The position numbers and the translations under genes are program-made. From positions 1-40,242 of IMG/VR virus record IMGVR_UViG_3300020715_000102: a DNA stretch of 40,242 nucleotides; one strand, given 5' to 3'. The notes beneath the pieces are model-generated. The model did not search any database. It saw only the letters and a list, made by a program, of their open reading frames with translations, and was not told where the DNA came from. This document shows, one piece after another, positions 1 through 40,242 of the stretch (position 1 is its first letter; every line of letters begins with the position of its first letter). Source of the stretch: a virus.

Positions 1-174
1 TATGATGAACTCAATAAAGAGTTTGGGTATAATGCTGAAAAGATCTGGGAAGATACATTGCCTGAAGGTGACTATATATTCAAAACGAAAGATAGATATG
101 ATATTCAGCAAGTGCCATATGTAGATGATGTTCCAGATGGTAATTATGTTTTTTCGTGTAAAAGTAAAGGTTGA
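1..174 (+). CDS. C-terminal end of an unknown protein (partial)
   Basis: An open frame enters from the left edge and stops at TGA 172-174, giving 57 residues with no start inside the window. The peptide is acidic and Tyr/Asp-rich, with two similar Asp-rich 'LPEGDYIF' and 'VPDGNYVF' stretches that suggest two short beta repeats. The next gene starts 2 bases after its stop, so it is the upstream member of a plus-strand operon running to the SPFH gene. I do not recognise the family. Confidence 0.6.
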   Translation, partial: YDELNKEFGYNAEKIWEDTLPEGDYIFKTKDRYDIQQVPYVDDVPDGNYVFSCKSKG

Positions 175-176
175 TT

Positions 177-353
177 ATGAATATATATTTTAAATGTGTG
201 TTTTATTTTTTATTATTTTTTGGTGTTGAGGGGTTTTTGTTGCCAAACTTATTCTCTTCAGAATCAGATTATGGTGTGTTACTTGGGTTAATGATCGCTG
301 TATTGTTTATCCCAATTTCTTTTTGGTATATTAAGTGGAGTTTTAAAAAGTGA
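177..353 (+). CDS. Small two-helix membrane protein, unknown
   Basis: This gene encodes 58 residues with two hydrophobic stretches, about residues 4-22 and 32-52, ending in a basic WSFKK tail. It should be an inner-membrane hairpin protein. I chose ATG 177 over an in-frame TTG at 171 because AAAGG at 166-170 is well spaced for the ATG. Its TGA overlaps the GTG start of the SPFH lipoprotein gene (GTGA at 350-353), which implies translational coupling and perhaps a joint membrane role. Function unknown. Confidence 0.6.
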   Translation: MNIYFKCVFYFLLFFGVEGFLLPNLFSSESDYGVLLGLMIAVLFIPISFWYIKWSFKK

Positions 354-1207
354 AACAAATTATAATATTATGTTTAGCGTTATTTCTTGTTGCGTGTTCT
401 GATGTTCCTAATGGCTATGTTGGAATTAAAATAAACAAATTGGGTTCTGATAAAGGTATTGAAAATCAAACCCTTCCTGTTGGTAGGTATTGGTTAACAC
501 CTAATGAACAACTGTTTATTTTTCCAATGTTTACTCAAACACATGTCTGGACTCAAAATGTAACTGAAGGATCTCCTACAGATGAAAGTTTTTCTTTTCA
601 AACTATTGAAGGGATGACTGTTAATACAGATATTGGTATAACATATTCTCTGGACCCAAATAAAGTTTCTATTGTCTTCCAAAAATATCGTAAAGGTATT
701 GATGAAATTACTAGCTCTGTTCTGAGATCTATGGTTAGAGATTCTCTAATTAATGCTGCTTCAACAAAACCTATTGAAACTGTTTATGGATCGGGTAAAG
801 CTTCTCTTATCAAAGAAGTTGAAGATTCTGTTAAAATTCAATGTGTTGAAATTGGGATAAATATTGAACATGTATACTGGGTTGGTGGATTAAGATTGCC
901 TGAATCAATTATTTCTTCTATTAATGCAAAAGCAGCTGCCTCTCAGATGACTGCTCAGAGGGAACAAGAAATCCAACAATCTAAAGCGGAAGCTGATAAG
1001 AAAATCCAAGAAGCTAGAGGTGATGCGGAATCAACTCTTCTGAGAGCAAATGCTGAAGCTCAAGCAATTTTAATTAAAGGTAAAGCTATTTCTGATAATC
1101 CTCAGATTATTGAATTGTCAAAAATTGAAAAATGGAATGGAATTTTACCACAAATCACTGGTAATGCAGGCACTTTAGTCCAGCTAAGTCCAGTTCAGGT
1201 CAAATAA
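350..1207 (+). CDS. SPFH (band 7/prohibitin-like) lipoprotein
   Basis: The protein has 285 residues. The N-terminus is a lipoprotein signal peptide with lipobox LVAC, the acylated Cys being at residue 16, so it should be anchored to a membrane from the periplasmic side. Residues about 20-190 look like an SPFH/band 7 domain: an early 'GYVGIKINKLG', then the 'ITYSLDP' region and 'VRDSLINAAS'. Residues about 190-245 are an Ala/Glu/Lys/Gln-rich coiled coil typical of the stomatin/HflK group, which form ring-shaped assemblies. The start is GTG, overlapping the upstream stop. Known SPFH proteins scaffold membrane microdomains or regulate proteases. The phage role is not known; envelope remodelling or superinfection exclusion would be guesses. 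Confidence 0.85.
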   Translation: MKQIIILCLALFLVACSDVPNGYVGIKINKLGSDKGIENQTLPVGRYWLTPNEQLFIFPMFTQTHVWTQNVTEGSPTDESFSFQTIEGMTVNTDIGITYSLDPNKVSIVFQKYRKGIDEITSSVLRSMVRDSLINAASTKPIETVYGSGKASLIKEVEDSVKIQCVEIGINIEHVYWVGGLRLPESIISSINAKAAASQMTAQREQEIQQSKAEADKKIQEARGDAESTLLRANAEAQAILIKGKAISDNPQIIELSKIEKWNGILPQITGNAGTLVQLSPVQVK

Positions 1208-1241
1208 ATAGATAAAATAAACGAAAAAAGAAAGGATTCAA

Positions 1242-1385
1242 ATGAAATATCAAATAATCTGTGAAGAATGTGACTCTGAATATATTATCTTCTCTGAAGA
1301 TGATCTCTATCAAGATGATCCCTCTTTCTGTGCAATTTGCTCTGAACCTATTTCTCCTGATATTATTGAAGAAGATGAAGAATAA
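1242..1385 (+). CDS. 47-residue zinc-ribbon-like protein
   Basis: This short reading frame begins at ATG 1242 after AAAGGA (about 1230-1236). It contains two CxxC knuckles, CEEC at residues 7-10 and CAIC at 30-33, with an acidic tail ending EEDEE. The four Cys suggest one structural zinc. Such mini zinc ribbons are common in T4-type phages and often bind nucleic acid or proteins, but nothing here fixes the role. It lies 34 bases after the SPFH gene in the same direction. Its stop codon sits inside a 14-base sequence that is repeated 50 bases downstream. Confidence 0.7.
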   Translation: MKYQIICEECDSEYIIFSEDDLYQDDPSFCAICSEPISPDIIEEDEE

Positions 1386-1440
1386 AATCTTCTAATGAAT
1401 TCTAATGAATTCTAATGAATTCTAATGAAGAATAAAATCT
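1377..1440 (+). repeat. Duplicated gene end with TCTAATGAAT decamers
   Basis: The 14-base sequence GAAGAATAAAATCT occurs at 1377-1390, where it carries the stop of the zinc-ribbon gene, and again at 1427-1440. Between and overlapping these are four tandem copies of the decamer TCTAATGAAT (1391-1430, the last ending AAG). The layout suggests slipped-strand or template-switch expansion. Confidence 0.9.
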
Positions 1441-1511
1441 AACCTTCTCCCGAGGTCAGGTAATGGGAGTATTCTCCTAGTCCTTTTGCTGTTTCGACTA
1501 TAACTAAACAG
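1441..1511 (+). other. Possible RNA hairpins in leader region
   Basis: Competing stems are visible: CTCCC at about 1447 with GGGAG at about 1465, and GGAG with CTCC just after it. A separate stem pairs CTGTTT (1489-1494) with AAACAG (1506-1511). They lie between the decamer repeats and the GIY-YIG gene in an otherwise gene-free stretch (1386-1640). They may be transcript structures. No U-run follows, so I do not call a terminator. Confidence 0.3.
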
Positions 1512-1640
1512 TATCCCTCTAAATCTCTCCTCTGAGGCTAAATCTCAACTCTTCTATACCTTTCTCCCTCTACTAATAAATCACCACTCCAATCTCTCCT
1601 AAATATCTCTATCTGAAACTTATATCTCTCTCTCTATCTA

Positions 1641-2084
1641 ATGGAAAATCTAATCCAACCCTCCTGGATCTACCAATCTCTTCCTCTTCTATCTCCTCCT
1701 GAAAATGCTATTGCCTTTGTCTATCTTATCTATAATCCCTCTACTAATAAATCCTATATCGGGAAAAAACAATTCTTCTCGAAAAAAATCTCGCAAAAAT
1801 CTATTACTCAAATTGATGGCTCTAAAATTGTAAAAAAGAAAAAATTGACTGTGGAATCTGATTGGAAATCCTATAATGGCTCTAACTCTTCTCTTATTGA
1901 ACATGCTAAAATACATCTTCTTGAAAAAACAATTCTCCATATCTGCTACTCAAAATCTCATGCTTCCTATCTGGAACTGAAAGAACAAATGTCTAGGGAT
2001 GTTATTCTCTCTTCTCTCTACTATAATGACTGGGTCTCTGCTAAAATTACTAGGAAACATCTGCAAAAATTTCAAAAATTCTGA
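1641..2084 (+). CDS. GIY-YIG endonuclease of the phage Seg-like type
   Basis: The product has 147 residues. The GIY-YIG core is seen as 'FVYLIYNPSTNKSYIGKK' (about residues 26-43), followed by 'SDWKSYNGSNSSL' and 'LELKEQMSRDVIL', a pattern shared by the short putative homing nucleases of T4-type phages. These nucleases cut DNA and drive their own spread. No Shine-Dalgarno sequence precedes ATG 1641; the upstream stretch is an almost pure C/T run. The coding strand is also unusually C+T rich (many TCT, CTC and ATC codons), unlike neighbouring genes, which hints at separate origin. It sits among three tandem-repeat arrays, an expected place for a mobile nuclease gene. Activity is untested. Confidence 0.7.
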   Translation: MENLIQPSWIYQSLPLLSPPENAIAFVYLIYNPSTNKSYIGKKQFFSKKISQKSITQIDGSKIVKKKKLTVESDWKSYNGSNSSLIEHAKIHLLEKTILHICYSKSHASYLELKEQMSRDVILSSLYYNDWVSAKITRKHLQKFQKF

Positions 2085-2094
2085 TTTTTATTGC

Positions 2095-2123
2095 TTGACT
2101 TTTCTATCTTCTTATAGTATAAT
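2095..2123 (+). promoter_or_regulatory. Strong early-type sigma70 promoter facing the repeat array
   Basis: TTGACT at 2095-2100 and TATAAT at 2118-2123 are separated by exactly 17 bases, and TTGC precedes the -35 hexamer as in the minus-strand early promoters of this window (TGCTTGA core). A transcript would start near 2130 and run straight into the 8/12-base array, where there is no long reading frame; the first ATG frame (2130) closes after 18 codons. Confidence 0.75.
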
Positions 2124-2176
2124 ATCTCTATGAATTTGATAATTGTGTCTGTGATAATGGTGTCTTTGTATGATCT

Positions 2177-2624
2177 GAATCTTTGAATCTTTGTTCGAAT
2201 CTTTGAATCTTTGTTCGAATCTTCGAATCTTTGAATCTTTGTTTGAATCTTTGTTCGAATCTTTGAATCTTTGTTCGAATCTTCGAATCTTTGTTCGAAT
2301 CTTTGAATCTTTGAATCTTTGAATCTTTGTTCGAATCTTTGTTCGAATCTTTGAATCTTTGTTCGAATCTTTGTTCGAATCTTTGAATCTTTGTTCGAAT
2401 CTTTGTTCGAATCTTTGTTCGAATCTTCGAATCTTCGAATCTTCGAATCTTTGAATCTTTGTTCGAATCTTTGTTCGAATCTTTGAATCTTTGTTCGAAT
2501 CTTTGAATCTTTGAATCTTTGTTCGAATCTTTGAATCTTTGAATCTTTGTTCGAATCTTTGAATCTTTGAATCTTTGTTCGAATCTTTGAATCTTTGTTC
2601 GAATCTTTGTTCGAATCTTTGTTC
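2177..2624 (+). repeat. Array of 45 mixed 8- and 12-base repeats
   Basis: The 448 bases parse completely into 45 units with nothing left over. There are 23 eight-mers (GAATCTTT, or GAATCTTC five times) and 22 twelve-mers (GAATCTTTGTTC, with one GTTT variant). The order is irregular, so it is not a simple higher-order repeat. Unit lengths of 8 shift the reading frame and bring in TGA stops, so it is non-coding. The array is downstream of the promoter at 2095 and upstream of a TATAAATA octamer at 2648. Possible roles are a replication origin, a protein-binding array or a non-coding transcript. Confidence 0.95.
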
Positions 2625-2647
2625 GAGAAAATATTAATTAAAGAAAT

Positions 2648-2655
2648 TATAAATA
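2648..2655 (+). promoter_or_regulatory. TATAAATA late-promoter octamer between arrays
   Basis: An exact T4-type late-promoter -10 octamer. The only plus-strand gene downstream is at 3157, so a transcript from here would carry about 490 bases of leader containing the decamer array. In such AT-rich DNA it could be coincidental. Confidence 0.4.
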
Positions 2656-2680
2656 GGTCTAAGTCAACTAAGAACTATTT

Positions 2681-2920
2681 ACAGTTATTTACAGTTATTT
2701 ACAGTTAATTACAGTTAATTACAGTTATTTACAGTTAATTACAGTTAATTACAGTTAATTACAGTTAATTGCAGTTAGATCCAGCTATTTACAGTTAATT
2801 GCAGTTAGACCCAGCTATTTACAGTTAATTACAGTTAGATCCAGCTAATTACAGATATTTACAGCTAATTACAGTTAATTACAGTTAGATCCAGATATTT
2901 ACAGATAGATTCAGATAAAT
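2681..2920 (+). repeat. 24 tandem decamers in helical phase
   Basis: Twenty-four consecutive 10-base units, typically ACAGTTAATT or ACAGTTATTT, with variants such as GCAGTTAGAT, CCAGCTATTT and ACAGATATTT. CAG recurs every 10 bases with AATT or ATTT on the same helix face, a pattern expected to give intrinsic curvature. All three frames contain stops, so it is non-coding. The last units are more diverged than the first. Confidence 0.95.
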
Positions 2921-3022
2921 ACGATGTTATCTTTCTCTAATATATAAAGAGTAATTGGTATTTATTCAGGTTAAATCAAGAAAAGAACAATTGCGGGACA
3001 ATTTCCGTTAAAAGATATTAGA

Positions 3023-3120
3023 ATACTAGATATAGTGTTTGTGCACTAGATATAGTATTTTATTTTAGGCAATACTATATGTAGTAGTAGACCCTTAGGG
3101 GTAGATACTAGATGTAGTAG
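3023..3120 (+). promoter_or_regulatory. Four imperfect dyad sites, ACTA-N4-TAGT
   Basis: Four 16-base boxes share a dyad core: 3023-3038, 3043-3058, 3072-3087 and 3105-3120. Each has ACTA, four bases, then TAGT. The first two are 20 bases apart (two helical turns). By eye they resemble the published NrdR-box consensus, but no nrd gene is visible here. They lie between the decamer array and the gene at 3157, so they may be its operator or part of an origin. Confidence 0.5.
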
Positions 3121-3156
3121 TAATTTATAAAAACATTCAGAAAAAGGTGAAAAATT

Positions 3157-3384
3157 ATGGCAGAACAAGAGATTAAAACAGAAGAAGCGACAATCACATT
3201 CCGAGGAAAGGAATATTTTGTGAAGGATTTAAGCCCCGAAGCAAACAGATACGTTGAGCAGATATTAGATTTAGAGAAGAAGATCAGAAGTACAGGATTA
3301 GATTTAGAGCAGTATCATTTCGCCAACGAGTATTTCAACGAGATGTTATTCAGAGCATTAGAGCCAGTAGAAGAAGAAGAGTAG
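3157..3384 (+). CDS. Small phage protein resembling DUF6447
   Basis: The product has 75 residues. Its pattern, a short strand with 'FRGKEYFVKDLSPEANRYVEQIL' features and then a helix carrying the conserved 'LDLEKKI' stretch, resembles the small DUF6447 proteins of marine and freshwater phages; function is not established. The C-terminus is acidic (EPVEEEE). A good Shine-Dalgarno AAAAAGGTGA lies 7-8 bases before ATG 3157. A TATAAAAA octamer (3126-3133), one base off the late consensus, could be its promoter. It is monocistronic, followed by a clear terminator, and sits beside the repeat region. Confidence 0.6.
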   Translation: MAEQEIKTEEATITFRGKEYFVKDLSPEANRYVEQILDLEKKIRSTGLDLEQYHFANEYFNEMLFRALEPVEEEE

Positions 3385-3396
3385 AAGAGAGAGAGA

Positions 3397-3425
3397 GGGG
3401 AGTTATAGAGACTCCCCTTTTTTTT
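3397..3425 (+). terminator. Rho-independent terminator after the 3157 gene
   Basis: A 7-bp stem GGGGAGT / ACTCCCC (3397-3403 with 3411-3417) and a 7-base loop are followed by eight Ts (3418-3425). The minus strand has no T-run, so it acts on plus-strand transcripts only. It separates the converging gene at 3424-3909. Confidence 0.9.
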
Positions 3426-3909
3426 ATTGTTGATTAGTTTTATAGAGAAAGCTCCTAGATAGAGATTCCCCATTAGATTTAGTAACTTGATTAGTCAATT
3501 CAAATTGAGTAATCGAGGAGTCGAAGGGACCGATATTAGTAGCAGTTTTAGCACCACTAGAACCAGAAGACTGTATATTCACATTAGCAGAAGCAGACCA
3601 AGTTGACAGAGTAATAGATTGATATGGGAGAAGCCATAGATCCCAAGGAGTTGCAGTAAACACCGCAGTACCAGAAGTAGTATCCCCTTGATTCCAAGTA
3701 GGTTCAACCGAGCCAGAGACCCCATTAGTAGTACAGATATAGTAATAGCCATTATCTACAGAAGGACGAACAACATCATCCAGACGATAGACAGCATTTG
3801 GCACAACTGTTTGCGCACCCCAGAAAACAGATACAATAGTAGTATCATCAGGATCAACAAACCCAGATATTTTCAGAGGACCTTTTTGGTTAGGAGAATA
3901 TGTTTGCAT
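3424..3909 (-). CDS. Tail-associated protein with CBM-like module
   Basis: The product has 161 residues. Residues about 30-90 carry a motif common in phage tail proteins and carbohydrate-binding-like modules: 'YRLDDVVRPSVDNGYYYICT', then 'GVSGSVEPTW' and a closing 'GTAVFTA'. The C-terminal part is Ser/Thr-rich beta sequence. It starts 4 bases after the stop of the 1154-residue repeat protein, with GGAA just before its ATG, so the two are one minus-strand operon and probably part of the same fibre or baseplate appendage. Binding target unknown. Confidence 0.65.
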   Translation of the reverse strand: MQTYSPNQKGPLKISGFVDPDDTTIVSVFWGAQTVVPNAVYRLDDVVRPSVDNGYYYICTTNGVSGSVEPTWNQGDTTSGTAVFTATPWDLWLLPYQSITLSTWSASANVNIQSSGSSGAKTATNIGPFDSSITQFELTNQVTKSNGESLSRSFLYKTNQQ

Positions 3910-3913
3910 AGAA

Positions 3914-6900
3914 TTATTCCAATTTAATTAGTATGTTATTATCAGGTTGTTTAATAAGATACTTATTATCCCCTTCTAGGATTTTAACAGAGGTATCTAA
4001 AGGTTTAATCAAGTAAGTATAATCAGGAGCTTTAATTAATATTCTGTGAGTATTACCATAAATAAGAGTAACTAGAGCTACTGGAAATACATTACAAATA
4101 GCAGAGATATTACCTGCCAAAAGAATATTTGTTCTTAGATTCGATGTAGCTGTAGAAACTGCAGCTACATTAGAAGCTAATTGTATACTTGTTATTAAAT
4201 TAATTGGCCTAATAGTAGAAACTGCAGCTACATTAGAAGCTAATTGTATACTTGTTATTAAATTAATTGGCCTAATAGTAGAGAATACAGATACAATTGA
4301 TGCAAGTTGTATACTTGTATATAGAGTAGCATTAGTCGATACAACACAAAGATCAACAGAAGCAAGTTGAATATTTGTATGTAGATTAGCATTAGTCGAT
4401 ACAACAGAAGTAACAATAGAAGCTAATTGTATACTTGTGTGTAAAGTGGCATTAGTTGATACAACACATAGATCAACAGAAGCAAGTTGAATATTTGTAT
4501 GTAGATTAGCATTAGTCGATACAACAGAAGTAACAATAGAAGCTAATTGTATACTTGTGTGTAAAGTGGCATTAGTCGATACAACACATAAATCAATAGA
4601 AGCTAATTGAATATTTGTTCTTAGATTCGATGTAGCTGTAGAAACAACAGTTACATTTGATGTTAGTTCTATGCTTGTATGTAGAGTAGCATTAGTCGAT
4701 ACAATACATAAATCAACAGAAGTTAGTTGAATGTTTGTATTTAAATTAATTGGACTAATTGATACAACAGATGCTAAAGTATTTGATGCAAGTTGTATAC
4801 TTGTATGTAGAGTAGCATTAGTAGATACAACACACAGATCAATAGAAGCTAGTTGTATGTTTGTATTTAGATTCGATGTAGCTGTAGAAACTGTAGATAC
4901 ATTAGAAGCTAATTGTATGTTTGTATTTAAATCAATTGGGTTAATTGATACGACAGATGCTAAAGTATTTGATGCTAATACAATATTTGTATTTAACGAA
5001 GCATTAGTCGATACAACACACAGATCAACAGAAGCTAGTTGTATGTTTGTATTTAAATCAGCAGGGCTAATAGATACAACAGAAGAAATATTTGATGCTA
5101 ATACAATATTTGTATTTAACGAAGCATTTGTCGCTACAACACACAGATCAACAGAAGCTAGTTGTATAGCAGTTGTTAGGCTAGAAGAAGCAGTAGAAAC
5201 AACAGATACATTAGAAGCCAGTTTGATATTTGTGTTAAGAACAGCATTAGTTGATACAACACATAAATCAACAGAAGCTAGTTGTATAGCAGTTGTTAGA
5301 TTAGAAGAAGCAGTAGAAACAACAGATACATTAGAAGCTAGTTTGATATTTGTGTTAAGAACAGCATTAGTTGATACAACACACAGATCAACAGAAGCTA
5401 GTTGTATAGCAGTTGTTAGGCTAGAAGAAGCAGTAGAAACAACAGATACATTAGAAGCTAGTTGGATGTTTGTATTTAAATTAACAGAAGTAACAGATAC
5501 AACAGATGTTAAGATATTTGATGCTAATGTAATATATGTTCTTAAATCAATTGGACTAATTGATACGACAGATGCTAAAGTATTTGATGCTAATGTGATA
5601 TTTGTTCTTAACGAAGCATTAGTCGATACAACACACAGATCAACAGAAGCTAGTTGGATGTTTGTATTTAAATTAACAGAAGTAACAGATACAACAGATG
5701 TTAAGATATTTGATGCTAATACAATATTTGTATTTAACGAAGCATTAGTCGATACAACACACAGATCAACAGAAGCTAGTTGGATGTTTGTATTTAAATT
5801 AACAGAAGTAACAGATACAACAGATGTTAAGATATTTGATGCTAATACAATATTTGTATTTAACGAAGCATTTGTCGCTACAACACACAGATCAACAGAA
5901 GCTAGTTGTATGTTTGTATTTAAATCAGCAGGGCTAATAGATACAACAGAAGAAATATTTGATGCTAATACAATATTTGTATTTAACGAAGCATTTGTCG
6001 CTACAACACACAGATCAACAGAAGTTAGTTGTATAGCAGTTGTTAGGCTAGAAGAAGCAGTAGAAACAACAGATACATTAGAAGCTAGTTGGATAGCATT
6101 TGTAAGATTCGATGTAGCTGTAGAAACAACAGAAGCAACAATAGATGCTAATGTATTATTTGTATTAAGAACAGCATTAGTTGATACAACACATAAATCA
6201 ACAGAAGCTAGTTGTATAGCAGTTGTTAGATTCGATGTAGCTGTAGAAACAACAGAAGCAACAATAGATGCTAATGTATTATTTGTATTAAGAACAGCAT
6301 TAGTCGATACAACACACAGATCAACAGAAGCTAGTTGTATAGCAGTTGTTAGGCTAGAAGAAGCAGTAGAAACAACAGATACATTAGAAGCTAGTTGGAT
6401 AGCATTTGTAAGATTCGATGTAGCTGTAGAAACAACAGATACATTAGAAGCCAGTTTGATATTTGTATTAAGAACAGCATTAGTCGATACAACACACAGA
6501 TCAACAGAAGCTAGTTGTATAGCAGTTGTTAGGCTAGAAGAAGCAGTAGAAACAACAGATACATTAGAAGCTAGTTGGATAGCATTTGTAAGATTCGATG
6601 TAGCTGTAGAAACAACAGATACATTAGAAGCCAGTTTGATATTTGTGTTAAGAACAGCATTAGTCGATACAACACACAGATCAACAGAAGCTAGTTGTAT
6701 AGCAGTTGTTAGATTAGAAGAAGCAGTAGAAACAGAAGAAATATTTGATGCTAATTGGATAGCATTTGTAAGATTCGATGTAGCTGTAGAAACAACAGAA
6801 GTAACAATAGAAGCTAATTGTATACTTGTATTAAGAACAGCATTAGTCGATACAACACATAAATCAACAGAAGCTAGTTGTATAGCAGTTGTTAGATTAG

Positions 6901-7378
6901 AAGAAGCAGTAGAAACAGAAGAAATATTTGATGCTAATTGGATAGCATTTGTAAAAGAAGCAGAAACAATAGTTGATACTGATGCTACACTTGAATTTAT
7001 TTTTATCGTTGTCGCTAACGAAGCACCAGATACAGCTAATGATGATGTAGAAGCAGCAAGAAAAATTTGTGTATTTAGTGTTATTGTTCCTACAACACTA
7101 ATTGTATTCGCTGTTCCGAATAGTGTTATGTAAGTTGTTAAATTTGATGTAGTAACAGATGTTATACATGTTACTGTAGAATTTAACGAAATTCCAGTTA
7201 TTAAATTGATAGAAGATGCAACAGCAACACATTTAGGTGCTGTTGTGCATAATATTTGTGTTGTAACATTTGATGATGTTGTAGAAACAACAAATACAGA
7301 TGCGCTTAATTGAGCAGCAGATTTTGCTGTTCCTGATGAAGATATTGGATTTGAACTTATCGGGAAAAACCCTAACAT
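3914..7378 (-). CDS. 1154-residue repetitive fibre-like protein
   Basis: Almost the whole protein (about residues 20-1090) is tandem repeats of about 20 residues. Each is Ser/Thr/Val/Asn-rich and built around 'IQLAS', 'VDLCVVSTNA' and 'NVSVVSTASS' blocks. It ends in a non-repetitive Lys/Leu tail with 'YLIKPLD' and 'YLIKQPD'. Alternating hydrophobic and small polar residues suggest a beta-solenoid or trimeric shaft, as in tail fibres. The 'VDLCVVST' block brings a Cys into many repeats, unusual for an extracellular fibre. DNA-level tandems of 180 bases (for example near 6299, 6479 and 6659) show recent expansion. ATG 7378 is preceded by AGAGAG. The antisense open frame (4731-7133) is a by-product of the repeats. 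Confidence 0.75.
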   Translation of the reverse strand: MLGFFPISSNPISSSGTAKSAAQLSASVFVVSTTSSNVTTQILCTTAPKCVAVASSINLITGISLNSTVTCITSVTTSNLTTYITLFGTANTISVVGTITLNTQIFLAASTSSLAVSGASLATTIKINSSVASVSTIVSASFTNAIQLASNISSVSTASSNLTTAIQLASVDLCVVSTNAVLNTSIQLASIVTSVVSTATSNLTNAIQLASNISSVSTASSNLTTAIQLASVDLCVVSTNAVLNTNIKLASNVSVVSTATSNLTNAIQLASNVSVVSTASSSLTTAIQLASVDLCVVSTNAVLNTNIKLASNVSVVSTATSNLTNAIQLASNVSVVSTASSSLTTAIQLASVDLCVVSTNAVLNTNNTLASIVASVVSTATSNLTTAIQLASVDLCVVSTNAVLNTNNTLASIVASVVSTATSNLTNAIQLASNVSVVSTASSSLTTAIQLTSVDLCVVATNASLNTNIVLASNISSVVSISPADLNTNIQLASVDLCVVATNASLNTNIVLASNILTSVVSVTSVNLNTNIQLASVDLCVVSTNASLNTNIVLASNILTSVVSVTSVNLNTNIQLASVDLCVVSTNASLRTNITLASNTLASVVSISPIDLRTYITLASNILTSVVSVTSVNLNTNIQLASNVSVVSTASSSLTTAIQLASVDLCVVSTNAVLNTNIKLASNVSVVSTASSNLTTAIQLASVDLCVVSTNAVLNTNIKLASNVSVVSTASSSLTTAIQLASVDLCVVATNASLNTNIVLASNISSVVSISPADLNTNIQLASVDLCVVSTNASLNTNIVLASNTLASVVSINPIDLNTNIQLASNVSTVSTATSNLNTNIQLASIDLCVVSTNATLHTSIQLASNTLASVVSISPINLNTNIQLTSVDLCIVSTNATLHTSIELTSNVTVVSTATSNLRTNIQLASIDLCVVSTNATLHTSIQLASIVTSVVSTNANLHTNIQLASVDLCVVSTNATLHTSIQLASIVTSVVSTNANLHTNIQLASVDLCVVSTNATLYTSIQLASIVSVFSTIRPINLITSIQLASNVAAVSTIRPINLITSIQLASNVAAVSTATSNLRTNILLAGNISAICNVFPVALVTLIYGNTHRILIKAPDYTYLIKPLDTSVKILEGDNKYLIKQPDNNILIKLE

Positions 7379-7435
7379 CGCATCTCTCTATTTATTGTTG
7401 GATATCATCTATTTATTTAATAGAAATTTTCTAAT

Positions 7436-7443
7436 TATAAATA
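7436..7443 (+). promoter_or_regulatory. T4-type late promoter of the S74 tail fibre
   Basis: An exact TATAAATA 67 bases before ATG 7510, in the gap between divergent structural genes. The minus-strand repeat gene has only near matches (AATAAATA, about 7398-7420). Confidence 0.7.
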
Positions 7444-7509
7444 CTGAATAATGTTAAGGCTTAAATAGGAATTTTTATGTATTTTATTTTTAGGGTTGTA
7501 GAATAAATT

Positions 7510-9714
7510 ATGACGTTATTAATAAAAGATAGAGTCAAGGAAATATCAACTACTGTTGGGGTAGGACCTATATTAGTAGGGACAACTCCAGTTGTAGGTT
7601 TTACTACTATTGATGCAGCAATAGCGAATGGCAATACAACTCCCTATGTTATAGAACATCAATCTGATGGATCTTACGAAATTGGTGTGGGTCAATATTA
7701 TTCTTCAAATACATCATTAGTAAGACTTCAAGTTTTAGCATCAAACAATTCAAATCAATTAGTTTCTTTTGCTGCTGGAAATAAAAATATTTTTGTAACT
7801 ATTCCAGCTGCATATTCTGCTATGGTGGTCAGAGATTTAAGTCAATTTGCTGTTACAACTTCTGCAAATTTGGCAAGTATTATTTCTGATGAAACGGGAG
7901 TTGGTCCTTTAGTTTTTGCAAATAATGCTACATTATTTAATCCCACGATTACTGGTAATACAGCACAATTTACAGATACAACGAACGCAACAAACTATTC
8001 AACTGCTCCTGCAACATTTTCTGGTGGTGTTGGTGTTGCGAAAGATGTTTATGTTGGTGGAACATTATCAGTTTCTGGAAATGTTTATATTAATGGTAAT
8101 ACAATATCAATTAGCGCAAATAACTTAGAGATTAATGACTCTTTAATTTATATGGCTCAAGGAAATCCTGCTAATTTAAATGATATTGGAATAGTTGGTC
8201 ATTTTAATAATGGAACTTATCAACATACTGGATTAGTTAGAGATCATAGTGATGGTGTTTGGAAATTATTTTCTGGAGTAACCACAGAACCAACAGGAAA
8301 TATAATAAGTCTTTCTAGTGCAACATATGATACGTTAAAGGTTGGATCTATTATTTCCAATACTTTCACATCTTTAATCACAACTGGCGTTGCTCCATTA
8401 GTAATAAATTCTACAACTCCTGTTGCTAATTTAAGCATTTATGCTAATAATATATCAGGATCAATTGTTAATAGTTCTTTGGCTAATACCTCAGTTACAA
8501 TCAATACCGGTGCTGGGTTGTCTGGTGGTGGTTCTGTTGCCTTGGGTTCTTCTGTTTCTGTAAGTGCTAATACTGGGAACACAACACAAGCAGGAATTGT
8601 TCAGTTAAATGATAGTGTAATTTCTATTAGCACTGTATTAGCAGCCACTGCCAATGCTGTTTATACTGCATATAATTTTGCAGTAACTGCAAATACTAAT
8701 GCTGCTAATGCTTCATATTTAACAACTGGAACAGTTCCTAATGTTAGATTGTCTTCTATTCCAAATAGTTCATTAGCAAATAATTCTATTACAATAGGAT
8801 CAACAGTTATACAATTAGGAAGTTCAAATACAACACTTTCTGGTTTAAATTTATTATCAAGTAATACATTTATAGCTAACAATGGATTCTATTCTTCTAA
8901 TAATTATACTGGATCTTATTCACATGGCATAGTCGTTGATTATGTGCCTGGAACTGGTAGGATTTCTGTTGGTTCTGCTGATGGAATTACAATTTATAAT
9001 GGCGGAGTTGGAACAACTCCATTAGTATCTGTTACTGCTGGTGGTGTCGTTACATCAAATGTTTATACATCTTCAGCTGTTACAGGTATTGCCCCATTAG
9101 TAATAAATTCTACAACTCCTGTTGCAAATTTAACTGCAAATCTAGCATTAGGTGTTGCTGGTGGTTCAGCGAATAATCTTTTATATCAAACAGCTGCTAA
9201 TATTACAAGTTATATAACAGCACCAGCAGCAAACAATACCTATTTAAAATGGAATACAGCTGGTGGATTTTCTTGGGCTACTGTTACAGGTGGCGGAGGT
9301 TTGACAACAACTGATGATAATGCAACAAATGCAACGTATTATCCAGTTTTTGTTACTGCAGCTGGTGGGAGCACTGCTAAAACAGCATCAACTGATTTGA
9401 CATTTAATCCATCATCTGGAACATTATCTGCCACCTTATTCCAATCATTATCAGATAAATCTAAGAAAATAAATATTATTGGAATTTCTGGTGCGATAAA
9501 TACAGTTAAAAAATTAAATGGTGTAGAATTTGATTGGATAGATAATGGATTTCATTCTTCAGGTGTTATTGCGCAAGAAATAGAACAAATATTACCACAT
9601 TTAGTACAAGAAACTGATGGAATAAAGAGCGTGAATTATTCAGGTTTGATTGGATATTTAATCGAAGCAATAAAAGATTTATCAGATAAGATTGATAATT
9701 TGGAGAACAAATAA
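7510..9714 (+). CDS. Tail fibre with S74 intramolecular chaperone
   Basis: The product has 734 residues. The N-terminal region (about 1-110) looks like a virion-attachment segment, followed by Gly/Ser/Asn/Thr-rich beta-structured shaft sequence with repeated 'ITTGVAPLVINSTTPVANL'-type blocks (near residues 295 and 530). The C-terminus (about 645-734) is an S74/endosialidase-type chaperone: 'SDKSKKINI', 'LNGVEFDWI', 'HSSGVIAQEIEQILPHLV' and a final coiled helix. This module trimerises the fibre and usually cleaves itself off at a Ser near its start. The gene follows a late promoter and has a weak Shine-Dalgarno (AGGG about 13 bases upstream). It is a likely receptor-binding or side-fibre protein. 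Confidence 0.9.
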   Translation: MTLLIKDRVKEISTTVGVGPILVGTTPVVGFTTIDAAIANGNTTPYVIEHQSDGSYEIGVGQYYSSNTSLVRLQVLASNNSNQLVSFAAGNKNIFVTIPAAYSAMVVRDLSQFAVTTSANLASIISDETGVGPLVFANNATLFNPTITGNTAQFTDTTNATNYSTAPATFSGGVGVAKDVYVGGTLSVSGNVYINGNTISISANNLEINDSLIYMAQGNPANLNDIGIVGHFNNGTYQHTGLVRDHSDGVWKLFSGVTTEPTGNIISLSSATYDTLKVGSIISNTFTSLITTGVAPLVINSTTPVANLSIYANNISGSIVNSSLANTSVTINTGAGLSGGGSVALGSSVSVSANTGNTTQAGIVQLNDSVISISTVLAATANAVYTAYNFAVTANTNAANASYLTTGTVPNVRLSSIPNSSLANNSITIGSTVIQLGSSNTTLSGLNLLSSNTFIANNGFYSSNNYTGSYSHGIVVDYVPGTGRISVGSADGITIYNGGVGTTPLVSVTAGGVVTSNVYTSSAVTGIAPLVINSTTPVANLTANLALGVAGGSANNLLYQTAANITSYITAPAANNTYLKWNTAGGFSWATVTGGGGLTTTDDNATNATYYPVFVTAAGGSTAKTASTDLTFNPSSGTLSATLFQSLSDKSKKINIIGISGAINTVKKLNGVEFDWIDNGFHSSGVIAQEIEQILPHLVQETDGIKSVNYSGLIGYLIEAIKDLSDKIDNLENK

Positions 9715-10895
9715 TGTCAAGTTTTAGTTCACCAGCGACTGGCGATTTTGACAAATATTTTATGACTACAACTGATTTAATTGATCGGTTTGCAGTAGGC
9801 GGGTTATGGGTTTGTGGTTATAATGGTTATGGAGAACTTGGCGATAGTACCATAACAAATAAAAGTTCTCCAGTTCAGACCATAGCAGGTGGAACAAATT
9901 GGAAACAAGTTGCTACTGGTTATTATCATACCGCAGCAATCAAGACCGATGGTACATTATGGACTTGTGGTTATAATGGTACTGGACAACTTGGCGATAG
10001 TACCACCGTTACTGGTAGAAGTTCTCCAGTTCAAACCATAGCAGGTGGAACAAATTGGAAACAGGTTGCTTGTAGTTTTGATCATACCGCAGCAATCAAG
10101 ACCGATGGTACATTATGGGGATGGGGTAGAAATTCTTATGGAGGGCTTGGCGATAGTACCGTTACAAATAAAAGTTCTCCAGTTCAAACCATAACAGGTG
10201 GAACAAATTGGAAACAAGTTGCTTGTGGAACTTATCATACCGCAGCAATCAAGACCGATGGTACATTATGGACTTGGGGTTATAATGTTACTGGACAACT
10301 TGGCGATAGTACCAATACAAATAAAAGTTCTCCAGTTCAGACCATAGCAGGTGGAACAAATTGGAAACAAGTTGCTGGTGGTTTTTATCATACCGCAGCA
10401 ATCAAGACCGATGGTACATTATGGACTTGGGGTAGAAATTCTTATGGAGGGCTTGGCGATAGTACCACCGTTACAAATAGAAGTTCTCCAGTTCAAACCA
10501 TAGCAGGTGGAACAAATTGGAAACAGGTTGCTTGTGGTTATTATAGTACCGCAGCAATCAAGACCGATGGTACATTATGGACTTGGGGTAGAAATTCTTA
10601 TGGAGAACTTGGCGATAGTACCATAACAAATAAAAGTTCTCCAGTTCAGACCATAGCAGGTGGAACAAATTGGAAACAGGTTGCTAGCGGATCTTTTCAT
10701 ACCGCAGCAATCAAGACCAATGGTACATTATGGACTTGTGGTTATAATGGTAGTGGACAACTTGGCGATAGTACCAATACAAGTAAAAGTTCTCCAGTTC
10801 AGACCATAACAGGTGGAACAAATTGGAAACAAGTTGCTGGTAGTCAATATCATACCGCAGCAATACAATATTCAGATATAGGACAGGTATTATAA
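9714..10895 (+). CDS. RCC1-repeat seven-bladed propeller protein 1
   Basis: The product has 393 residues. After a 30-residue unique N-terminus come seven tandem RCC1-type repeats of 51-52 residues (nt 9804 onward), the number needed to close a seven-bladed beta-propeller. Each blade has the frame LWxxGxNxxGxLGD, then SPVQTI, GGTNWKQVA, then HTAAIKTDGT. Only about ten positions vary from blade to blade, and framework DNA is nearly identical across all 21 blades of the three RCC1 genes here. The start overlaps the stop of the S74 fibre gene, so it belongs to that late operon and is most likely a virion surface or receptor-binding protein, not a GTPase exchange factor. The unique N-terminus probably docks it to the virion. 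Confidence 0.85.
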   Translation: MSSFSSPATGDFDKYFMTTTDLIDRFAVGGLWVCGYNGYGELGDSTITNKSSPVQTIAGGTNWKQVATGYYHTAAIKTDGTLWTCGYNGTGQLGDSTTVTGRSSPVQTIAGGTNWKQVACSFDHTAAIKTDGTLWGWGRNSYGGLGDSTVTNKSSPVQTITGGTNWKQVACGTYHTAAIKTDGTLWTWGYNVTGQLGDSTNTNKSSPVQTIAGGTNWKQVAGGFYHTAAIKTDGTLWTWGRNSYGGLGDSTTVTNRSSPVQTIAGGTNWKQVACGYYSTAAIKTDGTLWTWGRNSYGELGDSTITNKSSPVQTIAGGTNWKQVASGSFHTAAIKTNGTLWTCGYNGSGQLGDSTNTSKSSPVQTITGGTNWKQVAGSQYHTAAIQYSDIGQVL

Positions 10896-10896
10896 T

Positions 10897-11589
10897 ATGT
10901 TTTTAGTAATAGAAAAAACTCAAGATGGAATGGACTTTGTTCATTTAGGGCCAATGAATTGGAGACCGAGATTATTTCAATCTGTTATAACAGATGATTT
11001 AGAAATTGATTTTACAATACCATTATCTAATGATAACAATGAACCAATAATTATAAATGATATTGCTAGAATTATTCCAGTAACTGATGTCGGTGTAACT
11101 GGATCTTATAATCCTAAAATACAACAATTGGTTGGTCCATATTATAATTTTTTTGAAACATATGCTGAACATTATCAAAAGGTTGAAGATAAACCACTTG
11201 ATGTTATTAGATCAGAATTAAAACGTGTCATTGCTTCTAATAGATATCGATATGAAATTATGGGTACTGCTGTTACTATTCAAAATCAAACTATAAATGT
11301 TCTTACTACAAGAGAAGATCGTGGATTATATCTACAAGCATATCAACTTGGTAAAGATGAAGTAAATTGGAAATTTGGTGATATATTCCTAATCTTATCA
11401 AATTCTGATTTAGGTATTATTGTGAATGCTGTTGCAAATCATGTTCAATCTGCATTTGATTGGGAAAATCGAAAAAATATAGAAATTGATTCTGCTACAA
11501 CATTGGAAGATTTGGATTATATCAAATTAATTTCTGATGATCCAGCATGGGAGCCAGCTGTTGAACAAGTTGATGTTGGAATTAAATAA
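10897..11589 (+). CDS. DUF4376-type tail-fibre-associated protein
   Basis: The product has 230 residues. The C-terminal half (about 100-220) matches the general DUF4376 pattern: 'IRSELKRVIASNRYRYEIMG', a short strand repeat, a Trp-containing 'NWKFGD' turn and then helices with 'LEDLDYI'. DUF4376 is found in phage tail and fibre-assembly proteins. The N-terminal half is beta-rich and unrecognised. It begins 1 base after the first RCC1 gene's stop and its TAA overlaps the next RCC1 gene's ATG, so it is made together with them and may be an assembly factor or adaptor. Confidence 0.6.
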   Translation: MFLVIEKTQDGMDFVHLGPMNWRPRLFQSVITDDLEIDFTIPLSNDNNEPIIINDIARIIPVTDVGVTGSYNPKIQQLVGPYYNFFETYAEHYQKVEDKPLDVIRSELKRVIASNRYRYEIMGTAVTIQNQTINVLTTREDRGLYLQAYQLGKDEVNWKFGDIFLILSNSDLGIIVNAVANHVQSAFDWENRKNIEIDSATTLEDLDYIKLISDDPAWEPAVEQVDVGIK

Positions 11590-12821
11590 TGGCATCATCC
11601 AATAATCAATTCACAAGTAACTTTCAAGAGAGTTCGGCTGAAAATAATGTCGATCTTGGTGTAAAATATGTAACTAAAAGTTATTTGATGGATGTTTATC
11701 CATATTTGACTGGTATGGGTAATATTGAATTTCCTGGGTTATGGTTATGGGGTTATAATGTATATGGAGAACTTGGCGATAGTACCGTTACAAATAAAAG
11801 TTCTCCAGTTCAAACCATAGCAGGTGGAACAAATTGGAAACAAGTTGCTGGTGGTTTTTATCATACCGCAGCAATCAAGACCGATGGTACATTATGGACT
11901 TGGGGTTATAATTCTTATGGAGGGCTTGGCGATAGTACCATAACAAATAAAAATTCCCCAGTTCAGACCATAGCAGGTGGAACAAATTGGAAACAGGTTG
12001 CTGGTGGTTATTTTCATACCGCAGCAATCAAGACCGATGGTACATTATGGACTTGTGGTTATAATTTTTATGGAGAACTTGGCGATAGTACCATAACAAA
12101 TAAAAGTTCCCCAGTTCAGACCATAACAGGTGGAACAAATTGGAAACAAGTTGCTACTGGTTATTTTCATACCGCAGCAATCAAGACCGATGGTACATTA
12201 TGGTTATGGGGTTATAATTTGGATGGAGAACTTGGCGATAGTACCACCGTTACTGGTAGAAGTTCTCCAGTTCAAACCATAGCAGGTGGAACAAATTGGA
12301 AACAGGTTGCTTGTAGTTTTGATCATACCGCAGCAATCAAGACCGATGGTACTTTATGGACTTGGGGTTATAATGGTTATGGAGGGCTTGGCGATAGTAC
12401 CGTTACAAATAAAAGTTCTCCAGTTCAAACCATAACAGGTGGAACAAATTGGAAACAAGTTGCTTGTGGAACTTATCATACCGCAGCAATCAAGACCGAT
12501 GGTACATTATGGACTTGGGGTTATAATGTTACTGGACAACTTGGCGATAGTACCATAACAAATAAAAATTCCCCAGTTCAAACCATAGCAGGTGGAACAA
12601 ATTGGAAACAGGTTGCTTGTGGTTATTATAGTACCGCAGCAATCAAGACCGATGGTACATTATGGGGATGGGGTAGAAATTCTTATGGAGGGCTTGGCGA
12701 TAGTACCGTTACAAATAAAAGTTCTCCAGTTCAGACCATAGCAGGTGGAACAAATTGGAAACAAGTTGCTACTGGTTATTATCATACCGCAGCAATAAAA
12801 GAAATGGGAGATGATTTTTGA
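11589..12821 (+). CDS. RCC1-repeat seven-bladed propeller protein 2
   Basis: The product has 410 residues: a 50-residue unique N-terminus unlike those of the other two RCC1 proteins, then seven RCC1 blades from nt 11739. Blades 4-6 match blades 2-4 of protein 1 almost base for base, except for a patch of about 30 bases (near 12353-12385 versus 10110-10142) where the YN turn differs. That is the signature of gene conversion. The last blade ends in an acidic EMGDDF tail. The gene overlaps the DUF4376 gene upstream and the cupin-like gene downstream by 1-4 bases. It is likely a second fibre-tip variant presented on a different attachment domain. Confidence 0.85.
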   Translation: MASSNNQFTSNFQESSAENNVDLGVKYVTKSYLMDVYPYLTGMGNIEFPGLWLWGYNVYGELGDSTVTNKSSPVQTIAGGTNWKQVAGGFYHTAAIKTDGTLWTWGYNSYGGLGDSTITNKNSPVQTIAGGTNWKQVAGGYFHTAAIKTDGTLWTCGYNFYGELGDSTITNKSSPVQTITGGTNWKQVATGYFHTAAIKTDGTLWLWGYNLDGELGDSTTVTGRSSPVQTIAGGTNWKQVACSFDHTAAIKTDGTLWTWGYNGYGGLGDSTVTNKSSPVQTITGGTNWKQVACGTYHTAAIKTDGTLWTWGYNVTGQLGDSTITNKNSPVQTIAGGTNWKQVACGYYSTAAIKTDGTLWGWGRNSYGGLGDSTVTNKSSPVQTIAGGTNWKQVATGYYHTAAIKEMGDDF

Positions 12822-13303
12822 TTAAATTATTGCAAGCTGATAACTTTTTCAAAGATGAAGATGTTCAAATCATGTTTAATGCTACAAATAATTTACAATT
12901 TGTAGAAAAAGAACATGGATTAGAAATTGAAAATTTTAATATGGTCATTCCAGATTTAGATCAAATATTTTCAAAATTATTAGCAGAAGAAGTTACAGTA
13001 GATGAAGAAAATTCTGGAATTTTTAGAAAACCAAATCAAAATATACATTTTGAAACTTTTACATCATTATCAGATTGGGTTTTTATTGTTGCATTACAAT
13101 TTACATCATTTACACTTTATCATCATTTAGATGGACCAAAAACTGCATTAGACGAATATAGATTAAATTATAAAGATTTTATGAAATGGGATTGTCATAC
13201 TAATATATTCTTACAACCAAATGAAGGTATAATTTTTAGACCTTGGTTATTCCATGCGTTAGATCCCGGATTGATTCAATTGTATAAGTTGAAAGGAAAA
13301 TAA
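12818..13303 (+). CDS. Cupin/2OG-oxygenase-like protein between RCC1 genes
   Basis: The product has 161 residues. The second half looks like a double-stranded beta-helix: 'FTLYHHLDG' (about residues 102-110) gives an H-x-D-like pair, and 'GIIFRPWLFHAL' (about 137-148) matches the distal His strand of small 2-oxoglutarate/Fe(II) oxygenases in cyanophages. The start codon is TTG or ATG inside the end of RCC1 gene 2, and the next RCC1 gene starts 1 base after its stop. Placement between two RCC1 genes suggests it acts on those proteins, for example hydroxylating side chains. The family call is tentative; a non-catalytic cupin is possible. Confidence 0.45.
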   Translation: MIKLLQADNFFKDEDVQIMFNATNNLQFVEKEHGLEIENFNMVIPDLDQIFSKLLAEEVTVDEENSGIFRKPNQNIHFETFTSLSDWVFIVALQFTSFTLYHHLDGPKTALDEYRLNYKDFMKWDCHTNIFLQPNEGIIFRPWLFHALDPGLIQLYKLKGK

Positions 13304-13304
13304 A

Positions 13305-14471
13305 ATGGCACAAACTGGATTTATAGTTAGTACATCAGATGGTGGTGGAGCAGATATTGGCGATTTATTAGTTGCTAGAGATATCTTTTCAGAAGGCGGG
13401 TTATGGACTTGGGGTTATAATTTTTATGGAGGGCTTGGCGATAATACCGTTACAAATAAAAGTTCCCCAGTTCAGACCATAACAGGTGGAACAAATTGGA
13501 AACAGGTTGCTGGTGGAACTCTTCATACCGCAGCAATCAAGACCGATGGTACATTATGGACTTGGGGTGATAATGAATATGGAGAACTTGGCGATAATAC
13601 CGTTACAAATAAAAGTTCCCCAGTTCAGACCATAACAGGTGGAACAAATTGGAAACAGGTTGCTGGCGGATCTTTTCATACCGCAGCAATCAAGACCGAT
13701 GGTACTTTATGGACTTGGGGTTATAATGGTAATGGAGGGCTTGGCGATAGTACCGTTACAAATAAAAGTTCTCCAGTTCAGACCATTGCTGGTGGAACAA
13801 ATTGGAAACAAGTTGCTGGTGGTTATTTTCATACCGCAGCAATCAAGACCGATGGTACATTATGGACTTGTGGTTATAATTCTTATGGACAACTTGGCGA
13901 TAGTACCATAACAAATAAAAGTTCTCCAGTTCAGACCATAACAGGTGGAACAAATTGGAAACAAGTTGCTTGTGGTTATTTTCATACCGCAGCAATCAAG
14001 ACCGATGGTACATTATGGACTTGTGGTTATAATGGTTATGGACAACTTGGCGATAGTACCATAACAAATAAAAGTTCTCCAGTTCAAACCATAACAGGTG
14101 GAACAAATTGGAAACAAGTTGCTTGTGGTTATTTTCATACCGCAGTAATCAAGACCGATGGTACATTATGGTTATGGGGTTATAATTTGGATGGACAACT
14201 TGGCGATAGTACCATAACAAATAAAAGTTCTCCAGTTCAGACCATAGCAGGTGGAACAAATTGGAAACAGGTTGCTGGCGGATCTGATCATACCGCAGCA
14301 ATCAAGACCGATGGAACATTATGGACTTGTGGTTATAATGGTAATGGAGGGCTTGGCGATAGTACCGTTACAAATAAAAGTTCTCCAGTTCAGACCATTG
14401 CTGGTGGAACAAATTGGAAACAAGTTGCTGGTGGAACTCTTCATACCGCAGCAATAAAAGACGATATGTAA
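13305..14471 (+). CDS. RCC1-repeat seven-bladed propeller protein 3
   Basis: The product has 388 residues: a 32-residue unique N-terminus, then seven RCC1 blades from nt 13401. Its first two blades carry GDN instead of GDS and share the TVTNKSS loop. Blades 3 and 7 are near-identical at the GNGG turn. It ends 'HTAAIKDDM'. AAAGGAAAATAAA before ATG 13305 is a good ribosome site. It is the last gene of the late operon that begins with the S74 fibre; the next gene has its own late promoter at 14497. Likely a third version of the same receptor-binding propeller. Confidence 0.85.
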   Translation: MAQTGFIVSTSDGGGADIGDLLVARDIFSEGGLWTWGYNFYGGLGDNTVTNKSSPVQTITGGTNWKQVAGGTLHTAAIKTDGTLWTWGDNEYGELGDNTVTNKSSPVQTITGGTNWKQVAGGSFHTAAIKTDGTLWTWGYNGNGGLGDSTVTNKSSPVQTIAGGTNWKQVAGGYFHTAAIKTDGTLWTCGYNSYGQLGDSTITNKSSPVQTITGGTNWKQVACGYFHTAAIKTDGTLWTCGYNGYGQLGDSTITNKSSPVQTITGGTNWKQVACGYFHTAVIKTDGTLWLWGYNLDGQLGDSTITNKSSPVQTIAGGTNWKQVAGGSDHTAAIKTDGTLWTCGYNGNGGLGDSTVTNKSSPVQTIAGGTNWKQVAGGTLHTAAIKDDM

Positions 14472-14496
14472 AATATTTACACCCATTAACTACGCA

Positions 14497-14504
14497 TATA
14501 AATA
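14497..14504 (+). promoter_or_regulatory. T4-type late promoter of the modification operon
   Basis: An exact TATAAATA 28 bases before the sulfotransferase ATG (14532), in the only real gap (14472-14531) between the RCC1 genes and the modification operon. Confidence 0.75.
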
Positions 14505-14531
14505 TCTTAAACTATAACATGAGATATTTAT

Positions 14532-15308
14532 ATGAACAAACAATACTACTTCATTTCTGGGTTACCACGTTCTGGGACAACCCTTTTATCGACTATTCTA
14601 AACCAAAATCCAAAATTTCAAGCATCAATATCTGGTCCTCTTGCTAGATTTACTAGAGCAATAATTGAACAATCTTCTGCTATGTCTGGGTATAGACATC
14701 AATGTCCAGCAGAAAAAAGAAAAAATATAATTCATGGCATTTTTGATAATTATTATGATGATCCATCTAAAGAAGTATTTTTTGACACAAATCGCGGTTG
14801 GACATTACTTACTCCATTTTTAAAAGATTTATACCCATATACAAAACTTATTATTTGTGTAAGAGATTTAAATTGGGTTCTTGATTCTTTTGAAAATTTA
14901 TATAGAAAAAATCCATACGATAAAAATTTAATGATTCCTGATGATTATGCATCAACAGTATATTCAAGATGTGATTATCTAATGAGAGAAGATTCTACAG
15001 TTGGGTTTGCATATCTTGGATTAAAACAAGCTATAACATCAGCAGAGAAGAATATGATCATGTTAGTTGAATATGAACAACTTTGTAAAAACCCTGCTGG
15101 TATGATGACAGCAATTTATAATTTTATTGGACAACCATATTATCAACACGATTTTAATGATGTTGAAACATCATATGACGAATTTGATGATGATGTTAAT
15201 GTAAAAGGATTGCATACAACAAGAAAGAAAATAGAATGGATAGAACGTCCTACAATTTTACCGCCAGATATATTACATAAATTTAGTGATATGGAGGTTT
15301 GGCGATGA
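14532..15308 (+). CDS. Sulfotransferase family protein
   Basis: The product has 258 residues. The 5'-phosphosulfate loop is seen as 'SGLPRSGTTLLSTIL' (about residues 9-23), which binds the PAPS donor. The 3'-phosphate motif is about residues 112-128 ('CVRDLNWVLDSFENLYR'), with the Arg and Ser placed as in the family. The C-terminal part has the 'EYEQLCKNPAGMMTAIYNFIG' helix typical of this fold. It transfers sulfate to a hydroxyl or amine, often on sugars or Tyr. It is the first gene of a late operon with glycosyltransferases, and its TGA overlaps the next ATG. The substrate may be a virion protein, a sugar added by the next enzymes, or the host envelope. Confidence 0.85.
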   Translation: MNKQYYFISGLPRSGTTLLSTILNQNPKFQASISGPLARFTRAIIEQSSAMSGYRHQCPAEKRKNIIHGIFDNYYDDPSKEVFFDTNRGWTLLTPFLKDLYPYTKLIICVRDLNWVLDSFENLYRKNPYDKNLMIPDDYASTVYSRCDYLMREDSTVGFAYLGLKQAITSAEKNMIMLVEYEQLCKNPAGMMTAIYNFIGQPYYQHDFNDVETSYDEFDDDVNVKGLHTTRKKIEWIERPTILPPDILHKFSDMEVWR

Positions 15309-18061
15309 AAAAGACTATATCATTTGTAACCCTTGGGCTACAATTTAACGGCAATTCTTTAATTGAAAAATCTCTAGGTGGTTCGGAATCAGCAATGATT
15401 TATATGGCTAGAGAACTCTCATATTTAGGAAACGATGTTACAGTTTATTGTGATTGTGATAAACCTGGAATATATGATGGTGTTGATTATAGAAGTTATG
15501 TTCAATTTAATAATGATGAAAAATGTCAGACTGATGTTTGTATTGTATCCCGATATACCGAATTTTTAGCAAAACCACTGGATTCAAAATTAAATATTTT
15601 GTGGACACATGATATTTTTATTGATAATCCAGAACTTTCTATATCGGTTGCTGATAAAATATTTTGTCTATCAGAATATCATAAACAATTCTTTAAAAAT
15701 TCGTATAATTTAGAAGATGATGCATTTTGGGTAACATCCAATGGATTTGATAAAAGTTTAGTTTCTGATACAATACCATTTGAACAAAAGAAAAACAACT
15801 ATATATATTCTGCAAGATTTGAACGTGGACTAGTTAAACTTTTAGAAGATATTTGGCCAAAAATAGTTGATAAAAATCCAGAAGCAAAATTACATATTTG
15901 TGGATATCAAAATGCAATGGCAAATTATCAATCAGGTGATATGTTTTATGAAGTATTCAAAAAGTCAAATGAATTATTAAAATCATCAAAAAATATAATA
16001 GATAATGGAACATTAAGTAAAAAAGATTATTATTCTCTATTGAATCGCTGTGCTTATATGATTTATCCGACAGATTGCAAAGGTGAAACATCATGCATCA
16101 ATGCTATGGAAGCGCAAGCATCTGGTTGTTTAGTTATGACAACTGATGATTATGCATTAGCAGAAACTGTTAAATCTGATACAAAAATTCCGCATGGTGA
16201 TAATTATGATCAAGAATTTATAGCATTGTTTGACAAATATCAAGACAAAACTTACGAACAAGAAGTTTTAAAAGCAAAAGAATTAATACAACCTTATGAT
16301 TGGAGTAATGTTGCTAGAACTTGGAATGATAAAATTGATTCTATGTTTATTGAAAGAAGTAATAATAACAAACAAGCGATTTTAGATCAATTAGAAATTT
16401 ATTCTGATTTAGTAGCAGCAAAAGAACTGTCTGGAGATAAAAAATATTATGATTTGATTGACATTTGTAATTTTGATAATATTGAAGATCACAAATATAT
16501 TGATGGTGGTAGAAATTCCTGTGAAAGAATCAATATTATTGTTGATGAAATAAAGTATATTGTCAAAGAACATAATTACAATTTAAATGTATTAGACTTA
16601 GGTTCTTATGATGGGTGTGTTTCATTACCATTATTAGAAAAATATTCGTTGTATATAAACAATTTGTATGCATATGATTATTGTCAAGATGCATTAGATA
16701 ATTTTGAAAAAACATATAAACCACAGTACAATCAAATCATTACTATTCGTGATAATGTATTAAATATTGATCAATATGAGTTAGATGCAAATGTTGTTAT
16801 TGTTGCTGAATTGATGGAACACATTGAAGATACTATAACATTTTTGAACAAATTAATGACTTTGGTTAAAAAGAAATGTACTTTTATTTTTACTACTCCA
16901 GCTGGTCCATGGCAAAATTTAGATAAAGACAATAAACATATAGAACATTTGCACCATTTCGAATTAAACGATATTAAAACCATATTTAAAGAAACAGATT
17001 TAACTATTAAAGCAATTAAAGATAAACAACAAGGCAGAAGAGGAGAACCGATCTATCATTGGGTATATCATTTTACAGTAGAACCTGATAACATACCAAC
17101 ATTTCACAAACCTGATTACCAAGATAAGTTTATCAAAACTCGTCCATATAAAAAGATATCTGCTAGTATGATTGTTAAGAATGAAGAAAATAACTTAGCA
17201 AGATGTTTAAAATCAATCTATAATTTAGTTGATGAAATAATTATTGTTGATACTGGTTCTACTGATGATACCAAAAGAATAGCATCAAAATATACTGATA
17301 AAATTTATGATTATAAATGGGAAGAAGATGATGGATTAGGTAACTTTTCAGCGGCTAGAAATTATGGCATAGAAAAATGTACTGGCGATTATATACTTTG
17401 GATGGATGCTGATGAAGAATTGATTAATGGTAAATTATTATCACAATTTATAACTTCTGACTATTACAATAGTATATTAGTCAGTCAAAAACATTGTATT
17501 GTATATGGAGATAAGAATGAATATGATCCACCATATCACGATAGATTGTTTAAAAATAATGGAATATATTTTACTGGGGTAGTTCACGAATATCCAACAA
17601 CAGATGAAGGTTGGATCAGTAAATGTTTATTCCAAGATATTGCATTCATTGCTCATTATGGAACAATTAATAGACCAGTAAGAAATGAAAAGATTGAAGA
17701 TCGTTACTATGATTTGATTATTAAAAATTATAGACAAAGACCAGATTTTACTATGGCACAATATTATTATATGGGTTTATTATGCGCAATTACTCAAAAA
17801 CATGGCGATTTATCAAAACTTGACGAGATCTTTGATTTATGGTATAATAAGTTAATTCCAACAGAAGATCCTTGGTTATTAAAAAATGGTGCAAATTTTA
17901 TACAAGGACTATATAAAACATTGTATGCAAACGAAGTTGGTAATTTAGAATTAAGACAATTTCAAAACGAGTTAGGCAATACTATAGAAATTGTAGCAAA
18001 ATCTGATGACGAATTTAACTTGTTTTTAGATATATTTTCGCATAGAAAAATAACTAGATGA
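15305..18061 (+). CDS. Three-domain fusion: GT4-like, methyltransferase, GT2
   Basis: The product has 918 residues from ATG 15305, which has GGAGG 7 bases upstream (an in-frame TTG at 15299 is less likely). Residues about 1-350 look like a GT-B glycosyltransferase, with 'SLGGSESAMIYMARELSYLG' and late 'GETSCINAMEAQASG' as in the GT4 nucleotide-sugar site. Residues about 425-560 are a class I SAM methyltransferase ('VLDLGSYDG', then 'AELMEHIED'). Residues about 615-900 are a GT-A/GT2 transferase ('ASMIVKNEENNLARCL', 'IVDTGSTDDT' and the DxD-type 'WMDADEE' near 698). One chain could add two sugars and a methyl group. It overlaps genes on both sides by 4 bases. Confidence 0.85.
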   Translation: MKKTISFVTLGLQFNGNSLIEKSLGGSESAMIYMARELSYLGNDVTVYCDCDKPGIYDGVDYRSYVQFNNDEKCQTDVCIVSRYTEFLAKPLDSKLNILWTHDIFIDNPELSISVADKIFCLSEYHKQFFKNSYNLEDDAFWVTSNGFDKSLVSDTIPFEQKKNNYIYSARFERGLVKLLEDIWPKIVDKNPEAKLHICGYQNAMANYQSGDMFYEVFKKSNELLKSSKNIIDNGTLSKKDYYSLLNRCAYMIYPTDCKGETSCINAMEAQASGCLVMTTDDYALAETVKSDTKIPHGDNYDQEFIALFDKYQDKTYEQEVLKAKELIQPYDWSNVARTWNDKIDSMFIERSNNNKQAILDQLEIYSDLVAAKELSGDKKYYDLIDICNFDNIEDHKYIDGGRNSCERINIIVDEIKYIVKEHNYNLNVLDLGSYDGCVSLPLLEKYSLYINNLYAYDYCQDALDNFEKTYKPQYNQIITIRDNVLNIDQYELDANVVIVAELMEHIEDTITFLNKLMTLVKKKCTFIFTTPAGPWQNLDKDNKHIEHLHHFELNDIKTIFKETDLTIKAIKDKQQGRRGEPIYHWVYHFTVEPDNIPTFHKPDYQDKFIKTRPYKKISASMIVKNEENNLARCLKSIYNLVDEIIIVDTGSTDDTKRIASKYTDKIYDYKWEEDDGLGNFSAARNYGIEKCTGDYILWMDADEELINGKLLSQFITSDYYNSILVSQKHCIVYGDKNEYDPPYHDRLFKNNGIYFTGVVHEYPTTDEGWISKCLFQDIAFIAHYGTINRPVRNEKIEDRYYDLIIKNYRQRPDFTMAQYYYMGLLCAITQKHGDLSKLDEIFDLWYNKLIPTEDPWLLKNGANFIQGLYKTLYANEVGNLELRQFQNELGNTIEIVAKSDDEFNLFLDIFSHRKITR

Positions 18062-18429
18062 GTTTTAAAGAATGCGGGTCATGTACAGCATGTTGTGATG
18101 GTTGGCTAACTGCAAATTCATATGGCAATCCTTTTGGGAATGGCAAATCTTGTTTGTTTTTATGTAACAAGAATTGTTCTATATATAATACTCGACCAAA
18201 AGATTGTATTGATTATCAATGTGCTTGGTCACAAGGATTATTTCCGGATTGGATGAAACCCACAGAAAGCAATGTATTAATTTCTATAGAAATTGCAGAT
18301 AATAAACAATATTTAAAAGTAATTGAAATGGGTGTACCAATTTCAGACCAAGCATTAGATTTTATTAAAACTTGGGTAAAACAAAACGATACATATTTTA
18401 TAATAATAGGTGATAAAAATGAAAATTAA
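18058..18429 (+). CDS. YkgJ-like cysteine-cluster protein
   Basis: The product has 123 residues. The N-terminal half has 'CGSCTACCDGW' followed by more Cys ('CLFLCNKNC', 'RPKDCIDYQC'), the pattern of the YkgJ/UPF0153 zinc- or iron-binding family. A Trp-rich region and a short helical tail follow. The biochemical role of this family is poorly known; members often sit beside oxygenases and glycan genes. It overlaps the fusion gene (ATGA at 18058) and the methyltransferase gene. Confidence 0.75.
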   Translation: MSFKECGSCTACCDGWLTANSYGNPFGNGKSCLFLCNKNCSIYNTRPKDCIDYQCAWSQGLFPDWMKPTESNVLISIEIADNKQYLKVIEMGVPISDQALDFIKTWVKQNDTYFIIIGDKNEN

Positions 18430-18967
18430 CATAGGTGGTGGATTTAAACGTTATGATGGATTTTTGAATTTGGATGCTGATCCATTAACAAATCCAGATT
18501 ACTTAGTTAAATTAGGAGAAGATGTATTACCATTTGAGGATAATACTATTGATGAAGTAAGAGCGTATCATATTCTTGAACATATTGGACCTGGATTCTT
18601 TCAATTAATGAAAGAAATTTATAGAGTTTGTAAAGATACAGCAATTATTGATATTCAAGTTCCACATCACAGAAGCGAAGTTTGGTATGGTGATCCATCC
18701 CATGTTAGATTTGTTACTGTTGATAATATGAGATTGTTTAGTAAAAAATATAATAAATGGCATATTGATCAATGGAATAGTTCAAGTGGATTTGGTTTAC
18801 CATTAAATGTTGATTTTGAAATTATAGAATATGATTTTATTGTCGATGATCATTGGAAACCTCGTTTTGCACAAATGACAGAAGAAGAAAGGGCTGAAGT
18901 TGCAAGAAATTTTAATAATGTGTATGGTGAAACACATATGAAATTAATGGTAATAAAAGATGCTTGA
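18419..18967 (+). CDS. Class I SAM-dependent methyltransferase
   Basis: The product has 182 residues from ATG 18419 (AGG at 18408-18410); a GTG at 18410 would add three residues. 'INIGGGFKRYDGFLNLDADP' is the SAM-binding first strand and loop, and 'LPFEDNTIDEVRAYHILEHI' is the typical motif of the methyltransferase_11 group that accompanies glycosyltransferases. The chain ends near 'HMKLMVIKDA' and overlaps the next start. It probably methylates a sugar or lipid-linked glycan made by the operon; the substrate cannot be read from sequence. Confidence 0.8.
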   Translation: MKINIGGGFKRYDGFLNLDADPLTNPDYLVKLGEDVLPFEDNTIDEVRAYHILEHIGPGFFQLMKEIYRVCKDTAIIDIQVPHHRSEVWYGDPSHVRFVTVDNMRLFSKKYNKWHIDQWNSSSGFGLPLNVDFEIIEYDFIVDDHWKPRFAQMTEEERAEVARNFNNVYGETHMKLMVIKDA

Positions 18968-20288
18968 AAATCTAGTTAATTATCTAGTTGCACATGGCGA
19001 AAAAAGTCAGGCAATAAGTTTGCTTGATACTATGAGCAAACATGCTTGGAAATTTGAAGAATATGACGACCTTGCAAAATGTTATTTTAAACAAAAAATT
19101 TATGATAAAGCAATAGATTTTTCAGAAAAAGCATTAATAACAGCATACGTTAATACTAAAATTTGGACTGCAAGAGCTAATTTAATTAATGTGTATAATC
19201 ATGCAAATCAACCCGAATTAGCATTAAAATATATCAAACAAGCAGAAATTTCTATACCTGATGATGTCGATACAAAATTAGAAAAAGCGTATTCGTATTT
19301 TTTGATGAATGAAAGGGACAAAGCAGAGGAAATTCTACATGATGTTTTATTAAACACCAAGAATTTATCGGAAGAATATGCTACTAAAATTAAGTTTAAT
19401 CTTGGTACATATTACTTGTACAGAGACGAATTTCAAAAAGGTTTGAATTTATTCCTCGAAGAAGGAAAGAAATTAGACTATTGGCAAAAAGCCAAACTTC
19501 CATTCAAATATTGGGAAGGTGGGATACAACCAGGAAAGACTATAATTTTATTTGCAGAAGCTGGTATTGGTGATGAGATAATTAATGTGAGATTTATGAA
19601 GTATCTTACAGATTTTGGTATGAATCCAATATGGTTATCAGAAAGAAAGGATATAGCAGAGATATTTAATCGTAATGGATTTAAGACTATAACCAATAGA
19701 AAGGATATCCCGCAGGAAGAAGGATTGTTGTGGACTTATCCAATGAATATGCCAACCTCATTAAATTTAGATTATACTAATCTATGGTATGGACCATACA
19801 TCAAATCATCTGATGCATATGATGCAAAATACGAATGGATGAAATCTGATAAAAAGAAAATTGGTATTAGATGGCAAGGTAATCCAGATTATGATAATGA
19901 CTTGCATAGATCAGTTCCATTAAAGGAAATCTATGAATCTGTTAAACATATAGATGCTGAATTTTATAGTTTACAACGCGATGTTGGTCTGGAAGAAATT
20001 GATGATTTTCCAGGATTAATTCCAATGCATGACTATATGAAATCTTTTGATGATACATTATCTATAATTAATAATTTAGATTTGGTTATTACTACTTGTA
20101 CATCTGTTGCACATGCATCAGCAAGCATGGGAAAGAAAACTTTTATATTCATTCCTATATCTGCCTATTATACATGGTCACATTCAACAAAACAAAGTCC
20201 ATGGTATGGTGATAGCGTTACATTATTACGCCAACAAAAACCAAGAAGTTGGAATGAACCATTACTAGAACTTAAAGAAATTTTATGA
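18960..20288 (+). CDS. TPR protein with C-terminal glycosyltransferase-like domain
   Basis: The product has 442 residues. Residues 1-170 are helical TPR-like repeats ('YDDLAKCYFKQKIYDKAIDF', 'ANLINVYNHANQPELALKY'). Residues about 185-442 look like a GT-B domain of the GT9/GT41 type: 'IILFAEAGIGDEIINVRFM', 'KKIGIRWQGNPDYDNDLHRS', then 'NNLDLVITTCTSVAHASASM' for the sugar-nucleotide site. TPR plus this domain recalls O-linked protein glycosyltransferases, which pick protein targets with the TPR. That makes a virion-protein substrate plausible. It overlaps both neighbours. Confidence 0.8.
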   Translation: MLENLVNYLVAHGEKSQAISLLDTMSKHAWKFEEYDDLAKCYFKQKIYDKAIDFSEKALITAYVNTKIWTARANLINVYNHANQPELALKYIKQAEISIPDDVDTKLEKAYSYFLMNERDKAEEILHDVLLNTKNLSEEYATKIKFNLGTYYLYRDEFQKGLNLFLEEGKKLDYWQKAKLPFKYWEGGIQPGKTIILFAEAGIGDEIINVRFMKYLTDFGMNPIWLSERKDIAEIFNRNGFKTITNRKDIPQEEGLLWTYPMNMPTSLNLDYTNLWYGPYIKSSDAYDAKYEWMKSDKKKIGIRWQGNPDYDNDLHRSVPLKEIYESVKHIDAEFYSLQRDVGLEEIDDFPGLIPMHDYMKSFDDTLSIINNLDLVITTCTSVAHASASMGKKTFIFIPISAYYTWSHSTKQSPWYGDSVTLLRQQKPRSWNEPLLELKEIL

Positions 20289-20998
20289 TATACACATTTG
20301 GGGATAGTTTTACTTGGGGATGGAACTTTTTTATTGATTCTGATATAAACGAAGAACAAAGAAAAGAATTAATTTGGCCTAATGTAATATCTCAAAAATT
20401 AGAAATGCCATTAACCGATTTTTCTCTTCCTGCCTCAAGTAACTGGCGGATTGCTAGAAAATTACAATCAATTCCTTTAACAAAAGATGATATTGTATTA
20501 ATAGGTTGGACTGCTCCATCAAGGTTTGAATTTGGTCTTGCTGATGATTATGATATTACATCAAATCATCCAGATATTAATTATAGAATAACGGATTTAA
20601 ATGAAGATGATGATGGTATTAGAACAAAACGAATGTCATATCATCTAATGGATTCTACTACCTGTCAATATGCCAAACAATTTATGTGGGGAGCATTTGG
20701 TCCATTTAATTCTAGTATATGGTATCAAGAAATGTTTAAAGTAATGTTTACTTCTTGTCAACAAGTATTAAATAAATCTGGTTGTAGATGGTTAGCGTTT
20801 GATGTATGGTGCGACCAATGCGATAATGGATACTTTATAGAAGAAGAAAGATATATTTTAAGAGGAACCAATTTATTAAATGCTTCCAGAGGAATCAAAG
20901 GTAAAAAAACCGATAAAGAATATTGGAACAAAGAAGAACATATTACTGTAGCAGATTTATTAATAAAAGAGTTGGGATATGAATTTAATAATACTTGA
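20285..20998 (+). CDS. SGNH-like hydrolase
   Basis: The product has 237 residues. The N-terminus 'YTFGDSFTWGWNFF' matches block I (GDSxxxG) of SGNH/GDSL hydrolases, with the nucleophile Ser at residue 8. 'LPASSNWRIAR' could supply the Gly/Asn block, and 'EEHITVADLL' near the C-terminus could supply the catalytic His. These enzymes remove or move acetyl and other acyl groups on sugars. It overlaps the TPR-glycosyltransferase gene (ATGA at 20285). The distal blocks are weak, so family membership is likely but activity is uncertain. Confidence 0.65.
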   Translation: MIYTFGDSFTWGWNFFIDSDINEEQRKELIWPNVISQKLEMPLTDFSLPASSNWRIARKLQSIPLTKDDIVLIGWTAPSRFEFGLADDYDITSNHPDINYRITDLNEDDDGIRTKRMSYHLMDSTTCQYAKQFMWGAFGPFNSSIWYQEMFKVMFTSCQQVLNKSGCRWLAFDVWCDQCDNGYFIEEERYILRGTNLLNASRGIKGKKTDKEYWNKEEHITVADLLIKELGYEFNNT

Positions 20999-21509
20999 TA
21001 ATTTTTTACCTTATCCTAACGTTGTTAGAACTTGGGCATTAAACCAAAAATACTATTCATCAAAAGAAATTAGTGAGATCAATAATGGAGAAAATACTTG
21101 GCCAGGATTACGAACTATTAATGTTAATGAATTAGATATAGGATATGCTGATATGGTATTATCTAGAATTTCATATCTCGCTCAATCTACATTTGGGTTA
21201 ACTGAAAATTTATCGATTAGAAGTAGTTTTCAATTAACTAAGGAGATTGATGGCGATAGTTGGATACATATGGATAATGATGTAGAGGTTGCAGGAATTT
21301 TATACTTAACACCAGATGCGCCCATCGATGCTGGGACTACAATTTATACAGGCCATCCTCATGTTGCAAGGGATATTATTGGTAATGTATTTAATCGACT
21401 AGTATTATATAAAGCAACCGAATTTCACAAATCTACAAAATATTTTGGTAATACCAATGAAAACAGTAGATTAACCCAAGTATTTTTTATTAATCAAACA
21501 TATAACTAA
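20979..21509 (+). CDS. 2OG-Fe(II) oxygenase-like protein (DUF6445-like)
   Basis: The product has 176 residues. The start 'MNLIILDNFLPYPNVVRTWAL' and 'ENTWPGLRT' are typical of the DUF6445 group. 'DGDSWIHMDNDVEVAGILYL' provides a possible HxD iron pair, with the 'LTPDAPIDAGTTIY' strand after it and a late His in 'LYKATEFHKSTKYFG'. This suggests a hydroxylase fold. It is the last gene of the modification operon, overlaps the SGNH-like gene, and is followed by a convergent region. It may act on the same protein or glycan as the other enzymes here; the cupin-like gene at 12818 may be functionally related. Confidence 0.65.
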   Translation: MNLIILDNFLPYPNVVRTWALNQKYYSSKEISEINNGENTWPGLRTINVNELDIGYADMVLSRISYLAQSTFGLTENLSIRSSFQLTKEIDGDSWIHMDNDVEVAGILYLTPDAPIDAGTTIYTGHPHVARDIIGNVFNRLVLYKATEFHKSTKYFGNTNENSRLTQVFFINQTYN

Positions 21510-21627
21510 ACTTTTACACACTGTATATATGGAATGTAATTAGCATTATAGTTAGTACACAGGCATTCATATCAACAAAATCAAAGAAGTTGGAAAGAGC
21601 CGTTATAAGAACTTAAAAGTTGATTAC

Positions 21628-21657
21628 AAAAAAGATGGGCAAATTAATTTACCCATC
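21628..21657 (-). terminator. Rho-independent terminator of the minus-strand tail genes
   Basis: A 12-bp stem with one mismatch (GATGGGCAAATT 21634-21645 with AATTTACCCATC 21646-21657) and almost no loop. On the minus strand it is followed by six Ts (21633-21628). It lies between convergent genes; on the plus strand no T-run follows. Confidence 0.8.
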
Positions 21658-21672
21658 GTATTAAATCAAATT

Positions 21673-22128
21673 TTAGTTGTCGATTTGGATTTGTAGAGTG
21701 TTAGCTGAGAAAGTTGGAGCAGCATCACCAGAGTTTATAGTTTTTGCTTGTGTTAGCTGTCCATAAAATAATGTATTTCCTGTTCCTACAGTTGCAGTAT
21801 CAAGAAGTACGAAAGAATTAGCAATTCCCCAGTTTCCTGTAGGCGCAGGAAATGTTATTGCAACATTATTTGAAACAGTACCATTTGAACCCACAGAAGC
21901 AACACCTTGAGCATAATTTGTTCCCATCCAACTATTTAAATTTGATGTTAATTGTACTCTTGCATAACTGCCTGTCGCTGCAAATTCAGTAATATTCGCG
22001 CCTGTGTTAGAATCTGTCACAGGTGTTGTTGTTAATGCAACCCAAATGTTGCTTATTGTTGGTAGCGGTTGTCCTCTAAAAATTGCGTCCACTACTTTGT
22101 TTTCTAAATAATCCGACATTGCAGCCAT
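21673..22128 (-). CDS. Phage tail fibre-type structural protein
   Basis: The product has 151 residues. The N-terminus 'MSDYLENKVVDAIFRGQPLP', then 'IWVALTTTPVTDSN' and 'YARVQL', matches a widespread family of short phage tail-fibre or minor structural proteins. AGGAG lies 7 bases before ATG 22128, which favours this start over the internal ATG at residue 4. Two TATAAATA late promoters sit 35-50 bases upstream on the same strand, and a terminator follows. It is read separately from the neighbouring minus-strand gene. Confidence 0.75.
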   Translation of the reverse strand: MAAMSDYLENKVVDAIFRGQPLPTISNIWVALTTTPVTDSNTGANITEFAATGSYARVQLTSNLNSWMGTNYAQGVASVGSNGTVSNNVAITFPAPTGNWGIANSFVLLDTATVGTGNTLFYGQLTQAKTINSGDAAPTFSANTLQIQIDN

Positions 22129-22162
22129 TTTGTAACTCCTAAATTAAAATTGATTTTATATG

Positions 22163-22179
22163 TATTTATACTATTTATA
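22163..22179 (-). promoter_or_regulatory. Two tandem late-promoter octamers (minus)
   Basis: TATAAATA reads on the minus strand at 22170-22163 and again at 22179-22172, just before the tail gene that starts at 22128. Confidence 0.75.
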
Positions 22180-22182
22180 ATA

Positions 22183-22692
22183 TTATATTGCTTTATTAAC
22201 TGCTATTGAGTTTCCTGATGCTATATCTACAATATTTAATCTACCGTATGGCCATGGAGATGTTACAGTAGTAAAAGCAGTATTTGAATTCGCAGTAGTA
22301 AGTGGAAGAGTTGCTAAATCCACCCAATGTGCTTGATCTGTAGACGCTTGGATTTTAACATTCGCAGTTCCACCAGTAGAAAATGCTTGCAATATAACAC
22401 TAGGTGGATTTGTTGTTTTAAATGTAAACGGTTGTTGTGGTCCAGTTAATCCAGAACCAAAATTCGGTGTAATAGCAACAACTCTAGTACCATCATATTG
22501 TTGGTTAGAAAACGCAATTACTGCATTATTTCCAGATACTGATGCGACTGTATCAGCATATCTAGAATCATTATTTATGAAATATAATGTTAATGTATTA
22601 TTCGCTAAAAGATATGGATTTGTGTCGAATACTATCGTAGTATTAGCAGCATAATATGTGCCACTTATGTTTCTAGAAATCTCAGTAATCAT
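22183..22692 (-). CDS. Beta-rich structural protein, probably tail-associated
   Basis: The product has 169 residues, rich in Ser, Thr, Asn and Ala with no charged clusters. The pattern 'VILQAFSTGGTANVKIQAST' then 'HWVDLATLPLTTANSN' suggests a beta-sandwich, as in phage fibre or decoration modules. No specific family is recognised. It has its own late promoter at 22739-22732 and lies just upstream of the 151-residue tail gene on the same strand. Confidence 0.6.
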   Translation of the reverse strand: MITEISRNISGTYYAANTTIVFDTNPYLLANNTLTLYFINNDSRYADTVASVSGNNAVIAFSNQQYDGTRVVAITPNFGSGLTGPQQPFTFKTTNPPSVILQAFSTGGTANVKIQASTDQAHWVDLATLPLTTANSNTAFTTVTSPWPYGRLNIVDIASGNSIAVNKAI

Positions 22693-22731
22693 TATGTTGA
22701 TCCTTAGTAAAAATGTTATGTATTTAATACT

Positions 22732-22739
22732 TATTTATA
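22732..22739 (-). promoter_or_regulatory. T4-type late promoter (minus)
   Basis: TATAAATA on the minus strand, 40 bases before the start at 22692. The plus-strand fibre gene on the other side has only a near match, AATAAATA at 22763-22770. Confidence 0.7.
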
Positions 22740-22794
22740 ATAACTAAATAGTCTAAAATGTTAATAAATACAATAATTTTAAAGAGGCGATTTA

Positions 22795-25431
22795 ATGACA
22801 ACAGGTTATTATGAAATAGATTATACTCCTGGAATAACAATAAATTCCAATTTACAACTTGGAAGTAATGTCTCATTTAATTTAGATGGAACTTTTAATC
22901 TTGATGGTAATCCTGGATCATATGGTCATATATTGGTATCTATGGGAGCGAATGTTGCTCCAACATGGATGTCAATGTCCAGCAGTACATTAGCTAATAA
23001 TTCGATTATATTAGGAACTTCTTCTCTTGTATTAGGAAGTACAATTCCAAGTCTTGTTGGTTTGACTAACTTGGGGATTGGGACGAGTAGTCCTGCAGCC
23101 ACAGCACATGTAGTAAATCAAACTAACTCTGGATGGCGTTATGACCAATATAATGATGGCGATGGGACAAATTTCATAAACTATAGGGCTAGAGGAACAA
23201 TAGCTCTTCCGACCGCTGTTCTAACTGGTGATAGATTAGGGTCATTTCTAGCTGGTGGGTATGGCACATCCGGATTTTTAGGAATGAATGGTGGTATGTC
23301 CATTTTTGCAGCCGAAACTTTTGGTGTTTCTAATGGTGGAACATATTTAACTTTTGGAACTAGTGCTATCGGGACAAATCCTGCTGGTGGTGGCACAGAA
23401 CGCATGCGTATCGACTCCTCCGGCAACGTGGGGATTGGTACTGTTCCATCAGCATGGGCAACTCCGTCAAAAGCTATTCAGGTTATTGGAGCAGGGTTAT
23501 TTAACAACAATAACACAACTATTCTTGCGTCAAATGTTTATCGAGCCGCAAGTTATGTGCCAACATATTACAGCACAACCGTCGCTGGAGAAATGGGGTT
23601 TAATATTAATGGGGTTGGAGAATGGACTTTTTCCAATGCCCCTGCTGGAACTACTGGAACTACATGTCCATTAACCGAACGCATGCGCATCGACTCCTCC
23701 GGCAACGTGGGAATTGGGACGAGTTCGCCAACAACTAAATTATCAGTAGCGGGAAACCTAACTCTAAATGCTAAATATTCAGCGTGGAATAGTGCCGCAA
23801 CAGTACTCCAGTGTGGTACAGGTTCTGTTTGGACTAACTCAAACACTACAGGTTTTAATGCTAATTTATATTATGACTCGACATACACTAAACGGGCAAT
23901 AACCACAAATTATTGCGGTGAGTTAGTGAGCTCATTAGTTGGGGTTGGCGGTTGGGATTTCAACGTGTCTGGCGTTACAACGGCTGGAGCTGTTGTAGCT
24001 ATGACCACTGCTATGCGCATCGACTCCTCCGGCAACGTGGGGATTGGATACTCTAATCCAAGCGCATATGGAACTTTAGCTGTAAATGGTTCCGGATACT
24101 TTTCTGGAGCATTGACCTCAGCATCATTAACATTAGGGACTCCTCTTGGACTATCTTCTGGTGGTACAGGTGTAACAAATCTTCCTGATCTTAGAACTGA
24201 AATATATCCAGGATCACCAACTCCTGGTTATGTATTAACAACAGGCGGAGCAGGGTCTTTTTATTGGGCAGCACAAACAGGAGGTGGATCAACTCCTGGA
24301 ACAACAATAAACTCGACTTCATCTGTCACCGCAGCAACAGCAAACCAAGTAGCATTTACAACTCCTACATATGTTCCTGGAGCAAATCAATTGCGTGTTT
24401 ATATAAATGGTGTTAGGCAGTTTCCAACAGAATATGTTGAAACAAATAGCACTACTGTTACATTAAATGATGGTTGTGTTGCTGGTGCTAAAGTATTCTT
24501 ACAAGTTGATGGATATATTAATAACCCATATACATCTAGTACGGTTTCTTTTGCTGCGCCTTTTTCTGGAATTTCTTCTGGACAAAATACTGTACAGCTT
24601 GCAATTCAAGATTTAGAAATAAGAAAAGCTACAATAGCAGATCCATCTTTTACTGGTACAGTTACTGCCAACAACACATCTTACACAGGTACGCTTACAG
24701 GCGGTACAGGCATACTGAACATAGGTTCAGGTCAGGTTTATAAAGATGCTTCAGGCAACGTGGGGATTGGGACGAGTAGTCCTTATCCAAACTCTCTTAC
24801 TTTATCTGGAAATAAGTATCCAGTAATGGGATCAGATGGTTCTTTTCTTGGTGGTGGTGTTTATTGGGATTCTGGATGGAAAAATACAGTAGCATCTCAA
24901 GGCGGTTGGGCAATAAGAAACACTAGTGGGGTATTTACTTTATATACTGGAACTAATGCTGGTATAGCGGGTAGTATTTCTGCTGATTTTGTCGAAAGAC
25001 TTAGAGTAGATAATACTGGTAGGGTTACTATGCCTTATCAACCTGCTTTTAATGCCACCACTACCACCTCAAATGCCTCAGGAACAGACATTACTTATAC
25101 TTCGGCAGTGTTTGATATTGGTAGTAATTTAAATTTAGGTACAGGGAGATTTACCGCACCTGTGGCGGGTACATATTTCTTTAGATATCATCAGTTGGCC
25201 AATAATGCAGCTGCTGGCGAATACAGAACTGCTATATATGTAAATGGAGCAGGATATGGTGGATTACGATTTATCACACAAAAGGCTGCGAATGTTTGGT
25301 GGACTTTAATTGCTGAAGGTCATGTAAAATTAGCCGTAAATGACTACGTTACAATAAGATTTGAATCAGGTCCAGGTGCTATGTACACTGATGGTAATTA
25401 TGCCAGTTTTACTGGTCACTTAATAGGATAA
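22795..25431 (+). CDS. Long tail fibre with repeated GC-rich cassette and C1q-like end
   Basis: The product has 878 residues. The centre carries repeated 'MRIDSSGNVGIGT' blocks (near residues 203, 297 and 407, and a shorter one near 655) separated by different Gly/Thr/Ser-rich beta modules, a layout common in phage and bacterial fibres. The last 130 residues resemble a C1q/TNF-like jelly roll: 'YQPAFNATT' start, 'FTAPVAGTYFFRYHQL', 'DYVTIRFESG', 'YASFTGHLIG'. This would form a trimeric receptor-binding tip. AGAGG lies 8 bases before the ATG. The GC-rich repeats contrast with the AT-rich remainder of the gene. Confidence 0.8.
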   Translation: MTTGYYEIDYTPGITINSNLQLGSNVSFNLDGTFNLDGNPGSYGHILVSMGANVAPTWMSMSSSTLANNSIILGTSSLVLGSTIPSLVGLTNLGIGTSSPAATAHVVNQTNSGWRYDQYNDGDGTNFINYRARGTIALPTAVLTGDRLGSFLAGGYGTSGFLGMNGGMSIFAAETFGVSNGGTYLTFGTSAIGTNPAGGGTERMRIDSSGNVGIGTVPSAWATPSKAIQVIGAGLFNNNNTTILASNVYRAASYVPTYYSTTVAGEMGFNINGVGEWTFSNAPAGTTGTTCPLTERMRIDSSGNVGIGTSSPTTKLSVAGNLTLNAKYSAWNSAATVLQCGTGSVWTNSNTTGFNANLYYDSTYTKRAITTNYCGELVSSLVGVGGWDFNVSGVTTAGAVVAMTTAMRIDSSGNVGIGYSNPSAYGTLAVNGSGYFSGALTSASLTLGTPLGLSSGGTGVTNLPDLRTEIYPGSPTPGYVLTTGGAGSFYWAAQTGGGSTPGTTINSTSSVTAATANQVAFTTPTYVPGANQLRVYINGVRQFPTEYVETNSTTVTLNDGCVAGAKVFLQVDGYINNPYTSSTVSFAAPFSGISSGQNTVQLAIQDLEIRKATIADPSFTGTVTANNTSYTGTLTGGTGILNIGSGQVYKDASGNVGIGTSSPYPNSLTLSGNKYPVMGSDGSFLGGGVYWDSGWKNTVASQGGWAIRNTSGVFTLYTGTNAGIAGSISADFVERLRVDNTGRVTMPYQPAFNATTTTSNASGTDITYTSAVFDIGSNLNLGTGRFTAPVAGTYFFRYHQLANNAAAGEYRTAIYVNGAGYGGLRFITQKAANVWWTLIAEGHVKLAVNDYVTIRFESGPGAMYTDGNYASFTGHLIG
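23072..24780 (+). repeat. GC-rich direct repeats inside the fibre gene
   Basis: Near-identical segments at 23401-23440, 23680-23721 and 24012-24048 share the core ATCGACTCCTCCGGCAACGT. Shorter copies at 23072-23095 and 24751-24780 share the GGGATTGGGACGAG end. They use GC-rich codons unlike the flanking sequence. Confidence 0.9.
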
Positions 25432-25435
25432 TAAT

Positions 25436-25711
25436 ATGATATACACAATAGAGTACACAGAAGCAGAAAATATAGCAATGGGTTATGTTACAGCCTCAGT
25501 TGATGAATGGATACAAAATGCCGCGCATGAAAGAGCAAGAATTGCTATTGATGAGATAGTTAAAATTGCTGTAGAGAAGTTTCTTGAACAAGGCTCTACA
25601 ATTCCTAGCAGTAAAGAAGAAATTGTTGTAGCGGCATTTACAAATAATTGGGTTCAAACTGTAGAGCAGAGAAATGCAAACTCAGTTATTGTACCAACTC
25701 CTGTTAATTAA
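25436..25711 (+). CDS. Small unknown protein after the fibre gene
   Basis: The product has 91 residues and is mostly helical, with an Ala/Glu-rich central stretch ('HERARIAIDEIVKIAVEKFL') and a proline-containing tail. It starts 4 bases after the fibre stop, with AGGA upstream, so it is co-expressed with the fibre. Small helical proteins in this position can be fibre-assembly factors, but no family is recognised. Confidence 0.55.
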   Translation: MIYTIEYTEAENIAMGYVTASVDEWIQNAAHERARIAIDEIVKIAVEKFLEQGSTIPSSKEEIVVAAFTNNWVQTVEQRNANSVIVPTPVN

Positions 25712-25758
25712 ATCACTCACAGCCAGATTGGAAGTTTTTGAAACTAAGTAAAACACAA

Positions 25759-25956
25759 TTAATGGTGCCAATGATGTCCGTGCCCATATCCATACATCGG
25801 ATATGATGGATAACTATAAATTCCATAATTATAATTTGGATAAGTATATCTTGGATACGAATATACAGGATATTGATAGCCTACAGAATAATTTGCTGGA
25901 ACATATGCAGTACAACCTGTAAGAAATAAAACAACGAATAGATTAATTATTTTCAT
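25759..25956 (-). CDS. Tiny Tyr/Pro-rich lipoprotein with His tail
   Basis: The product has 65 residues. It has a signal peptide with lipobox LTGC (Cys about residue 15), then a repeated Tyr-Pro-Tyr pattern ('YPVYSYPRYTYPNYNYG') and a GHGHHWHH end. The mature protein would be a small membrane-anchored peptide able to bind metal through the His cluster. It overlaps the upstream gene's stop (ATGA at 25956-25953). Function unknown. Confidence 0.7.
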   Translation of the reverse strand: MKIINLFVVLFLTGCTAYVPANYSVGYQYPVYSYPRYTYPNYNYGIYSYPSYPMYGYGHGHHWHH

Positions 25957-26399
25957 TCTGAATCCTCTGATTCTGTGTCAAGAAGTTCACACAAAGAATT
26001 AATGGTAATTTTGACTTTTGTATCAAAATCATCAGAAGTTGACTCTGCTATATTAATGCAAGTATTTAGTGTATCCCAATTGTCAATATGTATCATTGAT
26101 AACATAATGTTAAATTCTCTATTATACATTGCTGATTCTGCAACAATACTTAATAATGCATCGGTTTCTAAAATACTTGATTTAAAATCTGTATCATCAG
26201 TTGAAATGTCTACAAATTCTCTATCTAAAAGAATCTGTCCTGAATAATCGGTATCTTTTATAAAAATGTATCGACCTAACCTACGATTTTCTAATTGCGC
26301 TCCAAATAGAAATGGAACAACTGTTACATAATCATTCGCCTCAAAAAACCGTTTGTTGTTTCTATTTTTTTGTATCAAATTTTTAATCTGTCCAAACAT
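25953..26399 (-). CDS. Unknown acidic protein upstream of the lipoprotein
   Basis: The product has 148 residues with a basic N-terminus ('IQKNRNNKRFF') and an acidic C-terminus (DTESEDSE). The body looks alpha/beta, with 'YIFIKDTDYSG' and 'ALLSIVAESAMYNREFN'. No family recognised and no membrane segment. An early-type promoter lies 30-60 bases upstream. Confidence 0.55.
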   Translation of the reverse strand: MFGQIKNLIQKNRNNKRFFEANDYVTVVPFLFGAQLENRRLGRYIFIKDTDYSGQILLDREFVDISTDDTDFKSSILETDALLSIVAESAMYNREFNIMLSMIHIDNWDTLNTCINIAESTSDDFDTKVKITINSLCELLDTESEDSE

Positions 26400-26429
26400 A
26401 ATTTATTCCTCATTATTGAAATTAAATAT

Positions 26430-26458
26430 AGTATAACTGATTTGAAAATTAAATACAA
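26430..26458 (-). promoter_or_regulatory. Early-type promoter (minus), unit 25759-26399
   Basis: On the minus strand, AGTGC directly precedes TTGTAT (26458-26453), then 17 bases, then TATACT (26435-26430). Confidence 0.7.
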
Positions 26459-26466
26459 GCACTTTT

Positions 26467-26474
26467 TATAAATA
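26467..26474 (+). promoter_or_regulatory. T4-type late promoter of the endolysin
   Basis: TATAAATA 22 bases before ATG 26496, facing away from the divergent early promoter 9 bases to its left. Confidence 0.75.
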
Positions 26475-26495
26475 CTAAAAAACATAGGAATTTGT

Positions 26496-27095
26496 ATGGT
26501 AACAAAAGAATTAATACAAAAAATAGCACCAAATGCTCCAGAAAATATAGTTGATATTTTAAATATTATGTTACCAAAATATGGTATAGATACAAAAGAA
26601 AGGATTGCTTGTTTTCTTGGTCAAACTGCACATGAGTCTGGAGGATTTACAAAATTTACAGAAAATCTTAATTATTCATCAGAAAGGTTGTGTGTGGTTT
26701 GGAAAAAAAGATTTCCAACTAAAGCATCTGCAGAACCTTATAATAGAAATCCTGAAAAGATTGCAAATAAAGTTTATTCAAATAGATTGGGAAATGGTAA
26801 TGAAGCTTCTGGTGATGGGTGGTTATATCGTGGCAGGGGTTGCATACAAACTACTGGAAAGGCCAATTACGAAAAACTAAGCAAAGCTATTGGTAAAGAA
26901 TTATCAGAGTGTGTGGAGTACTGTGCAACTCTGGAAGGAGCAGTTGAAAGTTCTTGTGTCTTCTGGAAACAAAACAATCTAAATCGATTTGTTGATTCTA
27001 ACGACTTTGAAGGACTAACAATTGCAATTAATGGTGCGCTTCTTGGCTACACCGAACGAAAACAACTACGAGATTTATCTTTAGGATTATTATGA
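26496..27095 (+). CDS. GH19-type endolysin
   Basis: The product has 199 residues, the usual size of single-domain GH19 phage endolysins. The catalytic acid is Glu47 in 'GQTAHESGGFTKF'. 'GDGWLYRGRGCIQTTGKANY' (about 106-124) is the conserved substrate-binding segment. There is no signal peptide or cell-wall-binding domain, so it would need a holin, which I do not see in this window. Controlled by a late promoter and translationally coupled to the nuclease gene that follows (overlap at 27092). It degrades peptidoglycan at lysis. Confidence 0.9.
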   Translation: MVTKELIQKIAPNAPENIVDILNIMLPKYGIDTKERIACFLGQTAHESGGFTKFTENLNYSSERLCVVWKKRFPTKASAEPYNRNPEKIANKVYSNRLGNGNEASGDGWLYRGRGCIQTTGKANYEKLSKAIGKELSECVEYCATLEGAVESSCVFWKQNNLNRFVDSNDFEGLTIAINGALLGYTERKQLRDLSLGLL

Positions 27096-27817
27096 AAAAA
27101 CTATTAACATTATTCCTGTTATTACCTGTATTGGCTTTAGGAAATCCTATCGATGACAAATGTCCAGAAAAGGTAATATGGGGAGCCCCTATTATAAAAG
27201 ATGGAGATAATCAATATCTGTGTAGAAATGGATATGCTGTAAATTATTCATATAAAACAAAAACACCAATTTATGTTGTAGAACATATAACAAAAACTAA
27301 TTTAATTGGGACAATAAAACGGCAAAATAATTTTCATGAAGATATAGAAATTCCTTATAATTATAGATCAAAATTATCAGATTATTCTGGAACAGTTTAT
27401 GATAGAGGTCACCTTGCCCCAGCAGCAGATTTTGAATATTCCAAAGATGCTATGGATGAATCATTTTTAATGACAAATATGATGCCACAAAATAAAACAC
27501 TAAATCGTGGAACATGGGCATATCTTGAAAGTTATGTTAGAGATTTAGCTCATTTAGATGATGTTTATGTAATAACAGGAACTATCTATAATAAAGGATA
27601 TAAAACTATTGGGGAAGGTGTTGGAATTCCAGATAGCATTTATAAAGTCGTTATCCAGCCAAGTATAAATAAAATCGTAGTCTATAAATTTCCAAATACA
27701 GGTATTAATCTTAAAGATTTTAGAAAATATTTGGTTAGTGTTAAATCTATAGAAAAAACAACTGGATTGAATATTTCGCCTTTGATACCAAAAAATCTTG
27801 TCGATTTGGAAAATTAA
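27092..27817 (+). CDS. Secreted DNA/RNA non-specific endonuclease
   Basis: The product has 241 residues. A clear signal peptide (residues 1-17, ending ALG) suggests export to the periplasm. The catalytic DRGH motif is at 104-107, in 'YDRGHLAPAADF', with His107 as general base. 'TNMMPQNKTLNRGTW' follows, with Asn138 in the metal-ligand position of the Serratia-type family. Two early Cys (24 and 44) may form a disulfide. It is co-expressed late with the endolysin. It might degrade released or incoming DNA, including that of competing phages; the role is inferred. Confidence 0.88.
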   Translation: MKKLLTLFLLLPVLALGNPIDDKCPEKVIWGAPIIKDGDNQYLCRNGYAVNYSYKTKTPIYVVEHITKTNLIGTIKRQNNFHEDIEIPYNYRSKLSDYSGTVYDRGHLAPAADFEYSKDAMDESFLMTNMMPQNKTLNRGTWAYLESYVRDLAHLDDVYVITGTIYNKGYKTIGEGVGIPDSIYKVVIQPSINKIVVYKFPNTGINLKDFRKYLVSVKSIEKTTGLNISPLIPKNLVDLEN

Positions 27818-27837
27818 AATATATCAGGGACGGATAT

Positions 27838-27863
27838 AAAAGCGAGGATTAAAAACCCTCGCT
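27838..27863 (-). terminator. Terminator after groEL
   Basis: A stem AGCGAGG / CCTCGCT (27841-27847 with 27857-27863) with a 9-base loop. On the minus strand it is followed by four Ts and an AT-rich stretch. No T-run on the plus side. Confidence 0.7.
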
Positions 27864-27875
27864 CCAAGGATGGAT

Positions 27876-29498
<1,623 letters not shown>

Positions 29499-29528
29499 TT
29501 AAAGTTTAACTAATGTTACAACTTACTT

Positions 29529-29556
29529 CCAAATCTCTTTTGACAATTTGGAGATT
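29529..29556 (-). other. Overlapping inverted repeats between groES and groEL
   Basis: Two mutually exclusive pairs are present: CCAAAT with ATTTGG (29529-29551) and AATCTC with GAGATT (29532-29556). They could form alternative mRNA structures that adjust the groES-to-groEL ratio. No match to the CIRCE element. Confidence 0.25.
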
Positions 29557-29809
29557 AAATTACTTCCAATTCTTCAGCTTCTAGAATTGCTACAATATCT
29601 TCTTCTAAAACAATAAAAAGTTCATTTTTTACTTTTTTTGCTTTAGACCAATCAAGAATTACTGTTTGACCAAGTTTAACTTCTTCAACTTGTTTTCCAA
29701 GTCCCATAACTTTTGCATAGGTACTTTCTTCAGTATCAACACCCTGAATCAATCCAGAATATTCTTGTTTTTGTTTTAAAATCAAAACATTTTTATTTAA
29801 AACTATCAT
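29555..29809 (-). CDS. groES: Short GroES co-chaperonin
   Basis: The product has 84 residues, against about 97 for bacterial GroES. 'VLNKNVLILKQKQEYSGLIQG' keeps the N-terminal barrel and a shortened mobile loop with a 'GLIQG' tip in place of GGIVLTG. The roof beta-hairpin appears deleted ('VMGLGKQVEEVKLGQ'), as in T4 gp31. The end 'VLEEDIVAILEAEELEVI' matches the last strand of GroES with a short extra tail. It has AAGGAAAT before the ATG and precedes groEL by 68 bases. It should cap the phage GroEL or the host's. Confidence 0.85.
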   Translation of the reverse strand: MIVLNKNVLILKQKQEYSGLIQGVDTEESTYAKVMGLGKQVEEVKLGQTVILDWSKAKKVKNELFIVLEEDIVAILEAEELEVI

Positions 29810-29893
29810 TTTATTTCCTTTCTTTAATTGAAAAACTTTATCTCTTTATAGACAATAAAACCCTTTAGGCAACAAGCCTGTAACTATTTAGTG

Positions 29894-30481
29894 TTATTTT
29901 CCATATAAAATTTGTAGAACATCAAAACAAATATCATCGACTGGATGATGTTTGACAACTACATTTTTATCCCATATTCCAGGGTATTTTTCTGGATCAA
30001 TTTCAGCATAACCTCTAGCCCCAGTTTCTGTGTTAAAATCAACAAATGTTCTAACATCTCTATAATTCCAAAATGGAAATAATCTTTCAATTCTCATAGC
30101 ATTAAATAAAGAATCTATTGCTACTTGATCAATTGAACCTCGAACCCATACAATATCTTTGTCAGGTTTTTTTGATTGCTCTGTTTTATATTTCTTAAGA
30201 ATAATTGCAGCTTCAAGAGCAGTTAGATCAGATTTTTTTGGAGTAAAAGAAGCGTCTCTTGCAATATCAGATTGTATTTTCCACCACTCTAATGTATCTT
30301 TATTTAAAGTTCTTTTGTAATTATCAATCTGATCTTTAGCAGATAATTTTACAAATATTGAATCTCTATATAAAGATTCCCATGTGTGATCGTCTCGAGT
30401 TTCGTCAAAATACACAAGAGCAACAGAAAGAATGACAGTTGTACTTTCAACCGATAAACTTTCAATATCCAGACAGAACAT
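29894..30481 (-). CDS. dexA: DexA-like 3'-5' exonuclease (DEDDh)
   Basis: The product has 195 residues. The N-terminus 'MFCLDIESLSVESTTVILSVALV' carries the Asp-x-Glu pair (residues 5 and 7), 'LEWWKIQSDIARDASF' matches the T4 DexA 'EYWKNQSPEAR' region, and 'VRGSIDQVAID' gives the middle Asp motif. 'WNYRDVRTFVD' is again like DexA, and 'HHPVDDICFDVL' gives the final His/Asp. It degrades DNA from 3' ends, probably host DNA or recombination intermediates. AAGGA precedes the ATG. It belongs to the early operon with ligase and chaperonins. Confidence 0.85.
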   Translation of the reverse strand: MFCLDIESLSVESTTVILSVALVYFDETRDDHTWESLYRDSIFVKLSAKDQIDNYKRTLNKDTLEWWKIQSDIARDASFTPKKSDLTALEAAIILKKYKTEQSKKPDKDIVWVRGSIDQVAIDSLFNAMRIERLFPFWNYRDVRTFVDFNTETGARGYAEIDPEKYPGIWDKNVVVKHHPVDDICFDVLQILYGK

Positions 30482-30483
30482 AA

Positions 30484-30687
30484 TTAATTCCTTGTTGCTA
30501 TTTGGTGTTGAAGCACTAAATTTGATTTAAAATTCTTTTCGCTTTCTTCAATTAATAACATTATTAATGTATCAGACACTTTCAATAAATCATCTTTATC
30601 TAATTCTGTCTGATTCTTCTTAGTTTTTAATTGAAGATATTTTAAATATAATGATTTTACATTTCTATTAAGATAATTTTTTTTCAC
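30484..30687 (-). CDS. Small helical unknown protein
   Basis: The product has 67 residues and is highly charged and helical (many Lys, Leu and Asn). The start is GTG 30687, overlapping the ligase stop (GTGA), so it is translationally coupled. No family recognised; it may be a small regulator carried with the ligase-exonuclease unit. Confidence 0.55.
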   Translation of the reverse strand: MKKNYLNRNVKSLYLKYLQLKTKKNQTELDKDDLLKVSDTLIMLLIEESEKNFKSNLVLQHQIATRN

Positions 30688-31988
30688 AATAATTCCTCTA
30701 ATGTGTTTGCAATATCTTTATCAAATCTGACACAAGAAAAAATTGGCAAAAATAAAGATTTTTTGTCAGAATTTTTATTTCCGATAATTTCGTTATATTT
30801 CACCTCAATAATTTTACCAACATAAGATTCTGGATCATCTCTTTCACCATTTAAGTGTTTAAATCCAGAACCAACTTTTACTTGTAGTAAACCATCAGAA
30901 GTTTCACAAATTAGACAACCTAACATACTTTCAAATTGAGAACCAACTGTTCCCATATCATAACCAATTACTCTTAAATCAGCAGTTGATTCATTTTTTA
31001 ATTTTAAATAATCGTTGCTGCGTTTAGAAGACCAAGTTGCATTAGGGTTTTTAAGAATACATCCTTCTAGACCTTTAGCAAGATTTTCATTATATTGTTC
31101 AAATGCTTTATCTTTCGAATAAACAATTTTTGACTCAACGATTTTAATTCTATTAGTATTTTCTCCAACAACCTGTTGTAATTGAAAAAATCTATCAGAA
31201 TATTTAATTGGACATTCTCCTTTAAGAAAGTCCTCATAAGGAATAATATCCCAAGCAACTAAATTCAATAATTCTGACTCTTCTTTAGAAATTGTTCCTT
31301 TAATAGCTTTATTAATTATACCAGAAGATGTTTTTCTATCAAGATCTTTTCCATCTTTTGAACACATTAATTCACCATCAAGAATGAAATGTTCTTGATT
31401 ATCTACTGTAATATCTTCAAATGGTGTAATATCAATAGTTGAACCATTTCTAGTTGTAACAGAAATTACGTTACCTTGATCGAATTCAAAATTGATTCGA
31501 CTTGAATCCTGTTTAGTTTGAATTATTTGACCAATAGACCAAACAACTTTCTTTTCAGTTTTCTCATTAAATTTATTACAAAGAAGAACAGGATAGTCTG
31601 GGATAAGTTTTGGCCAAACTTTATTGGCTAAAGATGCTCCTGTACCACATTTTAAATCGCGTTCAAGAACTCTATATAAAACTTCTCTATCATCTGTCTC
31701 AAGTAATGTCAATAATCCGCCAATATATTCTATAGCTTTATTGCCAGTAAATTTTCTAGATGCTATATTAGTTACTAACAAATCTAAAGCTAACGATAAC
31801 TCAATTCTTTTTCCAGTTTCAAACGTCAAAGTTGGACGTTTTTTAATCCAGAATCGAATCTGAGTCGAATACGCTAAACGAAATACATCTTTTAGGGTTT
31901 CATTATCAAAATTCAGTTTGAGGAATTCAAGTTTTTGATTTGTAGAACCAGTTGTTGCCAAACGGTCTAATTTTTGCAATATACTCAT
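30684..31988 (-). CDS. ATP-dependent DNA ligase (T4 type)
   Basis: The product has 434 residues (T4 ligase is 487). Motif I is 'KQDSSR' (about residues 157-162), with the adenylated Lys kept but Gly replaced by Ser. 'TRNGSTI' is motif Ia/III-like, 'ILDGELM' (near 200) is motif III, 'LEGCILKNP' is motif IV, and 'YLKLKNE' is motif V. A C-terminal OB-fold follows ('DLRVIGYDMGTVGSQFESM'). It seals nicks during replication and recombination. AAGGGTG precedes the ATG, and it overlaps small genes on both sides (ATGA or GTGA). Confidence 0.9.
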   Translation of the reverse strand: MSILQKLDRLATTGSTNQKLEFLKLNFDNETLKDVFRLAYSTQIRFWIKKRPTLTFETGKRIELSLALDLLVTNIASRKFTGNKAIEYIGGLLTLLETDDREVLYRVLERDLKCGTGASLANKVWPKLIPDYPVLLCNKFNEKTEKKVVWSIGQIIQTKQDSSRINFEFDQGNVISVTTRNGSTIDITPFEDITVDNQEHFILDGELMCSKDGKDLDRKTSSGIINKAIKGTISKEESELLNLVAWDIIPYEDFLKGECPIKYSDRFFQLQQVVGENTNRIKIVESKIVYSKDKAFEQYNENLAKGLEGCILKNPNATWSSKRSNDYLKLKNESTADLRVIGYDMGTVGSQFESMLGCLICETSDGLLQVKVGSGFKHLNGERDDPESYVGKIIEVKYNEIIGNKNSDKKSLFLPIFSCVRFDKDIANTLEELL

Positions 31989-32176
31989 GCTACACCCTTA
32001 TCAGGTGGATATCCAACTGGATTGTTTGCATCTTCATCGGCAAGAAAAAGAATATAATCTTCTTCTTCTATAAGAGTGACAATTTCAAAACGATTAAATC
32101 CACATTGAATATAAATTGGTTTGTTCATTGACGAAGGTAATTCCTTGATCAATTGTTTGAGAGTTGGTGATGTCAT
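31985..32176 (-). CDS. Small unknown protein upstream of ligase
   Basis: The product has 63 residues, alpha/beta, with 'IYIQCGFNRFEIVTLIEEED' and a proline-rich end ('DANNPVGYPPDKGVA'). It overlaps the ligase start. No family recognised. Confidence 0.55.
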   Translation of the reverse strand: MTSPTLKQLIKELPSSMNKPIYIQCGFNRFEIVTLIEEEDYILFLADEDANNPVGYPPDKGVA

Positions 32177-32349
32177 AATTTTTTAAATGTTCTTCCACGT
32201 GTTGAAAAATTCATAGGTTTTTTAAATATAATCTCTTCAGTTTCGCCATTTTTAATATAACCAAAACATTTATATTTGTCATCTGACAATAAGTATGTGT
32301 GTAATATTCCAGAAGAAAACGATTTTGTAGTTTCTTGCATTTTTAACAT
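32173..32349 (-). CDS. Small unknown protein, first in ligase operon
   Basis: The product has 58 residues from ATG 32349, with TGGGA 7-8 bases upstream; the TTG at 32367 is less likely. Basic C-terminus ('RGRTFKKL'). It overlaps the next gene by 4 bases and lies directly after an early-type promoter. Confidence 0.55.
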   Translation of the reverse strand: MLKMQETTKSFSSGILHTYLLSDDKYKCFGYIKNGETEEIIFKKPMNFSTRGRTFKKL

Positions 32350-32377
32350 AATATATCCCAAATTCAAAGTATAATAT

Positions 32378-32406
32378 ATTGTACTAAATTAGACGAAATA
32401 TATCAA
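32378..32406 (-). promoter_or_regulatory. Early-type promoter of the ligase-dexA-groESL unit
   Basis: On the minus strand, AAAGTGC precedes TTGATA (32406-32401), then 17 bases, then TACAAT (32383-32378). It overlaps the stop of the gene at 32403-32594. No terminator is visible before 27838, so it may transcribe through to groEL. Confidence 0.75.
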
Positions 32407-32594
32407 GCACTTTTTTTCCAATCAACAGAAACAATTAAAGATTTTTTATTATCATATTGAACAACTGCTATTGTTTTATTATCTTCAGATAAATATGTTG
32501 TGACATCATTAATAGAAAAATGTTTTCCTTTCCAATTTAATGCAGTTAGTTCTTCGTATAAATCCCATGTATTATATTTTTCAGAAACAAACAT
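32403..32594 (-). CDS. Small unknown protein
   Basis: The product has 63 residues with an alternating beta pattern ('DNKTIAVVQYDNKKSLIVSV') and two Trp in the first 20 residues. It is the last gene of the group headed by 33137. A Shine-Dalgarno GGAG lies before the ATG. Not recognised. Confidence 0.55.
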   Translation of the reverse strand: MFVSEKYNTWDLYEELTALNWKGKHFSINDVTTYLSEDNKTIAVVQYDNKKSLIVSVDWKKSA

Positions 32595-32603
32595 ATTATT
32601 CTC

Positions 32604-32813
32604 CTATAAATCTTGGTCAAACCATTTTGTAAATTGGATTGTAGTTTCTTCTTGATGTCCATCTTCTGTAATCATTTCTGGAATATAAACTGAAATGCCA
32701 ACAATATCAGGACCAAATTCTAATAACTCAACATTTACATCAAATTCTGCATTATATTTTTTTAATAAATTACTGAAATCTTTTCTAAAGTTTTCTTCTG
32801 TTGTCATAGGCAT
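32604..32813 (-). CDS. Small unknown acidic protein
   Basis: The product has 69 residues, with a helical N-terminus ('ENFRKDFSNLLKKYNAEF') and a beta C-terminal half ending 'IQFTKWFDQDL'. AGGATTA precedes ATG 32813. Same group as its neighbours. Not recognised. Confidence 0.55.
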   Translation of the reverse strand: MPMTTEENFRKDFSNLLKKYNAEFDVNVELLEFGPDIVGISVYIPEMITEDGHQEETTIQFTKWFDQDL

Positions 32814-32819
32814 TAATCC

Positions 32820-33137
32820 TTAAATTAAGATAGATGCATCTTCCATGTAGTATTCTCTTTCTTTCCCTTCTGGAAGATCATCAAGGTAAAGGCTGGAAAA
32901 TTTATTTCCTGACGTTATTTCTTTGTAATTATCCTGAAGAAATTTACTTACAAATCCTGGATAATCAAGCAGAACAGATTTGTCTGTTTTATAATAGTAT
33001 TCAACACACCGTTCTATTCTTGCTGATTCCGTTTCTATAGAATCTGTATTTCTTTCTTTCTTTTGGTTTGTAAGAGAAGCTATAGCAAGAATTTTAAATG
33101 CTGCTTCCATGCCTTCTTGAATTGATTTTGTTTTCAT
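32820..33137 (-). CDS. Small unknown protein
   Basis: The product has 105 residues, helical in the first 60 ('IQEGMEAAFKILAIASL'), with 'LLDYPGFVSKFLQDNYKEI' in the centre and an acidic end. GGAAT precedes ATG 33137. First gene after the palindromic early promoter at 33161-33203. Not recognised. Confidence 0.55.
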   Translation of the reverse strand: MKTKSIQEGMEAAFKILAIASLTNQKKERNTDSIETESARIERCVEYYYKTDKSVLLDYPGFVSKFLQDNYKEITSGNKFSSLYLDDLPEGKEREYYMEDASILI

Positions 33138-33160
33138 GATAATTCCATATTATATAGTTA

Positions 33161-33203
33161 AAGAGTATAATATGATTATACTCTTGTTTAAATTAAAAAT
33201 CAA
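33161..33203 (-). promoter_or_regulatory. Early-type promoter with 11-bp palindrome over its -10
   Basis: On the minus strand, GTGC precedes TTGATT (33203-33198), then 17 bases, then TATAAT (33180-33175). The -10 lies inside a perfect inverted repeat with arms AAGAGTATAAT (33161-33171) and ATTATACTCTT (33175-33185) around ATG. It could be an operator for a dimeric repressor. Confidence 0.75.
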
Positions 33204-33215
33204 GCACTGATAAGC

Positions 33216-34184
33216 TTATGCAGCCATATCAAGTAATGTTTTCTGAGTTTGTAATTTAATTTTCTCAGCAGTACCGTAGAAAGAATGCCAAAATTTTGCA
33301 CTTTCAGTTTTCGATTTTATATTATTACTAAAATAATCTGTCACACCTTGAAGAGTGTTGTATAGAGTTCCTTGACCGAAATTTGAACCATTACCATATT
33401 TGTAAAGTTGCATAATATCATTAACTTTTTTAACTGTAGTTCCATGTTGATCTTCTGCAGAAACATCTTTGTTGTAAAATATTTCATTATAAATCTTACG
33501 AACATCAGAATCGGAAACAGTTACTGAAGCCAATTTACGCATATTCTCCATAAATTTTTCTTGAGATTCTTCAATTAAACCCAAATTTAATTTTGCACGA
33601 TTTACATTAAATTCAGTAGAATGTGGAACCTTGACCATATTAGCTGATTTCTCGTCAATAGCCATAGTTAAGGTATTTGAACAAACTGTTCTAACAGAAG
33701 TTGTTTTAGCAGTTGTAGCCATCGAACCATCTAATGAAGTTGCCAATAAAAGATATCCAGTGATTTTATCTCCTTTAATTATTTCAATATCGTTTAGTTT
33801 GGCTGTAGCGAAGAATCGTTTACCGCCAAATAAAGAACCACATGATGACATCTCCATACCATTTTTATCTAAAAGATCAGCAAAAAAGTCCACAACTTCG
33901 CTTGGTTGAACGATTTTATAAGAATCGCTCACTACTGATAAAGGTGCGTTATTATCGCTGCGAAACAGTGCCATTTTATCAGGAAAGACTGTTGGAATAT
34001 CATCGCGGTTGTTGAATAAAATAGGACTAGATACAGCTTCCCATTCTAAACCTGCTTCGCGTTTCCATTCAGTTAGGGGTGCATGTAAAGGAAGGACATT
34101 ACCTTCTCCATGCCAAACACTTCCATGTTCAGCAACATAAGCATAATTCACACGGTCGTTAGAGTAGTCAAGATTTGCAGCCAT
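33216..34184 (-). CDS. DUF932 phage/plasmid-like protein
   Basis: The product has 322 residues, the normal size for this family (TIGR03299). 'YVAEHGSVWHGEGNVLP' at the start, 'SDSYKIVQPSEVVDFFADLL', 'TSVRTVCSNTLTMA' and the C-terminal 'GTLYNTLQGVTDYFSN' are family hallmarks. DUF932 proteins are common in phages and plasmids; their function is unknown, though nucleic-acid metabolism is suspected. It has a near-consensus early-type promoter upstream and appears monocistronic, which suggests high early expression. Confidence 0.9.
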   Translation of the reverse strand: MAANLDYSNDRVNYAYVAEHGSVWHGEGNVLPLHAPLTEWKREAGLEWEAVSSPILFNNRDDIPTVFPDKMALFRSDNNAPLSVVSDSYKIVQPSEVVDFFADLLDKNGMEMSSCGSLFGGKRFFATAKLNDIEIIKGDKITGYLLLATSLDGSMATTAKTTSVRTVCSNTLTMAIDEKSANMVKVPHSTEFNVNRAKLNLGLIEESQEKFMENMRKLASVTVSDSDVRKIYNEIFYNKDVSAEDQHGTTVKKVNDIMQLYKYGNGSNFGQGTLYNTLQGVTDYFSNNIKSKTESAKFWHSFYGTAEKIKLQTQKTLLDMAA

Positions 34185-34231
34185 AATATATTCTCCTTAA
34201 GAGGTTTTAAATTAATTTCAAAGTATGACTT

Positions 34232-34260
34232 ATTATACTAAATCTGATGGAAAGTGTCAA
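34232..34260 (-). promoter_or_regulatory. Near-consensus early-type promoter (DUF932 gene)
   Basis: On the minus strand, AAAGTGC, TTGACA (34260-34255), 17 bases, TATAAT (34237-34232). Both hexamers are perfect sigma70 consensus. Confidence 0.85.
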
Positions 34261-34265
34261 GCACT

Positions 34266-35075
34266 TTACTTATTAAATATTTGAATTAAATTTATTCCTG
34301 AAATGACATAATCATAATTGCCAGAACCTTGTGTTGCAAGACCCACACCAGCAAACAATTCTAAATGTCTATTAAACATAACTGTTCCTTGTATGACCGT
34401 TCCAGAAACATTAGATCTTCCATCATAGAAATCTAAATTCAATTTTAATCGTTTCGGCCAAAGGATTGCTTCCATACCATACATCATACCCCAATATGAA
34501 GTCGTTGTTGTCAATGCTTGATTGGCATAATATGTTCCCATATGATATGCTAATCTATCTTTAATAAATTCATAATCATTATCAATAAAATAAAATTCGT
34601 GTAATGTAGAGGCATTAATTTTATTTGGATCCAAACTTTTTGACATTGGAAAAACTAATCCAGTTTGGGTTCCAAATGTTGTGGAAGAATTATTAAGAAC
34701 TTCAGAAAAATAATTACAAGCAGAACCGCAATCTAAATTATCAAAAACATAATTATGTTTAAAAGTTTTATTGATGTTTATATAAGTATCATTTTCAAAA
34801 TTTTGAGCTTGTTGGAGGTTTCCTGAATATTCATTTATATTCTGAGAAATTATTCCAAAATCCCATCCATGTGTTGAATAGTTTATAGATGGGTTGCCAT
34901 ATTGAGTTTGGTTATATTGATAAGAATCTTGTTCATAATTTATGACTAATCTATTTTTATCTTCGTCATTGTCTTCAATAGATAAAGTATTTGTAACAGG
35001 TCTAGATATTTTATGTCCGCCTTCAGCAAAAACTGTATTTGATAACAATAATAATATTAAAATTAGATATTTCAT
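34266..35075 (-). CDS. Secreted, probably outer-membrane beta-barrel-like protein
   Basis: The product has 269 residues. Signal peptide residues 1-17 (ending VFAEGG). The mature part is rich in Asn, Tyr, Ser and Thr with amphipathic strands such as 'RLVINYEQDSYQYNQ', 'GTVMFNRHLELFAGVGL' and the final 'DYVISGINLIQIF', which could form an 8-12-strand barrel. 'CGSAC' holds two close Cys. It overlaps the lipase gene (start at 35075), so the two are made together. A phage-encoded exported barrel may change the host surface, for example to block superinfection. Inferred from composition only. Confidence 0.6.
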   Translation of the reverse strand: MKYLILILLLLSNTVFAEGGHKISRPVTNTLSIEDNDEDKNRLVINYEQDSYQYNQTQYGNPSINYSTHGWDFGIISQNINEYSGNLQQAQNFENDTYININKTFKHNYVFDNLDCGSACNYFSEVLNNSSTTFGTQTGLVFPMSKSLDPNKINASTLHEFYFIDNDYEFIKDRLAYHMGTYYANQALTTTTSYWGMMYGMEAILWPKRLKLNLDFYDGRSNVSGTVIQGTVMFNRHLELFAGVGLATQGSGNYDYVISGINLIQIFNK

Positions 35076-35812
35076 AATTTTTCTAAATTTCTTATATATC
35101 TTGTCATGTCATGATTAACAAAAAAATTTACTTCCCCTTTAGACAATCCAACAAAAAACCCTTTAATTCTGTCTTTGGCTATTTGTAGAGCTGTCATATT
35201 TGCAATATTTCCATCATGATCAAAATACATTAAAATTCCATGATGCCAATATGGGTATACTGGATTCCTTGTTATAATATCAGCATTATTAACCCATCTT
35301 ACATGTAAAATGTTTAAAGAATTTAATGATTGAACATATTCTTTGTCTCCAACTTTCGGACTGCCGAATGTGTACAATAAAGGTTTTGGTAATTCTTTAA
35401 ATCTGTGACATCGAATTGCTATGATTGTTGCCATAGCAGCACCTAAACTGTGACCAGTTAACCAAACACGTCTACTAGGCGCATATTTTAAAAATAAATC
35501 TCCAAGATCTCCCCAGATATTGTTTACCTTTTCTTTAAATCCAGCATGAACGTGTCCAATACCATAATTACTTGGTACCAATGCAAATTTAATATCAGAA
35601 ATTATATCTGCAAGTTTTGTTGGTCTAGTTCCTCTACAAACGACAATTACATCAGTATCATTATACAAAAAATATGCTTGACTGTTATTTTTGTTTATGC
35701 AAATACTTTTATAGCCAAATTTTTCAAAAGATTGATTGTCATTATATGCAAGATTTGAAAGTTTAGCAAATAATAATGATATTGATGCAGTCGATTTATG
35801 TTCTAACATCAT
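35072..35812 (-). CDS. Class 3 lipase-like alpha/beta hydrolase
   Basis: The product has 246 residues. 'VWLTGHSLGAAMATIIAIRC' holds the nucleophile Ser in GHSLG (about residue 121), 'FGSPKVGDKEYV' follows as in fungal-type class 3 lipases, 'NADIITRNP' gives the likely Asp and 'YPYWHHGILMYF' the likely His. There is no signal peptide, so it acts in the cytosol or is released at lysis. It overlaps the OMP-like gene downstream and a 43-residue gene upstream. It could hydrolyse membrane lipids; the substrate is unknown. Confidence 0.85.
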   Translation of the reverse strand: MMLEHKSTASISLLFAKLSNLAYNDNQSFEKFGYKSICINKNNSQAYFLYNDTDVIVVCRGTRPTKLADIISDIKFALVPSNYGIGHVHAGFKEKVNNIWGDLGDLFLKYAPSRRVWLTGHSLGAAMATIIAIRCHRFKELPKPLLYTFGSPKVGDKEYVQSLNSLNILHVRWVNNADIITRNPVYPYWHHGILMYFDHDGNIANMTALQIAKDRIKGFFVGLSKGEVNFFVNHDMTRYIRNLEKL

Positions 35813-35940
35813 TTAATACCATGAGTATCTTTCCCTTTAAGAGATTTTCTTAAAGTTTTAAACCAAAGTTTTTTCTCTTTCACTGTATCGTGTTCTATAC
35901 ACGCTTTGTACATATTTTTAATAATTTTTTTAAGTTTCAT
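35809..35940 (-). CDS. 43-residue basic protein
   Basis: This short frame runs from ATG 35940 to TGA 35809, overlapping the lipase start (ATGATGA). It is very basic, with many Lys and 'KLWFKTLRKSLKGK', and may bind nucleic acid or membrane. It lies in the only gap between its neighbours. No family recognised. Confidence 0.5.
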   Translation of the reverse strand: MKLKKIIKNMYKACIEHDTVKEKKLWFKTLRKSLKGKDTHGIK

Positions 35941-35943
35941 TTA

Positions 35944-36564
35944 TCAATCCCAATGGTGCTGAAAATATTTTCCAAAAAGTCTAAACCCATTATCAATACG
36001 TTTTTGATATTCTTTCATACCATCATAATCGCATTTATATGTATCTTTTGGACCTCGTATAATTTGACTTAAACCATTTTCACCTTTTATTATATCTAAG
36101 TCATGTTCACCAGTTCTAAACTGGTCTTCCCAATCAGTAATTAAAGATTGAAAAGCAAATATTTCTTCATCAAGAACCCATTCCCATCGTTTATGGAAAT
36201 TTTCGTCAGTATCCCATTCACATTCGACTCTTGGAGCGTTCATTGATTTTAAATGGTAAGGAACATCTTCATCATCAACAAAAGGGGATCCTTGTTTACC
36301 CTCTTTCAATTGTTTTAACATCGGTAGGATAATAGGAGCTAACGTCGTGTCCATAGACCAAACATCCCAAGGATCAATTTTTATATAATTAATTCTTGGG
36401 TGAATAAAATCTAGAAAATTCTGATTCCATTCACAAATAGTTTGTAACCATTTTGGTGGATCTTTGTCGTATATATCATAACCCTTTCTCCAGAAGAAAA
36501 ACTTCTCTAAAATAACATAGGGCGACAGCCAATGATTTCTAAAATTTGAAGTATATATTTTCAT
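35944..36564 (-). CDS. Conserved phage hypothetical protein
   Basis: The product has 206 residues. 'FRNHWLSPYVILEKFFFW', 'INYIKIDPWDVWSMDTTLA', 'DDEDVPYHLKS' and 'NGFRLFGKYFQHHWD' form a pattern I know from many T4-type and marine phage hypothetical proteins of this size. It is Trp- and Asp-rich and has no known catalytic motif. It overlaps the glycosyltransferase gene start-to-stop, so they are one unit. Function not known. Confidence 0.7.
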   Translation of the reverse strand: MKIYTSNFRNHWLSPYVILEKFFFWRKGYDIYDKDPPKWLQTICEWNQNFLDFIHPRINYIKIDPWDVWSMDTTLAPIILPMLKQLKEGKQGSPFVDDEDVPYHLKSMNAPRVECEWDTDENFHKRWEWVLDEEIFAFQSLITDWEDQFRTGEHDLDIIKGENGLSQIIRGPKDTYKCDYDGMKEYQKRIDNGFRLFGKYFQHHWD

Positions 36565-37439
36565 TTTTTAATTAAGTTCTCTTTAAAGATTTTCCAACAA
36601 TTTTCCCATGTCCATCTACTGCTATTTTCGTAAACTTTATTTCTATCTAAATATAAACAAGCTTGTACAGCATCTTCAAGATTTTCATTCATAAAACCTG
36701 TAACACCTTGTTCTAAAATATCAATCGGTCCTGGAACAGGATAAGCAGCAACGGGTGTTCCTACACTTAGACTTTCGATGATAACGATACCAAATGTATC
36801 AGTCTTGCTCGTAAATACAAAAACATCAGCTTCGTTAAAATATGATGCTAATTCTGATCCAGTTTTCTTTCCGACAAATGTAATATCTGGATATTTCTTT
36901 TTCAATTCATTAAGATAAGGACCATCACCTACAATTATCTTATCAACACGATAATCGTTTAACTGTAGTTCGCAAAAATCGTCAAGCCCTTTTTCTTTAC
37001 TTACTCTACCAACGCTTAATAGTGTGATTGGTTTTCTAAATGTTCTATCAGTTCTTTTAAAAATAGTTCTATCAACCCCTCGTGTCCATGGGATTATATC
37101 ACCATCAAAACCGTGCGATTTTAGATCATCAACCATTGTTTGTGTGGTTGTAAGAACCTTTCCGGAATGTTTATGGAACCACCTAACATATGAATATGTA
37201 ATTGATTCTGGAATATTATATAACTCTTTAAGAAACTCTGGGAATTTTGTATGGTATGCGGTCGATTTGTTTAACTTATCAAGTGATGAATAAGCATCTT
37301 CTATATCAAGAAATGAAACGTGGTTTTGGTGATAATTTGATTCGTGATAATACCACCAAATCCCCCATGATTTTGTTTGAGGATAATACCAAATTATCCC
37401 ATTTTCATCCATTTTTGAAATTATTCTATGCTGTGCCAT
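36561..37439 (-). CDS. GT4-type glycosyltransferase, shortened N-terminus
   Basis: The product has 292 residues from ATG 37439 (AAGGTGA upstream; the GTG at 37442 is an alternative). 'STAYHTKFPEFL' (about 58-69), 'PWTRGVDRTIF', 'LLSVGRVSKEKGLDDF' and 'TDTFGIVIIESLSVGTPVAAY' are those of mannosyltransferase-like GT4 enzymes. Usual members are about 340-400 residues; about 40-60 N-terminal residues of the acceptor domain seem missing or replaced. It may still be functional. It overlaps the stop of the AbrB-like gene. It may glycosylate host lipid or phage DNA/protein. Confidence 0.8.
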   Translation of the reverse strand: MAQHRIISKMDENGIIWYYPQTKSWGIWWYYHESNYHQNHVSFLDIEDAYSSLDKLNKSTAYHTKFPEFLKELYNIPESITYSYVRWFHKHSGKVLTTTQTMVDDLKSHGFDGDIIPWTRGVDRTIFKRTDRTFRKPITLLSVGRVSKEKGLDDFCELQLNDYRVDKIIVGDGPYLNELKKKYPDITFVGKKTGSELASYFNEADVFVFTSKTDTFGIVIIESLSVGTPVAAYPVPGPIDILEQGVTGFMNENLEDAVQACLYLDRNKVYENSSRWTWENCWKIFKENLIKK

Positions 37440-37866
37440 CACTATTCACCTTTGTTACAAAAATATCAAGTTTTTTATCATCAGACCAATTTTTACAATA
37501 ATTATTATCTTTATCACAAATATTTAATAATTCTTCTTTTGATACTACTCTATGCGATACAATAGTTTCACCTAAATCTTTTTGAGAAAACTCTGAAGCT
37601 TCTTCCATAACTACAGTATCTAATGCCAATTCAGATTTACCTTTAGGAACTTCTACCATATATCTCATTCTATATTGTTGTATACATTCTACTAATACGA
37701 ATTCAGTTTCTTCTTTTTCAACTCTTTTCAATGTAAAACCTCCATCACTATTATCGATAAACTCTACAATATTATTTTCTGATAATTCAGCTTTAATTAA
37801 AATATCTTCTGGTAAATCGATATATAAATCACCGTTTATATCTTCTTTAATTGTTGTAATTGTCAT
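37426..37866 (-). CDS. AbrB/SpoVT-like N-terminal domain protein
   Basis: The product has 146 residues. Residues about 8-50 ('LYIDLPEDILIKAELSENN', then 'VEFIDNSDGGFTLKRV') fit a swapped-hairpin AbrB/antitoxin-type DNA-binding fold. The rest is acidic alpha/beta ('FVLVECIQQYRMRYMVEVP') and includes 'ICDKDNNYCKNWSDDKK', seen in marine-phage proteins of unknown role. It overlaps the glycosyltransferase gene. It may be an early transcription regulator; no toxin gene is next to it. Confidence 0.5.
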   Translation of the reverse strand: MTITTIKEDINGDLYIDLPEDILIKAELSENNIVEFIDNSDGGFTLKRVEKEETEFVLVECIQQYRMRYMVEVPKGKSELALDTVVMEEASEFSQKDLGETIVSHRVVSKEELLNICDKDNNYCKNWSDDKKLDIFVTKVNSDGTA

Positions 37867-38105
37867 AATGTATTTCCATGTATATCAGTTTTTCTACCGC
37901 CAGTTTGAATAGATCCACCACTATAAGATGATTCTCTAGGAGTAAATTGAGGTGGTGAGTTATTAGACGAAACTTCATATGTCCATTCTACAACAGCATT
38001 ATCTTTAGTAACAGTTATTTCAGCATTATCAGGAAGAATTACTTTCTCCTTAACATAATTTCTTATTGCACATTGTACATCTTCTCGTGTTAATATCAAT
38101 TTCAT
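37863..38105 (-). CDS. Small unknown protein
   Basis: The product has 80 residues from ATG 38105 (AGGAT 6 bases upstream; the TTG at 38111 is less likely). N-terminal alpha/beta 'LTREDVQCAIRNYVKEK', then a Ser/Gly-rich disordered tail. It overlaps the next gene (ATGA). Not recognised. Confidence 0.55.
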   Translation of the reverse strand: MKLILTREDVQCAIRNYVKEKVILPDNAEITVTKDNAVVEWTYEVSSNNSPPQFTPRESSYSGGSIQTGGRKTDIHGNTL

Positions 38106-38114
38106 AATCAAATC

Positions 38115-38270
38115 CTAATGTGGTTTGTCAAATATAAGGTCTAAAATCTCTTGGAATATATGAAATGAGTAACCGACTACTGCATAAACTACATTGTTTT
38201 CGATATGAAAATGGTTATCCATAATTACAAATACACCAATCCAACTTATACAAAATATTATACATTTCAT
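38115..38270 (-). CDS. 51-residue membrane protein
   Basis: This short frame runs from ATG 38270 to TAG 38115. It has a hydrophobic N-terminus with two Cys ('MKCIIFCISWIGVFVIM') and a second hydrophobic stretch ('VVYAVVGYSFHIF'). AGGAT precedes it. It is the first gene after the early promoter at 38300-38328 and heads the unit reaching to the OMP-like gene. Confidence 0.6.
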   Translation of the reverse strand: MKCIIFCISWIGVFVIMDNHFHIENNVVYAVVGYSFHIFQEILDLIFDKPH

Positions 38271-38299
38271 TTTTCATCCTATAATTAAAAATATAGTTT

Positions 38300-38328
38300 A
38301 TTATACTATATTCGTATCAAAATATCAA
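38300..38328 (-). promoter_or_regulatory. Early-type promoter of the 38270-34266 unit
   Basis: On the minus strand, AAAGTGC precedes TTGATA (38328-38323), then 17 bases, then TATAAT (38305-38300). It overlaps the stop of the 44-residue gene upstream. Confidence 0.8.
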
Positions 38329-38333
38329 GCACT

Positions 38334-38468
38334 TTATTTTGGATAGTTATCGGAATTACACATCGATGGGTTTTTTGAAAATGAAGAACATGGATTTTCT
38401 GAAGCTACTTCTATTTGTATGTAAACAAAAATTAAAATTCCAAGAATTATAATTGCCAATGTTCTCAT
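38334..38468 (-). CDS. 44-residue single-pass or secreted peptide
   Basis: This short frame runs from ATG 38468 to TAA 38334. Residues 2-18 are hydrophobic (a membrane anchor or signal sequence), followed by a polar tail with two Cys ('NPCSSFSKNPSMCN'). AGAGGTGG is an excellent ribosome site. Its 3' end overlaps the early promoter. Confidence 0.6.
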   Translation of the reverse strand: MRTLAIIILGILIFVYIQIEVASENPCSSFSKNPSMCNSDNYPK

Positions 38469-38489
38469 AATACCACCTCTGTTAAAAAA

Positions 38490-39299
38490 TTAAAGTTCTA
38501 CATAATACAATTTAAAATTAATGAATGATTGCTCGTGTCTATATCCTCTTGGGTTACACAAAATTCTTGTATCGCCAACCATATAATCCCAATTGTTGTG
38601 AGTGTGTCCTGCTATCCACAATTTTATTTGTGGTCTATTTTCTATAAATTCAGTTAAATCTGAACAATATCCACCATTCATTAATTCGTCATCTTTAAAT
38701 TCATCTGCGATACTTAATGGACTTGGTTGGTGGTGAGTAACAACAACTATTTTATTATCTGGTTTTGTTGCATCATTAAGAAACCATAAAGTATTGTTAT
38801 GTTCTTCAATAGCATGATTTGGGGTAAATTTTCTGCCGTTTTTTTGGATAAGTCTAAAATCTCCCATATATCGTTTTATAATTTCTTTTGACGATTCACA
38901 ATTATCATTCATATCTGTCCACAAAGTAGCACCAACAAATTTAACACCATCAATAATAATACTTTCTTTTTCTAATATATGAAGGTTTTTAATATACTTT
39001 AATTTGTTTTTAATATTTGGAATTGTTTTATCAAAATCAGAATGATATGATTCATGATTTCCGGCTACAAAAATGACATGTTTGAATAATTTTGAACATT
39101 GTGAGAAAAAATTGTGGATTCTAAATGAGCGAATATTATTAATCAATTCAAAATCATCAGAATAATCTATATTCTGATCTTTAAGATCATTTGCTACAAA
39201 GATATCTCCAGCAAGAACTAAAATGTCTGCCCCATTTGTATTGTTTATTTCTATGCCACTCGACTCCAAATGGAGGTCGGACATATACGCAATTTTCAT
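38490..39299 (-). CDS. Calcineurin-like metallophosphoesterase
   Basis: The product has 269 residues. The metal ligands are clear: 'MSDLHLES' (Asp8, His10), 'LAGDIFV', 'VAGNHESY', 'VVTHHQPSP' and 'AGHTHNNWDY'. It is a phosphodiesterase of broad class and could act on nucleotides or nucleic acids; the substrate cannot be read. It overlaps the upstream gene (ATGA at 39299). Similar enzymes occur in many large phages. Confidence 0.9.
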   Translation of the reverse strand: MKIAYMSDLHLESSGIEINNTNGADILVLAGDIFVANDLKDQNIDYSDDFELINNIRSFRIHNFFSQCSKLFKHVIFVAGNHESYHSDFDKTIPNIKNKLKYIKNLHILEKESIIIDGVKFVGATLWTDMNDNCESSKEIIKRYMGDFRLIQKNGRKFTPNHAIEEHNNTLWFLNDATKPDNKIVVVTHHQPSPLSIADEFKDDELMNGGYCSDLTEFIENRPQIKLWIAGHTHNNWDYMVGDTRILCNPRGYRHEQSFINFKLYYVEL

Positions 39300-39535
39300 C
39301 CAAAATTCCTATTAATTAAATTTTTTCCTATTATTATATCCCTATCGGATAAAATATTTCCGTATACTGTACTAAAAAATTCATCATCTTTAACCATTTT
39401 TAATAATTGGTCTTTTGTAAAATCCAATTCTATATTCTTTTTCATATGAGAAAATTTGTATGATAATTCTGTATTATATTCAACTGTTGTATCATCAAAT
39501 TGTATTAAATTTAGTTTCCATCGACTATTAAACAT
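39296..39535 (-). CDS. Small unknown protein
   Basis: The product has 79 residues from ATG 39535 (TTG 39541 is an alternative; no clear ribosome site for either). Charged alpha/beta with 'FSHMKKNIELDFTKDQLLKM'. It overlaps both neighbours, so translation is probably coupled. Not recognised. Confidence 0.5.
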   Translation of the reverse strand: MFNSRWKLNLIQFDDTTVEYNTELSYKFSHMKKNIELDFTKDQLLKMVKDDEFFSTVYGNILSDRDIIIGKNLINRNFG

Positions 39536-39785
39536 GTTCAATTATTTCAATTGTAGATATTTCTTTTACTGTAATTTCTGATTCTTTTAACACAACACAA
39601 TCTTCTTTATTGACCCATCGGATTCCATCACATTTTACAGTATAAACTCCTTCATGGATAATTTGATATCCAGAATCTTCAGTTATTCTAAAATCTACAG
39701 AAGCCCAATATATTTCATCAATGTGATTTGCATACCAATATGTTGGAAGTTTTGCTTTAATGATTTGAATTTGATACCCTTTCAT
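39528..39785 (-). CDS. Small unknown protein
   Basis: The product has 85 residues, beta-rich with several Trp and Tyr ('PTYWYANHIDEIYWASVDF'). GAGG precedes ATG 39785. Its stop overlaps the next start. Not recognised. Confidence 0.5.
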   Translation of the reverse strand: MKGYQIQIIKAKLPTYWYANHIDEIYWASVDFRITEDSGYQIIHEGVYTVKCDGIRWVNKEDCVVLKESEITVKEISTIEIIEHV

Positions 39786-39816
39786 CCGACCCTCGTCAAT
39801 TTACTATCTGGTAGTA

Positions 39817-39978
39817 TTATAAAATTGGTGTTATTAAATCTGATAATTCTCTATCGATTGCATCGATCTCTTTTTGTATGTTATACTTTTCTTCTTTAAT
39901 ATATAACATTTCAATATCAAGTTCCGTCATCAATGCTTCGAGTTTGAACTTTTCAACCAATAATTTGCGTTCCGTCAT
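39817..39978 (-). CDS. 53-residue coiled-coil peptide
   Basis: This short frame runs from ATG 39978 to TAA 39817. It is almost entirely one amphipathic helix rich in Leu, Ile, Glu and Lys. GGAAAGGAAG lies upstream and it overlaps the stop of the next upstream gene (ATGA). It could dimerise as a coiled coil. Function unknown. Confidence 0.55.
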   Translation of the reverse strand: MTERKLLVEKFKLEALMTELDIEMLYIKEEKYNIQKEIDAIDRELSDLITPIL

Positions 39979-40097
39979 CTTCCTTTCCTAAATTTATATT
40001 CAGATTCTAAAATCGCATATATAATTAGGGGCGATAATAAAAATGCTACTGTTAAAATACAAAGTTGTAGAGCTTTTGTAACAATCCAATCTATCAT
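39975..40097 (-). CDS. 40-residue single-span membrane peptide
   Basis: This short frame runs from ATG 40097 to TGA 39975. It has a hydrophobic stretch at residues 8-30 and a basic end (KFRKGR). AGGGG lies about 9 bases before the ATG. A TATAAATA octamer lies 22 bases upstream on the same strand. Function unknown. Confidence 0.5.
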   Translation of the reverse strand: MIDWIVTKALQLCILTVAFLLSPLIIYAILESEYKFRKGR

Positions 40098-40118
40098 AAT
40101 ATGACCCCTAAACGAAAC

Positions 40119-40126
40119 TATTTATA
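40119..40126 (-). promoter_or_regulatory. Late-promoter-like octamer (minus)
   Basis: TATAAATA on the minus strand, 22 bases before ATG 40097. It also overlaps the end of a small upstream gene and lies in a mostly early region, so it may be chance. Confidence 0.35.
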
Positions 40127-40242
40127 TAAATGCTGGCGTTTCTCTATTTTTCCATTTATGTAAATGAATTTTTCCCTCGCGAACATATTTTTGATAACTT
40201 GCTATTGAATTATTTTTAATGATATATTGTGGAGGCATTGCA
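40122..40242 (-). CDS. Small basic protein, possibly partial
   Basis: A frame of at least 38 residues ends at TAA 40122; the first ATG is 40238, but the frame stays open to the window edge. Basic and polar, ending in 'HLHKWKNRETPAFI'. Not recognised. Confidence 0.4.
   Translation of the reverse strand, partial: AMPPQYIIKNNSIASYQKYVREGKIHLHKWKNRETPAFI

Follow-up and report, generated by a model that had tools for sequence, protein, structure and literature searches.

In bacteriophage T4, oriE requires an early promoter and contains 12-nt direct repeats of ill-defined role, oriF and oriG combine a promoter with an AT-rich unwinding element, and three T4 origins lie near switches of strand and composition (PMC3016281). 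Short repeats are also found in the Borg elements of Methanoperedens, where recently formed head-to-tail repeats occur both between and within genes, vary in unit number within populations and show a strand-biased composition (PMC9879509), and in iteron origins of the plasmid type and of the V. cholerae PLE satellite, where short repeated DNA lies in non-coding sequence near operons (PMC7145576). Bacterial VNTR loci, finally, change copy number between strains that are a handful of SNPs apart. Here we describe a locus of an uncultured phage that shares individual traits with each of these systems.

The window analysed, an IMG/VR virus record, spans 40,242 bp and was joined with two other records (G001 and G006) into a merged map of 83.9 kb; the genome is incomplete. 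Parts of this phage are also present, at 99-100% identity, in several further viral contigs. T4-type late promoters, the primase and the ligase suggest a T4-like phage, and its ligase and SPFH proteins share less than 60% identity with every entry in the phage collection. Among annotated phages, no DNA match to positions 1200-3450 was found. The repeat island follows the genes for thymidylate synthase, MazG, primase, NrdB and NrdA and precedes a block of tail-fibre and repeat-protein genes. In the 63.7 kb scanned, non-coding DNA totals 3.7 kb, and the gap of about 1 kb at the island makes up more than a quarter of it. The features of the island and its flanks are listed in Table 1. Elsewhere in the window, the phage encodes a GroEL (27876-29486; PHROG 5725, E 1e-182), and at 9714-14471 three genes, built of near-identical RCC1-type repeats of 153 nt and separated by small tail-fibre-like or unassigned genes, form an arrangement that resembles a duplicated cassette. 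In contig L009 (280-860), NrdA carries an apparent intein-like insertion with a stop codon inside (split or decayed).

Table 1 Features of the repeat island and its flanks. Positions are those of the window; L013 and L014 are related viral contigs.
Feature	Position	Strand	Basis or remark
10-mer AGTCCAGNTN x2, 3' end of SPFH gene	1177-1196	+	one extra copy in L013 and L014
Array TTCTAATGAA x4	1390-1429	+	x2 in L013 and L014
SegE-like GIY-YIG endonuclease gene, inverted CT/AG composition	1641-2084	+	Pfam SegE_GIY-YIG, E 1e-24
Early sigma70-type promoter TTGACT-N17-TATAAT, TAG before -10 box	2095-2123	+	11/12 consensus match
Predicted 18-codon ORF MNLIIVSVIMVSLYDLNL, starting at the expected +1, possibly leaderless	2130-2186	+	sequence
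15-mer tandem repeat, 2 copies	2137-2165	+	4 copies in L014
Array 1: 45 abutting units of 8 or 12 nt	2177-2624	+	unit parse; 13 units in L014
AT-rich spacer, 51 bp, 22% GC, hinge of AG/CT switch	2625-2675		between arrays 1 and 2
T4-type late promoter TATAAATA	2648-2655	+	octamer match
Array 2: degenerate 10-mers of ATTTACAGTTA / AGATCCAGCTA type	2676-2920	+	repeat scan
75-aa ORF, first gene after both promoters	3157-3384	+	PHROG 21153, E 4e-9; Pfam DUF6447 below cutoff
Intrinsic terminator, 16-pair stem and T run	3389-3425	+	sequence
Two convergent genes (161 aa and 1154-aa repeat protein), AG-rich hinge side	3424-7378	-	codon-controlled z

As proposed in an earlier sequence-only reading, array 1 parses perfectly into 23 eight-mers and 22 twelve-mers with zero remainder (23 x 8 + 22 x 12 = 448 nt), and their irregular order is indistinguishable from a shuffled one. 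The eight-mers comprise 18 copies of GAATCTTT and five of GAATCTTC, the twelve-mers 21 copies of GAATCTTTGTTC and one of GAATCTTTGTTT, and the array is T-rich on the top strand. Duplication of TTTG in the 8-mer would give GAATCTTTGTTT (present once in the array of the window and twice in that of L014), which one T-to-C change would turn into the 12-mer, and loss of 4 nt from the 12-mer would in turn yield GAATCTTC; slippage and one substitution would suffice for all unit variants. The absence of a gene holds for ORFs of at least 50 aa, none of which lies between 2084 and 3157 or runs through array 1 in any frame with ATG, GTG or TTG starts, but not for the 18-codon ORF, whose frame is kept in L014 despite four instead of two copies of its internal 15-mer. 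Two candidate identities of the repeat word were rejected. Every unit contains GAATC, yet GANTC is not depleted elsewhere (191 sites seen, 160 expected), as would be expected for a GANTC (CcrM/HinfI) decoy, and GTTCGAATC is T-loop-like, but its flanks are by inspection unable to pair as a T-stem and no tRNA was found.

Array 1 shares a stretch of 1.75 kb (1177 to 2920) with four other short tandem repeats, which, like the late promoter and the compositional hinge, are missing from the sequence-only reading. Four of the five repeats, namely array 1, TTCTAATGAA, the 15-mer and the 10-mer in the SPFH gene, differ between the window and L014 (45 vs 13 units, 4 vs 2 copies, 2 vs 4 copies and one extra copy, respectively), at about six SNPs in 2 kb. 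Two of these changes (TTCTAATGAA x2 and the extra SPFH 10-mer) are also present in L013, and array 2 is found in L014 as well, where it is cut off by the contig end. A second assembly (L009), which is possibly not an independent sample, is identical over 6,005 bp, array 1 included. The predicted length variation among relatives was thus observed, and the absence of the array from all close relatives, which had been named as a refutation, does not hold. Repeat copy number turns over far faster than point mutation at this locus, which is, given four repeats differing at so few point differences, a fast-slipping VNTR island. Unlike bacterial VNTR loci, it resides in a phage and is tied to a promoter and a hinge of strand composition. 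The island is absent from L015 and L016 (SPFH identity 77% and 74%), and the exact array 1 repeat was found in two other viral contigs only and in zero prokaryote genomes. Loci of SegE homologs contain no comparable array; L066 alone has a 40-nt array of 8-mers. Since none of the more distant relatives examined has the arrays, they are not generally required. Borg units are uniform, A-biased per replichore and distributed genome-wide, whereas two unit lengths are mixed here and the non-coding arrays are confined to 1.75 kb; with its mixed 8/12 units, T-rich top strand and single locus, the island does not belong to this repeat class.

These observations may be explained by a functionless minisatellite island, in which short tandem duplications, tolerated in the non-coding gap that separates blocks of genes, expand by slippage and unequal recombination, while the promoter merely yields a long leader for the 75-aa gene. 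We consider this possible, if somewhat improbable. It would account for the clustering of five short arrays, four of them with altered copy number, for the random unit order, for unit variants explained by one duplication, one substitution and 4-nt deletions, and for the absence of arrays in more distant relatives. It leaves unexplained the retention of both promoter motifs and the unique compositional hinge at the arrays, which reaches conserved genes at the codon level (see below).

The promoter upstream of array 1 is the best-scoring site within 9 kb and, with its -35 box TTGACT, of the sigma70 early type. The merged map contains five sites of the family TTGACA-N14-TAG-TATAAT, with a spacing of 17 or 18 bp. 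Four of these are located 35-56 bp upstream of genes, the primase gene among them, and the fifth is the promoter of array 1, which is followed by 1,042 nt without a gene. Its assignment to the early-gene promoters is borne out by the near-consensus match and by the TAG common to the four gene-proximal sites. The octamer TATAAATA in the spacer also occurs 29-74 bp upstream of the late genes at 7510, 14532, 26496, 22692 and 22128.

A dedicated early promoter with 1 kb of gene-free sequence behind it, together with a terminator after the 75-aa gene and none between array and gene, would fit a regulatory leader of about 1 kb or a separate abundant RNA, the repeats of which would tune expression of the 75-aa gene or act as binding sites for a host or phage factor. 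The predicted fold of array 1 RNA is also more stable for the + strand (-107.9) than for the - strand (-67.1), via TTYGAA junctions. Compared to dinucleotide shuffles, the + strand RNA reached a z of -4.3, a null that is unsuited to repeats. However, an equally good fold is reached by 28% of random-unit arrays, and no Rfam family matched, which argues against the structured form of the abundant repetitive RNA put forward initially. Moreover, the drop from 45 to 13 units shows no visible constraint, and the late promoter could serve the 75-aa gene without array 1. A leader or RNA function appears quite unlikely to us.

The most pronounced signal at the locus is a strand switch in AG/CT composition, with a score of 227 at 2592. 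Masking of the arrays reduced it to only 221, which rules out the array words as the sole source of the hinge, and moved the change point between 2617 and 2948. Across about 0.89 Mb from eight other T4-like genomes or contigs, T4 among them, the largest switch scores 73. The imprint is local, extends over approximately 0.35-7.4 kb (350-7378) and flips at about 2620. On the top strand, TCT occurs nearly without AGA between roughly 1.2 and 2.6 kb (up to 40:0 per 400 bp), and AGA nearly without TCT between roughly 2.8 and 7 kb (up to 35:0); these windows are the extremes of the entire 83.9-kb map. On the strands pointing outward from the hinge, the AG dinucleotide reaches 1.88 (left) and 1.70 (right) times its expectation and CT 0.43 and 0.52 times, with about 0.9 for both in the rest, and G exceeds C.

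To separate this bias from coding content, synonymous codons were resampled from the phage's own usage. Under this control, the genes on the left retained z values of +3.9 (SPFH), +4.7 (CxxC ORF) and +9.2 (SegE), those on the right -3.4 (75 aa), -7.3 (161 aa) and -7.2 (1154 aa), and none of the other genes tested exceeded 3. The sign is set by the side and not by the coding strand, as the 75-aa gene (+) and the 161-aa gene (-) are both AG-rich on top. Non-coding DNA behaves likewise (AG-CT per 100 nt of -13.7 left and +5.9 right), and the SegE-like gene has a CT-AG value of +13.5 per 100 nt, compared to -1.99 (sd 1.22) in 25 homologs. A high content of serine in the encoded proteins as the source of the TCT/AGA bias is partly true for the 1154-aa gene, but the codon-controlled z remains large. 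The 1154-aa protein (3914-7378), within which contig L009 stops, is Ser/Thr/Val-rich, consists of 20-21-aa repeats without a family match and is probably a surface fibre. The SegE-like gene has no visible Shine-Dalgarno sequence (1600-1641), unlike the 75-aa gene at 3157, because the stretch upstream of it is free of AG. Taken together, the data indicate that a strand-discriminating process operates outward (or inward) from the hinge. We know of no obvious cause of such a polarity.

One conceivable process is transcript termination. The SegE transcript and that of the 1154/161-aa genes converge, resemble Rho-binding RNA in being CU-rich and G-poor, and could end around the arrays, which would then lie in a termination or anti-collision zone. 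Inward RNAs are indeed CU-rich on both sides, and the left + strand RNA has a C content of 0.27 and a G content of 0.07-0.10 at 1401-1800. Rho prefers YC dimers, however, and here the skew is stronger for the CT context than for TC, and the inward strands show no enrichment of CC. The bias also spans 3.5 kb of coding sequence, far beyond the need of a rut site, and the + strand must be read through up to 3425. We regard this explanation as very improbable.

We tentatively prefer, at a confidence that stays short of probable, the reading that the locus is a DNA-level replication-initiation zone of the phage, the repeats of which expand by slippage. This reading is favoured as the AG/CT switch has its centre at the locus and is unmatched in the T4-like DNA compared, and as initiation fits the geometry, the melting behaviour of the spacer, the early promoter and the placement between DNA-metabolism and late genes, and would explain repeat turnover as a side effect. 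In ease of melting, the spacer ranks with the top 0.8% of 100-bp windows. Of the AG/CT switches in T4, the largest is at 116.0 kb, some 0.7 kb away from oriF (115.3 kb). The likeness to the T4 origins would consist in promoter-linked initiation near strand and composition switches; the loci have no sequence relation.

In the R-loop origins oriF and oriG, a middle-mode (MotA-type) promoter is followed by an AT-rich unwinding element at which the R-loop forms. Here an early promoter is present, and the easily melted spacer lies 500 nt downstream of it, while the array next to the promoter is not easily melted. An early promoter and 12-mers, as in oriE, are also present; oriE has repEA/repEB nearby, and no ORF of at least 50 aa was found in the island. 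The sole direct-repeat family of more than two copies that we found near T4 oriE has a 24-nt period in the coding sequence of gene 5 (L134, 3403-3570), and the iterons published for oriE may have arisen as a by-product of this protein repeat. As the oriE repeats found are coding and array 1 is free-standing and abutting, equating the two is unjustified. Known iterons are few and bound by Rep, whereas array 1 has 45 abutting, freely varying units, and annotation of the window and its left flank, in this incomplete genome, revealed no Rep-family initiator.

Several results speak against the initiation zone. The sequence-only reading had likened the locus to T4 origins, which combine a promoter with an easily unwound region, but array 1 is harder to melt than the average of the genome (67% of windows are easier to melt) and is ruled out as a melting element. 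The origin proposal receives indirect support from the hinge, the spacer and the location, but third-position GC skew over 64 kb shows no origin-like switch; genome-wide GC skew was discarded as a signal since it tracks gene orientation only. There is one DnaA box match of the TTWTNCACA type at 7244 and none near the array, and no strong leftward promoter was found near the hinge. Finally, the imprint is local, unlike ordinary replication skew, and stronger than any origin skew known to us, which is the reason for our restrained confidence. We know of no precedent for so strong and dinucleotide-specific a local imprint at an origin.

If replication starts here, the zone would consist of the early promoter, the 8/12 array, the AT-rich spacer with the late promoter and the 10-mer array, the 10-nt unit of which corresponds to about one helical turn. 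Host polymerase would initiate near 2130 and transcribe rightward, the duplex would open at the spacer, and forks would depart both ways. Repeated starts, pauses and recombination would cause the flanking arrays to slip and shift in copy number, and the same activity would leave the strand-composition imprint that flips at the zone. The replication start, its priming by the promoter, bidirectionality and replication as the source of the imprint are all what we infer. As the unit order is random and the length changes freely, we favour the 8/12 units as a by-product or loose binding sites rather than a precise machine.

It may further be speculated, although we consider it rather doubtful, that the island represents a new architecture of phage initiation zones, in which an early promoter is combined with a mixed-length iteron-like array, an AT-rich spacer that holds a late promoter, and another array with units of 10 nt, and the activity of which imprints an extreme AG/CT polarity over several kb on both sides, synonymous sites in both orientations included. 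To our knowledge, the origins of most T4-like phages other than T4 are unmapped. The island offers a concrete place to test where replication of an uncultured phage starts and whether initiation drives the birth of tandem repeats. Apart from this, the polarity represents a positional force able to rewrite synonymous codons in adjacent genes.
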